Assembly (NCBI RefSeq): GCF_002804125.1
Contig: NZ_CP024966.1
Coordinates: 620,001 to 684,000 of the forward strand
Direction of reading: 5' to 3'
DNA length: 64,000 nucleotides
DNA from: Mesoplasma entomophilum
Lineage (GTDB): Bacteria > Bacillota_I > Bacilli_A > Mycoplasmatales > Mycoplasmataceae
In this document: in pieces, positions 1 through 64,000 of the stretch
How the letters are laid out: each line of letters starts with the position of its first letter
Numbering within the stretch: the first letter of the stretch is position 1
Made by a program: the position numbers and the translations under genes
Notes under the pieces: model-generated
Database searches by the model: none
The model's input: the letters and a program-made list of their open reading frames with translations, nothing else
Told to the model about the DNA's origin: nothing

Positions 1-423
1 CAGTTGATTAAATATTCATTGAGTTATTTTGTAGTAGTTTGGGTTAGCTGTTGAAATTTCTTTATCAAAGTCATAACTAAATCCCATCATTTTTAATTGG
101 CGTTTAAATGTTTTAATATTTTCTAAAGTAAAATCAATTGGATCATTACCTGTTTTTAATGCATACTGTTCTGCTGGTAATCCAAAGGCATCTCAACCCA
201 TTGGGTGTAAAACATCATATCCATTCATTCTTTTATAACGAGAGAAAACATCAGTTGCAGTATATCCTTTAACATGACCAACATGAATTCCAGCTCCGCT
301 TGGGTATGGAAACATATCTAATACATATGATTTTTTATCTGATGTATTAGTTGTTTTGTTTGTATTATTTTCTTCTCAATATTTTTTTCATTTCTTTTCG
401 ATCGCTTTATGTGAAAATTCCAT
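1..423 (-). CDS. leuS: Leucyl-tRNA synthetase, N-terminal part
   Basis: Class I aminoacyl-tRNA synthetase that charges tRNA-Leu in the cytoplasm. Only the first 141 codons lie in the window; the rest continues past the left edge. The visible part reads [16 protein letters not shown] and then [17 protein letters not shown] at about residues 40-56, which is the HIGH-type nucleotide-binding motif of LeuRS. This is followed by [20 protein letters not shown], typical of LeuRS. Several Trp residues are encoded by TGA. A GGAG Shine-Dalgarno lies about 6 nt before the ATG. It is downstream of tRNA-Ile, separated by a terminator, so it probably has its own promoter. Identification is secure; the end is truncated by the window. 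Confidence 0.97.
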
Positions 424-476
424 TTTAAACTCCTTATAAATATAAACTATTATTTATTTTACTATTTTTTAAAAAA

Positions 477-508
477 TAAAAAAAGTAATAATCAAATGAT
501 TATTACTT
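477..508 (-). terminator. Rho-independent terminator after tRNA-Ile
   Basis: On the minus strand a 12-bp perfect stem (AAGTAATAATCA / TGATTATTACTT) is followed by a T-rich run. It lies just downstream of the tRNA-Ile 3' end and upstream of leuS. Confidence 0.85.
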
Positions 509-519
509 GTGATATCTAA

Positions 520-596
520 TGGTCGGAATAATTGGACTTGAACCAACGACCTCTCCGTTATCAGCGGAGTGCTCTAACCAGCTGAGCTATATTCCG
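520..596 (-). tRNA. tRNA-Ile(GAT)
   Basis: 77-nt cloverleaf with a CGGAATA/TATTCCG acceptor stem, anticodon GAT in the loop CTGATAA, a TTCAAGT T-loop and an encoded CCA end. It has its own downstream terminator and sits between the helicase/membrane pair and leuS. Confidence 0.96.
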
Positions 597-672
597 AAAA
601 CAAAAATATTGTATTATTTTTACAATATTAAGTCAATAGAAAAGTGAATAAAAGTAAAAAGTATCTCTTTTT

Positions 673-1164
673 TTATTCGACTACCCTACTTTTTTTGTAT
701 TTTTTTCTTTCTTCATCAGACAAAGTTTGAGGTACATTTTTTTGTCTCATAACTTTATTTTCATATAAATCAGAATTATTTTCATATTCTATAATTGCTT
801 CTGAAATTTCTGCTTTAAAATAGTTTTTTTCAGATAAATCTTGCTTAACTCAATAGTCAACTAAGTTCTTTAACTGATTCATTTTTTTAGGGCCTCTTGA
901 TTGAACAGAAGGTTTTAATGAATATCCACCTTTTCTTTGATCTACAATTTCATTTCTTATACTACTAATTAAGTGGGCCTTGTTATCAAGGTTTTTTCAC
1001 TCATAGCCATTTCTGCCCAAAGAATTAAGGGATAAGGATATTATATTTTCTATTTCTGTTTCAAAATCTTCTCTGGCTTTTTTACTTGCTAATGCTGTTA
1101 ATAAAAATAAAGCAAAAATTCCTAAAATAACTATAAATATTATTATTGGCAAAAAACTAGTCAT
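673..1164 (-). CDS. Small single-pass membrane protein, overlaps helicase-nuclease gene
   Basis: Protein of 163 residues with no family I recognise. Residues 4-26 (FLPIIIFIVILGIFALFLL region) form one strong transmembrane helix at the N-terminus. The rest is charged and soluble, probably cytoplasmic, ending in a basic KKYKKSRVVE tail. The start is chosen at the second ATG: the sequence ATGACTAG both starts this gene and stops the helicase gene, an 8-nt overlap, and AAGGAG lies about 10 nt upstream. An ATG 9 nt earlier is too close to the Shine-Dalgarno. The overlap suggests translational coupling with the helicase-nuclease, so the two may work together, for example by tethering the enzyme to the membrane (inference). 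Confidence is high for the gene, low for function. Confidence 0.8.
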
Positions 1165-4100
1165 TCTTTTCATTCTCCTTTAATCTATAACTTATTTCAT
1201 TTAAAAATTTATTTCTATTTACTTTATCTTTGTTTCATCAATCAATTGATGAAATCCTTATAAAGTTTCATCCTCTATTTTCTAAAAAAATTTGTCTTTC
1301 TATATCTCTTTGTCTATCATATGCTGATGAATGATATGCTCAACCATCACACTCAATTGCTAATACAAATTTATTATCCTTTAAATCATAAATTGCTTGA
1401 TCTATTTTGTAACCACTGCAAGGAACCTGAGTTTTAATTATATATCTAGATTCTAATTTTTTAGTTATCTCATTATAAACTTCTTCTTCAAAGTCTGAAT
1501 CAAATTGCAATATTTCACTTGTTTGGGCTTTAATGTTAATATCATTTTTATTATTTAATAATAGTTGGATTTCGCGATCATTAATTTCATGTTTTTGTAA
1601 TAACTCAGAATACTTTAAAAATGCTTTAAAATTTACTGCACCAATCGATTCTTTTTTTGGATTCATAATTTCAGATTGAATTGATTTAATTATATACATT
1701 TTTTCTTTTGCCCTTGAAATTGCAACGTTTAATCTCTTTTCTCCACCAACTTGATTTATTGGTCCAAAATTATTTCTAAATGAACCTTGCAAATCTTTAG
1801 AAAAACTTATTGAGAAAATAATTATATCTCTTTCATCACCTTGTACATTTTCAATATTTTTAATAAAAAGCGCTTTGTCCTTATCTTTTCTATTATAGTT
1901 TTCATTTAAATCTACATTAGTTTCAATTTCTTTTTCGACTAAAGATTCAATATATTTTTGCTGGTGTTGGTTAAATGTGATAATACCTATTGACTTTTCT
2001 TTTTCAGATTTAACAATTTTTCTCAATAATTTTATACATTCCTCAGCCTCAACAATATTAATATCATTTTGTTTTTGTCCTTCAACATCAATGATTTCGA
2101 TAGGTTTTGAAGAAGGGTTTCATGGGTCACTAACAACATTTAGTTTCCCTTCATAATATTTATAATTAGAAAATTGAATAAGTTCTTCATACTTACTTCT
2201 ATAATGAAAATTAAGCATATATCTTCTATATCTTCCTTTAGCGAAATCAATTAGTGATTCGTTATTTGAAAATTCTAATAATTCTTCTTGTTCATCAGAT
2301 ATGCCTTCTGTATATTCGTTTTCTATTTTATTTCTTGTTGAGAAAAAATCTGTTGGTTCTAATTGTTGGTCATCTCCAGCAATAATAAATTTTTTTGATC
2401 TAAACATTGCTGGCAAACATTTCTCGATAAAAATTTGTGAAGCTTCATCAAAAATACAATATTCAAACTCTTCTTTTTCCATTGGTATAATTCTTATATT
2501 TGAAATTGTTTCAGGCGATGCAAATATAATTGGGTACATCAATTCAATTAATGGGTAGAAATTATCAAATCAAGTTTTTAATCTAACATTTGTTTTAACT
2601 GAATCAATTCTTTTTCCCATCAAATTAAATAATGAAGAAAGTTCTCTTTCTGTTTCTGTTTTTACATCGTAGTATCTTCCGTTTAAAATTGTATTGCTTA
2701 TGTAATTAATTCTTTTTGCATATATATCATTTAAATCATTTTCATTTTTTAATTTTATTTGCTTCTTGAATTCTTTCATTCAGTCAGTTTTATTTCATTC
2801 CAAAATACTTAAATTTTCAGATTCGAAATTATTATTATAAAAATTATAAATGTCTTCAACAGAAACATTTTCATTTTTAAATAAACTTATAGTTTGGATT
2901 AAGTCAAATAATTCTTCTTTTGACATGTAACCCATGATTTCAGAACAATTGTCTAATTCACTTATTGAATCACTAAATTCTTTTGAATTAATGAAATTAG
3001 TGAATTTCTTTTTTGAGAAAATACCAATCTTAAATGAAACTTTGTTTTTAATTTTTGAGTTAAAAATTATCTCTCTGAATTTTTCAGATTTAAAAATTAA
3101 GTCAACTAAAATACTTGTCTTTTCAAATGAAACATTAAAATATTTGCTTACTCTTTTAAGCGCATTTAATATTTCTTTATTTGTAATTAAATTAAAATTT
3201 TTAAAAACTCTTTCATATAAATCATTGTTTAGCTCAAAAGAATTATCAATTCTTTTGTTAGAAATTATTTTTAAGCTTTTTAAATAATTTTTACCTTTAT
3301 CACTACCCATGACTTTTTTATAAGTTTTAAGATTTTCAATTATTTCTTCAAGCTTAGTATCATATTCTTTTGATATATTGTCAAAAGTGTTATAGATCCC
3401 TAATTGTTTTTTCTTAAATATATCATTTTTCACTAGATTGTAAAAAGCAGAAATTTTTTCATGAATTTCTTTTGCACTTTCATTGTTATGAAGCATTAAT
3501 ACAAAATTGTTTAATTTGTTTAATTTATCATAAACCACATTTGATGCAACTCTTTTCTCTGTAATAAAAATTGCTTTCTTTGTAACTTTATTCATACTAA
3601 TTATATTTGCTATTAAATTAACTATTGTTTGAGACTTTCCTGTACCAGGCGGACCAAAAATAAATGTTGATTGTTTCAAAGAATTTTTAACCGCATCTTT
3701 TTGTGAATGATCCAAAATCGATATTGTTTTGATTTCATTATCTTTTGTTTCAGTTATATCCGCACTGAAAATATCAAATACTTCATTTGATATTTCTTTA
3801 AGGAAATTAGCGTCATTTTCAAATTCTGAATATGCAGATAAAATGTTACCTGCAGCTAAATCAAAAATACCAATAGCGCAAATATCTAATGGGTATACTT
3901 TAAACCCTTTTTCAAATCCTTGCTCTAAATATTTTTCCTTTGTTTCTTTTTTTGTGTAACCTTTTACATCAGAAAAAGTGTTATTAAATGTATTCAGAAA
4001 TATTTGATCATTAACTTCAAGATTTAAACCAGCTAAGTTTAGTAGTCTTTTAATTGTTTGTATTGTTGTTTCATAATCTAAAAAGTCATCTGAGTTATAT

Positions 4101-4618
4101 TCATAAAAATTTCATTTAAGATTATTTTTGTTTGCTATTAAATTAAAAAGAGCGTTGTTTATCACAAATTCATTTTGAATATCAATAACAAATGTTTGGC
4201 CATAATTTTCGACCGATACTTTATTTAATAAAATGGGTGCTCTAAAATAGTCTTTATCTTCATTTCCTAAAAGTCCATGAATAAAATACTTTCCTATGTA
4301 CATACATTCTTGATTTTTTTCTGATGTTAGACTTTTATTTTTACTAATTATATTTTTTAGTTCTCTTATGTAACTATTGATTTCTATATATTTCTTTGAT
4401 TTAAATTCTTCAGTATTATTTCTAAAATCAATTTCAATTTTATTTTTTGAAAACTTTTGACTTAAAGTTTCAAATTCTGTCAATAATCCTTTTTTTTCAA
4501 ATTTATATAAGTTTATTGTTTGTGAATTTTTTAGAAAACTATTATAAAATGTGCTTCCTCTTCTAGTAGTATTTAATAAACGTGATTTAAATTCTTTCAT
4601 TAACTCTATATTATTCAT
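1157..4618 (-). CDS. Large SF1 helicase with C-terminal endonuclease domain
   Basis: Protein of 1153 residues, in frame throughout with TGA read as Trp. N-terminal domain (1-300) begins KSRLLNTTRRGSTFYN, resembling the DUF4011-type start of large helicases. Walker A FGPPGTGKSQT is near residue 320. A helical insertion follows. Walker B-like FDEASQ is near 724, GDDQQLEPTDF (motif III) near 748 and NFHYRSKYEEL (motif IV) near 805. VQGDERD is near 926 and RLNVAISRAK (motif VI) near 960. The last ~100 residues carry D...AIECDGWAYHSS, a PD-(D/E)XK/Vsr-like endonuclease signature. The helicase core is Upf1/DNA2-like SF1B. Genes of this architecture occur in anti-phage gene surveys, so nucleic-acid defence or repair is plausible but inferred. 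It sits between ribosomal and tRNA genes and overlaps a membrane protein gene. Confidence 0.9.
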
Positions 4619-4670
4619 AATTTCTCCGGTCTTATTTTTAGTTAAATATATTCTAACCAAAAAAACATAA

Positions 4671-4694
4671 AAAAAACTCTTAAAAGAGTTTTTT
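4671..4694 (-). terminator. Terminator after rpsI
   Basis: The minus strand reads AAAAACTCTTTTAAGAGTTTTTTTT: a stem with an AACTCTT/AAGAGTT core followed by T residues. It lies 15 nt after the rpsI stop. Confidence 0.85.
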
Positions 4695-4709
4695 GCTGAA
4701 AATGTTTGA

Positions 4710-5105
4710 TTAACGTTTTGAGTATTGAGGTGCTCTACGTGCTCCACGAAGACCGTATTTTTTACGTTCTTTAATACGTGCATCACGTGTTAGCAACCCA
4801 ACAGCTCTTAACCCTTTACGGTAATCTTCACTAGCAACTAATAATGCTCTAGCAATTCCTAAACGAGTTGCTCCAGCTTGACCAGTAAATCCTCCACCTT
4901 TAACTGTAACAGTGATATCAAAATCTTTTTCTGTTCCAGTTGCTACAAGTGGTTGTTCTAAGTCTTGAACTAATGTTGGATATGGGAAGAATTCTAATGC
5001 AGGAACACCATTAACAATGATGTTTCCTTTTCCAGGAGTTAAGATAACTTGAGCTACAGAAGTTTTTCTTCTTCCAGTTCCTCTATAAATAACTTTTTCT
5101 GCCAT
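4710..5105 (-). CDS. rpsI: 30S ribosomal protein S9
   Basis: 131-residue S9 protein of the small ribosomal subunit. It starts [20 protein letters not shown] and ends with the conserved basic [14 protein letters not shown] tail that reaches the P-site tRNA. The length is normal for the family. The ATG overlaps the rplM stop by one base (TAATG), giving the usual L13-S9 operon. AAGGAG lies about 10 nt upstream. A longer frame running on into the helicase leader is only read-through past the TAA and is not coding. Confidence 0.98.
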
Positions 5106-5557
5106 TATTTGTTATCTCCTTTTTTTACGAATGTTAAAACTTCTGGTTTTTGAGCTGCGTAAGGGTGGTTTTCACCAACAAATACGTGTAATGCTCTAAA
5201 TTGATTTCTTCCTTGTACATTTTTTGGTAACATCAAACGAATTGAACGTTCTAAAATTTTAGTTGCGTCTAATTCTCTTTGAACTGCTACAGTTCTTCTT
5301 CTTAGTCCACCTGGGTGCATTGAGTGGTGGTAGTATGTTTTATCTGATTCTTTTTTACCAGTAAATAATACTTTCTCAGCGTTAATGATGATAACGTGAT
5401 CACCATTGTTCATGTGAGGTGTGAAGTCAACTTTATGTTTACCTCTTAAGATTCTAGCTACTTCTGTAGATAATCTCCCCACATTTTGTCCTGCTGCATC
5501 AACAATATATCAATTTTTTTTGATATCTTTTGCAGCAATTAATGTTGTTTGTTTCAT
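5105..5557 (-). CDS. rplM: 50S ribosomal protein L13
   Basis: 150-residue L13 of the large ribosomal subunit. The N-terminus is [20 protein letters not shown], with Trp encoded by TGA, followed by [28 protein letters not shown] and [10 protein letters not shown], all L13 hallmarks. Choosing the ATG before the TGA codon restores the N-terminal 25 residues that a standard-code reading would lose. First gene of the L13-S9 operon, with a GAGGAG Shine-Dalgarno 8-10 nt upstream. Confidence 0.98.
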
Positions 5558-5569
5558 GTGCTTTTTCTC

Positions 5570-5640
5570 CTCTTATTTGACTTGTCCGGGGTCTTATAAA
5601 TGTAGTAAGCAAAATTATTATAATACATTTGTTTGTAAAT
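5570..5640 (-). promoter_or_regulatory. rplM promoter and 5' leader
   Basis: On the minus strand a perfect -10 box TATAAT (5617-5622) is preceded at 17 nt by a TTTAAA -35-like box. About 55 nt of leader follow, including the GC-rich patch AAGACCCCGGACAAGTC, unusual for this genome. The patch could be an L13 autoregulatory leader element, but I cannot verify that from sequence alone. Confidence 0.5.
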
Positions 5641-5648
5641 TTAAATTC

Positions 5649-6215
5649 CTAAATGAAATTTTTTATATATAAAGGTGAAATTTCTTCAATTTCATTAACT
5701 AATATAAATTTATCTTCTAATAGATTAAATGTATCAAGATAATCAACTGATTCATTATCTTTTTTAATTATAAAGTCATTATAAGTTTTTTTGATGTCTT
5801 CTAATTCTTCTAAACTAACTACAGTTTCTTTTATTAATGGTTTTTGATTTTCATAAACACCAAGATAATATTTATTACCTCTAGCATCGAGAACAGAAAT
5901 TATTTTATCATTTGAAGCTTGAAAAGCTAATGAATTCATTAAATAAACTTTGATTTCATTATTTAAAGTTTTTAAAGTTTTAACAATTGTTAAACCAACT
6001 CTTACACCAGTATAACTTCCTGGACCATTGGTTAAGTAAAATTCTTCAATATCATTAATTTTTAAATTATTTTTGCTTAATAACATAGTGATAGTAGATA
6101 AGGCAATATCACTAACTTTTTTAGTATCTGGCAATATTAGACTGTCAATTATCTGATCATCTTTTTTTAAAATTAAAACTAACTTTCAATTACATGTATC
6201 TATAAACAATTTCAT
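5649..6215 (-). CDS. tsaB: tRNA threonylcarbamoyladenosine biosynthesis protein TsaB
   Basis: 188-residue TsaB, the non-catalytic partner of TsaD in making t6A37 on ANN-decoding tRNAs. N-terminus MKLFIDTCNWKLVLIL (Trp by TGA), then YLTNGPGSYTGVRVGLTI at about residues 60-80, the diagnostic TsaB GPGSYTGxR motif, and SVLDARGNKYYLGVY. The true start is upstream of the first standard-code methionine. It begins one base after the tsaE stop, forming a tsaE-tsaB operon. Confidence 0.94.
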
Positions 6216-6216
6216 C

Positions 6217-6636
6217 TTAATAATTTCTTTCTATTTTAATTTTTCTAGTGTTTTCATCAATTACCAATATTTCGATTTTTAGGTTTTTAAATTCATTAAA
6301 GTCATAATTTAAATTTGTTCATCATTCAATGATGTTAATATTGTTATCAAATTCTTCTAAAAACATTTCAATATTTGACTGTTTGTCTAATCGATATGCA
6401 TCCATATGATTTATCACCAAATTATTAGTAGTTTCGTATTGATTCAAAATATTAAAAGTTGGTGATGTTACATTCTCTTCAACACCTAATGATTTAATTA
6501 ATTGCTTAGTCAAAGTTGTTTTACCAGCTCCAAGATCCCCTGTTAACAATAAATAAACTTCACCTTTAACGCTTTTTAATTCATCAGCAATTTTAATGGC
6601 TAGATCTTTAGTTTCATTAATGCTTTTGATAATCAT
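6217..6636 (-). CDS. tsaE: tRNA t6A biosynthesis ATPase TsaE
   Basis: 139-residue ATPase of the threonylcarbamoyladenosine pathway. The P-loop GDLGAGKTTLTKQL is at about residues 33-46, with TSPTFNILNQY and HMDAYRLD as TsaE-specific motifs. The start is the ATG following GAGGTGATTTTA; an earlier ATG lies upstream of the Shine-Dalgarno and is rejected. After INIIEWWTN the C-terminus continues through two TGA-coded Trp. A TATAAT box lies about 20-25 nt upstream. First gene of the tsaE-tsaB unit. Confidence 0.94.
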
Positions 6637-6667
6637 TAAAATCACCTCTTTCATTATTAGATTATAT

Positions 6668-6692
6668 AAAAAAATACCTATTAAAGGTATTT
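6668..6692 (-). terminator. Terminator after mgtA, overlapping its stop codon
   Basis: The minus strand carries AAATACCT-TTA-ATAGGTATTT followed by T residues. The 5' arm includes the mgtA TAA stop. Confidence 0.75.
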
Positions 6693-9351
6693 ATAATCAT
6701 TCTTTAAATTTTTTGATGTATAGTTTTTTTACTAATTGAGCTAGAAGGATGTAAGTTCCAACAAATCCTAATGCTACAAATATAAATGATCAGTGCGGTG
6801 TTGACATTTGAACCAATTGATTAATTGGTGTAAATGGAATCAATATAGCAGCTAAACAAATTACAATAGTTGCTATTAACATTGACATTGAACATTTAGA
6901 CTGAATAAATGGTGTTTTTTCAGTTCTATATACTTGCATTACAGCTGTTTGAGTCATTAAACCAACAACGAATCAAGAAGCATGGAATTGCATTGCATTA
7001 GTGCTTCCTTCAGGAACACTTCCTTGGAATGGAACTAATTTATATCCAAATATTAAAACTAAGAATGTTGATATATCAAATATAGAACTTATAGGTCCAT
7101 TTATAACTGCGAATCATATTATATTTTTCGTTGTAAACGGTCTTGGTTTTTGTAAAAACTCTTCATCAACATTATCAAAAACTAGAGCAAACATTACAAA
7201 GTCATATAATAAATTTTGCAATAACAGATGCAATGCTAACATTGGTTCTTCTTTTGTTAAGAACAATGCAACAATAACAGAAATAACATTACCAAAGTTT
7301 GATGCAACTGTTACTTTAATGTATTTAAGCATATTAGCTAAACTTTTACGTCCTTCAATAACAGCATTTTCAATAGCCATTAATGATTCGCTAGTTAAGA
7401 TCATATCAGCTGCATCTTGAGCAATATTTGATGCTTCACTAAATGAAATAGCTACATCAGATTCTCTAAGAACAGGAGCATCATTAATTCCATCTCCCAT
7501 GAAACCAACAACATGTCCTTGTGCTTGTAACGCCGCAATAATTGTTGATTTATGAATTGGTGATAATTTTACAAACACATTAGCTTCTACAACAGCTTTG
7601 TGCAATTGTCTATCATCCATAGCTTCAATTTCTGCACCAGAAAATAGTTTAGTTATTTCAAAGTCAACATTTTTACAGATTGCTCTTGTAATAATTTCAT
7701 TATCACCAGTAAGAACCTTTGTTGAAATTCCTTTTGATGCTAAATTTTTAATTAATTTTTTTGAGGTTTTTTTAGGCTTATCAAAGAAAGTACCAAATCC
7801 ATAAAAAATTAGTTCTTCTTCAACGTCTTCGTCATGTAAAACATTATGAGCTATACCAATTACTCGATAACCTTCAATATTTAATTCATGAGTTTTTTTC
7901 AAAATCATTTTCTTTAACTTAGCATCTAATTTTTCTATTTTTCCATTAATAGAAATTCTATTACATACTTTTAAAACTTCTTCTACAGCACCTTTTGTAA
8001 AAATTTCTTTATCTTTTTTACTAGTTAAAATTACAGATAAGATTTTTCTTTCAAAGTCAAAAGGTATTTCTCATTCTTTTGTATAGTCATCTACATCAGG
8101 TTTTTTTATTTTTGATGATAAAACAGCACTATCAATAGGATTTTGAAATCCTGATTGGAAATAACTATTTAAATATAAAACATTTTCTAAGAATTCTGAT
8201 TTTTCACCATTAACTCCGGCTACTTTATCTAAACTAATTTCACCACTTGTAATAGTTCCTGTTTTATCTGTACATAAAATATCAATAGCACCTATGTTTT
8301 GTACTGAATTTAAATTTTTAACAATCATTTCACCATTTTTTTCAATTTGTTTATATCCTCTTGTTAAGTTTGAAGTTACAATAATTGGTAGCATTTCTGG
8401 TGTTATACCTACAGCAATAGCTATAGTAAACATTGCGCCTTTAACTCAATCTCCTTGTTGTAAACCTGAGATTAATAAAACAGCAGGAATTACAGCAATC
8501 ATAAAGGCAATTAAATATAATGTGATTCTTTTAATTCCTTTTTCAAATGAAGAACTTTTTCTTTTTTCTTTAACTTTGTTATCAATTAATGAAAAATAAG
8601 TTTTTTGCCCAGTTGCAACAACAATTGCCAATCCACTTCCAGACATTACTTCTGTTCCCATGTAACCTATATTTTCATAACTTAAGTGAGATTCAAATTC
8701 TTTATCGTGTGAATCTTTTTTTTGTACTGGGAAACTTTCACCAGTTAAAGATGATTGGTTAACATATAGATTATTTGATCAAATAATTCTAACGTCAGCT
8801 GGAATAATATCTCCGTTCACTAAATAGATAAAATCTCCGGGAACTAACTCATCATTTTCAATAACTTCAGCTTCTTTGATCATTCTAATTGAATTAGCAT
8901 TATCTACTGATTTATAGTTGTATGAAATATTTCTTATAACTTTTGATGTTTTTTTATTCTCAGTTATCATTCTTTTAATAACTAAATGAGATCTAATTTC
9001 TTGAATGAATGCCATTGTTCCACTAGCTAAAATCATAATTAGCACAATAATAGCAGCCACAAGTGAAAATGTATTTGGATCAGTAACATATTCATAAAAG
9101 TTAAATGCATCAATCGCCATTAAAATAATATTAAATGGTGAAAAAAATGATTTAGCAAATACAAGGAAAACATTAAATCTTGCTGGTTTTAATTCTTTTC
9201 CACCAAATTTTTCTCTATTTATTTCAACTTGTTCGTCGTTTAAACCAAAACTGTTTACTTCAAATTGTTTTAGTAATTTATTATTATCAGAGTCTACGTA
9301 ATTGATTAATTCAATTTTTGTATTATTGTTTAATTTCTTTAGTCTTTTCAT
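6691..9351 (-). CDS. mgtA: Magnesium-transporting P-type ATPase
   Basis: 886-residue P-type ATPase of the MgtA/MgtB (P3B) class, importing Mg2+ across the membrane. Order: soluble N-terminus; TM pair near residues 60-115; actuator loop with SSLTGESFPV near 205; TM pair near 260-310, ending in GITPEMLPIIVT; phosphorylation motif CTDKTGTITSGE with the aspartate near 361; KLSPIHKS; hinge MGDGINDAPVLRESD near 617; C-terminal TM helices ending KKFKEWL. GITPEMLPIIVT and NDAPVLRESDVAISF are typical of MgtA rather than Ca2+ pumps. AAAGGA precedes the ATG. A 26-codon ORF with its own strong ribosome binding site lies just upstream. Confidence 0.93.
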
Positions 9352-9389
9352 AAATTTTCCTTTTCTATGAATGCCTAAATACTAAAATT

Positions 9390-9470
9390 TTAACGATAAA
9401 AAATTAGTGATTTAAAAGCACTCTCAATAAAATTTAATCCATTAAATAAACTCTGGGATGGAATACTCAT
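9390..9470 (-). CDS. 26-residue leader ORF upstream of mgtA
   Basis: Short ORF starting MSIPSQSLFNGLNF and ending SLIFYR, 38 nt before the mgtA start. It has a near-perfect Shine-Dalgarno (GAGGTGAT, 4 nt from ATG) and a strong extended -10 promoter upstream. It could be a cis-acting leader peptide that senses translation, as mgtA leaders do in enterobacteria, or a small membrane peptide acting with the pump. Too short for homology judgement. The promoter-RBS block closely resembles that of tsaE on the other side of mgtA. Confidence 0.5.
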   Translation of the reverse strand: MSIPSQSLFNGLNFIESAFKSLIFYR

Positions 9471-9497
9471 AAAATCACCTCTTTCATTTTCTTTTAG

Positions 9498-9507
9498 ATT
9501 ATAGCAT
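9498..9507 (-). promoter_or_regulatory. Extended -10 promoter for leader ORF-mgtA
   Basis: The minus strand has TATGCTATAAT, an extended -10 (TGnTATAAT), about 30 nt upstream of the leader ORF. No convincing -35 is visible, as expected for extended -10 promoters. Confidence 0.65.
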
Positions 9508-9550
9508 AAAAAGTAAAATGCATAAAAAATCTTTATATTTTGAATAAGCA

Positions 9551-9595
9551 AAATAAAACTATTCAAATAAAAATCAACCTTTTATTTGAATAGTA
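9551..9595 (-). terminator. Terminator after ROK kinase
   Basis: The minus strand has a 14-bp stem ACTATTCAAATAAA / TTTATTTGAATAGT followed by TTTATTTT. It ends the alpha-glucoside operon. Confidence 0.85.
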
Positions 9596-9606
9596 AATTA
9601 TTATTA

Positions 9607-10542
9607 TTAAATATTTTCTAAAGCTCAGTAATAAGCTCCTCAAATTCCTGCGTCATTGCCAAGCTTAGCTATTTCTATAACCATGTCTTCATAAAACGAT
9701 TTTAAAGTATATTTTTTCAAATTTTCAAAAATTATTTCAGATATTCTTTTGCCTAAATTTGAAGGCCCACCTCCAATGATTACTTTGTCAACATCTAAAA
9801 CAGTTTGTAAATATCCAACGGCTTTTGATAATGGCATCAAACACTCTTTAAATATATTTATAATAACTGGGTCTTCATTATTGAACAATTCAACAATATC
9901 AATAATTTTAATTGTTTTAAATTCTTTTCCTAATTTTGATTCAATGTAGTTCTTGTTATCAGCTTTATTAAGTTCACGCTCTATACCTGTAGCACTACTT
10001 CTTGCTTCTAAACAACCATAAACACCGCATGAGCAAAGCAATTCTTCATCAGCGAAACATCCACCATGACCGCCTTCACTTGCGTATCCTTTTTTAGTTC
10101 CTTCTCAAATTTGTTTATTTAAAATTAAACCATGACCAACTCCAGTTCCTAGAGTGAATAGCATCATAGATTCTGGCATACCATCTTGGCCTTTTTTTCA
10201 TTCACCATAAGTTGCAGCATTGGCATCATTTAAAATAAATATTTTTTCAAAATTAAATATTCTTCTTGCTTCTTTTAAAAGAGGATAGTTTCATCAATTT
10301 AAATTACCTGCAAACACAATAATTTCAGTTTTTTTATCGTATGCACCAGGTACAGAAAAAGATATTGCTTCAACATTTTCTCATTTATAACCATTTTCTT
10401 TAAAATAAATATCTATCATTTTCTTTAAATTTTCAATTATTTCAAATTTTGGTGTTTCAACAAAAAACTTACTTTTTATTTCAAAGTTTTCAATAAGTGC
10501 ACATTTAGCTGAGTTTCCACCTAAATCAATATTTAGTATCAT
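9607..10542 (-). CDS. ROK-family sugar kinase, probable glucokinase
   Basis: 311-residue ROK protein. The N-terminal ATP-binding motif reads MILNIDLGGNSAKCALIE. LNDANAATYGEW near residue 110 contains the catalytic Asp region, TLGTGVGHGLI follows, and the ROK zinc signature CSCGVYGCLEARS lies near 167-179. VIIGGGPSNLG is near 255. Expected to phosphorylate free glucose. As the last gene of the cluster with a PTS permease and a GH13 hydrolase it would recover the unphosphorylated glucose released by hydrolysis of the imported disaccharide phosphate. Start has AGGAG 8 nt upstream. Exact substrate (glucose versus another hexose) is inferred. Confidence 0.88.
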
Positions 10543-10559
10543 TTTATTTTCTCCTAATT

Positions 10560-10913
10560 TTATAATATATGTCTTGTACTTAAATAAATTTTTCTATATG
10601 TGTAAATCCCATACATGAAAGCAAAAATATTTAATGTTAATAACTCAAATATTATTAAAATAAACATTGTTCTCATTGATTTTTCATTTAAATAGCTTCC
10701 ATATATATCAATCTTATATATAGCTTGTCAGCAGTACAATGAACTTACTATAGTTTGAATAAAAACTACACAAGGTAATATTCATCAAAAAGGAAACGGT
10801 TTTGCAACGCCAATATAAATACAACTAATTATAAAAAGTAAAGTTGAAACAATGAAAACTGCAATACTTGAATTAAGAGAAAATCTTGCTTTTTCACGAT
10901 CATTATATCTCAT
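10560..10913 (-). CDS. Small multi-pass membrane protein in the trehalose operon
   Basis: 117-residue protein not recognised. Three or four hydrophobic helices are visible: residues 15-35 (SIAVFIVSTLLFIISCIY), 40-60 and 85-105. Termini are polar. It starts 5 nt after the hydrolase stop, and its Shine-Dalgarno AAAGGA lies inside the hydrolase 3' end. Its stop is 17 nt before the kinase start, so it is an integral part of the operon. It may help sugar transport or be a regulator-like membrane subunit; nothing in sequence decides this. Confidence 0.8.
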
Positions 10914-10918
10914 TGTTT

Positions 10919-12538
10919 TTATTTCCTTTCGATGGCTATTACTTGATAAGGTTTTAAAGAATCAAAATTAAAATCATCATAATTATTTAAAATTATTTTT
11001 CAATTATTGCTATCTAGTTTTAATTTTATCAATTTATTTTCAGTTGTTCAGTTTGTTAATATAATTACTTCTTTATCATCTAATTTTCTACAATATGCAT
11101 AATCCTGTTCTTCAAAAAAGTTTATTTTACCATTATTAAATATTTCTTCTGTTAATCTCAAATTAATTACTTTTTTATAGAAATTTAAAACTGATTTGTC
11201 ATCATTTAATTGGTTTTTAACATTGATTTTTTTGTAATTTTCATTAACAAATAATTCTATATTTTCTTTTTCTGAAAACCCTGCGTTTAATTCATCATCT
11301 CACTGCATTACACTTCTTGCATTATCTCTTGATTTAATTCGTAAAATATCAAGTACTTCTTCTTCTGATTTTATTTTTAATAAATCATTAGCATTTCCAA
11401 TTGATTCAACATCTTTAAATTCATTAAGGTCATTAAAAGTTAAATTTGTCATACCAATTTCTTCACCTTGATAAATGAATGGAACTCCACGCATTAATGA
11501 AGTAAATGCAAAAATAGAAGTTGCACTTTCATATCAATATTTATCTACATTTCCAAATCTTGAAACAGCCCTTGGTTGATCATGATTATTCATAAATAAA
11601 GCTAAAGTAGAATTTTTTAATTGATAATATTCTTGTCATTCTTTTTGTAATTTTCAAAACAAGTTTAAATCAGGCTTTACATTTGTTCATTTATCATTAT
11701 TTTCATAATCAACTTTTAGATGTAAGAATGTAAAAACTGAATCAAGTTCTTTATTTCCTGCCTTAGCATATTTAGCTGATTTTTCTTTAGTAGTTGATGA
11801 AACTTCACCAACTGTAAATATTTCATTATCAGTTCCAAAAACTTCATTATGCATCAAGTTAAAGTACTCTTCAACTTTTGCTCCATCTGTATAGAATCTT
11901 CTACCATCCCCAATTTTATCATTTTCAAATAATGTTGGTTTGCTATAAAGATTACAAACATCAAGTCTGAAACCGCTAATACCTTTATCTTTTCAAAACT
12001 TCAATATATTAATTAGTTCATTTCTAACTTCTGGATTTTCTCAATTTAAATCTGGTTGTTCTTTTGTAAATAAATGTAAATAGTATTTATTTAGATTAGG
12101 TACAAATTCTCAACTTAAACCACCCATTTTACTTTTTCAATTAGTTGGTTCTTTGCCATTGACTGGATCTTTAAAAATATAATAATTCATATATTTTTCA
12201 TCACCAGCCAACGCTTTTTTAAATCATTCGTGTTGGTCAGAAGTATGATTGAAAACTATATCTAAAACAATTGTTAAATTTCTTTTCTTTGCTTCAGAAA
12301 TAAGAATTTCAACTTCTTCCATAGTACCAAATTCTTCATTTATTCCACAATAATCTGAAACATCATAACCACTATCTTTAAAAGGTGATTTTGTAAAGGG
12401 CGATATTCATATTCTAGTTATGCCTAAACTTTTTAAATAATCTAATTTATTTATTATACCTTTGATATTTCCTTTACCTTTTTTCTTACCATCAGAAAAA
12501 GTTAAAGGGAATATCTGATAAATTACTTCATTTCTCAT
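10919..12538 (-). CDS. treC: GH13 alpha-glucosidase, likely trehalose-6-phosphate hydrolase
   Basis: 539-residue glycoside hydrolase family 13 protein of the oligo-1,6-glucosidase/trehalose-6-P hydrolase branch. It begins MRNEVIYQIFPLTFSDG. DIVFNHTSDQHEWF lies near residue 95, GFRLDVCN (nucleophile Asp) near 192, FTVGEVSS (acid/base Glu) near 241 and MNNHDQPRAVSRFG near 318. MRGVPFIYQGEEIGM is at 349-363. The cytoplasmic location and position right after a PTS EIIBC gene fit hydrolysis of trehalose-6-phosphate to glucose and glucose-6-phosphate. Another alpha-glucoside phosphate (maltose type) cannot be excluded. GGGAAAAA precedes the ATG. Confidence 0.85.
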
Positions 12539-12572
12539 TTTTTCCCTTTTTCTATTTAGTTTTATTTTAATA

Positions 12573-14132
12573 TTATTTTAGTAATTCTGCTGCTTTTACT
12601 TCGATATTGAATTTTTCAAAATATTTAACTTTTGAAAATACCATTGTTAATCCTATTGAAACTGCCGCTGTTAATAACATTGATATCATAAATCATGTAT
12701 AACCAGTTCCAATTCAAGTATTAACACCTTCAATTTTTGATTCAACTTGAACATTTAAAATTCCTAATCAAGCACCATTTCCTGAGTTTGTTGCACTAAC
12801 ACCTGAAATAACTGCTAATTCTAATCCTAAACCTGTTGCAATTGAAGCTGCTACAAATGGATACATATGTTTTAAGTTAATACCATACATTGCTGGTTCA
12901 GTAACTCCTAGATAAGCTGAAACAACTGATGGGATACCTACATCTTTTGCTCTTGGATCTTTTTTGTTAACTAATATTCAACCAAGAACAGCACTTCCTT
13001 GAGCAATAGCTTGAGCACATGTTCCAATAAATAAGAAGTTTCCTCCATTTTGTATTGTATCTTGTACGAACACTGCATTAAATAAGTGGTGAACCCCTGT
13101 TAATACAATTGGTGCATATGCCATACCAATTATAAATCCGAAGAAGTATTTTGCAATGTTATTTGTAAATGCTCATGAAATAGCAAAACTGATAACTGAT
13201 GCAACTATAAATCCTGCAGGTCCAATTACAAACATAGCTAATGTAAATGTTGGTAAAATTGTCACTAATGGAACAACAATTTGACTTACAACTGCTGGTG
13301 ATGTTCTTTTAATTCATTTATTGATATAAGCACCAACAATACCAATAGCAAACGCAGGAATAACTTGCGCTGTATATTGAATTTTTCAAGGATATTTCAT
13401 GAAACCTCAGTCAAAGGCTCCATCATCCATACCTGCCATAATTTGTCAGATTCATTTAAATCCACCATCTTGTGAAGCTTCACCAGAAACATCATAAACG
13501 TTCATTAAAGGTGGAACTAATAAACATAATCCAACAACAATTCCCATAACTTGGTCAGCTTCCATTTTTCTAAAAATACTTCAGCATAAATGAACTGGTA
13601 GTCATCAGAAACAAACTTGAGCTGGAATTCATAAGAAGTCATCAAGTCCTTGTCAGAATTGACCAGATTTAACAATTATAAAACCATTAAAATCTGCTTC
13701 CAAAATATTTCTAAATCCTAAAATTATTCCACCTGCTACTAGAACAGGAATAATCGGAATAAATACTTCTCCTAAAAAGTTAAGAGATTTTAAAAATCAT
13801 CCACCATTATTTTCATTTGCAATGGCTTTTGCTTTTTCTTTTGTTACCGCTTGAACACCTGAAACTGCTACAAATTCTTTGAAATATTTTTCAACTTCTG
13901 TTCCAATAATAATTTGATATTGACCAGAAGATTTAAAAGTACCTTTAACACTTGGCATTGTTTCAACTTTTGGTTTATTAATAAGATTTTCATCTTTAAT
14001 AACAAGTCTTAGTCTTGTTAAACAATGTGTTGCTGATATTATATTTTCAGTTCCACCAAGATATTCAACAAGTTCTTTTGATCATGCTTTTAAATCAATC
14101 TTTATTTGTGGTAATTTTTCTTTTTTACCCAT
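12573..14132 (-). CDS. treB: PTS sugar transporter EIIBC, probably trehalose
   Basis: 519-residue permease of the glucose/sucrose/trehalose PTS class. The IIB domain comes first (residues 1-90), with the phosphorylated cysteine in SATHCLTRLRLVI near 31. It is joined to a roughly ten-helix IIC domain (about 110-510). There is no IIA domain; that must be shared. It phosphorylates the disaccharide while importing it. Directly downstream of a LacI regulator gene, with a perfect 16-bp palindrome between its -10 and RBS. It is followed by the GH13 hydrolase. The hydrolase type points to trehalose; sucrose is served by a separate operon in this window. Confidence 0.88.
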
Positions 14133-14148
14133 ACTCTTTGCCTTTCTA

Positions 14149-14164
14149 TTGGAAACATTTCCAA
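14149..14164. promoter_or_regulatory. LacI-type operator at treB promoter
   Basis: Perfect inverted repeat TTGGAAACATTTCCAA. On the minus strand it lies just after a TATAAT -10 box and before the Shine-Dalgarno of treB, the ideal place for repression at the start site. It shares the GAAA...TTTC core with the palindromes near the surface-protein genes. Confidence 0.8.
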
Positions 14165-14195
14165 CATGAATATTATAAAACAAAAAAATAAAAAA

Positions 14196-15143
14196 CTAAA
14201 TAATTTTGAAAAAATTCTCCATTTCAAACTTATTATTTAGTAATTTATTCCCTAATTGATATCCAATATAAAAATAATCTATAAAAATGTTTATATCTGC
14301 GTTAGTTAAAAATTGACTTTTACCCATTCCGCCAATATCTGTTGTAATATATTCGTCACGAATTTTTTTGCTCATTAAAAAACTAAAAACCGACATTGAT
14401 ATTGTATGTGTTGCAGATACTATTATGTCTGGGTTGTTTTCGCCAATTATTTTTTCAATAATTTCTTCTGCAACTTTAAAACTGTTTTGATCTAATAAGT
14501 AGTATTTAAAGTCTTTATTTTTTATTTTCTTTTCAAAAGCTTCTATTCTGTTCTTACCTGTTGTTATATCTTTTTTATTTAGACCAATAAATGCAATGTT
14601 TTTAGTTGGGTATTTTAAATTTATTATTGATGCTAATTCTTCAAACATTTTCTTATCATCAATTTTTATAGATTCAATGTCTTTAATATTTCTATTATAA
14701 ACAATAATTTTTGTTGTCGAAATATTTGTAATTTCATTAATTAATTTTTCCGAAGTATTTTTTGGTAAAAGAAGTACAATCCCAAGTGGATTTCTATTTA
14801 TAAGATATTTCAAATCATTAGTATATTTGTCGCTTTCAGAAGATGAAAAAAATACAAAAAAATTTATGTTTTTTTCATTCATAAAACTTTTAACACCATT
14901 TACAATTTCCATATTTGCAGTTTCATCTTTATTATAAGGCAATATTAGATAAACATCTTTACTTTGTTTTTTAATATTTGAAGCAGCAAAATTGGGGATG
15001 TAGTTTAATTCTTTTATGACTTTGTCTATTTTATTCTTTGCATTATCAGATATATTATAGTTATTAAAATATCTTGAAACAGTTCCTATTCCCACGTTTG
15101 CAGCCTTTGCTATATCATGATAAGTTATATTATTTTTGCTCAT
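14196..15143 (-). CDS. LacI-family regulator of the trehalose operon
   Basis: 315-residue repressor. The N-terminal helix-turn-helix is ITYHDIAKAANVGIGTVSRYFNN, with hinge INYIPNFAASNIKK-like sequence near residues 45-60. A periplasmic-binding-protein-like effector domain follows (about 60-310), with RNPLGIVLLLPKN and IVSATHTISMSVFSFL. It presumably binds the palindrome between itself and treB and responds to a sugar or sugar phosphate. GAGG lies 6-8 nt before the ATG. Two relatives of the same type (one decayed) occur further right, each directly upstream of a large lipoprotein gene. Confidence 0.92.
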   Translation of the reverse strand: MSKNNITYHDIAKAANVGIGTVSRYFNNYNISDNAKNKIDKVIKELNYIPNFAASNIKKQSKDVYLILPYNKDETANMEIVNGVKSFMNEKNINFFVFFSSSESDKYTNDLKYLINRNPLGIVLLLPKNTSEKLINEITNISTTKIIVYNRNIKDIESIKIDDKKMFEELASIINLKYPTKNIAFIGLNKKDITTGKNRIEAFEKKIKNKDFKYYLLDQNSFKVAEEIIEKIIGENNPDIIVSATHTISMSVFSFLMSKKIRDEYITTDIGGMGKSQFLTNADINIFIDYFYIGYQLGNKLLNNKFEMENFFKII

Positions 15144-15198
15144 TTAGTACCTCTTTTATATTTTAACTTTATTTTATAATACTAAAAAGGCAAAATAA

Positions 15199-15222
15199 AA
15201 AACATTGAATATTCAATGTTTT
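15199..15222 (-). terminator. Terminator after lipoprotein 1
   Basis: Perfect hairpin AAAACATTGAATATTCAATGTTTT followed on the minus strand by TTATTTTG, right after the lipoprotein stop codon. Confidence 0.85.
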
Positions 15223-15224
15223 AT

Positions 15225-18209
15225 TTAATACTTACCTAATAAAGGTTTTTGCAGCACTCATGAAGTTGTATTGGAATCAAAGTTTTCATATGATTTTACT
15301 TTATTCACATTTCATAATCCTAAATTTTGATTAAAATTAATTGCGTTCTTGAACATATTATTCATACTATTTAAATTTGCTGTATTTCACCCACTTATAT
15401 CCTGATTAAAATTCGTAGCTCCGCCAAAAGTTGCATTCATATTTGTTATTCTTGACACATTTCATCGTTTTATATTAGCATCATTAAATTTTTTTAAATT
15501 AAAAAATGCTGAATATAAAGAAGTTATTTCAATTGGCAAGTATGGTGAAATTTTTTCTAAATTTTCGGGCAATCTACCTATTACAAATGCTTCTTGGTAA
15601 TAATCTATACCTATTTGATAAACTTTAATACCATCATTTTTATTTTCAAGTGAAACAGTGGGCGGATAAACTTGAATATTTCCTTTCGAGTCCTCAGCTA
15701 TTGTTTCTTGTTTTAAGCCATCTCTACCCATTTCTGCCATGTAATAGCTTACTCTTTTTTCTCCGCCTGAAAGAGTATAGTAATTTTTATATTGATCTTT
15801 AATTTTTATATCAACAATACCACTGACATTATTAAAAGTAAACAACCTAAATTCAATTGCATTAAATTCTTCTTCAGTTAAATTCAAATATGCTATTGAT
15901 TTAGTTAAGTCTAAAAACTTATAGTTTGAGTTAACTGTAAAAACTTTTTTTACAGCTTGATCATACAATTGATATATTCTTGTTGTATCAATATATTTCA
16001 TAAAAACTATTTTATCACTTGTTACTATAAACTCGCCATTAAAATTTAAGTCATTTCATTTATAAGTTGAATCAATAAGTTCTAACTTAACTTTTATAAA
16101 TTTGTCATCTTTATTCACTTTTCGAGAACTTACAACTTTAACACCTGAAGCACTAAATTTTTTATATTCTTCAATCGCCAGATTTTCTGGTGTTTCTTCT
16201 GTTAAAAAATTATTCAAAAGATTTTGTATATCACTAACAGAAACAACATTAACATTTCAGTTATGCTTTATAGAAGTTGAATTAGAATATTCTAATTTTT
16301 TATTTGATAAAGATCATTGACCACTAAACATTCAGGTATCTTCGTGAAATTCTACATCTAAATGCTGATTTTTGCTTAAGGAAAAAATAATAACAATTAT
16401 TTTGCCTGGACCATATTTTTTGTCTACTGCTTGTTGCAATTCTTCTTTATTTCAAGCTTTATTCTTATGTTCATTATCATTAACTAATGAGTATAATTCT
16501 GAACTAATAATTTCAATATTCTTACTATTGTCAAATTTTGGTTTTGCTAAATTTCAGCTTTCAGTTTTTATATCAAAATCATCAACATTAATTACATTGT
16601 AAACATCTCAACTGCTTAGATTTTGATTAAAAGTATGAGCATTTTCAAACATATGATCCATCTTTGTAACTTTCTCTGTATTTCATTTACTAATATCTTT
16701 GTTAAATTGCGAAGCTTTTGCAAATGTATATGACATTAATGTTACTGATTGAGTATTTCAATTAGATATATTTCCATCAAATTTGCTTGCTTCATGGAAA
16801 GTTCCATACAAAGAAGTAACATTTGAAGTATCTCATAAACTTAAATCTTGATTAAATTCAAAACACTGATTAAACATATTTGTTAAGTTTGTTGCACCAG
16901 TTGGTAAGTAACTATTAATTTGTCTAATTTTTGATGGCATCATAGGTACTTGACCTTCAAAATTATAACCGATTTGGTAAATAGTTTCAGTATCAATTTC
17001 TCTGACTGAAGGCTCATTTTCATTAGCAAAATTTACAGCTACAAAAGTTTCTGTCTTATTGTCATAATAAATAGTACTTTGATTTTTTGAATTGTTTGTT
17101 CAACCATTCAACTTTACATCAATTTTGTTAGATAGTTTATACTTAACATTGTTTTTGGGATAAACAATTATTTTTCCTTTATTTATTGAAAATTGGATTA
17201 AATCAAATATTTCTGATGATGTATTCATTTTTATAATATATTCAATAGTTTTTTCAAGATCTTTCTGAGTTGAAGTGTTAAATGATAAATCAGATAACTT
17301 ACTTAATAACGTGCTTAATTCTTTTGTATCAATTATTTTTCTGTTATCAACTTGAACTTTAATTTCAAAATATGTTGAACTAATAATATAGTTATCTTCA
17401 TCAATAGTTATATTGATTTCAAAAACTGCATTTCCATCATTTTCACTCGGCTGCTTTTTATTTACTGATATTGTTTTAACTCCATTTGGTTTATGAATAT
17501 TTTTTAAAGCACTAACAACTTCTGAATCACTCATGCCATCTTTTACCGAGTCTTCAAAAGTTTGTTTTAGGATATTGTAATTAATAGTTTCCTTCTCACC
17601 AATTCTTATATCAACAGTAAATGTGTTGTTTCCATCAAGTTTATAATCTTCGTCCAATTCAACACTGAACTTAACTTGTTCATTTGATCAATGATAATCA
17701 TTTGTTTGAAATTCAACTGATTTAATACCTGCTATATTTATTATCTCATTTTCAATTGCAGTTTGAGCCGCTTCCAAAGTTACATAATCGCCTTTAACCT
17801 TATTAGCTGCAGCTTGAATTTCACTTGCAGCTAAAACTTTATACATTTTTCAATTATGAATTAAAGTTATTTCACCTATATAAGAACTTTTATCATTCGA
17901 CATTCCATTTCCAATAAATTTTCAGTTCTGGTTATAAACACCATCAGTTATTTTTTTCACTTCAGTTTCTGTTTCTTCAACAGTTATTTGTTCTTCACCA
18001 TATTTTTGATTAATTTCATCTTGCAAATCTTTTACTGCTCATTTTTCTTCTACTTTTGATTTCAATAAATTTTGTAAATTTTTTTGAAGTGTTTTGACAT
18101 GAACTTTTTCTAACTTACCTTTTACCAAATTTGAATTACATGATACAGCTAAAATAACACCATTTATTGTCAAAGTGGTTGCTGCTAAAAAACTTATTAA
18201 TTTATTCAT
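15225..18209 (-). CDS. BspA-like (DUF285) surface lipoprotein 1
   Basis: 994-residue lipoprotein. The signal peptide reads MNKLISFLAATTLTINGVIL, with lipobox LAVSC (Cys 25), so it should be lipidated and displayed on the cell surface. Two copies of a module begin W-x4-LQ-x3-[VI]-[DN]-x2-YG-x3-I-x-V (near residues 55 and 590). Two blocks of DUF285/BspA repeats, of the form FNQ-x-[LI]-S-x-W-[ND]-[VT]-x3-x-M-x2-MF, lie near 420-530 and 930-985. The closing sequence ENFDSNTTSW-x-LQKPLLGKY matches the end of lipoprotein 2. DUF285 repeats are leucine-rich-repeat-like adhesion modules; the ligand is unknown. The gene is preceded by a decayed LacI regulator and an operator-hairpin. GGGGGTG precedes the ATG. 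Confidence 0.9.
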
Positions 18210-18260
18210 AAAAACACCCCCTGCGTTTCTTTGTATTAAATATATGTTACCAAAAAAACA

Positions 18261-18306
18261 AAATAAAACATAAAAAATGAAACGTTTCATTTTTTTATGT
18301 TTTATT
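18261..18306. promoter_or_regulatory. Operator-bearing hairpin upstream of lipoprotein 1
   Basis: A long inverted repeat of about 22 bp per arm with one bulge, centred on the palindrome ATGAAACGTTTCAT. It lies between the LacI pseudogene stop and the lipoprotein start. The hairpin followed by a T-rich stretch can terminate regulator transcription, while its centre matches a LacI-family operator, so one sequence may serve both roles. Confidence 0.65.
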
Positions 18307-19261
18307 TAAACTTTATTTTATCAAATTGTTCTTCAGTTGTTTCATCACCAAAAAAGATTTAACTATTTGCCTTCCAACTTTAAAATAATCAATAGTTATT
18401 TTTATATCTGCATCTACCATTTTTTGAGAGAAATCATCTTTTCCTATATCAGATATTATAAACTTGTCTCTTAAATTGCTTCTGTATAAAAATTCATATA
18501 AAGAAACACTTAGAACATGAGTTTCACACGCAACTATATTCGCTGGGCAATATTCTGCTGTTTTTTCCATTCACTGAGTTATTAATGAGAAGTCATTTTT
18601 CTCTAAATAGTGAAAAGTGACAGAACTTTTTTTAATTCCATTTATGAAATTATTGTGAACCTCTTGAAACATTTTTTGATTTAATGTATCAGCATTTTTA
18701 ATGCCTAAAAATGCAATATTATTATTTGGTAATTTCTGATCAATTTTTTCTGCTAAATTTTTAAAAATTTATGGAAAATTTATGGAAAAATGTTTTACTC
18801 CTTAGATTTTATAATTGTAGGTTATTTATCTCTGAACTCTTTATTTCTTTAAGAACTTTAATTAAAGAAGTATTTACTTTTTTAGACATAAAAAGAAATT
18901 ATTCCCAACGGATTTCTTTGAGTTATGTATTTAATATCTTTTTCATAAATTTCGGGATTTGGTGATGACATAAACTGAAAAAAATATTTCTTAAATTTAA
19001 TTCAAATTTAATACCATTAATTAGAGGCATATTTATTGCTTCATTTTCTGATGAAGGAGTTACAACATAAATATCAGAGTTTTTCTTTCTTAAGGTTGAT
19101 GCAGCAAAATTAGGAACATAATTTATTTCCTTTAAAACATTATCAATTTTAATTCTTGTTTTATCAGAAATTTTTTCACCATTAAAATATCTTGAAACAG
19201 TACCAATAGCTACATTTGCCATTTTAGAGATGTCATGATAGGTTATATTATGTTTGCTCAT
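18302..19261 (-). pseudogene. Decayed LacI-family regulator
   Basis: Close paralogue of the intact regulator upstream of lipoprotein 2. The first ~93 residues are intact (MSKHNITYHDISKMANVAIG, HTH present). A 4-nt deletion in the A-rich stretch at about 18982 then shifts the frame; the intact copy has four more bases there. The middle holds a duplicated TTTATGGAAAA and other indels. The C-terminal part resumes as MEKTAEYCPANIVACETH. It ends early because a run of T residues is one base short; restoring it gives KSFFGDETTEEQFDKIKFK. At least two independent frameshifts show loss of function. A truncated HTH polypeptide could still be made. Confidence 0.88.
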
Positions 19262-19373
19262 TTACTACCTCTCTTATATTTTAACTTTATTTTATAATCT
19301 AAAAAGACAAAATAAAAACATTTAAATATTTAATTATAATATAAAATAAAAAGTGAAGTTTTTCTAGCATCAC

Positions 19374-19709
19374 CTATAACTTTTTTAAATTTTCTTTATT
19401 AATTAATTTTTTAGCTTTTCATTTTATGTTTATAGTTTTATTTTCCAATATAACTACAAAACCTTTTTGAGAACTCATTCAACAATTCTACTTTTTTTCA
19501 AATGTTACAACGTTTACCACGAAGTCAATTTTAAAGTAAGAGAAATCTTTATATTTGTTGATTTATTTTTGATGATATAAAGTATTGTTAACTTTTCTAT
19601 TAAATTGGGCATCTTTTTCTTTATAAAATAACAGTAGCTTTATTTCTTTTTGTTTGTATGTAGATAATTGTTTTATATTAATACAAAAAGAAAGCAAAAT
19701 AATATATGT
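19374..19709 (-). pseudogene. Probable decayed gene, unknown family
   Basis: One frame runs 112 codons between stops if two internal stops (at 19563 and 19488) are ignored. The pieces look protein-like: KQLSTYKQKEIKLLLFYKEK, DFVVNVVTFEKK, MSSQKGFVVILENKTINIKW, ending KKLINKENLKKL. No motif I recognise; no clear start codon with ribosome binding site. Best read as an old, inactivated gene. Confidence 0.35.
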
Positions 19710-19739
19710 TTAACTATTCAAAAAATAAGGTGATTGAGT

Positions 19740-20190
19740 ATGTTTAATAACAGTAAGGGGGGTATTTATGACAGCAGGAAAAAAGTTATTTTTTTATTTC
19801 TAAATGGATTACACATAAATTATAAAACTCTTGGAAATTACAAGATAATATGAGACTTGATAACACTTACTTGTAAAAAGTAGCACAAAGTAGAAATTAA
19901 ATATGCTAAAGTTAAATACAATTGTTCGATTGATGGGAATTAAATTCTTGAACTTAGATAGTATTGTAGCTAAAGTTTTTTCATAATACCTGGAACAGGA
20001 ACACATAATCACGTTTATTTATCAGTTGCAATTAGTTATAAAAAATATGAAAAAATGAGTCAAATTAGTTCATAATACTTTAGATAAACTGAAACATGAA
20101 TTTATTTTACATTATTATAATGTTTTTCATTTTTTTCATACTAAGTTACTAAAAAAGTAAAAGAAATGAATTTACAAATATTTATTAGTA
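19740..20190 (+). pseudogene. Broken plus-strand frame with intact ribosome binding site
   Basis: This is the only plausible plus-strand coding trace in the window. AAGGTGAT precedes ATG by 5 nt, then 47 codons beginning MFNNSKGGIYDSRKKVIFLF run to a TAG at 19881. The same frame goes on across further TAA/TAG codons with pieces such as HKVEIKYAKVKYNCSIDGN and PGTGTHNHVYLSVAISYKKY. This suggests a once longer protein. I cannot name it; a transposase or toxin remnant is possible but unsupported. The 47-residue product alone could still be translated. Confidence 0.3.
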
Positions 20191-20350
20191 GAATTGAAAG
20201 CTCATTAAATAATAAAAAAGTTGAGTATTTTTTAGTTGTTTAAAAACTTAGTATTTTAATAGAATAAATACTTAAAAATAAGGTTAAAAAATTATGAACA
20301 GATACAAATATATAAGTTTTTACAAAAACCATAAAATACATAAATCTTTA

Positions 20351-20387
20351 AATTAATTAACGCAAGCCTTGCTAGCGTTAATTAATT
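20351..20387. repeat. Strong stem-loop, 13-bp inverted repeat
   Basis: AATTAATTAACGC (20351-20363) and its exact inverse GCGTTAATTAATT (20375-20387) flank an 11-nt loop. The loop itself contains GCAA/TTGC pairing. There is no T-tract on either strand, so it is not a classical terminator. It lies 95 nt beyond the lipoprotein 2 stop and could stabilise the mRNA 3' end. Confidence 0.6.
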
Positions 20388-20482
20388 ATTTAAACTATAG
20401 ATTTAATTTTTTCCAGAGGTTTATTCTGTAAGAATATCTTCTCAAAAGCAATGAGTTCCAAATTTAACTCATAATTGAAAAT

Positions 20483-23400
20483 TTAATGATTTCTACCATG
20501 AATACCTAAGATAGGCTTTGGCAATACTCATTTTGGAGTGTTATAATCAAAATTTTCGTAAGATTTTACTTTAGACACTTTTCAATACCCTAGATTCTGA
20601 TTAAAATTAATTGCGTCTCTGAACATATTATTCATACTATTTACATTAGATGTATTTCAAACACTTATGTCCTGGTTAAAATTTGTAGCTCCACCAAAGG
20701 TAGCATTCATATTTGTTACTCTTGATACATCTCATTGTTTTATATTAGGATCATTAAAGTTTTTAAGATTGAAAAATGCTGAATATAAAGAAGTTATTTC
20801 AGATGGCAAGTACGGAGAAATTTTTTCTAAATTTTCAGGCAGTCTACCTATTGTAAATGCTCCATTATAATGATCTATTCCTATTTGATAAACTTTTAGA
20901 CCATCTTTATTATTATTATTATTTTCAATAAAAATAGTAGGTTCATAAACACGAATGTTTCCCTTTGAGTCTTCAGCAATTATGTCCTGTTTTAGTCCAT
21001 TCTCGCCTATTTCTGCATTGTAATAACTTACTCTTTTTTCCCCACCTGAAAGAGTATAGTAATTTTTGTACTCATCTTTAATTTTTATATCAACAATACC
21101 GACAACATTATTAATTGTAAATAACTTGAAATCAATTACATTAAATTCTTCTTCAGTTAAATTTAAATATGCGATTGATTTAGTTAAATCTAAAAATTTA
21201 TAGTTTGAATTAACTGTGAAAGCTTTTGCTACAACTTGATCATATAGTTCATATAGTCTTGTTGTATTAATATATTGCATGAAAATTATTTTATCGCTTC
21301 TTACTTCAAATTCACCATTAAATCCTGAATCATTTCATTTATAAGACGAATCTACAAGTTCTAACTTAACTTTAATGAATTTGTCATCTTTATTTACTTT
21401 TTGAGAACTTACAACTTTAACACCAGAAGCAGTAAATTTTTTATATTTCTCAATTGCATCTTTTTCATAAGTTTTTTCAGTCAAGAAATTGTTTAAAAGT
21501 TCTTGTATTTCGTCAACAGAAACAACATTCATAATTCAATTGTGTTTTATAGATGTTGAACCTGAGTATTCCAACTCTTTATTTGTTAAAGATCATTGAC
21601 CAGTAAACGTTCAAATATCTTCATGAGATTCTATTGATGAATACTGATTTTTGCTTGAAGAAACGATTATTTTGTCTACACCATATTTATCGTTAACAGC
21701 TTTTTGTAAATCATTTTGAGTTCAAGATTTATTTTTATGTTCAGCATTATTTACTAACGATGATAAATCAGAAATAATTGTTTCAATATTTTTACTATTA
21801 TCGAATTTTGGTTTTGGTAATTTTCAATTATCAGTATTTAAATCAAAATTATCAATATTGGTTACTTTGTAAACATTTCAGCTGCTTAAATCTTGATTAA
21901 ATAGATTAGCGTTTTCAAACATATGATCCATTATTGTAACTTGCTTTGTGTTTCAATTACTAATGTTTTGATCAAATTGCAATGCATTTGCAAATGTGTA
22001 TGACATAGATAGTACTGCTTGAGTATTTCAACCAGATATATTTCCGTTAAATTTACTTGCCGCACAGAATGTTCCATATAAAGAAGTAACATTTGAAGTA
22101 TCTCATGAATTTAAATCTTGATTAAATTCTGAACATTGATTAAACATATTTGTTAAATCTGTTGCACCACTTGGTAAATAATTATTAATCTGTTTAATTT
22201 TTAATGGCATGATAGGTACTTGACCTTTTGAATTATAACCAATTTGATAAATAGTGTCAGTGTTAACATCTCTAACTGATGGCTCATTTTCAGCATCAAA
22301 ATTTATCGCTACAAATGATTCGCTTCTGTCATCATAATAAATAGTACTTTGGTTCTTTGAATTATTTCTTCAACCATTAAATTTAACATCAATTTCATCA
22401 GATAGTTTATAGTTAATATTATTTCTAGGAGAAACTTTTATTTTACCTTCAGCTACTGAAAATTCAATTAAATTATACAATTCTGATGATGTATTCATTC
22501 TTATAATATATTCAATAGTTTTTTCAAGATCAGTTTCACTAGAAGTATTAAACGATAAATTAGACAATTTATTTAATAATACGCTTAATTCTTTAGTATC
22601 AATTATTTCTCTATTATCAACTTGAACTTTAATTTCAAAATGAGTTGAAGTAATAATATAGTTAGCTTCATCAATAGTTATATCAATTTCAAAAACTACA
22701 CTTTCAACAATTCCCTTTGTTAGTTTTCTTTTTGCTAATATTGTTTCAACACCGTGTGGTTTTTGAATTGATTGTAAAGCACCAATAACTTCTTTATCTG
22801 TCATACCAGAGCTTATTGAATTTTCAAAAGTTTGCTTTAAATCATTGTAATTAATTTCATCCTTAGTTCCAACTCTATTCGCAGTTACTTCAAAAACATA
22901 TTTTGAAATTGTAAAGTTAGCTTCATCAATTGTAACTGTTGCTTCAAAAGTCATTGGATCAAATGATCTTGCATTACCTGAATCTTTAACTTTCGCACTA
23001 ACTTTTGTAACTCCCGCAAATTTAACTGTTTCTAAATTAGTAATTGCTTGTTGTTGAGTCATATCTTTTAAAACAGCTTTATTTAATTCAGCTTGCAATT
23101 TATCAACATCAATTGTATCTTTTTCACCAAATCTAACATTCAATGTAACTTCTTTATTACCTGTTAAAGTTAAATCTTTATTTTCTGTTGAAATAGCAAC
23201 TTTAACAACTTTATTATCATAAGCAAAAGTTGAAGAATCCTGAACGTCTAATGTTGCAACTAAATCCTTATGTTTTGCTTTAACAATAGCATCTATTTCA
23301 GATTGCAATGCATTTTGATCAGAAAAATCTTTACCATCAAGAGCTTGAATTGCTTTAATTGTTTCAACTAAATCAAAAATATCATTCTCACCAGTTCTTA

Positions 23401-25054
23401 TATCAACTGTAAATGAATTATTTCCTTCAAGAGAATAATTTTCTTTTAATTCAATTGTAAATTTAACTTGACCACCTGTTCAAGCATAATTACTATTTTC
23501 AAAATTAACTGATTCAACACCAGTCACACCTAAAACTGCATTTTCAATAGCTTTATGCGCTGCTTCCAATGTTTCATAATCACCTTTTACAGTATCTGTA
23601 GCAGTTTGAATATCACTAGCTAAAACTTTGTAGCTATTTCATATATGATCTATTTCGATATTTTCTGTGTATGAATAATCGTTAGACGCATCAGCGTTAC
23701 CTTTAAAATTAATTCTTTGTTTATTTTGAATGGTTGACGCCTTAAAATTAGTATCTTGATTTTTGATTTCTTCAACTGTTATTTCACCATTACCATATTG
23801 AATATCAATTTTATTTTGTAAATCTGAAATTGTTCATGGTTTGTCATCATATGATTTATCATTCAATATAGTTCCTAATTCTGAACTAATATTTTTAATT
23901 GATTCAGTTATTTTAAATTTATGTTCTAATTTAGTACTATTTTTATATTTAAAATTGTTGTCAAATTTTCCGTTACCTTTAAATTCAAATTCTTCAGTTT
24001 GGGGACCTAAATTATTTGATTTTAAATTCTGTGATGGTGAAACAGTTATTTCACCATTACCATATTGAGTATCAATTTTATTTTGTAATTGAACAAGTTC
24101 TCATTTTGAATCTTTTCTTTCATTTAAAATTGTTGTTAACTCTTGATCTAATTGACTTATTTCAATTCTTGAATCTCAATTTAATTTAATTTTAAAATTA
24201 TTTTCACCATCAAGAATATAATTTTGATTTTTTAAAATTAAAGAAAAACTGAATTCTGTTGTTGCAAATGCTCTTGTTTGATTTTTTTCTTTAAATTCAA
24301 CATCTTCAATACCTGATGAAACAGTTTTAACAGAATTTATAATCGCATTTTTCGCAGCTAATTCTGTTTCATAATAATCGCTACTAATTTCTTCAAGTTT
24401 TTTGTTAACAATTTCTCTTTCAATAATTTCTTGTTCAACGAAAGTATGTTTAATTTGAGTTGTTCCCACATATTTAAATTCATTATCTGAATTTGCATTT
24501 CCCTTTAAATTAAATGTTTGATTAAATTTATCTCCAGCAATGTAATTTTCATCTTTATTTACTTCTGAATTTGAAACTGTTATTTCACCTTTTCCATATT
24601 GATCATCAATTTTATTTTGTAATTCATCAAGTTCTCATCTTGAATGAGGTTTCATTATTAAAATATTTTTCTCTATATAATCTTTAGTTGATGAAACTTC
24701 TATTGTTTCTTTTTCATTAGTTTCATATTTTTGTATTAATTCAATTTGACCAGTATATTTTTTTTCGCATGCTAAAAATGAAAAAGTTGCCTCTTTTAAA
24801 GAAGAAATACTTTTTGCGTTTTTTAATGAAACAGTTATTTCACCATCACCATACTTTTCATCTATTTTTTTCTGAAGTTCATTTAAATCCCAAATTTTAT
24901 CATTTTTTTGATTTAAAATTTCTTGAATATCATTTTTTAATATTTGAATGTTAATTTTGTTGTTCTGATTATTTTGATTACTGCAAGAGACTCCTGCTAT
25001 TACCACATTTGCAGTTAATGTAACTGCTGCTAAAAAACTCATTATTTTCTTCAT
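20483..25054 (-). CDS. Giant BspA-like (DUF285) surface lipoprotein 2
   Basis: 1523-residue lipoprotein, in frame throughout with TGA as Trp. Signal peptide MKKIMSFLAAVTLTANVVIA, lipobox AGVSC (Cys 24). It has about five copies of the module W-x4-LQ-x-K-I-D-x2-YG-x-GEITV (near residues 53, 145, 320, 408 and, more diverged, 1105). Between them are repeated ITIDEANYIITSTHFEIKV-type beta segments. DUF285 blocks lie near 955-1060 and 1430-1505, for example FNGNISGWNTQAV. The C-terminus parallels lipoprotein 1, so the two arose by duplication; this copy is about 530 residues longer through extra modules. Likely a surface adhesin. Preceded by an intact LacI regulator and an operator-like hairpin. 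Confidence 0.92.
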
Positions 25055-25107
25055 AAAAACACCCTCATTGTCTTACCTAAAATATATGATAACAAAAATA
25101 AAAAAAG

Positions 25108-25144
25108 AACTATTAAAAATGAAAATATTTCAATTTTTAATAGT
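25108..25144. promoter_or_regulatory. Operator-like hairpin upstream of lipoprotein 2
   Basis: Inverted repeat AACTATTAAAAATGAAA / TTTCAATTTTTAATAGTT with one bulge, centred on TGAAAATATTTCA. Same position and design as the hairpin in front of lipoprotein 1: it follows the regulator stop codon and can act as its terminator, with an operator-like centre. Confidence 0.55.
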
Positions 25145-26110
25145 TTATTTAAAAATAATATCGTATACTTGATCGTTTGATGTTGTTTCACCGAAAAAAG
25201 ATTTAACTAATTGTCTTCCAACTTTAAAATAATCAATTGTTACTTTAATATCTGCATCAATCATTTTTTGAGAAAAATCATTTTTTCCAATGTCTGATAT
25301 TATAAACTTATTTCTTATATTGTTTCTATATAAAAATTCATATAAAGATACACTTAAAACATGAGTTTCACAAACAACTATATTTGCTGGGCAGTACTCT
25401 GCTGTTTTTTCCATTCACTCATTTATTGATGAAAAATCATTTTTTTCTAAGTAATGAAATGTTACAGGACTTTTTTTAATTCCGTTTATAAAATTATCAT
25501 GAACTTCTTGAAACATTTTTTGATTTAAAGTATCTGCATTTTTAATTCCTAAAAATGCAACATTATTGTTTGGAAATTTTTCATCAATTTTTTTTGCTAA
25601 AATTTTAAAAATTTCTGGAAATTTTATACAATGGTGCTTCATCCCTTCGATTTCATAGTTGTACGTTATTATTTCTGATACCTTAACTTCTTTCAAAGTT
25701 TTAATTAAAGAATTATTTATTTTTTTAGGCATAAAACAAATTATTCCTAGTGGATTTCTTTGATTTATATATTTAATATCCTTTTCATAAGTTTCAGGAT
25801 TTGGAGATGACATAAATTGAAAAAAATTAATATTTCTTAAATTCAATTCAAATTTAATACCATTAATTAAAGGCATATTTATTGTTTCATTTTCTGATGT
25901 AGGAGTTACAACATAAACATCAGAACTTCTCTTTCTTAATGTTGATGCTGCAAAATTTGGAACATAATCTATTTCTTTTAAAACGTTATCAATTTTAACT
26001 TTTGTTTTATCAGATATTTTTTCACCATTAAAATATCTTGAAACAGTACCAATAGCTACATTAGCCATTCTAGAAATGTCATGATATGTTATATTTTTTT
26101 CTTTGCTCAT
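25145..26110 (-). CDS. LacI-family regulator upstream of lipoprotein 2
   Basis: 321-residue repressor. HTH ITYHDISRMANVAIGTVSRY at residues 6-25, hinge YVPNFAASTLRKR near 50-62. The effector-binding domain contains RNPLGIICFMPKK near 134 and PANIVVCETHVLSVSLYEF near 240-258, the latter after a TGA-coded Trp. The start at MSKEKN is preferred over an upstream TTG because it matches the MSK start of both relatives. A TATAAT box is about 30 nt upstream. Intact sister of the pseudogene upstream of lipoprotein 1; may now control both operators (inference). Confidence 0.92.
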
Positions 26111-26180
26111 TTTCTTTCCCAACCTTTTTAATATATATTATAAAGAAATAAAATGAGTTGTTTCATTTTTAATTGCAAAT

Positions 26181-26208
26181 ATAGCAAAAAAGCTATTTAA
26201 ATAGCTTT
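26181..26208 (-). terminator. Terminator overlapping the stop of the membrane-HU gene
   Basis: The minus strand reads AAAGCTATTTAAATAGCTTTTTTGC: a 10-bp perfect stem then T6. The TAA stop lies inside the hairpin. Confidence 0.85.
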
Positions 26209-27423
26209 AATTTTCTTTTCTAAAACTTCAATTAGTAATAATATTTCTTTTTTAGTCATATTTTTTAACTTTTCTTTAAAAGCCTTTTGATCATATTTTT
26301 TATCATTTAGATCTTTTAATTTAATAGCGTTAGTCTCTAGTTCACTTCTAGAAATTTTTATTTGCTTTGAACCATCTACAGTTGATTTTTGACTTACAGT
26401 TAGTTTTTCTAAGTTTTCTTTTCTATTTTGTAATTCCTTTTTATTTTGTTTTTCAATATTGTTTAGAACTTTTTGAATATCATCAACTTTTAAATTGCTT
26501 TTATTTACTATTTTCACTTGATTAGTATTTATTAAACTTTTATTTTTTTCTGAAATAGCTTTTTTAACGGCTTTAACATTCATAGCATATTTAATTACTC
26601 TTGAAGGTTTAAATTTAATAACATTTGTTTCAGGAACAAATATTTGCTCACCTGTTAATGGATTATTTAAAACTTTTGCTGCTTTCATATATTTAAAGAA
26701 AACCCCAAAATTGTTTATATTAATTGTTTGATTTTTATTAATTTGGTTTGAAATTATATCAAATGTACTTTGAACTATTAATTTAATATTGGATTTAGTT
26801 AAATCCGGATAAATCAATTTTATTTTATGTTCAATATCTTTTCTTTTAACTTGAGGGTATTTTTTTTTTGTTTTTTTAAATCTGTTATTCTCTTTTGGAT
26901 CTATTACAACTTTAGAATCTACTAATTCAACTTTTTCAAAACTCTTATTCTCAGAAATATTATCAATATTTTGCTTATGTTTTAAGTTAACTTGGTTTTC
27001 TTTTATTTGAGTAACTGTTTCATTTGTTTCAACTAGATTATGCAGATTTTTTTTACTTTTTATGATTGTTAAAAGTTTTATAAATAATGAAGTTATGAAT
27101 CACAAAGTTACAACAATGAAAATTCAATTAATTACTAGGTCTCATAGCACTGGCAATAAGAATCTATAGTTTTCGTACAATAATTTAAAATGAACTACTG
27201 ATTTTAAACCAATCGGACCTAAAAATAAGTCAACTGTTATTTTTCCGTTTGAAAATCAATTTTCATTTATTTTATCATTTTCTACACTTAAAATAAAAAC
27301 TTGTTTTCAGTCATTATTTCCTAAAAATTTTTGATTGATTATTTTTAGAATTATGACTAGACTAATAAACACAAAGTAAATTGCAAATATTTTAAATATT
27401 TTTTTGTTATTTTTTGTTTGCAT
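26197..27423 (-). CDS. Membrane-anchored protein with HU-like DNA-binding domain
   Basis: 408-residue fusion. Two hydrophobic helices (about residues 9-29 and 89-118) flank a roughly 60-residue segment that should lie outside the membrane. A charged linker (122-185) is followed by a complete HU/IHF-like domain at about 188-285. Diagnostic pieces are ININNFGVFFKYMKA and LNNPLTGEQIFVPETNVIKF, matching the HU pattern GxGxFxxxxRxxRxGRNPxTGExxxIP-like. A highly charged, coiled-coil-prone tail runs to the end. HU is normally a free 90-residue nucleoid protein, so membrane tethering is unusual. It starts 13 nt after the surface protein 3 stop, hence the same operon. Role inferred: linking nucleoid and membrane, or DNA uptake/segregation. 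Confidence 0.88.
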
Positions 27424-27436
27424 ATTTTACTCCTTT

Positions 27437-29449
27437 TTAATAATGTCTCATATTAATTAAGAAACCATTTGTGTCTCTTGATTCACGGTACTCATTTCAA
27501 AACATATCTGACTTATTTGAAATTTTTGTATTTTTTCCGTTAATGTTTATTTGCCCTGTGTATTCAGATTTTATGTAGTGATTAAATTGTTTCATTTCTA
27601 CTCTTATGTAATTAAAATGATATCAACCAGCAAGTGTTCTTGTTCTTTCTAACCCAACAGTTTCAACTCTTAAAATTGAATGCCTCTTTCTAAGATCACT
27701 CGCCTTATCGCTATTCAATAAATTTACTATTTTGTTTACATTATCTGCTTGATTAAACGAAGCTGATTGTGGATATTTGTCAAACAAACTTTTAATATCA
27801 CCTTTAAGTGCTTCATATGTAGTTTCATAATTTTTAACTTTTAATGTTATTACACCAAAACCTTTATATTTTTTTGAAGAATTTTTTGCTTCTATTTTAA
27901 CTGTAAAAATTGTGTAACCATTATCATTTCAATCTTTTCTTTCAACATAAGTTGCTGTAAAATTAGAATCTAAAGCATCGTCTTGTAAATTTAAAGTTTT
28001 GTTGAATTCTGATAAGAAATTATATTCATAAATATCCTCAACTATTTTTGGTGAACTAAGTTGTGCAATTGAATCACTATAGATTTTTGTTAAATGGCTA
28101 ACTTCTGTTTCTACAAAACAATCATATTTACCTACAAAATTATTACTTCCTTTTTTTGGTGTAATATTTATAGTTGTTAAATATTCGCTTGAATTTTTTG
28201 AAAGTGAATTTGGCTTTAATGTTTTTGTAAATTCTAATTCATTTTGAGTTTTTGAATCAATTTTAACATTATGTTCTTGATAAGCGAAATTAATAAAATC
28301 TTTCAATTCAGTTTGTTCTGTTATTTTTTCTTGAGGATAATCTTTAAATAATTCATTTATATTTCATTTTAATTGAGCTATTTCATTTGTATGAGCCCCT
28401 ATTACTCTTCTCGATTTATCCGTAGCAACAGTTTTAATTGAACCTTTTGTTCCAGCACTTGGAGAAGTTATTGTTATATTTACTTCTTCTGCTTTTAAGT
28501 CTTCAAGACCTTTAGTTTTTCTTATTTCATTTATTACATCTTCTTCAGTTGTTTGTTCTAATGGTACAAAACTTATAAGTGCTCTAGATAAAGGGATTTT
28601 TTCTAAAGCCGGTATTTTAATAATTTTTGAATTCCCAAATACTAAATTAGATTCTTCATTTGGTGCTATTTCTACTCTTCCATCAATCCCAGGAGTAGAT
28701 TTTATTTTTGAAACCATTATATCATCTACAGAAAAACTTGCATTTTTTAAATCTTTATTATTTGCATTAACATAATTAACAACTTCTTTTGCTATTTGTT
28801 CTTCAGGTTTAACATTAATATCTTCAGGATTCAAAATATAATCTTTTAAAACATCATTTAAATCTTTTTTTGGTAAAGCATCAAAAGAATTATTTCAATA
28901 ACCTTCAATTGCATTTGATCTTGCACTTGCTACAACACTATAAAAGCCATCAGACCCAATTAATTCTTGTTTTTTTGATATGCTTAGGTCTTTTGAATTA
29001 ACTTTATAAACTTGATTTAGTTCATTATTTATAATGTCTAATATTTCTTCTTGAGTTGTTAAATAATTTATTTCATTAGCATTTAATGTTAAAATTTGAT
29101 TTATATTTGCCTTCTTAGGGTATATTTCATGTGTTCCTTTTAAAATGAAAGAATTCGGATTCGCTGTTATTAAAACTTTACCTACAAATGAAACATCTGG
29201 CTTAATAATTTTAATACTAAAATCTGATTTACTAACTTCCAATAGATTAGAATTTGAATTCTTCATATAATTAATAAGTTCATTTTCAATATCAGTTTTT
29301 GACAAATTAATATTTGATACGTAGTAATTGTCAAAAATTTCTGATAAATCAATTTTAGTAGCAGTCGAAACGCTGTTATAAGAGAAAATAGCTGATATTC
29401 CAGTAACTGTAAATGAAGATGCTGACAATAAAGTTAATATTTTTTTCAT
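27437..29449 (-). CDS. Large secreted/surface protein 3 with altered lipobox
   Basis: 670-residue protein with a signal peptide like the neighbouring lipoproteins (MKKILTLLSASSFTVTGISA). Where the others have V-S-C it has IFSYNS: the lipobox Cys is Tyr (TAT instead of TGT). It may therefore be secreted or anchored by an uncleaved signal. The rest consists of repeated beta-rich segments of about 100 residues (NPNSFILKGTHEIYP, VYEYNFLSEFNKTL) with no family I recognise. It has no DUF285 repeats. A LacI-like operator lies at its promoter, and the membrane-HU gene follows 13 nt downstream. GGAGA precedes the ATG. Confidence 0.85.
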
Positions 29450-29488
29450 AAAACTCTCCTTGTTGAAGTAAAAATGAAATGTTCTATT

Positions 29489-29503
29489 TTGAAACGTTTC
29501 CAA
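29489..29503. promoter_or_regulatory. LacI-type operator upstream of surface protein 3
   Basis: TTGAAACGTTTCCAA is near-palindromic around GAAACGTTTC. It lies directly downstream of a TATTATAAAT -10-like box, the same geometry as the treB operator. There is no dedicated regulator gene directly upstream, so one of the LacI proteins in the window probably acts here. Confidence 0.65.
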
Positions 29504-29544
29504 TTTATAATAACACTAATAAATTGACTTTACAACTTTTTTAA

Positions 29545-29588
29545 AAATAAAAATAACACCTATGAAAAAAACTTCATAAGTGTTATTT
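29545..29588 (-). terminator. Terminator after gpmI
   Basis: The minus strand has AAATAACACTTATGAA / TTCATAGGTGTTATTT with a T-rich loop, followed by TTTATTTTT. It ends the tpiA-HAD-gpmI operon. Confidence 0.85.
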
Positions 29589-29600
29589 AAAAGCAAATAA

Positions 29601-31205
29601 CTATTTTATTTTTTTGATAATCATTGAAGGCTGAGTCATTTCTTTAGGAATTTCTAATCCCATGATTTCTAAAATTGTTGGTGCAACTTTAGCGATAGCT
29701 GAATCAAAATCACTTAGCTCAATTGTTTTATCAGTAACGATTATTGGAACTAAACTAGTTGTGTGTTTTTTGTTAGGCCCTCCAGTTTCATCAATCATGA
29801 TTTCTGCATTACCATGATCGGCTGTAATAACCATTACACCATTGTGTTTTAAAACAAATTCATCATGAATACGTTTTAATTGTTCGTCTAAAACTTTAAC
29901 TCCTTGAACAGTTGCATCATTATTTCCTGTATGTCCAACCATGTCACAGTTAGCAAAGTTTAAGATAATTAAATCAAATTCATCTTTTTTAATTTCTTCT
30001 AATAATTTATCTGTAATTTCAATAGCTGACATTTCTGGCTTTAAGTCATAAGTCGCAACTTTTGGTGATGAAATTAAATCAATATTTGCATGTGGTAAAG
30101 TAATTTCTTCAGGTTTTGCTAAACCATTTTTAAAGTAATCGTTTCCTCCATCAAAGAAGAAAGTAACGTGAGCAATTTTTTCAGTTTCAGCAATTCTTAA
30201 TTGTTTTAATCCTAAACTTGAAATGTATTCTCCTAAAGTATTAGTTAATGGAGTTGGTGGGTATGCTATAAATGGCGAAGTTACACTATCTGCATATTTC
30301 ATTGTTGAAACAAATCTAATTTTGTCTCCAATGAATTCAATACCTTTGAATGCTTCATCATTTCACGCTGGATAATTATTGTTTGTCATGATTGATGCCA
30401 TTTGAATAGCACGATCTGGGCGGAAGTTTGTGAAAATCATTGCATCATTTGCTTTTAATTCTGAATCAACAACACTTGCATTGTATGCTGGCACAATCAT
30501 TTCATCATCTAATCCATTTTCATATGCTGCTTTAACATATTCAATTGGGTCTGTAAATTTAGGTTGATCAACTTTTCTTTCAGTCATTGTTATATATGCT
30601 GCTGCACTTCTTTCAAATCTTTTATCACGATCCATTGCAAAGTATCTTCCACTAATTGAAGCTATTTCACCGATATTGTTGTTATCTTTAATAACTTGTA
30701 ATAATTGATTGATATATTGTTCTGCAACTTTTGGTGCTGTATCTCTACCATCAGTAATTAAATCAAATTTAATATTTGTTAAACCAAATTTAACAGCTGC
30801 TTTATACATTGAAATCATGTGGTTCATGTGTGAGTGAACTCCACCGTCAGAGAATAATCCCATTAAATGTAATGCACTATTGTTTTCTTGAACATATTTA
30901 AAAGTATCTACTAACACTTCATTTGTTAAAAATCCATCAACTTTAACTTCATGGTTTAATTTTGCTAGAGATTCCATGTTGATTCTTCCAGCACCTAAGT
31001 GAATATGCCCTACTTCTGAGTTACCCATTTGCCCTTCTGGTAAACCTACTCATTCACCTGAAGCATGTGCTTTAACTCAAGGGTACATACCCATCATTTC
31101 TTTTACAAATTTTTGATCAGCATTAGCAACTGCATTACCAGCACCAGCTTCTTCAATTCCTCAACCATCTAAAATGGCTAAGATAACAGGTTTTTTAACA
31201 TTCAT
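29601..31205 (-). CDS. gpmI: 2,3-bisphosphoglycerate-independent phosphoglycerate mutase
   Basis: 534-residue Mn2+-dependent enzyme interconverting 3- and 2-phosphoglycerate in glycolysis. N-terminus MNVKKPVILAILDGWGIEE (metal Asp near 13). MGNSEVGHIHLGAGR near 59-73 holds the phosphoserine Ser. LITDGRDTAPK is near 155, FTNFRPDRAIQ near 265, NCDMVGHTGN near 410 and VITADHGNAEIM near 450. Several TGA-coded Trp. GGAGA lies 8 nt before the ATG. Third gene of the tpiA-HAD-gpmI operon. Confidence 0.97.
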
Positions 31206-31220
31206 TTTTATTTCTCCTTG

Positions 31221-32042
31221 TTATTTATTCAAAATGTACTTGTTAACAAATTCTGCAACAGCACCTTCTGTGTTTTCTTTATCTATATATACTTGAGCAA
31301 CTTCTTTAATTCTTGGTTCTGAATTTTTTAAAGCTACTCCGATTCCAGCATGCTCTATCATTGGTAAATCATTCATGCCATCACCCATTGCAGCAATGTT
31401 TTCTAGTGGAATATTAAAGTATTCTGATAATCAATCAATTGCAAATTTTTTGTTGATTCCTGGTGCATTGATTTCAGCAATTTTTCCATTATTTGTTGCA
31501 ATATTTAAATTGAAATCTTTTTCAAATTTGTTGTAAAGATTATAATTACCATTGAATCCTAAAATCTTAAAAAAGTTAAAATTAAAATTATCTTTAACAT
31601 CATCATAGATTAAATATTCTCCGTCAAAAAACCTTCCTTCTCAGTGACATTCTTCATTATAAACATCATTAACTTTTCTTGAAAGAACAACTGTATTTAA
31701 ATCATCAACATATCCTCATAGGATTGTATCTGTGTTTTTAACTTCTTCAAATAATTTTTTAGCTTGGTCAGATTTAATTGGACTACTTTTTAAAACTTTT
31801 TCAGTATTTAAATCATAAATACATCCAGAGTTACATCCAATTAAAATTGCATTCTCTTCAACCAAATTATGAGCTTTTAAATTATTTGGTTTTGCTAAAA
31901 CTGGTCTTCCAGTAACAAAAGCTACTTTAGTACCAGTTTTAATAGCATCTTGTAATGGTTTAATATTAGATTCGATAATATTTCCCATCTTGTGATAAGA
32001 AGTACCATCCATATCTAAAACTAAAAGCTTAATTTCATTCAT
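31221..32042 (-). CDS. Cof-type HAD hydrolase
   Basis: 273-residue haloacid dehalogenase-superfamily phosphatase. The catalytic motif I is LLVLDMDGTSYH at residues 5-16. VAFVTGRPVLAKP (motif II region) is near 45, and the motif IV GDGMNDLPMIEHAG-like sequence is near 225-240. It has the Cof-type cap. Likely a sugar-phosphate or nucleotide phosphatase; substrate not deducible. It is wedged between tpiA (3-nt gap) and gpmI (15-nt gap), so co-expressed with glycolysis. A second HAD of this type closes the sucrose operon. Confidence 0.9.
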
Positions 32043-32045
32043 TAA

Positions 32046-32792
32046 TTATTTTTTGTATTTGATTAATGCAATAAAATCATCAGCTTTTAATGAAGCTCCA
32101 CCAACAAGTGCTCCATCAATGTTTGGTTGTGACATTAATTCAGCAATGTTTGATGGGTTAACACTTCCACCATATTGAATTGTAATTTGTTGTGCAATTT
32201 TTTCATCATAAATTTTTGTTAAATTTTTACGAATAGCTTCACAAACTTTTTCAGCATCTTCACTTGTTGCAGTTTTACCTGTTCCAATAGCTCAGATTGG
32301 TTCATAAGCAATAATTGTTTTTAGTGCGTCTTCTGCGCTAATTCCTTTATAAGCTTTTTTAATTTGTGCATTTACAAATGTAACAGTTTTTTTAGCTTCT
32401 TTAGTTTCTAAAGTTTCACCACAACAAATAATTGGTGTCATTCCTGCAGCTAATATTGCAGTAGCTTTTTTGTTAACTGTTTCATCAGTTTCCCCAAACA
32501 TTTCTCTTCTTTCTGAGTGACCAATAATAACGTATTGTACTCCCACTTCTTGTAACATTGAAATTGAAACTTCTCCAGTGAATGCTCCCTTTTCAGCAAA
32601 GTGAACATTTTGTGCAGCAATTTTAACATTTTTTGCTTTTTCAATTCCTGTTGTTAATAATGTAAATGGTAAACCTAATCCTGCAACTACATCTGATTTT
32701 TTAGCAGCTTTGTCAACTTTTTTTAAAAAAGTAACAAGTTCAGCATTAGTTCCGTTCATTTTTCAATTTCCGAAAATTACTTTTTGTCTCAT
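32046..32792 (-). CDS. tpiA: Triosephosphate isomerase
   Basis: 248-residue TIM barrel interconverting dihydroxyacetone phosphate and glyceraldehyde-3-phosphate. [14 protein letters not shown] gives the catalytic Lys near 11. [14 protein letters not shown] near 93-106 holds the catalytic His. IAYEPIWAIGTG near 163-174 holds the catalytic Glu, with Trp by TGA. YGGSV binds phosphate. Full length for the family. First gene of the tpiA-HAD-gpmI operon, with a TATAAT box about 35 nt upstream and GAGGAG as Shine-Dalgarno. Confidence 0.97.
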
Positions 32793-32854
32793 GATATTTC
32801 TCCTCTTGTTTTTTGTACAATTTTAATTATATAACAATTAAAAAATCAATGAAA

Positions 32855-32887
32855 TAAAAAAGATAACAACATTTTAAGTTGTTATCA
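32855..32887 (-). terminator. Terminator after lipoprotein 4
   Basis: The minus strand has GATAACAAC-TTAAAAT-GTTGTTATC followed by TTTTTTATTTC, just past the lipoprotein stop. Confidence 0.88.
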
Positions 32888-32893
32888 AAAAAA

Positions 32894-35411
32894 TTATACT
32901 GTTTTTTGATTAATTAATTTTAAAGTTTGTCAATCAGAGTTTTCACTTTTAATTTTTAAACTAATATTCGTTGAACCTCAAAATCAATGTTTTACATTAC
33001 CTGTTATTTTTCAAATAAATTCGCCTTTTGATTCATCAACTGTTTCTAATGACATTTTAAAATACTCATAATCTGTGTCATCTTTAAATAGTTGAATTTT
33101 ATCTATACTACTGTTTTTATAATTTTTTATTATAAATCTTAATTCTACTGTTTCATCCTTTTTTATTTTCAATTGCTCTTTTGGTCAATTATTACTTGTT
33201 TCAACTAAATATGGCAATGCCCAAATTTTTGCTTGGATTTCATTTTTTTGATTAGGATCATCTTCTTGATATAAAGTTATAATACTTGTGATGTCATCTT
33301 TTGCAGTTGATGAAACTTTAATAGTTAAAAATTGCTTATTGTTTTTAACTTTGACTTCTCCATTAGTTTCGGCAATAACTTCTGAATTATCAGTTTTTAT
33401 TCCAAATTTTTTACCTGACAAATTTTTACCATAAACTTCATATGTATTTAAAGATGGGTTTCTCATATCAAAAGTCAAGGATTCATTTTTTTCAAACTCT
33501 GCAGGCACATATCATGTACCTTTATTTGAAAAAACCTTTTCTCCCGTGCTACCTAATTTATATTTAATTGTTACTTTATATGATAACTGTTCTTTTTCAA
33601 TTCACTCAAAGTAAACATCAGAAATGCCACTCATTGATTTCAAATCAGATTCTACTTGTTTTTGTAAATTGGTTTCTTGCCCTTGTTTTCAATTATAATT
33701 ATTTTGAATATTACTTAACGTTTCATTTATACTATCTGAAATATTAACTTCGGCTTTTGAAATTAATGTAAAAATTGAAACTATTTCTCCGTTTAATTTT
33801 AAACCTATTTGCACTTTAGCCTTTTCAGGTAGTGTCTTTATAAATTTATAATAAAATGTAAATTTCTGTTCATCTTTAGAATCATGAACTAGTTTAATTT
33901 CTACATATGTTGAAACTGGAAAAGAATTTTCAATTCCTTGAAGTTGTGAAGTAATTTCAAGATTATCTCCCTTAGCTTTATCAAAATCTTTCATCATAAT
34001 ATCTAAAGTTGTTTCATGATTTAAATATCATCCATATTCTGGTTCTAAATTAGAAACTATTTCAGGTTTTGCTAATATTGATGTTGAGAATTCTATTCCA
34101 TATTCTTTTTCTTCTTCATCTCAAACTTTAATCACTGTTTGAATATTTTTATTGTCATTAGCAACTAATGAAATTTTACCATCAGTATAAGATGCTTCTA
34201 TTGAAGAATCATCTGAACTAACAGATATTTTCTTATTAGTTAAATTTTTGCCCTTTAAATCAATTGATATTTTATTGTTTTTTCTCATATCAATCGTTTG
34301 ATTTTCAATCTTCTCAAAAATTGCAGATTCATATTTTAATAGTTTTCCACTTATTGAAGTTGGCCCAAAGAAATCATTTGAGTATGTTAATTTAACATTG
34401 TATTTTAATGCTGCCTCGTCTTCTCAAGAAAACTCAGCATTTAATATTCCATCAATTTTTAAGTTAGATTCAACTTCACTTTTTGCTGAAACTACACTTT
34501 TATATTCTTTTGACTCAAAAATATTCTTAGCTGTTTTAACAGCTTCTGTTAAGTTGGTTTTAAGTTGTATAACTCCTTCAATTTTTTCAGGACCTTTGCT
34601 TTTCTCATCATATTTAATTGAAATAGTGTAGTTATAAGGTGCTCATTGATCCCAAACTAAACTTGTATTTTTTATACCTTCAATATTTTCAAAAGTTGAT
34701 TTGATAAATTTCGCAGCAGCAGTTTTTGACTCATATTTTTTATTACCATTGGTGACTAATTGATTAGCCGCATAAATATCAGTGCTTAAATTATTTTTTA
34801 AATTTATAGAAACTTCTTGTTTTTCTGGTCCTTCAACATTATCCCTATAACTTAAACTGACTTCAAATTTTAATTCATTTCTTGTTGTTGCTATTCTAAC
34901 AACGCTAACTTGTTCAACACCAGTAATCGATTTAAATTTAACTCTAATACTTTCTTTTGCCTCATCTTCATTATCATAATAAGACATGCTCAATTCTTTA
35001 GCAACTTCACTTACGTTTTTTTCGTTGTTAATTTTAATTGCTACATCAAACTCTCCAACTGACGCTTTTTGTCATACATAGCCTTTTTTTAATTTTGCCA
35101 TAATATGAATAGATGAAGTAGAATCACTTCCATATACACTACCTGTTAATAATTCTATTCCCTCGGTTTTTCAATCAGTTTTATTTTGAATATTTTTTAT
35201 TGCTTCTTCTTTGCTATTGAATGCTCCGTTTTCATCCAAATATTTTTGAATTTCTGCTTTTAATAGTACTTGGCTGGTTTCCTTATCAGCCGTTTTTGTA
35301 TCTTTTGTTCCGCCTTTATTTTTATCACCCTTAAAAGAACAAGACACAATTGTTGCGCTTGCTCCTCCAACAATACTAACCGCAGCTAGTAAAGTAATTG
35401 TTTTTTTTCAT
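32894..35411 (-). CDS. Surface lipoprotein 4, start out of frame at an A8 tract
   Basis: About 838 residues once the frame is corrected. The only good start (ATG at 35411, GAGG 8 nt upstream) is followed by eight A residues and then runs into a TAG after 11 codons. With seven A residues it reads MKKTITLLAAVSIVGGASAT and then lipobox IVSC, a textbook lipoprotein signal. The downstream frame is open to the TAA. The body has repeated beta-rich ~75-residue units (LSYRDNVEGPEKQEVSINLK, IKYDEKSKGPEKIEGVIQLK) and late segments resembling bacterial immunoglobulin-like folds. No named family. It is co-transcribed with the membrane protein upstream. This may be a phase-variable OFF state, a recent pseudogene or a sequencing error. 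Confidence 0.75.
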
Positions 35412-35447
35412 TTCCCTAACCTCTTTCGTTTTATTTTATAAATAAAA

Positions 35448-36143
35448 TTAGTTAGTTAATGGTGGCATGATTCTCATTTTTTCAGTTTTATTAATTTTAG
35501 TTTTTAAAGATTTAAAAGTTAGTTCACTTTCCTTAACTGTATACGCTAAAAAATGTTTTATTAAATTAATAAAAACAATTTCATTATTTTGATCACATTC
35601 ATCATTTTCGTTATTTGTTGGTTCATATTTTTGAATTCACAAAGCAAGATCAACTTCGCCTTTATTTTCAATTAGTCAGTTCTTTTTAAAAATATAACTT
35701 ATTACTATATACAAAATAAGACTTATTATGATAATACTCATTACTAAAAAAACAATGGTAACTATTTGAATTGATAAAGGCAAATTCTCTTTAAACCTGT
35801 CAATAAACATAAATCTTACAAGTTTAATTGCTAAAAATGGGATTATTAGGCTTAAAAGTTTAAATATTGACTTTATATTCTCTTTCTTAGTTAAAACTTT
35901 AATATTTTTATTTTTAATTAAATCTTCATTATCTCTTGAAATGAATCTTATAGTTTCAGATGTTAACAATATTATTAAAATAATTGAAAAAAGATTATTA
36001 ACTTTTTCAATAATCATGTTAATTGCTTGATAGTTATTTGTTTTCATAACCTCAAAAGATAATAAAAAGGCAAACAAAACATATGCAGAAACTATTACAT
36101 AAGTTGAAAAATAAATCATTTTTTTGAATTTTGGTGCATGCAT
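35448..36143 (-). CDS. Multi-pass membrane protein upstream of lipoprotein 4
   Basis: 231-residue protein, not recognised. Four predicted helices lie near residues 9-30, 45-65, 92-112 and 125-152 (IVTIVFLVMSIIIISLILYI). A soluble C-terminal domain of about 75 residues follows, rich in acidic and polar residues. An AGGAGG Shine-Dalgarno precedes the ATG. It ends 36 nt before the lipoprotein 4 start with no terminator between, so the two form an operon; it could help export or anchor the lipoprotein (inference). Confidence 0.85.
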
Positions 36144-36185
36144 CTTGTTAACCTCCTATTTTTTATTTATAAATAATTTTACTCT

Positions 36186-36218
36186 TTTAAAAAAATAAAA
36201 AAAGCACATAAGTGCTTA
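36186..36218 (-). terminator. Terminator of the tRNA array
   Basis: The minus strand has AAGCACTTATGTGCTT followed by TTTTTATTTTTTT, about 12 nt after tRNA-Phe. Confidence 0.88.
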
Positions 36219-36229
36219 AATTTTTTTAG

Positions 36230-36305
36230 TGGTGGTTGTGGACGGAATTGAACCGCCGACACGCAGAGCTTCAATCTGCTGCTCTACCAACTGAGCTACA
36301 CAACC
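36230..36305 (-). tRNA. tRNA-Phe(GAA)
   Basis: 76-nt cloverleaf, acceptor GGTTGTG/CACAACC, anticodon GAA in TTGAAGC, CCA encoded. Last tRNA of the nine-gene array. Confidence 0.96.
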
Positions 36306-36307
36306 GA

Positions 36308-36384
36308 TGGCGACCCCAACGGGACTCGAACCCGTGATCTCCTCCGTGACAGGGAGGCGCGATAACCAACTTCGCTATGGGGCC
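36308..36384 (-). tRNA. tRNA-Asp(GTC)
   Basis: 77 nt, acceptor GGCCCCA/TGGGGTC, anticodon GTC in CTGTCAC, CCA encoded. Two bases from tRNA-Phe. Confidence 0.96.
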
Positions 36385-36392
36385 ATTAAAAA

Positions 36393-36468
<76 letters not shown>

Positions 36469-36475
36469 ATAAAAA

Positions 36476-36568
36476 TGGCGGAAGATGAGGGATTCGAACC
36501 CCCGCTCGGGTTTCCCCGACTCTCGGTTTTCAAGACCGATCCCTTCAGCCGGACTTGGGTAATCTTCC
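36476..36568 (-). tRNA. tRNA-Ser(TGA)
   Basis: 93 nt with a long variable arm (class II), acceptor GGAAGAT/ATCTTCC, anticodon TGA in CTTGAAA, CCA encoded. Confidence 0.95.
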
Positions 36569-36605
36569 ATGTAATATTCAAGTTGCAACCATATTTATTA
36601 GCTAA

Positions 36606-36682
36606 TGGTGGACCTTATTGGACTTGAACCAATGACCGTCCGGTTATGAGCCGGATGCTCTAACCAACTGAGCTAAAGGTCC
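36606..36682 (-). tRNA. tRNA-Ile2(CAT), lysidine type
   Basis: 77 nt, acceptor GGACCTT/AAGGTCC and anticodon CAT. The acceptor and arms match the Firmicute/Mollicute tRNA-Ile2 that TilS converts to lysidine-AU to read ATA, rather than elongator Met. The isotype is inferred from that similarity. Confidence 0.88.
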
Positions 36683-36689
36683 TTAATTA

Positions 36690-36766
36690 TGGTAGCGGGG
36701 GCGAGATTTGAACTCGCGACCTTTCGGGTATGAACCGAACGCTCTAACCAACTGAGCTACCCCGCC
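36690..36766 (-). tRNA. Elongator tRNA-Met(CAT)
   Basis: 77 nt, acceptor GGCGGGG/CCCCGCT, anticodon CAT in TTCATAC. Its arms resemble Bacillus elongator tRNA-Met. CCA encoded. Confidence 0.9.
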
Positions 36767-36775
36767 GTAAAAAAA

Positions 36776-36851
36776 TGGTGGACCCTATCGGGATCGAACC
36801 GACGACCCCCTGCGTGCAAGGCAGGTGCTCTCCCAGCTGAGCTAAGGGCCC
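36776..36851 (-). tRNA. tRNA-Ala(TGC)
   Basis: 76 nt, acceptor GGGCCCT/AGGGTCC, anticodon TGC in TTGCACG, CCA encoded. Confidence 0.96.
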
Positions 36852-36865
36852 ACAAAAAAATATAA

Positions 36866-36942
36866 TGGTCGGGAAGACAGGATTCGAACCTGCGACCCTT
36901 CGGTCCCAAACCGAATGCTCTACCAAGCTGAGCCACTTCCCG
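36866..36942 (-). tRNA. tRNA-Pro(TGG)
   Basis: 77 nt, acceptor CGGGAAG/CTTCCCG, anticodon TGG in TTTGGGA, CCA encoded. Confidence 0.96.
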
Positions 36943-36988
36943 ATACGACAATGTTATTACTTTTTCAATAATAACATTAAAATTTAAT

Positions 36989-37065
36989 TGGTGCGCCCGG
37001 AGGGACTCGAACCCCCAACCTTTTGATCCGTAGTCAAACGATCTATCCAATTGATCTACGGGCGC
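36989..37065 (-). tRNA. tRNA-Arg(ACG)
   Basis: 77 nt, acceptor GCGCCCG/CGGGCGC, anticodon ACG (inosine-modified in bacteria) in CTACGGA, CCA encoded. First gene of the array; a TTTATAATAA -10 box lies about 30 nt upstream. Confidence 0.95.
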
Positions 37066-37161
37066 ATTTGTTATTATTGGTACACCTCAATTTAAGGGAC
37101 TTTTTTATTATAAATAAGTTTTACAAAAAAAACAATAGATTTTTTATAAAATTAAATTTTG

Positions 37162-37191
37162 CAAAAAAAATCGTTCAGATAGCTGAACGAT
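37162..37191 (-). terminator. Terminator after tRNA-Cys
   Basis: The minus strand has ATCGTTCAG-CTAT-CTGAACGAT followed by T8. It separates tRNA-Cys from the nine-tRNA array. Confidence 0.92.
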
Positions 37192-37201
37192 TGAATTTAT
37201 T

Positions 37202-37276
37202 TGGAGGCGGCAATCGGATTCGAACCGATGATCAGGGTGTTGCAGACCCATGCCTTAGCCACTTGGCTATGCCGCC
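37202..37276 (-). tRNA. tRNA-Cys(GCA)
   Basis: 75 nt, acceptor GGCGGCA/TGCCGCC, anticodon GCA in CTGCAAC, U73 discriminator and encoded CCA. Own transcription unit with its own terminator. Confidence 0.96.
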
Positions 37277-37345
37277 ATTAAATACTATATAAGTATATAA
37301 AAAAAATCTTATTATGTAAATTGATAGTTGCACTTTTAAAATAAT

Positions 37346-37374
37346 AATAAAAAGTCAGACTTTGATGTCTGACC
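37346..37374 (-). terminator. Terminator after membrane paralogue A
   Basis: The minus strand has GTCAGAC-ATCAAA-GTCTGAC followed by TTTTTATTATT. Confidence 0.9.
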
Positions 37375-37384
37375 AATTTATGTA

Positions 37385-38392
37385 TTATTTTTTATCAATT
37401 CTTTTAATTATTAAATACTTATATAATGATGAAAAACCAATATAAATTGCCGCTATTACAACAACAAAAATAAAGAATCATACAATACCTGGTATTCCTA
37501 ATAAACCATCTTTAGCGGGTGTAGTAACTTGCAAGAAAAAATATGGATAAGCATACATTGAAGTTGGAGCAGTTCCTCCTGCTTCTTTTATTAATCCTCT
37601 AATAATTGCATATACACCATAACTAATTAAAATTATTATTCCTTGCATTCAGTTTTTATGTAAAAACTTAGCTGATATATTTTCTTTTGAATCATGATGC
37701 ATTCCAAAAATAATATATAATACAAATGCAATAGGCCCAAATGTATGGAAAACTTCATTTTCAATTACAGATGTAGCACTAGGAAATATTGCTTGAATTA
37801 AAGATTTGCCATTTCCTAAGCTTGTTGCAATAACAGTTGGTCTTAAACTTAGCTGATATATTAAAAATGTAATAGTTATAAATGTTGCTGTTAATATTGC
37901 ACTGTTAGTACTTAACAATCCTTTTTGCCCTTCATTTTTAGGTTTAATTAATGATGTTGTGATTCATACTAATACTAGGAGATTACTTAATAAAGTAAAG
38001 AATGAACTTCTGAATCAAATTTCTTCAAAAGGTTGATAATTTGCATGTAATGTTTTAGTTTCACCAACTAATGTAAAGTTTATTGATGCTATTATGTTAA
38101 AATGATTTTCACTTCCATTTTTTGTAATAATTAATCAGTCATAATTTTTATCAGCTGCGTAGTTTATAAGATCATTAATGTTTGTAAAACCTTTTTCTTT
38201 AATAAGTTCATTAATTTGAGAAACATAAATGCTTGAATTAATTATTGGTTTTAAATAACTCATAAGTAATACTGCAGATAGTATAATTACGAAAGTTAAC
38301 TTAAATCAAAATTTTCAATCTTTCAATGTGTAATTTTTAAAATATCATGAACTAATATTTTGTTTTTTTAATGCGAAATAATTATTTTTCAT
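37385..38392 (-). CDS. Polytopic membrane protein, paralogue A
   Basis: 335-residue integral membrane protein with about seven helices. Recognisable landmarks are shared with paralogue B: a W-rich start (SSWYFKNYTLKDWKFW), YQPFE-x2-x-F-x-S-FFTL-x-SNLLVL, NEVFHTFGPIAFVLY-type sequence and YPYFFLQVT followed by LGIPGIV. The placement of HTFGP and YPYFF resembles Pr6Pr/DUF1600-type Mollicute membrane proteins, but I cannot confirm the family. Start overlaps the end of paralogue B by 11 nt, so the two are translated together. Function unknown. Confidence 0.85.
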
Positions 38393-39317
38393 TATGCATA
38401 CCTCTTTTTATTTTTTTAGTAATAATAAAGCTATATAAAAATGTAAAACCAATACATATACTTGCAATAACTACCATAAATATTAAAAATAAAACTATTC
38501 CCGGTAACTCAATAGCACCCATTTTAACTTTTGCTTCAGTTACTTGTAAAAATGGATATGGGAATGCTTGTTGACTAGACCCAGGAGTTCCACCAGCAAC
38601 CATTAATAATCCTCTGATAATTGCATATGCTCCATATGTAGTTAATCCCAATATTCCATATATTCAAGTTTTCTTTAATTCTATAAATGAAAGCTTATCT
38701 TTTTCTTCTCATTTAACTGCAAATAATATGTAAACAACAAAAAATATCGGTGCTACAGTATGAAACATTTCGTTAACAAAATGACTCATGAAATTATTTG
38801 CTATATCTGAAACTGTAATTCTTAATATAAAATTGTAAAGTAAGAATGTTACTGTAATATATGCTGCAAAAATAATTGAAGTTCTATTATTTAATATTCC
38901 TTTTTTTCCTTCATCTAAAGGCTTGAATAATGCAACATACATTCAAATTAAAACTAATAAATTACTAATTAATGTAAAAAATGAAGACATCTGAACAAAT
39001 TGTTCAAAAGGTTGATAACCTGCATTTAAAAAGCCTTCTTTAGTTACTGTAAAAACTAGCCTAGCTTCTGTTGCTTTTGATATATTTAAACTAGTCAAAA
39101 CCTTGCTTAATTCTTCACTACTAATATCAGAACTTAGATTTAAGTCATTAATTTGTTTTACAACTAAAGACATATTTACAAATAGTTGGATATAGCTAAA
39201 CAAAACTATAAATGTCATTAAAACTATAAATATAATTTTGTATCATAATCTTCAGTCAGTTATAGAATAATTTTTATGTCAATTTAAAAAGTATTCTTTG
39301 TTTAATTTAAAAGTCAT
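38382..39317 (-). CDS. Polytopic membrane protein, paralogue B
   Basis: 311-residue paralogue of the next gene. N-terminus MTFKLNKEYFLNWHKNYS, with TM helices near 30-50, 115-135, 150-175, 185-205, 225-245 and 270-295. Shared motifs are GYQPFEQFVQMSSFFTLISN, NEMFHTVAPIFFVVY and AFPYPFLQVTEAK. AAAGGA lies 9 nt before the ATG. It arose by tandem duplication with paralogue A. The two may form a heteromer, which would explain overlapping genes (inference). Confidence 0.85.
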
Positions 39318-39334
39318 CAGTGTATTTCCTTTCA

Positions 39335-39373
39335 AAATAAAAAGTATATAACCTTTTGAAAGATTATATACTA
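39335..39373 (-). terminator. Terminator after potCD
   Basis: The minus strand has AGTATATAA...TTATATACT with a 12-nt loop, followed by TTTTTATTTTG. Confidence 0.85.
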
Positions 39374-39384
39374 TTTTTAAAAAT

Positions 39385-42300
39385 TTATTTACTTGTGCGA
39401 AGCATATTGAATGCATCAACCAAGATTGGATCGTATGTATTATTATTAAAGAACGGTTGTAAATTACCTTCGTATTTTTCTTTATGTAAAATGATTGGTT
39501 CAAATAAAGCTTTATAATTTTCATACATTCCGCCATCACCTACAGCTGCTTCTAAAGTTTCTTTAAAACCTGTTGGAGTTCCTGTAAATTCTGAAATATC
39601 TTGTGCATGTTTTATGTAAAAATTGATAAAGTCATAAGCTACATCCTTATGTTTAGAATTTCTAGCCATTACTAGGTTATCAGAATAAATATTTGTTGTT
39701 TCATACTTATCTTCAGTTCCTTCAATTTTTGCATTTGGTCGACCATATAAGAAATTGATTTTATCTTCTCTTTCATTTCTTGTTAGTGAGTCTTCTTCAG
39801 TTTCGCCACTTCCGCCTTCTTCTTCACCATTGTAAATACGATTGGCTAGTGCGGCATCACCATTATACATAACAGCAAAATCAAATTTTCCATCACTGGC
39901 ATTTTCAATCAATAAATCACCTTGCAATGCAACGTTATTATTTTTTAATAAACCTTTTAGTTCATTTGATGCTGCATTAATTGACTCTTTAGAAGTAAAG
40001 TTACCTTCTCCAAATAATTTTTGTCCTGCAATAGCAAAAACATTTTTTGGATCTTCATTAAGAAGAACTTCTTTTCCTGCTGCTGCTGCATCTCATAAAA
40101 TTCCTCATGATAAAGCTGAATTTTTCATTGTATATGTAGCATGTTCATCATATGACTCACCTGCAACTACATCTGAAAGAACTCCATTAACTGATGTTTT
40201 GCTTAAAACTTCTGGGTGTGTTTTAAGTAATCACTTAATATTTTCCCCACCCTTGTCATTGCCTTTTGAATTAGGATTAACAACAATTATTAAATCCCCT
40301 CATAGGTATGGTATTGAATAATCAACAATTGTTCCTGTGCCCAATGTTTTTTCGCTATCTTCAACATATTCAACTTTGCTTTTTGTCATTACGTCAAGTA
40401 AATCGTTGCTAATTGTTTTTGGGTTATTTTCTTCAGCTTCATTTTCAAATTTAGCAGTTTTATTGATTCCAGCATGTAATTGTTCACCAACTTTGAAATC
40501 ATCAGAAACTACATTTAACTTTGAATAGTCCAATGCCTCTAACTTACCTTCATTAGCTAATTTTTGAACCATGTAATCACTTGGAACCATTAAGTCATAA
40601 CTAAAAGTGTAAAGTTTGTTATAAAGTGTTTCGTTTGAATCATATACTTGATAATTAACTCTAACACCATACTCTTCTTCAAACTCTTTAATTAGAGAAG
40701 CATCAATGTATTCTCCTCAATTACCAATAACTAAATCATAAATATTATTCATTACATAAGCTACTGTTAATCCTGTAAATGAAACTAAAGCTAAAATTGT
40801 TACCATTGCAATTTTTCATGTTCTTGCAAAGAAACCCTTTGTGAAATTAGTTTCATCAATATCGCTTGGAAAATATTTTTCTTTTTCTTTTGATATTTTA
40901 ATTTTTAATTTAGAAATTTTTTCATTTTTAGATTCAATTAATTTGTTTAATGTTATTTCAAATTTAGCTATTTTATCCTGTTTAATTTCTTTTAAATTAG
41001 CATCATTAGGATTTTGCATTATTTGTTTATTAATTTTACTTGTTACACTAACTTTTCTAAAAGCTTGTGTGCTAATTAAATCTAATTTTGCAGCTAAATC
41101 ACTAATTTTATTTTCATTTACTCGTTTAACTTCTTTTAATTTTTCAACGATCATTCTCAATTTAAAGTTATTTTTACCTTCTTCAACTTCAATTTTTCAC
41201 TCTTCATAGTATTTGATTTTTTTGTTATACCAGTTGATTGTTTTTTTAGAAGGATTCTCTTCTGCCTTAAATTCTTTTTTCAATTGCTTAATTTTTTTGT
41301 TAATAGAAGCAGCTTTTTTAATTGCTTCTTTTTCTTGTTGAGTAATTCAAGCTATTTCCTCAGATAGGAAAGTTATTTTTTCTTCAACTTTTTCTAATTG
41401 AATAGAAAGCTTAGCAGCTCTTTTTATGTCAGTTGCCTTATTAATTTGCTTTTGCAATTGTTTTTGCTTTGCTTTAGCTTTTTCTAATCTAACACCATAT
41501 CTTTTTTCTCTATTAATTGTGTTTTGCAATTTATATCTTTTTCATTCTAATTTAGCTATTTTTTTATCATAGTTTTTTGAACTTGCAAATTTTAGCTTTA
41601 ATTTTAAAATGTAATATTTAAATCAAACGTTTATTCTTTTTGATTTTTTAGTTTTTGTGATTGTTTCTAAAGAGATTAATAAATCATTAATTTCTTTTTC
41701 AAGTCTATAAATAGTTTTAGATTTGTAAGTTCCATTTTTAATTTGTAACTTAACTTGTTCTTTTCTTTCTTTTGTGAAAAGAACAGCATTTCAAATTATT
41801 ACACCAGCAGCAATTATAGCAACCATCATTGTTCCAAATGCAAATATGTATGGTTTTATTCTTTTTGTTGAATAAATAAATGAAGCAACATTAGTTTGAT
41901 CACCACCAGTGAAATAAGAAATAATGAAATCATCAAAACTCATCGCAAATGCGATAACTGTAGCAATTATTATAGCTGGCTTTAAGATAGGTAAAATTAT
42001 TTTGAAAATTACAGTTCCTGTTTTAGCACCTAAATCATAACTTGCTTCCACTATTGATTTATCTACTTTTCTTAGTCTTGGCATAACTGTAATTAATACG
42101 TAAGGAACGTTAAATGAAACGTGAGCCATTATTAATGTGAATATACCAAACTTAACTCCGCTTAATAAAAAGATAATCATTAAAGCAACAGCTGTAATAA
42201 TATCAGCATTAATTAAAGGGATGTTTGCAATTGAATTTCATTTACTTTGTTTTCTTTTTGATACACGACTTAATCCAATTGCAGCCATTGTTCCAATAAC

Positions 42301-42522
42301 AACACTAATTACTGTTGATACAACTGCAACGAATAAAGATGTGATAATAGATTTAATAAAGGGAGAATTTTTGAAAAATTCTTCATATCATTTTGTACTA
42401 AATCCTGATCAGTTAGAAACTGAACTACTACTGTTAAATGAAAAGAAAATCATTACGGCAATTGGGATATAGATTATTAAAAGAATTATAGCAAAGTAAG
42501 TTGATCGGAAGAATCTTTTCAT
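39385..42522 (-). CDS. potCD: Fused polyamine ABC permease and binding protein (PotC-PotD) with coiled-coil linker
   Basis: 1045-residue fusion. Residues 1-250 are a PotC-type permease with six helices and the EAA loop EASYDLGAKTGTVIFKIILP. Residues 250-565 are an extremely Lys/Glu-rich coiled coil. A single TM helix (about 570-590, AMVTILALVSFTGLTVAYVM) leads outside. Residues 592-1045 are a PotD-like polyamine-binding protein (VIGNWGEYIDASLIKEFEEE, TFSYDLMVPSDYMVQKLANE, YSDNLVMARNSKHKDVAYDF). The binding protein is thus tethered rather than lipid-anchored. Potential binding residues include the Trp/Tyr/Glu cluster in GNWGEY. It overlaps potB by 37 nt. PotCD fusions are known in Mollicutes; the long linker is the odd part. 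Confidence 0.9.
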
Positions 42523-43601
42523 GATCTAGCTCCTTTCTTTTCAAATTTATTACTTATGAATTTTGAAACTACCATTAGTAAGAATACAAATACAGCTAAT
42601 ACAACACTTATTGCTGCACCAAATCCAAAGTCACTACCTTTAAAGAAATAAGATTCAATAATTGATGTAATTAATGTGATTTTTCCATCACCCATGTATT
42701 GAACAACAACTAATGATGTAGCTGCTTGTAATAAAACTAATGTTAATGCTGTTATAACTCCAGGCATTGAAGATCTAAAAGTTACTGTTCAGAAAGTTCT
42801 AAATTTAGAACACCCTAAATCCATAGCAGCTTCTTCAATGTCAACTCTTCTTGATTCTAGTGAATCATAAATTGGAGTTATAGCAAATGGAAGAAACATA
42901 TATGTCATTCCAATAATAATTGCTAATTGTGTTCCCAATGCACTTGGTGCCATTATTAAAAATAAACTTCTTAACCCTAACACTTTTAATAGCATTGAAA
43001 TTCACATTGGCATAGTAACTAATAGTCACATATTTTTTGCTAATATTTTTGATCTCATTTCTGACATAATTAGCGCAATAGGGTATCCGAAAATGATACA
43101 CATTAATGCAGCTAAAAATGCGTAGGCTATTGTCAAACCTATAGTTCTCATAATTCCGCCTGTTGAAAATATTCTAATAAAATTTTTCAATGAAAATTCG
43201 AACATTTTCATATCCCCACTTGGTTGAACTACTGAATAAACAATAATAGAAATTATTGGTACTATAACTAAACAAATCATAACTACAAAAAATGGTAATA
43301 ATATTGGTCAAGCTTTACCTTTTCCAAAATTAAATAATTTTGTTTTGTTTAATGTTTTGTTTATTTCTTTTATTTTTTGGCGAATTTTTTGTTTGTTTTC
43401 ACGAGCAATTTCATTATCGATTGCTGTTTCAAGTTGTTCTTGATCAAAACCTTCTTTTTGTTTTGATTTTGGTTTAATTACTTTCTTAAAAAATGATTTA
43501 CTCTCTGATGATGAAATACTTTCTTTATTTTTCAAAGAACTTTCATCTAAATTAACATTAATTATGTTTTCAGCCTCTACAGCTTTTGAAACTTTTTTCA
43601 T
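42486..43601 (-). CDS. potB: Polyamine ABC transporter permease PotB with long N-terminal extension
   Basis: 371-residue permease. An unusual charged N-terminal extension of about 97 residues (SSSESKSFFKKVIKPKSKQK, KQKIRQKIKEINKT) comes before the first helix. Six TM helices follow with the PotB EAA loop EEAAMDLGCSKFRTFWTVTF. After KKGARS a TGA codes for Trp and the protein continues WKDSSDQLTLL to a TAA, which increases the overlap with potCD to 37 nt. It starts 4 nt after the potA stop. Canonical PotB is about 280 residues; the extra cytoplasmic part may pair with the coiled-coil linker of PotCD (inference). Confidence 0.9.
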
Positions 43602-43605
43602 TAAT

Positions 43606-44658
43606 TTATTCTACTTCTTTCCACATTACGTGAATAGCTTGGTCGTTTCATTTAATTGAAACTTTATCATCAATTTCGAAAGTATGTGTTGTGTGTATTT
43701 TTCAAATTCTTTTTTTAGTTGTTTCAACTAAAACTTCTCAATGAACGCCTTTAAAGACTGTGTTTATTACAGTCCCATTAAAGTATCCTGTGTTTGTTTT
43801 CTTAATTTCAATATCTTCTGGTCTAATAACAATATCAATTGATTTTTCATCTTCACCAAAGTTTGTGTCATCACAGACAAAATTTTTACCATCAATTTTT
43901 ACTTTATTGTCTTCAACAAAAATTCCATCTTCAATAATGTTTGATTGCCCTACAAATTTTGCTACTCATAAGTTTTCAGGTTCATTGTAAATATCTTCTG
44001 GTGTTCCAATTTGTTGAATTGCTCCTTGATTCATGACAACTATACGGTCACTAATACTTAATGCTTCTTCTTGGTCATGTGAGACCATCAAGAATGTAAT
44101 ACCTATTTCTTTTTGTAGTCTTTTTAACTCTTCACGCATGTGTTGTCTTAATTGAACATCTAATGCAGCTAATGGTTCATCCAATAATAAAACTTTCGGT
44201 TTCATAACTAAAGCTCTAGCAATAGCTACACGTTGTTTTTGACCACCTGAAAGATCATTAATATTTCTGTCTTCAAATCCTTCTAATCCAACTTGTCTAA
44301 TTTGTTTTAGCACTTCACGTTGTAGAATATCTTTTTTAGTTTTCTTGGTTCTTAAACCGAATGCAATGTTATCAAACACATTTAAATGTGGAAAAAGTGC
44401 ATAAGATTGAAAGATTGTATTAAACTGTCTTTTGTTAATTGGGATAGGCAATAAATCTTTACCTTCAAACATAATTTGCCCACTGTTTGGTTTTTCAAAA
44501 CCAGCTATGATTCTTAAAGTTGTTGTTTTTCCACAACCTGAAGGTCCTAAAAGAGTAATAAATTCTCCTTCTTTAATATTTAAATCTATACCTTTTAAAA
44601 CAACTTTACCATCATAGTCTTTAGTCACATTACGTAACTCTAAGATGTTATTTTCCAT
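43606..44658 (-). CDS. potA: Polyamine ABC transporter ATP-binding protein
   Basis: 350-residue ATPase of the spermidine/putrescine importer. Walker [10 protein letters not shown] is at 38-46, Q-loop [10 protein letters not shown] near 86, signature LSGGQKQR near 138, Walker [13 protein letters not shown] near 158, and the H-loop His is in VSHDQEEAL near 193. After a TGA-coded Trp the C-terminal TOBE domain reads [10 protein letters not shown] and [15 protein letters not shown]. First structural gene of potA-potB-potCD. Upstream are a 43-residue ORF and two hairpins, one a terminator look-alike, suggesting attenuation. Confidence 0.95.
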
Positions 44659-44705
44659 TTTGGTTTCCTCTTTTATTCATATATGATTGTTAAGTTTATA
44701 AACTC

Positions 44706-44755
44706 AAAAAAATGTCATCATATGACAAAATAGAAGTCGTTATTTATATGACTTC
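44706..44755 (-). promoter_or_regulatory. Hairpin pair upstream of potA, possible attenuator
   Basis: Directly after the leader ORF stop the minus strand forms GAAGTC-(11 nt)-GACTTC, then TGTCAT-ATG-ATGACA followed by seven T residues. The second is a compact intrinsic terminator shape located before potA, with no obvious new promoter between it and the potA RBS. This arrangement fits transcription attenuation dependent on leader translation. Confidence 0.55.
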
Positions 44756-44887
44756 CTACTTAAGGGAGAGGCTCTCAGTTTCTAAAATAGTTTCAAAAAT
44801 TTGGGCATGACTAAATGCAACATCTAATCATTCAAGAATTAGATATTGTTGTGAATTTGAAATTTCTTTAAATAGTAATAAATTCAT
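44756..44887 (-). CDS. 43-residue leader ORF upstream of potA
   Basis: Starts MNLLLFKEISNSQQYLILEW and ends ETILETESLSLK. It has a strong AAGGAG Shine-Dalgarno 6 nt before the ATG and one TGA-coded Trp. It ends at the foot of the first hairpin of the putative attenuator. Ordinary amino-acid composition with a coiled-coil-like centre; no homologue known to me. It may be a regulatory leader peptide or a small protein of the polyamine operon. Confidence 0.5.
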
Positions 44888-44965
44888 GCTTGTCTCCTTT
44901 TAAAACAACTAAATAAATTGTATATTAATTATTCAAAAAAATGTAGAAAAATTTAGTTTTTGAAC

Positions 44966-44992
44966 ATTAAAAAATGAAGCTATATAAACTTC
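44966..44992 (-). terminator. Terminator after HAD gene of the sucrose operon
   Basis: The minus strand has TGAAG-TTTATATAG-CTTCA followed by TTTTTTAATG, 17 nt after the HAD stop codon. Confidence 0.7.
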
Positions 44993-45008
44993 AATTTCAA
45001 AATTTATT

Positions 45009-45848
45009 TTATTTAAAAACATTTTTAAATAAATAGTCTCCTACTCCGCCTTCTCCAGCTGTTAAATAAGTAACATCATCAGCAACTTGCTTGACTGCAT
45101 CTTTAGCATTTTTCATTGCTATACCTTTGCCTGCTCACTTAATTGCTGCAATATCATTTTCACCATCTCCAAAGTAAATAACATCTTTTGGATCAATGTT
45201 TAATTGCTCTGTTACATATTTTAATCCATATGCTTTATCGACTCCAACTGGGTTTAACTCTATATTTGCATGCGCATCAGACACATAACTAAATTCAAAA
45301 ATAGAAACATCATTTTTTTCTGCCAATTCTCTAAATTTTTGCATATGTTTAGCTTTACCAAAACAAATAAACTTACTTACTTTTAATTTACTAAAATCAG
45401 TTTTACTATTGTAACTTATTAATTTTTGTCTTTTTGTTTTAAACTTCATAAATGTTCTAAACGCACTTATTTTTTTATTAGCATACGCATACTTTTCATC
45501 TTCAGAATAAGCAAAAATTTTAATTTTATTTTTATTTGCACAGTCAAACAATTCTTTTGTTAATCTTATGTCAAAAGAAACAGTATAGTAAATTTTTAAT
45601 TCACCTTTATTATCATGATTAAAACTAAAAGATTGACCTCCATTTTGTGAAACAAATGGATATGAAGAGTTATCTATTTGTAACTCCTTTGCTATATGAT
45701 GAATTGTTGTTAAATTCCTTCCTGTTGCAATTACAACAGGAATATTTAATTCTTTTGCTTTTAAAATCGCATCTTTAGTTTTCTGATGAATTCCAGTTTT
45801 ATGATCAAATACAGTTCCATCAATATCAATTGCTATCATTTTTATCAT
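45009..45848 (-). CDS. Cof-type HAD phosphatase at the end of the sucrose operon
   Basis: 279-residue HAD hydrolase. Motif I is [13 protein letters not shown] at 4-16, motif [10 protein letters not shown] near 39, the motif III lysine is in [14 protein letters not shown] near 205, and motif [22 protein letters not shown] near 225, with Trp by TGA. Cof-type (C2 cap). Probably a sugar-phosphate phosphatase that relieves phosphosugar stress; the substrate is unproven. GAGGTAAC lies 7 nt upstream. It is separated from the fructokinase gene by a terminator, so partly independent. Confidence 0.9.
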
Positions 45849-45897
45849 TTAAGTTACCTCTTTTGTATTTAAATAAATTATACTTTATCGATATTTA

Positions 45898-45930
45898 AAT
45901 AAAATAAAACTAAGAATAAATCTTAGTTTT
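45898..45930 (-). terminator. Terminator after fructokinase
   Basis: The minus strand has AAACTAAGA-TTTAT-TCTTAGTTT followed by TATTTTATTT, adjoining the stop codon. Confidence 0.8.
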
Positions 45931-45931
45931 T

Positions 45932-46852
45932 TTAGTTTAAATGCTCTAAGAAACTTAATGCACCTAAATATTGAACTGTTTGATTAGCAAACATATTAGA
46001 TTTTTTAATAATATTCGCTATTTCCTCTGTTGATGAATTTTCATTAATATTTAATGTTACATATTCATTAATTAAATTAGAAATAAAAGCATCACCAGCA
46101 CCAGTAGTATCAACTAAATTTTCAGCTAATATTGTTGGAACATAGTTCAATTTATTTTTTCATCCAAAAATAGTATCATTACATCCACGAGTTATACAAA
46201 CTAGTGCAGTTGGATTTTTTTGCATTATTGTTTTAATTGCTTCTTCCTGATTTTCAATTCCTGTTAATAAGAATAATTCATCTTCTGAAAACTTAATTAA
46301 ACTGGCTTTTTCCATGTACTTTTGACAATGAATTTTAAATGCTTCAATTTCTTCATTAGTAACTCAAAGTTTGTCTCTAAAGTTAGGGTCAAATGAAAAC
46401 TTAATTCCATTTTTAACTGCTAATTCAAATAATTGATTATATGATTTTTTTAAATTTCCTTCTAAGAAACCTGTAGCACTTCCAAAGTGTATAAAATCTA
46501 TTTTTGAAAGCTTTTGACTTTCTTCTTTATCAAGTTGGTATTCAGCATCACTATTTCTAATAAATTGGAAAAATCTTTCTTTATTTTCATCTAGTGTAAC
46601 TTTAGCAACTGTTGTTGGCTTATCAGTAACTTGAATAAATTCTTCTTTAATATTAAATTTTTTAATAAATTTTTTAATAAGAGCTGAAAATTCATCATTT
46701 CCTAAAGAACCCATAAAGTAACTATTATTTTTGTTAATTGCTCCAATTGAGCAGGCAACATTAAATGATGCCCCACCAACTTCACTTTTAATTGTGTTAT
46801 TTTCTGAATAAATATCCATTAACACTTCTCCAATTGAAACTATATTTTTCAT
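45932..46852 (-). CDS. scrK: Fructokinase (PfkB family)
   Basis: 306-residue PfkB-type sugar kinase. N-terminal SIGEVLMDIYSE and substrate motif EVGGASFNVACSIGAI near 24-39. FMGSLGNDEFS is near 46. C-terminal anion-hole and catalytic base motif is LVDTTGAGDAFISNLI near 245 (Asp in GAGD). It phosphorylates the fructose freed by sucrose-6-phosphate hydrolysis. It follows scrB by about 40 nt, with scrA and the GntR regulator upstream. Substrate is inferred from context; ribokinase-like alternatives are less likely here. Confidence 0.9.
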
Positions 46853-46892
46853 ATTATTTTCCCTTTAACTCATTTTTAAATATTATATTATT

Positions 46893-48305
46893 TCAGTTGT
46901 ATGAATACCCTATTAATTGATTAACTTTAATATTTTTAATGTCTGTTTGAATTTGATTGTGTTTATCAATAAAAAATCTAACTGATATAGCATACTGACC
47001 ATCATTTATAAAAATTTCCATTACACTTCTATCAATTAAAATTCTTAAATTTTTAACATTTAAATTACCCAAGTTAATTATTGAAGGTAAATTTTCTTCG
47101 TCTTTGAAAGTGGTATTACTTCTATCAATAATTAATTCATTATTCTTGTTTGAAATTGAAATATTTTCATTCTTGTCATTTTTAAGTCTAATTTTAAAAT
47201 CACCATTAATTTGATCAGCGATTATTTCACTTAGACCGTTTTCATAATTATAAGAACCATTTAGTAAAGAAATTTCATCTTTTCTTAAAGCATCCAATTC
47301 CTTTATTGGTAATTGATACAAGCGATCATTTTTAACATATAAATCTCTTGGTAATGTAAGTTGATTACTTCATGTTGTTAATTCTGGTGGGAAAGGATTA
47401 GACTTAGAATTTCCTAATCATCCTAACATAATAACTCTTTCACCTGTATTACTAAATACTTGAGGCGCGTAAAAATCAAAACCTAAATCAATTTTTATTA
47501 AATCAGTTTTATATTTAAAGTTAATTTCATTATCAATTTCAACTTCTCTGTATTTTACAAAATGGCTGCCATCTTTTAGCGGCGCATCTTGTTCTAAACA
47601 AGCAAAAACATATTCTCTACCATCTAATTTAAAATAGTTTGGACATTCTAACATATAAGCTTCTTGTTCATCATTTTCATCAAATTTAATATCTTTAAAA
47701 TTTTCTCAAGTTTTACCATTAAATTTGTAAACATTTAGCATAGCTTTTAAATCAGTTGTTTGAGCACCATTCAACATAAATAATTCATTATTCTTTTCAA
47801 ACACAATAGGATCTCTATAATGACCTGAATATTTTGTTAAATCAGCTTCAAATAATAATTCCTTAGTTACTAATTTTTCTTTTAAATCAATAAATGCTTT
47901 TAAAGTATACGCAGTTCTATCAACGTCATTAAACTTAATATTTCCTGTGTAGTATATTTCAATTTCGCCACTTTCATTTATTCTAGCGCTTCCTGAAAAT
48001 ACTCCATTTATGTCATATTTAGTTGAAGGGATTAAAGTTAAACCCTCATAGTTGTAATTAATAAAGTCAGTTGTTGTATATAAAGCTCACGACTTATTAA
48101 AATGTTGAATACTAAATGGACAACTTTGCATAAAAATATAATACTTACCATCATGATAAGTCAATCCATTTGGATCGTTTGTTGATCCTGAATATCCAGC
48201 TAAATGAAATTGATTATTATATCAATCGCTTTGTTTTTTATCATGTCATTTTTGAATATCGCTAAGATCTTCATTGCCTATTAAGTAATATTTTTCTTTT
48301 TGCAT
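46893..48305 (-). CDS. scrB: Sucrose-6-phosphate hydrolase (GH32)
   Basis: 470-residue glycoside hydrolase family 32 enzyme. STNDPNGLTY near residue 42 carries the nucleophile Asp, HYRDPIVF near 160 the transition-state Asp, and ECPNYFKL near 222 the acid/base Glu. After the five-bladed propeller a C-terminal beta domain contains NLRILIDRSVMEIFINDGQY. It cleaves sucrose-6-phosphate to glucose-6-phosphate and fructose in the cytoplasm. Four nucleotides after the scrA stop, so coupled to the permease. Confidence 0.93.
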
Positions 48306-48309
48306 TTTA

Positions 48310-50010
48310 TTACTCCGCTTTGCTTCTTCTAAATTTAATTTTGTCAAATTTTACTTTGCTTTTTAGTTCATCAAATTTTAAACCTAATTTAGTTTTTTTA
48401 GCTTCAACACCCTCTTTGAATAAGAAGAAAGTTAGTAAGAATGCCGAACTAAAGGCAATTATATTAACTCCAATGATTCCTAATAATTTAACTCAGTCTC
48501 CTGTGTATAATAATAATCCTGGTATTACAGTAACTCCCATTCCTGGACATGTAACATTTAATATTCCTGCAAATAATCCACCAAAAAATCCACCAATTGA
48601 TGCATAAATAAATGGTTTAACTTTTGGTAAGTTTGTTCCAAAGATTGCTGGTTCTGTAATTCCGAAAAATGTAGAAAGAGCAGCTGAGAAACCTAATTCT
48701 TTGTCTGATTTATCTTTTGCTTTAATTGCAACAGCCATTGCTGCTCCACCTTGTGAAATAATTGAAGCAGTTCAAATAGCATTGAAGATTGAACCTGCTG
48801 GTGCTGCTCCATTTGCACCTGGTAAACTTCCGTCAATAACAAGTTGCATTTCAAGACCTTGTAATACTTGGTGACAACCTGTAATAACAATACCTTGTAA
48901 AAGACCTGCTATAATAGCTGTTCCGAATCCATATTTAATTGATAATATTGCTTTTGTTGCAATTAGAATTCCTTGTTCAACCATTAATAGGATTGGACCA
49001 AAGAAGAATAATGCAATCAATAATGCAAATGTAATAGTTAAAAATGGTGTAAAAATCATGTTAACTGATTTTGGCATTCAAGATTTAATTCATTTTTCTA
49101 AGTATGCTACAACAATACCAATTATTAATGCTGGTAACACTGAACCTTGGTATCCTGTAATTGGAATAATTCAAAGTTTAATTGGTGCAACAGCAGCGGT
49201 TGTTGGATCTCATACACTTGTCGCATTTGGCACATTACCCATTCACTTTAATCCTGCCTTAATTCATGCATTATAAATATCAAGTGGTGCTTTTCCCAAT
49301 GTTAATTGTTCTTTGTAAAAATCATATTGCGCATTATATGATGCAATTGATCCTTTATTTGGTAATAATGGACTAACTAACATTAATCCAATAATAATAC
49401 CTAATACAGGATTTCCACCGAATCTTTTAACAGTTGATCAACAAACAAGAACTGCTAGTGAATCAAATGCTGTTTTTGTAACGATATCTACAATTATTCA
49501 AAGCAATGAATCTAATTGAGCTCCAGAAGGTTTAATAATTTGCTTTAGTAATGCAGAAACCCCCATTGCTAACCCGGCAGCAACAATTGCGGGAATAATA
49601 GGAACAAATATATCTCCTAAAACTCTCATACCCTTTTGGATTTGACCAAAGAATCCTGTTTTATTTCTTAAAGCTTCTTTATTTGCTTTTGCTTGTAGTT
49701 TAAAATCTTCCAATTTATCACTATTTAATTTTTCATCTAATGGAGCATTACTTACTTCCATGATTTTTTGAACTTCTTCATGAACTGCTTCAACAATTCC
49801 ACTACCTAAAATAATTTGTAGTTGGTTTTGTGCGTAGTTTATTCCTTTAGTTAATGAAGATGCTTTAATTTCAGCTTCATTAACTTTTGTCTTATCAACA
49901 AGATTTAATCTTAATCTTGTAACACAGTGCAGGTAAGATTCAATATTGTCCTTACCACCAGCTGCATCAATAAAACGTTTCGCTTCTAGCGCATAGTCTT
50001 TCTTTTTCAT
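48310..50010 (-). CDS. scrA: Sucrose-specific PTS permease EIIBC
   Basis: 566-residue PTS transporter. N-terminal IIB domain with phospho-Cys in SYLHCVTRLRLNL near 29. IIC domain (about 120-530) of ten helices contains the GITEPAIFGTNLP loop near 440-452, conserved in glucose-superfamily IIC. No IIA domain. The adjacent GH32 hydrolase and fructokinase define the substrate as sucrose. It starts 16 nt after the GntR regulator stop. Its IIB domain resembles that of the other EIIBC in this window. Confidence 0.93.
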
Positions 50011-50026
50011 CTTTTCCTCTTTTATT

Positions 50027-50725
50027 TTATTTTCTTCACTCTATAAAATCTCATTTAAAGTATTTTGGCTTATATCTACTTATTCTATATTCAAGTAGTT
50101 CACCAAAAATTCCATAGACATTCCCTTCATCAACTATAAAACCAGAAAGTGTTTCATCACTAAAAATGTGTAATAATTCTTTATTGTTCGCTTCTTCAAA
50201 ATAAATTTTTTTTGAAGAGTGGCTTACTTTGGAAGGTGTTTCATGCTCAATAAATTTCATTAAACCATTTTCATTTAAATAATTTAAAGTCAAATTTTTA
50301 TAAATTGATTTTGGCACATAACTTTCTTGATACAAGATAACTTCATGAGTATCTTTATCTTTTCTTACACATTTAAAGAAATAAACTTCAGTTCCCTCGT
50401 AAAAATTAGTCAATTTTGATAATTTACTATCAACTATAGTTTCCTTTAGTTCGTAGTATCTATTTATTGAATTTGGGAATAACTCTCTAAAACTGAATAA
50501 TAAGTTATTTTGTATTTTTTCTTGAACAACATAGCCTTTACCATTTACTGGTTTAACAATTTGTAATTCAATTAATTTATTGAATGCAATTCTAATAGGT
50601 TGCTCGCTGTACTTAAATTTTGTTTTAAGCATATTTTGACTAGGTAATATTTCGCCAGGTTGAACTTTGTTTTCCCTAATTAGGTGCATTAAATAATCAA
50701 ATACTATTTCTCATTTTTTGTTCAT
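50027..50725 (-). CDS. GntR/HutC-family regulator of the sucrose operon
   Basis: 232-residue regulator. N-terminal winged helix MNKKWEIVFDYLMHLIRENK, LPSQNMLKTKFKYSEQPIRI and IVKPVNGKGYVVQ at 25-75. A UTRA ligand-binding domain follows (about 85-225). Near its end two TGA codons are read as Trp, giving a C-terminus WDFIEWRK before the TAA, which a standard-code reading would cut off. It heads the regulator-scrA-scrB-scrK unit. Likely senses a sugar phosphate. Confidence 0.92.
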
Positions 50726-50749
50726 TTATTTTTCCTCATTTAATAAAAT

Positions 50750-50785
50750 TAATTATACTTTTTTTAAAATTTTAAATTATACTAT
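50750..50785 (-). promoter_or_regulatory. Tandem -10 boxes upstream of sucrose regulator
   Basis: The minus strand carries the 9-nt direct repeat AGTATAATT twice, 24 nt apart, each containing a perfect TATAAT. Either two start sites or a repeated operator half-site for the GntR regulator. The rest of the gap up to the next gene's terminator is AT-rich with nothing else recognisable. Confidence 0.5.
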
Positions 50786-50942
50786 TTTAAATGAAAAACA
50801 TTAAATAAAATAAAAAATGTAGCTTAAACTTATTTTCAACTAATCTATTTTTTGCAAAATAATGTTGAACAACAATATTTTTGCTATTTTAATTTTATTA
50901 AAACAATTAGTTTAATAGAATACCTATAATCATAACTTTTAT

Positions 50943-50969
50943 TCAAAAAAAAGAAGCTTCTAAGCTTCC
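50943..50969 (-). terminator. Terminator after 155-residue membrane protein
   Basis: The minus strand has GAAGCTT-AG-AAGCTTC then T8; the stop codon sits in the loop. Confidence 0.88.
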
Positions 50970-51427
50970 TCGATGATTTCTAATGATTTTTTATCTTCAT
51001 TTTTAAAAAATAAAATTTTGATTTGTGGTTGAATTGTAATACTGAAACCAACAAGTAATAACAGCATAACACCAAAAACTTTTCATGTATCTGAATCATT
51101 ATTAATAACAAATGTAATATCAGCAGCCATCATCATTGCAGTTGCCATAGTTAATACCACTAAAGTAGTAATGCTTATAATCATCGTTTGAAATGGCTTT
51201 CTGAAGAATAATTTTAATATTGGTAAAATCATTGATGCTCAGACTAAAATAATCCCAGTTAATGCTAATGCAAAATATTGTTTATTGTGTGTTATTTTTG
51301 ATACGTTAGATAGATTTGTTACATCATTAAACCCAATACTATAAAAAGCAACTAAAGCTAAAATACCAAAAATCATTACGTTTACACAAACTGACATATT
51401 CAAGATAACTTTTTTAAAATTTTTCAT
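50960..51427 (-). CDS. Four-helix membrane protein
   Basis: 155-residue protein not recognised. It has hydrophobic helices near 8-28 (ILNMSVCVNVMIFGILALVA), 52-72, 80-105 and 118-138, and ends in an acidic tail NEDKKSLEIIEEA. It lies 31 nt downstream of a second membrane protein gene, likely one operon with the terminator over its stop codon. No hint of substrate. Confidence 0.8.
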
Positions 51428-51458
51428 TTTTTTCCTCTTCCTTTAACTTAATGATATA

Positions 51459-52202
51459 TTACTTTCAGATTTTATTTGTTGTTTTGATACTTAAAAAATT
51501 AAATAAGGTACCTAATATTAATCCGCTTGTAGCAGTGACTAAATAACCTGGTAATCATATATAAACTTTATCTACAAAAGGATTACCGCCTTTATAAGGG
51601 AATATTTGATAAATTGTTTCCTCAGGAACATTATTATGTATTATATAATATTTTATTAGTCCTGCTCTAAGCGTAATATAAATTATATAAATAATAGGTA
51701 AAATACAATTTTTTCAACCTATATTTTTTACGTAATTTTTTGCATCCAGTTTTTCTTTTCTTGGTATATAAAAGTAAAAACCAATAATTACAATAGGTAC
51801 TAATCAATGTTCTAAAATTGATTTTAAAATGTTATATCAAGTATCCATACCTTCAATTTTATCATTTGCAAATATTATTGTTCCTGTATAAACTAGCATA
51901 ACAAGAAGTTGATAAGCTACAATCATGGTTAATACATGTTCGGATTCAGATCATTTAATTTTATTAGATGGCTTTCTGTAATAATTTATAATTGAGCAAG
52001 TTGCTCAAACGATAGTTAAAATAGATGTTCATATTGAAAAATAAATAGTTTCACTAGCTATAGTTATATCAAATAAATTTTGATTCACTGCTATGTTTAT
52101 TTCTGATGGTTGGATTATTGTCATTATAATATCAAGCATTATACAAAAAAATGGAGTTAATGCAAAAAATAATAAAAAACCTAATTTTATTTTTCGATTC
52201 AT
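51459..52202 (-). CDS. Six-helix membrane protein (Pr6Pr-like)
   Basis: 247-residue integral membrane protein with about six or seven helices. A conserved-looking LEHWLVPIVIIGFYFYIPRK lies near residue 150 and a C-terminal aromatic/proline stretch IFPYKGGNPFVDKV near 205. The spacing of the histidine before VP and of the PY motif resembles Pr6Pr/FAR-17a-type membrane proteins seen in Mollicutes; this is a tentative family call. It shares a general pattern with the two paralogues near 38 kb. AAGGAG precedes the ATG. Confidence 0.75.
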
Positions 52203-52262
52203 TTTATTCTCCTTTTTTTACACTTTAATATAATATCAAAAAATGGAGTTAATTTTACAAAT

Positions 52263-52295
52263 AAAAAATAACGAATTATGATTTTCGTTATTTTA
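52263..52295 (-). terminator. Terminator after ptsI
   Basis: The minus strand has AAAATAACGAA...TTCGTTATTTT followed by TTATTTG. Confidence 0.85.
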
Positions 52296-52299
52296 GAAA

Positions 52300-54021
52300 T
52301 TATTTATTTGCTAAGAATGATTCAACTAACTCAACAACTTCAGGAGTATCATCAGATGCTAATGCTTTATTTGCTAATGCTTCTGCTTCTGCCATAGTAA
52401 TTTTGCTCATTAAAGCTCTTGCTCTTAACATTGAAGTTGCACTCATTGAGAATGCATCTAATCCCATTCCTAAAAGCAATGGTAATGCTTGAATATCACC
52501 AGCCATTTCTCCACACATACCAACTCATTTGTTGTTTTTATGTGCACCTTTAATTGTTAAATCAATTAATTTTAAGATAGCTGGGTTTAATGGTTGGTAT
52601 AAGTATGAAACATTTTCGCTCATACGGTCAGCAGCCATTGAATATTGAATTAAATCATTTGTTCCAATTGAGAAGAAATCAGCATATTTACTGAATTTAT
52701 CTGCATTAACTGCAGCAGCAGGAATTTCAACCATCATTCCAACTTGAACATTTTCATCAAATGCAATGTTTTCTTTTCTTAATTCGTCTTTGCATTCTTC
52801 TACGATTGCTTTAGCACGTTTAAATTCATCAACAGTTGCAATCATTGGGAACATAATTCCTAGTTCACCATGTGCACTAGCTCTTAGTAAAGCTCTTAAC
52901 TGATCTTTAAAAATATCTTTTCTATCTAATGTAAAACGAACTGCTCTATATCCTAAGAATGGGTTCATTTCATGTGGGAATTCAAAGTATGATAATTTTT
53001 TATCTCCACCAATATCTAGTGTACGAATAACAACTAATTTACCTTTCATTGCATCCATTACTTGTTTGTAAGCAACATATTGTTCTTCTTCTGTTGGGAA
53101 GTGATCATTGTCCATATATAGGAATTCTGAACGGAATAATCCAACTCCTTCTCCACCATTTTCAATAACTGATTCAACATCAGATGGAGACCCTATATTA
53201 GCTTCAATTAATTTTTCTTGACCATCAGCAGTTTTTGATGGCAAGTCTTTAAATTTTTGTAATTCAGCTTTTAACTCAGCAAATTCTTTTGCTAATTTTT
53301 CATATTCTGCTTTTATTGTATCAGTTAAGTCTAATTCGACAATTCCTGTTGTTCCATTTAATGCAAAAACTTCACCGTTTTTAACATCTGATGTAATTGT
53401 TCTTAAACCTAAAACTGCAGGAATTTCTAAACTTCTTGCCATAATAGCAGCGTGTGAAGTTCTTCCTCCAATATTTGTAGCAAAACCTTTTACAAATTGT
53501 TTATTTAATTGAGCAGTTTGTGAAGGTGTTAAATCTTCAGCAACAATAATAACCTCTTCACTAATTGTTGATAAATCAACAATTGCAATGCCTAAGATAT
53601 GCTTAATAATTCTTGAAGCAACATCTTTAATATCAGCACTTCTTTCTTTAAAATATGGGTCATCCATTGAGGCAAACATTTCATAAAAGTTATTAGTTAC
53701 TTGTTGAGCTGCAAATTCAGCACAAACAGATTCAGATTTAATAACATTTATAATTTCGTCTTTAATAGCTGGATCTGATGCAATTTCTTTATGAGCATCA
53801 AAGATAGCCGCTTTTTCAGGACCTAATTTTTCTAATGTAGTTATTTTTAAATTTTCTAAATCTTCAATTGATTTATTCACTGCATTTTCTAATTTTAATA
53901 CTTCAGCATCAATGTCAGAAACTTTTGTGTTTTTGATTTCTACGTGTTCTTCAGCTAGAACTAAAGCTTTTGCTACTGCAATACCTTCGCTAGCTCCGAT
54001 ACCTTTAAATTGTTTACTCAT
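52300..54021 (-). CDS. ptsI: PTS enzyme I (phosphoenolpyruvate-protein phosphotransferase)
   Basis: 573-residue general PTS enzyme. It takes phosphate from PEP and passes it to HPr. N-terminal HPr-binding helices (20-145). The active-site histidine is in [20 protein letters not shown] near 188-207. The PEP-binding TIM barrel has [11 protein letters not shown] near 290, [13 protein letters not shown] near 330, GYRAVRF, the [12 protein letters not shown] signature near 450 and GMCGEMAGD near 500, following a TGA-coded Trp. It powers both EIIBC permeases in this window. Monocistronic: own promoter with a TATTATAAT box and a terminator. Confidence 0.97.
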
Positions 54022-54130
54022 ATTTTCTCTCCTGTTTAAGTTATTTCATAACATATATAATTATAATATTTAATTGCTATCTTTTATATTAAAAATATTA
54101 AAAATTGGAAAAAATTATTAGATTAAAAAT

Positions 54131-54154
54131 AAAAAATGATGGAAAACCATCATT
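54131..54154 (-). terminator. Terminator after 46-residue ORF
   Basis: The minus strand has AATGATGG-TTTT-CCATCATT then TTTTATTTTT. It overlaps the stop codon and ends the obgE-nadE operon. Confidence 0.88.
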
Positions 54155-54293
54155 AAACTTCTTTAAAAACTACTGAATCAACAGGAATATTATTACCTAC
54201 GCAAAAATCATATAGCATTTGATCTAAAGCTTGTTGGTTATCTGCTTCGGCAGTAAATAAAATTTCTGCACCTCTCATAATTACTTTTTTCAT
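54153..54293 (-). CDS. 46-residue conserved-looking small protein
   Basis: Starts MKKVIMRGAEILFTAEADNQ and continues with LDQMLYDFCVGNNI. A GGAGGA Shine-Dalgarno is 6-8 nt upstream, and a terminator ends right at the stop, so it is a deliberate last gene of the obgE-nadE operon. Balanced composition with an alternating beta-helix pattern suggests a small folded domain. No family recognised. Confidence 0.75.
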   Translation of the reverse strand: MKKVIMRGAEILFTAEADNQQALDQMLYDFCVGNNIPVDSVVFKEV

Positions 54294-54312
54294 GATTATT
54301 CCTCCTATAATT

Positions 54313-55047
54313 TTATTTTCTTTTGAATTCATTTGGCGCTACTGCACCGTTTCTTTTGTGCTCACTTATTTTATGTAAATGATCAACTTTTGTTTTAACA
54401 ACTTCATCATATATTTCACCAGCTAAGTACGCATCAATTTGATCATAAGTAATCCCTAACTCACTTTCATCAGTTTGATTTTCTCATAAACTTGCAGTTG
54501 GTGCACGATTAATAATTGAAGCAGGAACACCCAATATTCTTGCAGCTTCTCTTACTTCTCTTTTTAATAAATGAACTAATGGAACCATATCAACTCCACC
54601 ATCACCAAATTTAGTAAAATACCCAATATGTCACTCATCAAGATTGTCAGTTCCTAAAACTAAGTATGAATTTGTCTGAGCAACAGTATAAAGAGTTGTC
54701 ATTCTCAAACGAGCTTTTGCATTAGCAATTGCTAATTTATGATCAGGAGTTGTTGATTCTTTAATTGCCTTTTTAAATGATAAGAAGGTTTCTTTCAATT
54801 CAACATCAATAGCTTCAATTCCACATTGATCAATTAATTCTTGTTTACATTTGTAATCTTCTTCACTAGATTCAATTGGCATTCAAACAGCTGTGTAATT
54901 ATTTGGGAAAGCTTTTTTTGCTAGACAAGCAACAACAGCAGAATCAATTCCTCCACTTATTCCAATAACAACACCTTTAGCATTTGCATTTTTAACTGTT
55001 TCTCTAATAAATTCAACTAAATATTCTAAATATTCTTTTAATTCCAT
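54313..55047 (-). CDS. nadE: NH3-dependent NAD+ synthetase
   Basis: 244-residue ATP pyrophosphatase that amidates nicotinic acid adenine dinucleotide with ammonia. The PP-loop [19 protein letters not shown] is near 25-43, followed by [32 protein letters not shown] (Trp by TGA) and [12 protein letters not shown]. Length and motifs fit the short ammonia-dependent form lacking a glutaminase domain. It is 19 nt after the obgE stop. Confidence 0.95.
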
Positions 55048-55066
55048 AATATTGCTCCTTTATAAA

Positions 55067-56365
55067 TTAATCCATTCATTCAAGTTCATATTCAAATACC
55101 TTAACAATATCTTCAGCCCCTACTCCACGTTCTCTTAACATGTCATATACTCCTGATTTTTTAAGTTTTTCATTAAATAGTAATAAGTTATCATCAGTAG
55201 TGATTGGGAACTTTTGATAAATTTTATAAATTGTATCTCCTGCAACTTCTCACCTACCATTACCTTTATTAAGAATTTGAATATCTTCCTCATCCTCTTC
55301 AAGGCGATAAACTTTGACTCCTTCATAAATATCTTGTTCCATTTCTCATAGTGGAACATATTTCGCTGTTTCAAGCTCTTTAGCAATTTTTAATAATAAC
55401 TCATCAACGTTATCTTTTAATAATCCTGATACAAAGACAACTTTCTTATTTTTAAAATAATCTTTAATATGCTCTTCCATCATATTTAATTGTGCTTCAT
55501 CTGTGTCCATTTTGTTAGCTACAATAATTTCGGGTCTTTCATCCAGTTTATAATTATATTTAACTAATTCACTTCTAATTAATTCATAATTTTTAATTAC
55601 ATCTTCTTGCCCATAATTTCCACTCATGTCTAATACATGACAAATTACTCTACATCTTTCAATGTGTTTTAAAAATTGATGCCCCAATCCTTTTCCTAGA
55701 CTTGCCCCTTCAATTAATCCAGGCAAGTCTGCAACAACAAATGTTGAACCATCTTTAGCTCTGGAAACTCCTAATTGTGGATTTAATGTTGTAAAAGCAT
55801 AATCAGCAACTTCTGGTTTTGAGTTTGAAATAGCCCTAAGCAATGTTGATTTACCAGCATTTGGTAATCCAACAAATCCTACATCAGCTAAAACTTTTAA
55901 CTCAGCCTTAACTTCATAGAATTGACCAATTTCACCAGCTTCAAATATGGTTGGCGCTTTATTTCTTGAGTTCGCAAATCTTGCGTTCCCTTTTCCACCT
56001 TTTCCACCTTTAGCTACTAAAACTTGCTTCTTGTCTTCATCCATGTCAGCCAAAATTGTTCCAGTTTTATTATCTATTATTAATGTACCAACAGGAACTC
56101 GAACAATAAGATCTTTACCTTGAGCTCCATGCATATTTTTAATGTCACCTTTAAATCCATCTTGTGCACTAATTTGTTTTTGAAGTTTTAAATCTAGAAG
56201 TGAATGTTTTCCGCCATCTGCTTCAAATATAACACTTCCACCATTTCCTCCATCTCCACCGTTTGGACCACCATTAGGAACGAAAAGGGCAGTATGGAAA
56301 CTAACTGCACCATTTCCTCCGTTACCGGCTTTGATAGTAAATTTAGCTGTATCAATAAATTTCAT
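55067..56365 (-). CDS. obgE: Obg/CgtA GTPase
   Basis: 432-residue ribosome-assembly GTPase. Glycine-rich Obg fold at 1-157 (AGNGGNGAVSFH, GPNGGDGGNGGSVIFEADGG). G domain from about 158: VGLPNAGKSTLLRAI, DLPGLIEGASLGKGLG and VANKMDTDEA. A TGA-coded Trp after KYVPL leads into the C-terminal OCT domain (360-432, NGRWEVAGDTIYKIYQKFPI). AAGGAG precedes the ATG. Confidence 0.97.
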
Positions 56366-56391
56366 ATATTCCAGCTCCTTTCTTTTTTATA

Positions 56392-56700
56392 TTATCAGAT
56401 CATCTGATTTCAACATTCATCACATAAGAATGTTGGCTCATGATTTTCAAAATTAATATCCTCAAATTTTTGTCATTCTTGGATTGGCTTTTCAATTAAT
56501 TTTTCAACTTCAATATCAGACAAATTCTTTCCTTGTTCTTTTATTAAACTACCAATTGGTTTTGGATGCCCTTTTAATACAAGACTTATTTGTGGTTCAT
56601 AACAAAGTGAGCAACCTATTCCGAAAGCTTGAATCATAACATCATTAAAATCATCAAATTCAAGATAGTTATCTTTGTTAAAATTTATTTTATTGTTCAT
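56392..56700 (-). CDS. Small four-cysteine (zinc-ribbon-like) protein
   Basis: 102-residue acidic protein. Two CxxC pairs, GCSLCYE near residue 31 and LCDECWNQ near 95, suggest a bound Zn2+. The C-terminal pair is visible only when TGA is read as Trp. Not recognised. It overlaps the preceding gene by 11 nt and is 26 nt before obgE, so part of the same operon. A role in ribosome assembly or RNA binding is possible by context only. Confidence 0.8.
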
Positions 56701-57427
56701 GACTCTTGATCTCCTTTAATAATTCCAATGCTTTTTCTTCGTCAAAATCAAATCACTGTTTTATAAAAGACATTTCTTTTCTTTCTTCTAGCATTTCTAT
56801 AGCAAAGATAATAAAAGCTGCAGCTTTTTCATTTAAGAATAAGGTATTAAAATTATCTAAATTATTTAAATAGAAATTAATATTTAACATTTTTGCATCA
56901 TGTGCTATTCCTGGGTTTTCGTTTTCAATACTTTTTGAAATAACTTCATCAATTTTAGTTATAAATTTGAAATTATTTTCAAAATCAATTTCTGAAGGAT
57001 TTCATTTTTTTTGGACACCACTGTATAAAACATCAAAAATTTTATTTATTTCTTGTTCTTTTAATGTAAAAAGAATCAAAGTTTTTATTGAATTATCAAT
57101 TCTTTCTAAAAGAAGAATTTCAGAAACTTCATCTAGTTTATCTCTTAAATTAATTTTATTTAAAAAATTTATACCAAATGCTTGTTGTTCTCTGTCATTA
57201 GACTTCAATAATTGCAAAATGTATTCAGCATTTAGATTATTATTGGCATTGGCATTATTTGAAATTTTTTCAAATACTTCAACTTTAAATTTCATAAGTT
57301 GTTCTTCAATATCTGAAGGAACATATGGCATTGCTAATTCCTGATTAATTTTTAGCAAAGCAGTCTCAAAATCATTTTTCAGAACCAGTTCTTTTAGTTC
57401 AATAATCAGCTCATCATAAAAATTCAT
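56690..57427 (-). CDS. Helical cytoplasmic protein, possibly DUF3196/TPR-like
   Basis: 245-residue, nearly all-helical protein with no signal or TM segments. It starts MNFYDELIIELKELVLKNDF, then has LKINQELAMPYVPSDIEEQL and repeated helix pairs, consistent with the TPR-like DUF3196 family of Mollicutes; this assignment is from memory and tentative. GAGG lies before the ATG; tRNA-Arg lies upstream. It heads the operon that includes the four-cysteine protein, obgE, nadE and the 46-residue ORF. Confidence 0.78.
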
Positions 57428-57483
57428 AAAACCTCTTTCTAATAAAAAATCATGCCTTTTATAGCATGATTGATGTTTTCGAG

Positions 57484-57560
57484 TGGTGCCCACGAGAAGG
57501 CTCGAACTTCCGACCTCACGCTTAGAAGGCGCGTGCTCTATCCAACTGAGCTACATGGGC
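57484..57560 (-). tRNA. tRNA-Arg(TCT)
   Basis: 77 nt, acceptor GCCCATG/CGTGGGC, anticodon TCT in CTTCTAA, CCA encoded. Reads AGA/AGG, the main Arg codons of AT-rich Mollicutes. Confidence 0.96.
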
Positions 57561-57644
57561 AATTAATAATTACATATATAAATATAACATAAATATTAAT
57601 AAAATTAAAAGCAATTTTGCAAAAAGTTTAATATTTGAACAAAA

Positions 57645-57685
57645 AATAAATAAAACAAACAACTTTTAAATAGTAGTTTGTTTTA
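57645..57685 (-). terminator. Terminator after DEAD-box helicase
   Basis: The minus strand has an AAACAAACTACT...AGTTGTTTGTTT stem (one mismatch) followed by TATTTATTTTTTG. Confidence 0.75.
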
Positions 57686-57694
57686 GTTGAATTA

Positions 57695-59620
57695 TTATCA
57701 TTTATTTCTTGATTTTTTAGATGAACTATTTGATGAAGAATTTCTTCTGTTACGTGTTCCTGAACCTTTATTTTCTCTCGGACCTGAGTGAACTCATTCA
57801 CCTCTACCTGAACTTCTTCTATCTCTTCTTTCGTCTCCACTACGGTTTGAATCAGATCCACCTTTTTTATCATTAAATGATGCAGGTCTTTTGTCTTTTC
57901 CTGTTACTCTTTCTCAACGACCTGAATCTTGTTTTGAGTAATCTGTTTTAACATCTCATGAAGAATGTCTAGTTCCTTCAAAATTATTATTTTTTCTGTC
58001 TCCACGATTTGAATCTCTTTTATCTCCACGGCCTGAATCTCTTCTATCTCCACGTCCTGAACTTCTTCTATCATCGCGTCCTGAATTTCTTCTATCTTCA
58101 CGTCCACGATTTGAACCTCTTCTGCCTGAATTTTCAGAGTTATTAGATGAGTTTCCATTACTTGAATAATCATCAACTAAAGATAAAGCTTTTTTAGCAA
58201 ATTCTTTTTCTTCAGGTGATAAAGATAACATTCTTTCTTCTCACGATTGTGAAGTTCAAGTACTTCCTCCATTACTGATTCGTTCACTTGTTCTTCTTCT
58301 TTCACCACGAGCAAAATCTCTTCTATCATTGTGACCAGCATTTCTTCTGTCATCACGCCCACGATTTGAATCTCTTCTGTCTCCACGGCCTGAATCTCTT
58401 TTATCTCCACGGCCTGAATCTCTTCTGTCTCCACGTCCTGAATCTCTTCTATCTCCACGACCATTTCTTGCGGAATTTGTTCTACCTTCTTGTTTTTCAA
58501 CGTCACCGTATTCAGAAATTTGCATTTCATCAATAATTAAATTAAAGTTTTTTTCAATGCCTTTAATTTGTCTTAAAACATTTTGATTTTGAACAAAAGT
58601 AATTGAATCCCCTTTTGTATTATTTCTTCCGGTTCTTCCGATTCTATGTACAAAATGCTCATCTTCCATTGATACATCATAATTTATTACATAATCAACA
58701 CCTGTAATATCAATCCCACGAGCAACAACATCAGTTGCAACTAAAACTGCGATTTCATTATTTCTAAATTTTGCAATAGCTCTTGATCTTTGTGATTGTC
58801 TTTTATCACCGTTTATAACTATAGCTCTAATTCCTGCTGCTTCTAAATTATCTGCAATTTTATCTGTATGATTTTTTGTGTTTGAAAAAACTATTGCTCT
58901 TTTTGGTTGGTGTTTTTCAAAAACTTTAACAATTAAATCTTCTTTACTAAAACCTTTTGTAAAAATAAATGTGTTTGTTATATTTGCGTTTACTTCAACT
59001 TGATTTTCAATTTCAATTACTTCATATTCATTCATGTAATCATTAGCAATTTGCATCACTTTTGGTGATGTTGTTGCTGAGAATAAACCGATTTGAACAT
59101 CTGGTGAAACTCTTTCAAATAGTGCATCAATTTCACTTTTAAATCCCATTTTTAACATCTCATCAGCTTCATCTAAAATAATTGTTTTAACACTATCTAA
59201 TTTTAATGTTTTTCTGTTTAAGTGGTCATTAACTCTCCCTGGAGTTCCCACTACAATTTGAGAATCTTTCAATCTTTTGATTTGATCGCGCATATCAGCA
59301 CCACCAATTAATGGAGCAATTACTAAGTTTTCTATTCTTGATCCAAATATTCTAATTTGGTTAACAATTTGCATTGCTAATTCTCTTGTTGGCGCCATAA
59401 TTACGGCTTGAACTCTTCTTTTGTTTGGTTCTATTTTTTCTAATATTGGTAATACGAATGAGGCAGTTTTCCCTGTTCCTGTGCTTGATTTACCAAATAT
59501 GTTTTTTCCTTCTAAGAAAAGCGGTATTGCTCTTGCTTGAATTTCTGTAGCTTCGTTAAAGTTAGCTTTTTCCAGTGCGACTAATACTTTATCGCTTAGT
59601 TGTAATTCTTTAAATGTCAT
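57695..59620 (-). CDS. DEAD-box RNA helicase with long RG-rich tail
   Basis: 641-residue CsdA/DeaD-type RNA helicase. Core: Q motif near 20-26, SSTGTGKTASFV near 45, APTRELAMQ near 80, GTPGRVNDHL near 128, LDEADEML near 152, FSATTS near 183, VATDVVARGIDI near 298, HRIGRTGR near 335. After residue 400 comes a disordered tail of tandem RGDRRDSG-type repeats in two blocks, separated by a ~30-residue helical segment (SPEEKEFAKKALSLVDDYSS). A TGA-coded Trp joins them. The tail should bind RNA nonspecifically. Role: ribosome assembly and cold or mRNA-decay functions. Confidence 0.95.
57985..58125 (-). repeat. Tandem RG-repeat coding array 1
   Basis: Degenerate 21-27 bp tandem units around TCTCTTCTATCTCCACG (plus-strand view), coding RGDRRDSG-like units in the helicase tail. 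Copy number is likely to vary through slippage. Confidence 0.75.
58340..58475 (-). repeat. Tandem RG-repeat coding array 2
   Basis: Four to five nearly identical 24-bp units of the type GCCTGAATCTCTTCTGTCTC (plus-strand view), coding DSGRGDRR. More regular than array 1, hence probably younger. Confidence 0.8.
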
Positions 59621-59684
59621 TTTCTATCCTATTTCTATACTCAGGATAAAAAAATCAGCATTTTAAATCACAAGTCATTTATAT

Positions 59685-59694
59685 ATTATAGCAT
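59685..59694 (-). promoter_or_regulatory. Extended -10 promoter of DEAD-box helicase
   Basis: The minus strand reads ATGCTATAATA, a TGnTATAAT extended -10, about 65 nt before the start codon. The 5' leader in between is long enough for cold-shock-type control, but no defined structure is seen. Confidence 0.6.
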
Positions 59695-59729
59695 AGTTGA
59701 CTATAATTGAAAAAAATAAATTATATTAT

Positions 59730-59756
59730 GAAAAAAAGTAGCAATTAGCTACTTAG
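59730..59756 (-). terminator. Terminator after nrdE
   Basis: The minus strand has AAGTAGC-TAATT-GCTACTT followed by TTTTTC, just past the nrdE stop. Confidence 0.9.
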
Positions 59757-59764
59757 TTAGTGTA

Positions 59765-61930
59765 TTAAATTACACATGCATCACATTCATAGTTTTCACT
59801 ATCTTCTAATACTTCTTGTCTTACACGTACGTAATAGATTGATGCACATTTTTTCTTGAATGCATGAATGTATGCTTTATTTAAGTCACGAGTTGTAACT
59901 TGGTCTGTCATAAATAAAGTTAATGAAATAGCTTGATCAACATGTTGTTGAGCGGCTGCAACAATATCAATAATTGGCATTGGTCCAACTTCATATGCTC
60001 CTAAAGCATAGTAAGCCATGTTATCGAAATTAATGTTGTAAGCTGGAACATAAATTCTACCTAATTTTCCTTCTTTACGCACTTCAATTGGTGCTACAAC
60101 TGGTTGTAAGCTTGGAGTACATGAAGATAAGTAGCTAATTGATCCTGTTGGAGCAACAGCCATTAAGTGTGAATTTGCGATTCCATCTTTTTTAATTAAT
60201 TCAACTAATTCAATTCAATCTTGTTGAGTTGGAATAGTTACATTGTATTGGGCAAATAATTCTTTAACTCTTTGTGTTTCAGGAGTTCATTTATCTTCTG
60301 CACATTTAGTATATTTATTAAATCAACTTCCATCAGCAAATTGTGATGTTTCAAATCCTGCAAATGTGCCATATTGTAAAGCCAATTTATGTGATGCTTT
60401 AAATGCATTATATGCCATTGCATAGAAGAACATATTTGTAAAATCAACAGCTTCAATTGAGTTGTATCAAATGAAGTTTGTTGCTAAGAAACCATGTAAA
60501 TTCATAGCTCCTAAACCAACTGCATGATTTTTTTTGTTTCCTTGTTGAATTGAAGGTGCACTGCTTAAATCACTTGTTCTTGAAACTAAATCTAAAGCAT
60601 TAATTGAGTGTTCAATAACTTCTCCAAATTCAGCGCCACTTTCCATAACTTTAGCAATATTTAAACTCCCTAGGTTACAACAAATATCGTCTCCCATAGT
60701 TTTGAAACTTAAATCATCGTTAAAAGTACTTGGTGTTGAAACTTGAGCAATTTCACTACATAAGTTACTCATAACAATTCTTCCAGTTGCTGCGTGAGCA
60801 TTGTTGTTATTTACAGTATCATCAAACAAGATGTATGGGTATCCACTTTCAAAATGTAATTCTGCAATAGTTAAAAAGAATTTTCTTGCATTAATATAAG
60901 TTTTTTTGATGTTTGGGTTTTCAATTAAATTATAGTATTCTTTAGTAATTGAAATATCTGACATTGCTTTTCCATATTCTCTTTCAACATCATAAGGACT
61001 GAATAAAGCCATTTCCTCATTTTTTTGAGCTAATTCAAAAGTTATGTCTGGAATAACTAATCCTAATGATAATGATTTAATACGAATTTTTTCATCGGCA
61101 TTTTCTCTTTTTGTATCTAAGAATGACATAACATCAGGGTGATGAGCATTTAAATAAACTGCACCAGCACCTTGTCTTTGCCCTAATTGGTTAGCATATG
61201 AGAATGAATCTTCTAAAATTTTCATAACTGGGATGACACCAGTTGCCTGGTTGGCAATGTGTTTAATTGGTGCTCCTAACTCACGTAAATTAGTTAAGCA
61301 TAAAGCAACTCCACCACCTCGTTTTGATAGTTGTAATGATGTTGTAACAGCACGACAAATTGATTCCATGTTGTCTTCTACTCTTAATAAGTAACAAGAA
61401 ACGTATTCACCACGTTGTTTTTTACCAGCATTTAAAAATGTTGGCGTAGCTGGTTGAAATCTTCCTAACATTAATTGTGTTAATGTTTTTTTTGCTGATT
61501 CAAAATTTCCATTCCCCAAGAACAAGGCATTCATAACTGCTCTATCTTCAAAATTTTCTAAATATTTTTGACCATCAAATGTTTTTAAACCATATGAATT
61601 ATAAAATTTCATAGCACCCATAAAGCTTGGAAATTCACGATTGAATCCATAAGCAATATCAGTAATCTCTTCAATTTGTTCAATAGTATATTTGTTAATT
61701 ATTTCTTCTTCGTAGTATCCATTAGAAACTAAATATTCAATTCTTTCTTTAACTGAATCGAACTTTACTAATCTTGGTTCAACATGATGTTTTAAGTAAG
61801 CTTTAGCAGCTTCTACATCTAGTTTAAAATTATCTGATCCAGCAGCTAATATTTTAGCTCTGGCATTTAACGTAACGTATTCATCGCTTTCTTCTGTACC
61901 AGATAATGTATTTATCTTTTTATCTTCCAT
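59765..61930 (-). CDS. nrdE: Class I (Ib-type) ribonucleotide reductase catalytic subunit
   Basis: 721-residue large subunit that reduces ribonucleotides to deoxyribonucleotides. It lacks the N-terminal ATP cone typical of NrdA. Redox Cys in [13 protein letters not shown] near 187, catalytic Cys in [25 protein letters not shown], and the C-terminal redox pair CDACVI. The start MEDKK is chosen because GAGG sits 8 nt upstream; an in-frame TTG five codons earlier overlaps that Shine-Dalgarno. It starts 2 nt after the nrdI stop. Last gene of nrdF-nrdI-nrdE. Confidence 0.96.
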
Positions 61931-61932
61931 TT

Positions 61933-62388
61933 TTATTTTCCTCAAAAATCTTTCAATATTTTATTAATTTTGTCTACGTCACCTTGAGTTCCTAATAATT
62001 CAAATTGATATAACAAAGGGACATTAAGCTTTTTCGATAAAATTGGCCCAGCAATTGCAAAAGTATTACCAAAGTTAGTATTACCTGAAGCAATTACACC
62101 TCTACAAAAATTTCTGTTGTTTTCATTATTTAAAAATTTAATAACTTGTTTTGGAACTGCACCTGAAGTAAATTCTCCACCACCACTGTATGTTGGAGTT
62201 ATTAGTACATAATCAGAATTAACATCAATTTCTTCTTCTAATTCGTATGGTATTCTTGAATTTTCAACACCCAGTTTTTGAATAAATCTATGTGTATTGT
62301 TTGAAATTGATGAAAAGTAAACAACATGAATTTTTCCCGTAGGTCTAACAATTTCTTCGCCTGAAACTAATTTAATATCATCATGCAT
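61933..62388 (-). CDS. nrdI: NrdI flavodoxin-like activator
   Basis: 151-residue flavoprotein. [19 protein letters not shown] near 24-42 is the FMN phosphate-binding loop, followed by [20 protein letters not shown] near 68-87 and [18 protein letters not shown] near 109-126. It continues through a TGA-coded Trp to FWGK and TAA. NrdI generates superoxide; in class Ie systems it is needed to make the DOPA radical on NrdF. Two nt separate it from nrdE and two from nrdF. Confidence 0.95.
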
Positions 62389-62390
62389 AA

Positions 62391-63413
62391 TTAAAACTCC
62401 CAGTCTTCGTCTTCTGTTTCCTCTGAAACACCCATAATGTATGATGAACCATTTCCAGAGAAGAAATCATGGTTTTCGTCAGCTCTAGCTGACAATTGTG
62501 TAAAGATTTCTGGTTCTATTTTTGTTTCTTCTTCAGTGAATGGTGAATCATAACCTAAATTTTGTAAAAATTTACCCGCGTTATAGACACTGAATCTAAT
62601 TGCATCTTCAGCAAGCCCGAATCCATCGTACAATTCTTTTAAGTAAGCTGTTTCTAAATCAATTAGTTCGTATAGTAATTTAAATACGAAGTCTTTCATT
62701 TCGGCTTGTTTTTCTGGAGAAAGTTTAGCAACTTTTTTTTGGTACTTGTATCCACTGTAGTAGTTGTGAATAACTTTGTCTCTTAAAATTAGTCTAATAA
62801 TATCTGAAGTGTTAGGCAATTTACCTCTAGCTGATAGATAGAATGGTAAGTAGAAACCTCCATATAGTAAGAAACCTGGCATTAATGCTGCTGCAACTTT
62901 AGATTTTAAAGGATCATCATTAACATAATAAGGAATTAATGCTTTTGCTCTTTCTTGTAATGTTTCTGTATTAATAACTCATTCATGAGCTTCTTCAATT
63001 TGTTCACTTGAACATAATGTTGAGAAAATTGATCCATATGATCTAGCATGAACAGCAACCATAAATGCAAAGTTTGTATAGATAACTTGTTCATGATCTG
63101 TTAATGAGTTAGGAACTTGAGCAACGTCTCCAACTGTTGCTTGAATTGTATCTAACAAAGTCAATCCAGTAAAAGTTCTTGTAATTAATTCTTGTCATTC
63201 TGGTGTTAATGTTCTTCATGATGTTAAATCATTTGAAACTGGTATTTTTTCTGGTAATCAGAAGTTTTGTGTAATTCTATTTCATACTTCTAAATCTTTT
63301 TCATCGTTTACTACGTTTCAATTAACTGAACGCATTTTACCTTTGAATCCTTGTTGCGCATATTCAATAGGCGAAACAGATTCGTTATAATATTGGTTTT
63401 TTATTTTAGCCAT
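62391..63413 (-). CDS. nrdF: Ribonucleotide reductase small subunit, metal-free class Ie type (VPK)
   Basis: 340-residue R2 protein. Four of the usual metal-site positions are read from aligned motifs: Asp88 in [10 protein letters not shown], His122 in [11 protein letters not shown], His216 in RDKVIHNYY. The three glutamates are replaced: Val119 ([10 protein letters not shown]), Pro179 ([11 protein letters not shown]) and Lys213 (LRDKVIHN). This VPK pattern is the signature of class Ie R2, shown in Mesoplasma florum to work without metal through a DOPA radical on the tyrosine equivalent to Tyr126. First gene of nrdFIE, controlled by an upstream 2'-dG riboswitch. AAAGGA precedes the ATG. Confidence 0.97.
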
Positions 63414-63457
63414 ATATATCCTTTCGTTTTTTCTCTATTATAAAAGTCAACTAAATA

Positions 63458-63497
63458 AAAAAGTTTCTTTTTGGTCTTAAAGACAAAAAGAAACTTT
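63458..63497 (-). terminator. Riboswitch expression-platform terminator
   Basis: The minus strand forms AAAGTTTCTTTTTGTCTTTAAG-type pairing: AAAGTTTCTTTTTG...CAAAAAGAAACTTT (14 bp) followed by T-rich TTTTATTT. It lies between the aptamer and nrdF, so its formation switches the operon off. Confidence 0.9.
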
Positions 63498-63518
63498 AAT
63501 AATTAAAGAGTGGTTTAT

Positions 63519-63584
63519 CACTTATAGTCTTCAAATCGGTTTGAAGGCGGGGTCAGTAGCCCTTTATGCTACCCTGTATAAGTT
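63519..63584 (-). ncRNA. 2'-deoxyguanosine (2'-dG-I) riboswitch aptamer
   Basis: Purine-riboswitch fold on the minus strand. P1 is CTTATA/TATAAG; P2 has GGGTAGC...GCTACTGACCC-like pairing; the core is GACCCCGCCTTCAAACC; P3 is followed by GAAGACTATAAGTG. From memory it is nearly identical to the M. florum 2'-dG aptamer and differs from ordinary guanine aptamers in the loops and core. It sits in the nrdFIE leader ahead of an intrinsic terminator, so high 2'-dG should stop dNTP synthesis. Feedback on ribonucleotide reduction is the established role of this class. Confidence 0.93.
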
Positions 63585-63665
63585 TCTTTTATATTCAGTT
63601 GTAAGATAATAATAATTTTTTATTTTTTAAAAATCTTAAAATTAACTATTGATTTTATTTTTTTT

Positions 63666-64000
63666 CTATTTAAAATGATGTAATTTATATAACACTCCAA
63701 TAGAATCAATAACTTTTTCTTTCTGTTGTAATTTTTTATATTGTGCTAACAGTTTATTAATCTTAAATTCTATTAATTCAAGATCTTTATATGTATAAGA
63801 CATCATATTTTTTTTGTAAGGCCCAAAAGCTATAATATAGTATTTAACTAATGTTTCTCATGAATATTCAAAAGTTTTTGGTGCCTTTGGGTCGATGGTT
63901 ATCGTCAATGAAAGTATCTTTAACATAATTGACATTTGAGAATTATAATCAGCTATTTCCTCAAAACGATTTGCCTTATTTAACAATTTTTGAAAGTATT
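63666..64000 (-). CDS. C-terminal part of an unknown helical protein
   Basis: At least 111 residues, truncated by the right edge. Contains NRFEEIADYNSQMSIMLKIL, TIDPKAPKTFEYSWETLVKY (Trp by TGA) and a charged helical end YKKLQQKEKVIDSIGVLYKL. No motif recognised and no terminator is obvious before the riboswitch leader. Cytoplasmic, probably alpha-helical. Confidence 0.7.

What the first reader, a model, noticed from the sequence alone, without database searches (positions are those of the whole stretch)
673..4618. Helicase-nuclease and overlapping membrane protein: possible two-gene defence or DNA-processing unit
A 1153-residue SF1 helicase ends in a PD-(D/E)XK/Vsr-like nuclease (AIECDGWAYHSS) and overlaps by 8 nt (ATGACTAG) a gene for a single-TM protein with a basic soluble domain. 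Large helicase-Vsr genes occur in anti-phage surveys, but I know of none coupled to a membrane anchor in Mollicutes. The unit is inserted between rpsI and tRNA-Ile/leuS, a plausible accessory site. The defence role is inference.
Basis: partly seen in the sequence, partly recalled or inferred. Interest (0 to 1): 0.75.

Follow-up and report, generated by a model that had tools for sequence, protein, structure and literature searches.

The report
Helicase-nuclease with membrane partner gene
A wall-less bacterium carries an accessory two-gene cassette, a large DNA-unwinding and DNA-cutting enzyme plus a small membrane protein made right after it, which looks like an antiviral DNA-destroying system fixed to the cell membrane; the enzyme type is known, the membrane partner is not described.

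Summary
Window 1157-4618(-) encodes a 1153-aa DUF4011 / SF1-helicase / MTES_1575 (Vsr-like) nuclease with all catalytic motifs intact. It overlaps a 163-aa single-TM gene (673-1164) by 8 nt, or 17 nt if the upstream ATG is used. The cassette is accessory: four of seven congeners have an empty 111-113 bp rpsI/tRNA-Ile gap, a fifth has a DUF6119 gene there, and one sister carries the same pair. The partnership is real: eight related genomes have a small TM gene directly downstream (-17 to +20 nt) of the orthologous helicase, at mostly different chromosomal sites. Seven of these are demonstrable homologues; the eighth matches only in size, position and topology. All eight fall in one 97%-supported helicase clade. 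Outside that clade the helicase stands alone (Bacillota) or has a different ~500-aa partner (a Spiroplasma clade). Several orthologues lie beside CRISPR-Cas, GmrSD, AIPR/AbiU-like or DndC-like genes. Both genes evolve under purifying selection. Best reading: a restriction-like, modification-independent DNA-degrading defence, docked to the cytoplasmic face of the membrane. Defence is well supported by context. Membrane docking is inferred from anatomy. Nothing here shows physical interaction or activity.

The parts
1157..4618 (-). DUF4011-SF1 helicase-MTES_1575 (Vsr-like) nuclease, 1153 aa, table 4
   Evidence: catalytic motifs invariant in 10 orthologues; dN/dS 0.09 against the sister species
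673..1164 (-). single-TM protein, 163 aa (166 aa if started at 1173); no Pfam, NCBIfam or PADLOC family
   Evidence: orthologues directly downstream of helicase orthologues; dN/dS 0.125
1157..1164 (-). 8-nt overlap ATGACTAG of the two genes (17 nt, 1157-1173, if the first ATG is used)
1175..1180 (-). AAGGAG ribosome-binding-like sequence inside the helicase 3' end, 10 nt before Met4 of the small protein
   Evidence: read directly from sequence
4148..4543 (-). DUF4011-like N-terminal domain of the helicase (aa 26-157)
   Evidence: 3e-05, above gathering cut-off
3632..3655 (-). Walker A GPPGTGKS (aa 322-329)
2438..2449 (-). Walker B / motif II DEAS (aa 724-727)
1193..1492 (-). MTES_1575 PD-(D/E)XK/Vsr-like nuclease domain (aa 1043-1142; D1073, E1089, D1091, H1096 invariant)
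   Evidence: predicted core order helix-3 strands-helix-strand
1087..1155 (-). transmembrane segment of the small protein (about aa 4-26)
520..596 (-). tRNA-Ile flanking the insertion (not part of the unit; marks the site)
   Evidence: empty site in four congeners

Best explanation
The cassette is a two-gene anti-invader system. The large protein is a translocating SF1 helicase-nuclease that recognises foreign DNA, probably by structure such as ends or single-strand gaps since no methylase is attached, and cuts it with its C-terminal Vsr-like domain. The small protein spans the membrane once, N-out/C-in, and its cytoplasmic helical domain holds or recruits the helicase-nuclease at the membrane, so that cutting is confined to DNA entering there from phage or conjugation. 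Shown here: the architecture, intact catalytic motifs, overlapping tandem genes, accessory status, conserved partnership, defence neighbours and purifying selection. Inferred: DNA cleavage, complex formation, localisation, trigger and protection against phage.
For: Helicase and nuclease domains with invariant catalytic residues. Best PADLOC model PDC-S37 (5.7e-133), then Hhe (8.3e-67); NCBIfam anti-phage ProA and Hhe models hit below cut-off. Same architecture class as the giant HEPN/transglutaminase/SF1/Vsr/wHTH proteins proposed as modification-independent DNA-targeting systems (PMC3710099). Accessory insertion with empty sites in congeners. Tandem TM partner in 8 of 11 orthologues at mostly unlike sites, in one clade with 97% support. 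Homology of the soluble part holds out of sample (E 2e-10 to 6e-11 with the TM removed). Neighbours: Cas1, Cas2 and a CRISPR-like repeat array, ResIII helicase (G116), GmrSD/PD-T4-2 and AIPR/AbiU (G106), DndC-like, HSP90-like and Z1 genes (G172). Purifying selection on both genes. Topology prediction N-out/C-in. Precedent for membrane-coupled DNA-targeting systems: Zorya, Kiwa, SNIPE (review PMC12904381).
Against: No functional data. In the window itself no other defence gene adjoins the pair. Three helicase orthologues (G172, G181, G133) lack the TM gene, G133's own helicase frame being interrupted, so the helicase may work alone. Most family members in Bacillota have no such partner. Distant relatives of the small protein occur without a helicase, some beside conjugation or plasmid genes. 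The small fold has no PDB match. A complex could not be modelled here.
Confidence: 0.5

Rival explanations
1. The small TM protein is the killing effector: on sensing phage replication or damaged DNA the helicase-nuclease releases or clusters it and it permeabilises the membrane (abortive infection).
For: TM effectors paired with sensors are common in known systems (general knowledge); the gene is tightly coupled and compact.
Against: Only one TM helix, with a conserved folded cytoplasmic domain (pLDDT about 90 over aa 10-110). The partner already carries an intact nuclease effector. The long helix H5-48 looks like a stalk. Distant relatives are kept without the helicase.
Confidence: 0.13
2. 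The helicase-nuclease is a complete single-gene defence system and the small membrane protein is an accessory with a separate job (for example a regulator or inhibitor, or a hitch-hiking plasmid gene).
For: Bacillota homologues are mostly single genes. G172 appears to have lost the TM gene while keeping an open helicase. Relatives of the TM protein occur beside a T4SS pilin and a ParA-like gene.
Against: Tandem order kept at different sites across divergent helicases (down to about 40% identity), confined to one clade; purifying selection on the TM gene.
Confidence: 0.22
3. The pair is a housekeeping DNA-processing unit (repair, replication-fork restart or DNA uptake), not defence.
For: SF1 Upf1/Dna2-like helicase with a nuclease; the locus sits among core translation genes.
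Against: Accessory with empty sites in congeners; patchy over the order (93 of 298 genomes at E up to 1e-60, any paralogue); repeated defence neighbours; nearest profile models are defence proteins.
Confidence: 0.1

Closest known systems
PADLOC candidate PDC-S37 (single-gene phage defence candidate)
   Same: Best HMM match (5.7e-133) over much of the protein; also the best match of a Spiroplasma homologue.
   Different: Listed as a single-gene candidate; the mollicute protein is shorter (1153 against a 1550-position model) and has a TM partner.
Hhe (DUF4011-helicase-Vsr anti-phage protein) and NCBIfam anti-phage ProA
   Same: DUF4011-like N-terminus, SF1 helicase and Vsr-like REase in the same order.
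   Different: Scores far below the equivalog cut-offs (458 against 1500 for ProA; 309 against 2000 for Hhe); about 700 aa shorter than the models; no separate membrane gene is part of either model.
MTES_1575 giant proteins (HEPN, transglutaminase, SF1 helicase, Vsr REase, wHTH; PMC3710099)
   Same: SF1 helicase plus MTES_1575 REase, no attached methylase.
   Different: No DUF3320/wHTH, transglutaminase or HEPN domain found here by Pfam: a stripped-down version.
Membrane-coupled DNA-targeting defences Zorya, Kiwa, SNIPE (review PMC12904381)
   Same: Membrane protein coupled to a DNA-acting partner: resemblance in working principle.
   Different: No sequence match to their components in PADLOC or Pfam for the small protein; no rotary motor and no KwaA-type protein; SNIPE is one membrane-bound protein.

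Membership tests
DUF4011-SF1 helicase-MTES_1575 (PDC-S37-like) family | SF1 helicase core with intact Walker A, motif II, III and VI residues | tested here: met
   AAA_11/AAA_12 hits; motifs invariant in 10 orthologues
DUF4011-SF1 helicase-MTES_1575 (PDC-S37-like) family | C-terminal MTES_1575/Vsr-like REase with conserved acidic residues | tested here: met
   9.3e-26, above cut-off; D1073, E1089, D1091, H1096 invariant
DUF4011-SF1 helicase-MTES_1575 (PDC-S37-like) family | DUF4011-like N-terminal domain | tested here: met
   3e-05, 24.5 bits against cut-off 22.2; weak but above cut-off
Hhe / ProA equivalog | curated full-length NCBIfam cut-off | tested here: not met
   Hhe 308.6 of 2000 bits, ProA 458.4 of 1500 bits
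MTES_1575 giant protein class (PMC3710099) | HEPN, transglutaminase and DUF3320/wHTH domains fused to the helicase-REase | tested here: not met
   none found by Pfam in P0001
Zorya / Kiwa | ZorAB motor or KwaA-type membrane protein with ZorD or KwaB partner | tested here: not met
   no PADLOC or Pfam match for the small protein; no Zorya or Kiwa hit for the helicase
Anti-phage defence system (function) | protection against phage or plasmid | not testable with these tools
   only genomic context and homology are available

The most novel reading that the evidence does not exclude
In one clade of wall-less bacteria a modification-independent helicase-nuclease defence was rebuilt into a two-gene membrane-docked system that attacks DNA at the point of entry; a sister clade fitted the same enzyme with a different, also unknown, ~500-aa partner. 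The helicase-nuclease would then be a module with interchangeable adaptor subunits.
Probability: 0.4. Interest if true: 0.7.

Novelty: new variant of a known kind. Interest (0 to 1): 0.55.

Why it matters
DUF4011-helicase-Vsr proteins are widespread defence candidates with no known rule for telling self from foreign DNA. A clade-specific membrane partner offers a testable answer, namely place (the membrane) rather than DNA sequence or modification. It also gives a small protein family without any current annotation a likely role, and shows accessory defence turnover at the rpsI/tRNA-Ile site of very small genomes.

Tried and rejected
Fusion evidence: the 1302-aa reading of a Spiroplasma homologue (L053) seems to carry an N-terminal TM, but its likely start (MEEKKLYT) lies behind that stretch and the stretch does not match the small family convincingly; rejected. 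Fold search of the small protein against PDB: no match (best E 1.1). Full-length helicase model too weak to use as a whole (pTM 0.34), so it was not searched; only the secondary-structure order of the nuclease was used. L112/G136's TM gene could not be shown homologous (E 0.88, no better than shuffled controls) and is counted as a positional analogue only. Weak small-protein hits at E 1e-4 to 1e-2 were treated as TM chance matches. A scan of viral contigs found only distant helicase relatives (8 loci); the small-protein alignment was not conserved enough to scan with. Literature searches found no paper on DUF6119 and phage and none describing this pair.

Full report
Observation. Two minus-strand ORFs, open under table 4, lie at 1157-4618 (1153 aa) and 673-1164 (163 aa, or 673-1173 with 166 aa). 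They share 8 nt (ATGACTAG) if translation starts at the second ATG, which has AAGGAG about 10 nt upstream inside the helicase gene; with the first ATG the overlap is 17 nt. Upstream is rpsI (4710-5105), downstream tRNA-Ile (520-596) and leuS.

The large protein. Pfam finds DUF4011 (3e-05), AAA_11 and AAA_12 (SF1 helicase) and a C-terminal MTES_1575 REase (9.3e-26). GPPGTGKS, DEAS, QGDERD and the nuclease residues D1073, E1089, D1091 and H1096 are invariant in ten orthologues; a helical 441-700 insert is poorly conserved. The nuclease is predicted with the helix, three strands, helix, strand order expected of PD-(D/E)XK folds, although the full-length model is weak. PADLOC's best model is PDC-S37 (5.7e-133), followed by Hhe and the Mokosh proteins MkoA and MkoC; NCBIfam hits anti-phage ProA and Hhe but far below the equivalog cut-offs. 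It is therefore a member of the DUF4011-helicase-Vsr class, not an Hhe or ProA equivalog. Anantharaman et al. (PMC3710099) argued that larger proteins of this kind act without DNA modification; the mollicute form lacks their HEPN, transglutaminase and wHTH parts as far as Pfam shows.

The small protein. It has no Pfam, NCBIfam or PADLOC match and only marginal PHROG hits. It has one strong TM segment at the N-terminus, no positive charge before it and 3 K/R in the 20 residues after it, which suggests a cytoplasmic C-terminal domain. AlphaFold2 with 14 relatives gives mean pLDDT 78, about 90 over residues 10-110: a long helix (5-48), then a small helical domain; the tail is disordered. No solved structure resembles it. 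The soluble part is only mildly basic (26 K/R, 22 D/E).

Accessory status. rpsI and tRNA-Ile are 111-113 bp apart in G001, G003, G005 and G006 of the same genus. G002 carries the same pair at the same place (94% and 91% identity). G004 carries a different insert there, a 589-aa DUF6119 gene. The site is thus a small insertion hotspot. The helicase shows dN/dS 0.09 and the small gene 0.125 between G000 and G002, so both products are maintained.

Partnership. In eleven helicase orthologues (about 38-94% identity) the next gene downstream is a TM protein of 136-180 aa, -17 to +20 nt away, in eight. These pairs sit at mostly different chromosomal sites. To avoid circularity, a profile of five of the small proteins without their TM segment was used to find the others: G116 and G106 at 6e-11 and 2e-10, while G136 is not detectable (0.88, like shuffled sequence) and counts only by position. 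In a maximum-likelihood tree of 49 helicases the TM-partnered ones fall in one group of nine with 97% SH-aLRT support, the ninth (G172) apparently a recent loss: its RBS region remains but the gene is gone. The two next-closest orthologues (G181, G133) lack the gene, G133's helicase frame also being interrupted. Other Spiroplasma-type helicases form a separate group with a ~480-511-aa downstream partner 2-9 nt away that has no Pfam or PADLOC match. Bacillota homologues mostly have no close partner. The TM gene is therefore a clade-specific addition. Among 362 ORFs in the mollicute loci, 8 fit its size and topology, and seven of the helicase-downstream genes in those loci do so.

Context. In relatives the pair or its orthologous helicase lies near Cas1, Cas2, a CRISPR-like repeat array and a ResIII helicase (G116), GmrSD/PD-T4-2-like and AIPR/AbiU-like genes (G106), and DndC-like, HSP90-like and Z1 genes (G172). 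By reading the translations, G181 has the same HSP90-like and Z1-like neighbours, and Cas9 lies next to the G033 homologue; neither was searched with a profile. A type I RM set adjoins the homologue in G007.

Mechanism. The most likely reading is a DNA-degrading defence whose helicase-nuclease is held at the membrane by the small protein, so that cutting is confined to DNA coming in. Membrane-coupled DNA-targeting systems with other parts are known (Zorya, Kiwa, SNIPE; PMC12904381). Shown: architecture, conservation, accessory nature, linkage, selection. Inferred: activity, complex, location, trigger. I put about 0.8 on a defence role of the helicase-nuclease and about 0.5 on the full tether model. 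The main rival is a one-gene system with an accessory membrane protein of separate function. In its favour, distant relatives of the small protein occur without any helicase in other Mollicutes, some next to a T4SS pilin or a ParA-like gene.

Novelty. The enzyme belongs to a known class of defence candidates. I found no description of its coupling to a membrane gene, within the limits of an open-access library. I rate it a new variant of a known kind.

Noticed in passing
L050:4163-9336, L051, L052, L069-L071, L073 and L053 (Spiroplasma-type genomes): A sister group of these helicase-nucleases is followed 2-9 nt later by a conserved ~480-511-aa protein without Pfam or PADLOC match: a second candidate two-gene variant.
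   Followed up: partly
L126:5776-7545 (G004): A DUF6119 gene occupies the same rpsI/tRNA-Ile gap in a congener; the site looks like an insertion hotspot.
   Followed up: partly
L096:1438-1953, L092:1462-1998, L093:1450-1944, L091:1450-1893: Distant relatives of the small TM protein in large mollicute genomes without this helicase nearby, some beside a T4SS pilin or a ParA-like gene and transposases.
   Followed up: partly
L111:204-17647 (G116): Defence island with Cas1, Cas2, a CRISPR-like repeat array, a GIY-YIG/SLFN-type helicase and a ResIII helicase around the pair.
   Followed up: partly
L113:5485-6855 (G172): Where the TM gene is lost, the next gene downstream is a 456-aa pentapeptide-repeat-like protein; a shorter similar one lies upstream of the helicase in G116 (L111:11227-11607). 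Read from the translation only.
   Followed up: no

Follow-up and report, generated by a model that had tools for sequence, protein, structure and literature searches.

The window (the whole 64,000-nucleotide stretch of the Mesoplasma entomophilum genome that was analyzed) harbors, on its minus strand, a reading frame that begins with ATG and runs uninterrupted only if its five TGA codons are read as tryptophan, the code used by this genome (one contig of 847,966 bp). A reading with translation table 11 was discarded because it breaks the gene and lists the C-terminal 206 amino acids alone. The gene follows a co-oriented gene for a secreted surface protein (Table 1), whose product resembles the spiralin-repeat surface protein of Mesoplasma coleopterae that is linked to a gene of the same type (blastp 24%, E = 9e-7). 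Elsewhere in the window, two large lipoproteins encoded at 15225-18290 and 20483-25054 share 64% identity over ~960 aa, each accompanied by a LacI-family gene, the lacI copy at 18313-19261 being broken; the region 15225-26122 has the appearance of a lacI-lipoprotein unit duplicated in tandem.

Table 1. Features of the window gene and its upstream neighbor, and kinds of two-TM HU (TM-HU) gene and related genes. Positions refer to the window unless a locus is named.
Feature	Position	Strand	Description
TM-HU gene	26197..27423	-	408 aa, predicted membrane-anchored HU, code 4
Shine-Dalgarno sequence AAAGGAG	27430..27436	-	6 nt before the ATG, immediately past the TAA of the upstream gene
Secreted surface protein gene	27437..29503	-	upstream, co-oriented; signal peptide present, lipobox Cys not apparent by eye
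Predicted transmembrane helix 1, residues 12-30	27334..27390	-	Kyte-Doolittle; helix 4-34 in the AlphaFold model
Predicted extracytoplasmic loop, residues 31-102	27118..27333	-	conserved W, WF, GP.G..S (alignment A2)
Predicted transmembrane helix 2, residues 103-121	27061..27117	-	Kyte-Doolittle and model; preceded by conserved P91, D95, N99-W100
Charged flexible linker, residues 122-193	26845..27060	-	low-confidence segment 126-185 in the AlphaFold model
HU/IHF domain, residues 194-287 (Pfam 207-282)	26563..26844	-	NNFG, NPLTG arm tip
Tail motif 1, possible amphipathic helix, residues 316-330	26434..26478	-	around VLNNIEKQNKKEL; by eye against the upstream regions of other tails
C-terminal tail module, residues 339-408	26200..26409	-	DGS...TKKE; A4/A6 profiles, E = 2.3e-22
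Kind (a), mnmG-linked			adjoins mnmG; all g1 genomes, G007 (g2), G161
Kind (b)			~3 nt downstream of the gene for a surface protein (~1000-1250 aa) that bears a TM helix at its C-terminus; several Mesoplasma, M. syrphidae
Kind (c), TM-tail-HU operon			529-aa lipoprotein, 78-aa protein, TM-HU, 75-aa XRE regulator
Kind (d), M. tabanidae	L064:3274-8683		armless HU, one TM helix, ~270-residue external part
Kind (e), window copy			ATG 13 nt past the stop of 27437..29503, whose product is related to the kind (b) partner
Kind (f), M. coleopterae			TM domain and tail, without HU

The two N-terminal transmembrane helices described in the earlier note were recovered both by Kyte-Doolittle analysis and in the AlphaFold model, and the domain that contains them is kept in relatives at 27-35% identity, with W39, W56-F57, G69-P70, G72, S75, P91, D95 and N99-W100 invariant in the alignment. 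The ratio of lysine and arginine to aspartate and glutamate is 4/0 at the N-terminus, 7/7 in the loop and 63/33 over everything past the second helix; this charge bias supports a predicted N-in/C-in topology, which would place the HU segment in the cytoplasm and not outside the membrane. In the TM-HU proteins of relatives, the linker evolves fast. The AlphaFold model (runs with 19 and 43 alignment rows) leaves the relative placement of the domains unfixed, because the whole-protein pTM is low (0.31).

The HU assignment put forward in the earlier note is borne out at the level of profile and fold: residues 207-282 score 60.1 bits with PF00216 (cut-off 22.4; E = 2.6e-16), the model of residues 194-300 displays its elements in canonical HU order, and Foldseek with this model returned HU/IHF chains (best E = 3.7e-7; target-normalized TM scores of 0.74-0.83 for the leading matches). 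The arm tip reads NNPLTGEQ, retaining the intercalating proline and the TG, and the arm keeps basic residues alongside NNFG and NPLTG. In domain profile, fold and NP.TG arm tip the protein agrees with the HU/IHF family, of which Spiroplasma melliferum HU (PDB 5l8z) is an example. However, it is not a classical HU: whereas the latter is a free, soluble cytoplasmic protein of ~90 aa, the HU domain of this 408-residue protein sits after two transmembrane helices and a long linker, and before a C-terminal tail. Bacterial HU-CCDC81 clades, reportedly described by Burroughs et al. in 2017, are said to combine an HU-superfamily domain with membrane links and a suggested role in chromosome partition; they differ from TM-HU in HU clade and in lineage, and none of the profiles PF14908, PF18174 and PF18175 passed its cut-off (18.6 bits against 26.1 for PF14908 with the window protein; PF18174 also below cut-off in relatives). 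Sequence and model together support a protein of HU/IHF fold that is anchored in the membrane.

Sequence, model and conservation thus agree on a nucleoid-protein domain with its own transmembrane anchor, an architecture like that of Rv3852 from Mycobacterium tuberculosis. TM-HU is predicted to be, as Rv3852 is, a nucleoid protein held to the membrane by a hydrophobic segment of its own. Rv3852, confined to M. tuberculosis and closely related species, binds DNA and is tethered to the membrane at the same time, and the nucleoid is then more diffuse (PMC8233713); together with Noc, discussed below, it provides a precedent for the proposed function. Unlike TM-HU, Rv3852 is not an HU protein (it is annotated as H-NS although unlike H-NS) and has a single, C-terminal transmembrane helix. 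TM-HU would be a second type of membrane-built nucleoid protein beside Rv3852, itself called 'unlike any other NAP' (PMC8233713). A full-text literature search, which covered few subscription journals and so does not prove absence, found no paper on membrane-bound HU.

A search for such fusions and their neighbors returned five TM-HU genes in M. entomophilum, which together with one ordinary HU of 90 aa make up its six HU genes, and TM-HU in 12 of 12 genomes from three related genera (g1, g2 and g9). This count combines an A2 profile search with reading of the loci: the profile detected the TM domain in 7/7 genomes of g1, 1/1 of g2 and 2/4 of g9, and the two g9 members outside it carry a diverged two-TM HU gene at the corresponding position. 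Weak A2 matches in g7 genomes, with E around 1e-4 or 1e-6 and interrupted by many stops, were attributed to chance. The named relatives are M. tabanidae (G001), M. chauliocola (G002), M. coleopterae (G003), M. florum L1 (G004), E. melaleucae (G005), M. grammopterae (G006), E. freundtii (G008), W. luminosum (G018), W. somnilux (G123) and M. syrphidae (G142); G014 is probably M. seiffertii and G156 probably W. lucivorax. In an HU tree (88 columns, weak deep support) the TM-HU proteins group together, and the TM label needs three changes, which a single gain followed by two losses would explain, one of the losses being a broken gene; the best explanation of these sequences is a single origin of the family, or close to it, within the Mesoplasma/Entomoplasma group. 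In the broken gene (L047:4286-5157, G014), stops split the TM part from the HU part, and a surface-protein remnant adjoins it.

The most conserved copy is the one linked to mnmG, which in M. entomophilum lies 15 kb from dnaA. In G164 purA-purB is inserted between mnmG and TM-HU, and in G014 and G142 TM-HU follows purB. The HU domain of the mnmG-linked copies is under purifying selection (dN/dS 0.11-0.13), with values of 0.09-0.33 for the TM domain and a relaxed linker, and this copy is best explained as the ancestral TM-HU. The same neighborhood bears on chromosome partitioning. Neither ParB_N (PF02195) nor ParA profiles matched the M. entomophilum genome, the PF02195 control being positive in ten genomes. 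By profile, a ParA-ParB pair occurs in 42 of 60 family genomes and is absent from g1, g2, g3, g4 and g9; all 12 TM-HU genomes lack it, against 42 of the 48 others that have it, and scattered ParA-like matches without ParB were found (for example in G156 and G164). Where ParAB is present, the gene order is mnmG, permease, rsmG, parA, parB, ychF (L136) or mnmG, BMP lipoprotein, ABC genes, rsmG, parA, parB, ychF (L137); G007 has mnmG, TM-HU, permease, pgsA, rsmG, ychF (ParA and ParB named by profile; mnmG, ftsH and rsmG by blastp; other genes by eye). In Bacillus subtilis, noc also lies within an mnmG-rsmG-parAB neighborhood. The gene orders at mnmG-rsmG therefore indicate that ParAB loss and TM-HU gain touched the same neighborhood. 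The link between the two is suggestive only, because it comes close to a single event on the tree and because g3 and g4 have neither; a strict rule that TM-HU replaces ParAB was rejected on the latter ground, as TM-HU is evidently not required upon ParAB loss.

We propose that TM-HU acts as an integral-membrane HU that tethers DNA at the cytoplasmic face of the membrane. The two-helix hairpin with its conserved external loop would fix the protein in the membrane, and the flexible charged linker would let a cytoplasmic HU dimer reach DNA and bind it without strong sequence preference. Judged from sequence and models, such tethering is reasonably likely to be the main activity of the family. Noc of B. 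subtilis likewise brings DNA to the membrane, but it has a ParB-type fold, associates through an amphipathic helix instead of a transmembrane one and recognizes sequence-specific NBS sites; a synthetic transmembrane anchor made Noc stably membrane-associated without giving function, which speaks against the proposal (PMC4331003). For the family, chromosome anchoring appears the most plausible role, because it accords with the mnmG/oriC-linked copy and with the lack of ParAB: in cells without ParA/ParB, the ancestral copy near oriC would probably help to anchor and separate the chromosome. That such anchoring stands in for ParAB is plausible, although essentially a single evolutionary event underlies it. 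Insect-associated Mesoplasma may hold its chromosome to the membrane in a manner not previously described for HU. A fuller scenario, in which chromosome anchoring and separation after ParAB loss in Mesoplasma/Entomoplasma are carried by membrane HU, with the shared tail described below, movable between ribosomal proteins, transporters and membrane HU, coordinating nucleoid, ribosomes and membrane, is offered tentatively and is, as a whole, doubtful. The proposal bears on how near-minimal wall-less cells segregate their chromosomes without ParAB; M. florum L1, a near-minimal laboratory model, carries the mnmG-linked gene. In the related minimal cell syn3A, HU is reported to be essential, yet its count is very low beside those of E. 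coli, B. subtilis and M. florum (PMC10445541).

Most TM-HU paralogs, the window copy included, are co-encoded with secreted surface proteins. The kind (b) partners in M. coleopterae and M. syrphidae contain spiralin domains; kind (c) TM-HU overlaps the XRE regulator gene by 14 nt in several species (L061:4095-7370, L062, L054, L055, L058, L059); and the HU gene of L064 is flanked at 3-4 nt by two secreted-protein genes. These copies would have been duplicated into surface-protein operons and would probably keep DNA close to the places on the membrane where surface proteins are made. They could instead be membrane-bound regulators, as the earlier note had raised for the adjacent surface genes, in which the external loop, by receiving signals or through its state of assembly, alters DNA binding or bending at nearby surface-gene promoters. 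This would be consistent with the co-encoding of most non-ancestral copies with surface proteins, the overlap of the tail-containing subgroup with a repressor-like XRE gene and the conserved loop residues, but HU generally has little sequence specificity, and the mnmG-linked copy has no surface-protein partner common across genera; we regard regulation as rather unlikely.

The HU arm itself varies among paralogs. The NP.TG tip or a close variant is kept in most TM-HU proteins, and the NP tip is lost in the kind (c) subgroup and the whole arm in L064; in view of these losses, the HU domain in both may be a protein-protein module. Some HU-like clades, such as CCDC81, have roles that do not involve DNA. 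A broader reading, in which HU serves as a dimerizing protein-protein or scaffold module and DNA binding was lost in duplicated copies including the window one, draws on these precedents and on the long branch of the window copy, yet that copy keeps NNFG, NPLTG and the basic arm residues, and the HU domain of the mnmG-linked copies is strongly constrained. Such a general loss seems unlikely, and DNA tethering remains the preferred reading.

The 'long charged tail' of the earlier note is indeed charged, but it is not only low-complexity sequence: part of it is a module of ~70 residues with invariant D-G-S, L and T-K-x-E positions, helical in its AlphaFold model (pLDDT 85) and preceded in many carriers by a short motif, D.L..ME.KY...L, recognized by eye. 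The module occurs in 17 genomes, from g1, g2, g3, g9 and one g10 genome; the other 280 genomes of the order sample gave none, apart from 22-residue matches in G139 that were dismissed as chance. In 17/17 genomes at least one carrier is a ribosomal protein (S6, L20, S16 or S5). S6 bears the tail C-terminally in all seven g1 genomes (for example L104:2492-3373; at 106 kb in M. entomophilum), S6 and L20 in G007 and three Williamsoniiplasma, L20 in E. freundtii and G161, S16 in G014, G142 and G164 (the last with a frame break in the draft), and L20 and S5 in G193. The module also ends PTS EIIBC in several genera and FtsH in W. somnilux (L106:8692-10734, L116, L120, L122, L127, L132, L125), and it is found on two-TM proteins. 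Carrier domains were assigned with Pfam/NCBIfam for representatives and by sequence similarity for the remainder. No Pfam family covered the tail in scans of representative carriers, a tail profile against the PDB gave a best E of 0.022 (partial helices of unrelated proteins), and no Foldseek match to the PDB fell below E = 1; a best VIA Z of 4.8 (Sak/Stl, epsilon antitoxin) carries little meaning when the domain is small and helical, and it does not prove a new fold. The NCBIfam entry NF011109, 'L20/unknown domain fusion protein', likewise records an extra C-terminal domain on L20, but it covers L20 only, whereas the tail module is shared with other proteins; L20 of G161 scores 149.5 bits against it, below the cut-off of 187.

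A tail that shifts from one ribosomal protein to another, yet is never absent from all of them, points to an undescribed ribosome-attached function. In the window copy this extra module, which ribosomal proteins and transporters also carry, probably binds a further shared partner. In another reading it would be a docking element that links ribosomes, transporters and membrane HU through a common partner and makes the window protein chiefly part of a ribosome-membrane organizing network. The range of carriers, the constant presence of a ribosomal one and the folded helical model speak for docking; by contrast, the window tail has diverged (25% to the S6 tail), the mnmG-linked TM-HU of g1 is tail-less, and S6 is the sole carrier in M. 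florum and E. melaleucae, which means that direct bridging to a membrane protein is not obligatory and led us to reject compulsory tail-to-tail contact. As the chief role of the window protein, this is improbable.

Within the family, the branch leading to the window copy in the HU tree is very long (1.88), and no ortholog was found among the relatives; for these reasons it may have drifted in function. It is a fast-evolving, species-specific paralog whose particular job is uncertain, and any particular role for it is less secure than tethering by the family. That it is a recent, decaying and functionless duplicate would agree with this rate and restriction and with duplicated and broken genes nearby (the lacI remnant), but its 408 codons are intact behind a good ribosome-binding site, all invariant TM-domain residues are kept, and both HU and tail are still recognized, so that decay is very improbable and a working membrane-anchored HU is preferred.

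A wider contig scan with the TM domain returned no match, probably because the pattern required W, which is TGA-coded here. A second scan, with the HU region as query, gave M. grammopterae as the one named match, together with a Gammaproteobacteria MAG at 29% that is probably an ordinary HU. Among the matches listed, the other HU genes of the order sample are of ordinary length, except for long ones in g10 and E. freundtii, which are without the N-terminal TM pair. In both g10 genomes (L048 and L072), two further long HU proteins (228-246 aa), also without this pair, are encoded near each other.

Follow-up and report, generated by a model that had tools for sequence, protein, structure and literature searches.

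Surface lipoproteins that are switched by slippage in poly-A tracts are known from mycoplasmas of vertebrates, where immune escape is the usual explanation. For the vaa adhesin gene of Mycoplasma hominis, a 5' poly-A tract of eight residues (A8) is described as giving the ON state and A7 or A9 the OFF state, with switching at 1e-3 to 1e-4 (PMC524362). In Mycoplasma fermentans p78, the loss of one A from an A7 near the 5' end of this lipoprotein gene leads to inactivation, as told in PMC2831843, and in Mycoplasma agalactiae differences between strains in A6 and A7 tracts are reported to set whether lipoprotein frames are intact (PMC2824730). Comparable tracts have been described elsewhere. A frameshift in the 5' A tract of Listeria monocytogenes inlA, reported at a rate of about 1e-7, leaves a truncated product of 8 residues and was proposed as a general inactivation device, and swrA of Bacillus subtilis switches by 5' poly-A frameshift between A8 and A9 at asymmetric rates, given as 1e-4 to 1e-5 (both in PMC2831843). 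Among titles and abstract openings outside the subscription journals, we found no report of phase variation in Mesoplasma.

Here we analyze a stretch of 64,000 nucleotides of the genome of Mesoplasma entomophilum TAC (contig NZ_CP024966.1, positions 620,001 to 684,000), referred to below as the window. An initial annotation of this DNA had pointed to an A8 tract at the start of a lipoprotein gene as a possible phase switch.

Results

The start codon and the lipoprotein gene are in different frames

Plus-strand positions 35401 to 35408 of the window are eight T residues, and the minus strand therefore reads ATG followed by eight A residues. The position and length of the tract and its reading, with a stop after 11 codons, are all confirmed in the sequence as the initial annotation had given them. 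The features of the locus are as follows.

35409 to 35411, minus strand: ATG start codon, from the sequence, kept across the 6 aligned species
35401 to 35408, minus strand: A8 tract immediately 3' of the ATG; A7 or AAAAAG in the 5 nondecayed congeneric orthologs
35420 to 35425, minus strand: Shine-Dalgarno-like AAGAGG, from sequence and alignment, putatively functional
35376 to 35411, minus strand: 11-codon ORF and stop, translated from the ATG as sequenced
32894 to 35408, minus strand: lipoprotein frame, beside the ATG frame, with signal peptide, lipobox IVSC and then about 815 residues
35448 to 36143, minus strand: upstream 231-aa ORF, probably a membrane protein and likely cotranscribed
32862 to 32886, minus strand: terminator-like hairpin immediately 3' of the lipoprotein stop, from a terminator scan
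36202 to 36217, minus strand: terminator-like hairpin separating the tRNA cluster from the two-gene unit, from the same scan

Translation from the ATG yields MKKNNYFTSCG and then a stop. The adjacent frame encodes KKTITLLAAVSIVGGASATIVSC and is open down to 32894 with no other break; counted from the ATG it comprises about 838 codons, as had been claimed, and from its first GTG (35347) it comprises 817 amino acids. It contains 14 TGA codons, which specify Trp under code 4. By eye, this frame displays the traits of a lipoprotein, namely, an N-terminal Lys, a hydrophobic stretch, a lipobox with its Cys (IVSC; Cys codon at 35341 to 35339, minus strand), and KK...TLLAAVSIVGGASATIVSC. The signal peptide and lipobox that the initial annotation had placed next to the ATG frame were thus found there, and both are likewise present in the in-frame orthologs. 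The 6 species compared can be aligned at both the ATG and the GAGG element (35420 to 35423), the latter being AAGG in M. chauliocola. As in contingency genes, a 5' coding simple-repeat tract, here the A8 after the ATG, sets the reading frame.

Judging from spacing and terminators, the lipoprotein gene and the 231-aa ORF upstream of it seem to form a two-gene unit. The terminator scan found 4 terminator-like sites, compared with 0.7 expected in shuffles. The 231-aa ORF had 0 matches in Pfam and 0 in NCBIfam.

Other parts of the window also attracted attention. Between 14196 and 26122, three ORFs with a common regulator-like N terminus, ITYHDI...GTVSRYF (14196 to 15143, the short 18923 to 19261, and 25145 to 26122), alternate with two PARCEL-repeat (DUF285-type) lipoprotein ORFs (15225 to 18290 and 20483 to 25054). 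The regulator-like ORFs may be of the LacI type. A 1209-aa ORF at 1157 to 4786 has a body that is unmatched in the syntenic 71-kb stretches of three congeners; the congeners match it over the first 31 to 40 residues alone, a part in overlap with the neighboring ORF at 4710 to 5105.

The extra A is confined to the window genome among the genomes compared

The window genome (G000) was compared with those of M. tabanidae (G001), M. chauliocola (G002), M. coleopterae BARC 779 (G003), M. florum L1 (G004), M. melaleucae (G005), and a further congener (G006), with one genome per species. The lipoprotein gene is found in 7/7 Mesoplasma genomes searched and adjoins the tRNA cluster at the loci checked. 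Its start is in frame in 5 of the 6 congeners, and these are all 5 of the nondecayed orthologs. The ATG is followed by A7 in M. florum, M. coleopterae, and M. chauliocola (3/5) and by AAAAAG in M. tabanidae and G006 (2/5). The M. melaleucae ortholog has A6 and is out of frame, being a decayed pseudogene full of stops. That species carries two neighboring copies of the gene (L013 and L018/L021), both decayed and with many stops.

Alignment of the starts needs one gap, opposite the extra A of the window, and the extra A occurs in the window genome only. Since the 5 nondecayed congeneric orthologs are in frame and a single gap suffices, A8 is a derived state that is restricted to the window genome among those compared. 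Preservation of the tract by selection across relatives, which is characteristic of contingency genes without being an absolute requirement of the class, was not found.

The remainder of the gene is intact and constrained

The initial annotation held that its reading would fall if the downstream frame were full of other disruptions. These were sought, and no second lesion was found in the remaining 2.5 kb of the gene. For the entomophilum branch, the 621 codons that the gene shares with its M. coleopterae and M. florum orthologs give a dS of 0.290 and a dN of 0.066, a ratio of 0.23. The absence of further damage, together with this ratio, indicates that the A8 lesion is young. Had the gene been neutral along the whole entomophilum branch, about 168 indels would be expected from the M. 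florum ratio of indels to substitutions (23.1 to 97.8), an estimate that assumes M. florum rates, evenly spread indels, and no constraint. None beyond the A8 was seen, and an OFF state lasting more than about 2% of the branch is therefore unlikely. Apart from its start, then, the gene is intact (open for at least 817 codons) and constrained, as a contingency gene would be. On the same two grounds, we rejected the possibility that it is a pseudogene, in contrast to the M. melaleucae copy with its many stops.

Predicted structure and variability of the lipoprotein

The lipoprotein had 0 Pfam and 0 NCBIfam matches at 1e-3, with only chance-level Pfam matches at E values up to 1, and 0 matches among PDB sequences. 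A search for further copies in the genome_contigs and viral_contigs sets found no relative, a result that is uninformative since the genus seems to be absent from these sets. An AlphaFold2 model built from 6 orthologs (mean pLDDT, 80; pTM, 0.36) predicts repeated modules of a helix pair plus beta structure in the first 340 residues and Ig-like beta domains beyond. All that a fold search returned were long rods of the Ig-like and cadherin-like kinds, at TM scores of 0.1 to 0.2. Model residues 340 to 426 matched an S-layer SbsC domain (Z, 10.4; 80 residues; 2.1 Å) and model residues 711 to 814 matched a CatSper epsilon-type chain (Z, 10.6; 99 residues; 2.5 Å), both at the domain level only and with 9 to 13% identity. 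What these matches to the predicted model describe is a shape, and no relative is identified by them.

The C terminus is hypervariable, with 9 to 39% identity in 100-column blocks over the last approximately 160 alignment columns. At the other end, the M. florum (L008) and G006 (L011) proteins share 98% identity in the first 100 columns, compared with 49 to 82% over columns 101 to 700. The corresponding nucleotide identity is 99% over about 200 bases, while the gene is otherwise 72 to 88% identical in the blocks compared. The simplest reading of this shared 5' stretch is that it is a recombined segment.

The M. coleopterae ortholog has a frameshift of its own

The M. coleopterae ortholog starts in frame but carries a frameshift in an A8 run that follows codon 618 in an 817-codon frame. 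The lesion lies three quarters of the way along, and about 194 codons past it are intact in the next frame. Its position is G003:C1 about 605508 (L010 1495-1510), and it truncates the lipoprotein before the hypervariable C terminus. At this place the window reads G-A7-T, and the other orthologs have interrupted A stretches.

33486 to 33492, minus strand: A7 run matching the place of the M. coleopterae frameshift, by alignment, at an offset of 1919 from the ATG

Three control comparisons were performed for frame changes in other genes. All are blind to lesions as close to a start as the window A8, where the first of them gave no flag. In that comparison, ORFs of relatives were compared with the window; 45/63 (M. 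coleopterae), 39/60 (M. florum), and 36/60 (M. tabanidae) were matched. Frame-change flags numbered 0, 2, and 3, respectively, and none was genuine on inspection or by type. These 5 flags, two of which were inspected, were judged to be tRNA-cluster ORFs or overextended 5' ends. In the reverse comparison, window ORFs were compared with the three relatives (39, 42, and 40 matched of 47), and the sole genuine internal frame change was that of the lipoprotein gene in M. coleopterae; there were 2 other flags. In the third, a further 200 kb each of M. entomophilum, M. coleopterae, and M. florum were compared pairwise. Matches numbered 106/133 and 130/165 against M. entomophilum, 135/173 and 111/133 against M. 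coleopterae, and 110/173 and 112/165 against M. florum, and the flags were 1, 1, 0, 1, 2, and 3 (8 in total). One flag, on a 172-aa ORF, was judged on inspection to mark a nongene, and the flags on an 86/94-aa pair were set aside from length and overlap position only. In M. florum L1, a membrane-protein gene of 694 aa seems to be frameshifted at a T7 run close to its 5' end (G004:C1 about 431739-431760, L100); the gene is intact in M. entomophilum and M. coleopterae.

In the sampled genes of M. entomophilum and M. coleopterae, there were no homopolymer lesions beyond those in the lipoprotein gene. This gene makes up about 1.0% of the sampled M. entomophilum coding length, so that two independent random lesions would coincide there about 1 time in 100, a post hoc figure. 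Such a coincidence would be given either by a gene that is easily dispensed with or by a contingency gene and does not discriminate between them.

The window tract is unusual in frame rather than in length

The window contains 20 A/T runs of at least 8 bases, whereas a first-order Markov chain predicts about 78, and run numbers fall from 105 at A7 to 19 at A8 and 1 longer. This shortfall and the steep drop with length indicate that long runs are selected against, as is reported for bacteria at large (PMC1088944). Open ORFs contain 14 of the 20 runs; in one case, a 150-aa ORF (5105 to 5557), the run lies 36 bases from the start. From its opening sequence, we take that ORF to encode ribosomal protein L13.

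The whole genome has 13 sites of ATG followed by A8 (one of them A9), compared with 3 for the reversed pattern. Of these, the window site alone marks the start of a lipoprotein gene, and no other start led by a ribosome site is out of frame. Across the 7 genomes, 17 GAGG-led sites of ATG followed by A7 or more include the in-frame starts of several lipoproteins, those of an essential-looking, presumably polA-like gene in each of two species, and that of a presumably ldh-like gene. The same genomes hold 7 AGG-led sites of ATG followed by A8, of which 5 look like real gene starts. The window's alone is out of frame; in the 4 remaining, none of which belongs to a lipoprotein, the frame is kept. 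The frame state, rather than the length of the tract, is what is unusual at the window site.

Mismatch repair and slippage

No match to MutS (PF01624, MutS_I) was found in the genome, whereas 11/14 control genomes were positive. The indel rate of M. florum, at 23.1e-10 per site per generation, is the highest of the seven prokaryotes in Table 1 of PMC4978911. When all M. florum indels are assigned to A/T runs of at least 8, the mean is 7.4e-6 per tract per generation, which is an upper bound; the same assignment to runs of at least 7 gives 1.2e-6. The bound is an average per tract, from which a single tract could deviate.

Discussion

We favor, with a probability of roughly 0.55, the reading that slippage recently made this A8, turning OFF a dispensable, recombining surface gene; the allele would be reversible in principle and no dedicated high-frequency switch. 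Replication slippage would have added a single A, which comparison reveals, to the start-proximal A run. Ribosomes starting from the conserved ATG would make the 11-residue peptide and then stop, and the large surface lipoprotein would be absent from the A8 allele or made at a trace level. Since the genome has no MutS match, slips would escape mismatch repair, which leaves room for a reverse slip; if M. florum rates apply, its rate may be about 1e-6 to 1e-5 per generation. The genus tolerates the gene in a broken state, with a frameshift in M. coleopterae and decay in M. melaleucae, and for this reason we read the A8 as an OFF allele of a dispensable gene. Against this, two recent homopolymer lesions in a recombining, hypervariable protein also fit selected phase variation.

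Phase variation proper, in which the A tract would be a contingency locus that works like vaa and switches frequently enough to be of consequence in the insect gut, can be entertained only tentatively. Much of what the initial annotation proposed did stand, namely, the out-of-frame 5' poly-A and the otherwise intact gene; the in-frame orthologs, the lack of a MutS match, and the precedents of vaa and p78 are in keeping with it. The tract matches vaa (A8 ON, A7/A9 OFF) and p78 (A7) in position and length, and the gene is otherwise under purifying selection. An independent A-run frameshift struck the same gene in M. coleopterae, although it constitutes only about 1% of the sampled coding length, and the product is a surface protein with a mosaic 5' part and a hypervariable C terminus. 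In Campylobacter coli, slips from T8 to T7 are reported to be commoner than those from T7 to T8, so that reversion could be favored. The further step, that the tract is itself a switch, found no support. The tract is broken (AAAAAG) in 2/5 nondecayed orthologs; A7 and A8 also open, or lie within, housekeeping genes, among them presumably the polA-like and ldh-like genes; and M. florum indel rates, with an average slippage bound of about 7e-6 per A8 tract per generation, are far below those of the vaa type. Moreover, the M. coleopterae lesion lies elsewhere in the gene and would truncate the product rather than abolish it, 4/5 of the real-looking ribosome-site-led A8 starts in the 7 genomes are in frame and not those of lipoproteins, and the M. 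florum homopolymer lesion is in a nonlipoprotein gene. It is doubtful, then, that the insect-associated Mesoplasma/Entomoplasma group has here its first surface protein with homopolymer-driven phase variation. Such a protein would be a recombining lipoprotein shaped as an Ig-like rod, which slippage in a cell devoid of mismatch repair would abolish (at the M. entomophilum start tract) or truncate (at the M. coleopterae internal tract).

It is improbable that the strain truly has an in-frame tract and that the A8 is an assembly or sequencing artefact. Although the tract was read in a single assembly, Illumina sequencing reads A8 well. The window comes, we infer, from the published M. entomophilum assembly (Lo et al., CP024966), which was made from Illumina MiSeq data at about 880x with read-mapping checks, and a sequencing error is therefore unlikely. 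A second complete TAC assembly, by Ginkgo (GCF_002749675.1), is listed at 847,967 bases in a review (PMC10884336) whose Table 1 also names an isolate W17 (GCF_002999315.1), M. coleopterae BARC 781 and BARC 786, and further M. florum strains; the assembly used here has 847,966, and the two thus differ by at least one base somewhere. If an in-frame tract were the sole difference, however, the other assembly would be one base shorter, and yet it is longer. There was also no other homopolymer frameshift in the window and 200 kb more, by a method that is blind this near to starts. Slippage of RNA polymerase or the ribosome on the A8, by which part of the product would be full-length lipoprotein, likewise has little probability. 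Across the tract the target frame stays open, its TGA being read as Trp, the M. florum RNA polymerase is reported to be error-prone (1.82e-5 per site), and a run of 8 is just under the run of 9 from which slippage is reported to be usually selected against (PMC1088944). However, transcript indels are given as just 0.1 to 0.2 of substitution errors in the species of the M. florum RNA-error study, and in Buchnera run deletions are reported to be much rarer than insertions, with frame restoration not seen there. The window tract would require a one-base deletion or a two-base insertion, and no relative has kept an out-of-frame A8 with an intact gene. Least probable is an upstream start in the lipoprotein frame (TTA, ATT, or ATA) that leaves the gene simply ON. 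Before it reaches the TGA overlapping the ATG, that frame has 15 open codons upstream, but ATG, GTG, and TTG are all absent from them, no suitably placed ribosome site accompanies them, and the 5 nondecayed orthologs use the conserved ATG and ribosome site in frame.

If phase variation were true in an insect-gut commensal whose host has no adaptive immunity, the immune-escape explanation would need widening. If the A8 is merely a recent slip, a start-codon A8 without mismatch repair is expected occasionally and is by itself no switch. M. florum serves as the laboratory model of Mesoplasma; with its in-frame A7 ortholog and measured mutation rates, it makes the question directly testable.

Comparison with known poly-A switches

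The locus shares with M. hominis vaa a start-proximal coding A tract of 7 to 9 residues in which one base shifts the frame of a surface protein. Unlike M. entomophilum, which is represented here by one genome, M. hominis has isolates with vaa in either state, and the gene switches at 1e-3 to 1e-4; the ON length is A8 in vaa but of the A7 type in the Mesoplasma gene. The likeness to p78 of M. fermentans lies in the A7 near the 5' end of a lipoprotein gene; however, p78 encodes an ABC-transporter lipoprotein for which clonal switching was tested, whereas the Mesoplasma gene comes from a single genome and has no transporter homology. In M. agalactiae, the link between tract length and frame intactness was drawn from a comparison of strains and proteomes, whereas the Mesoplasma gene is known here from sequence alone. 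The layout of L. monocytogenes inlA, with its short truncated product, is nearly identical to that of the window, but inlA differs in its low rate and in its proposed role as an inactivation device, and we take its product to be an LPXTG protein rather than a lipoprotein. In B. subtilis swrA, a 5' poly-A frameshift likewise acts as a switch, but its product is no surface protein and B. subtilis has mismatch repair. Working in the manner of vaa need not mean being a vaa-type locus.
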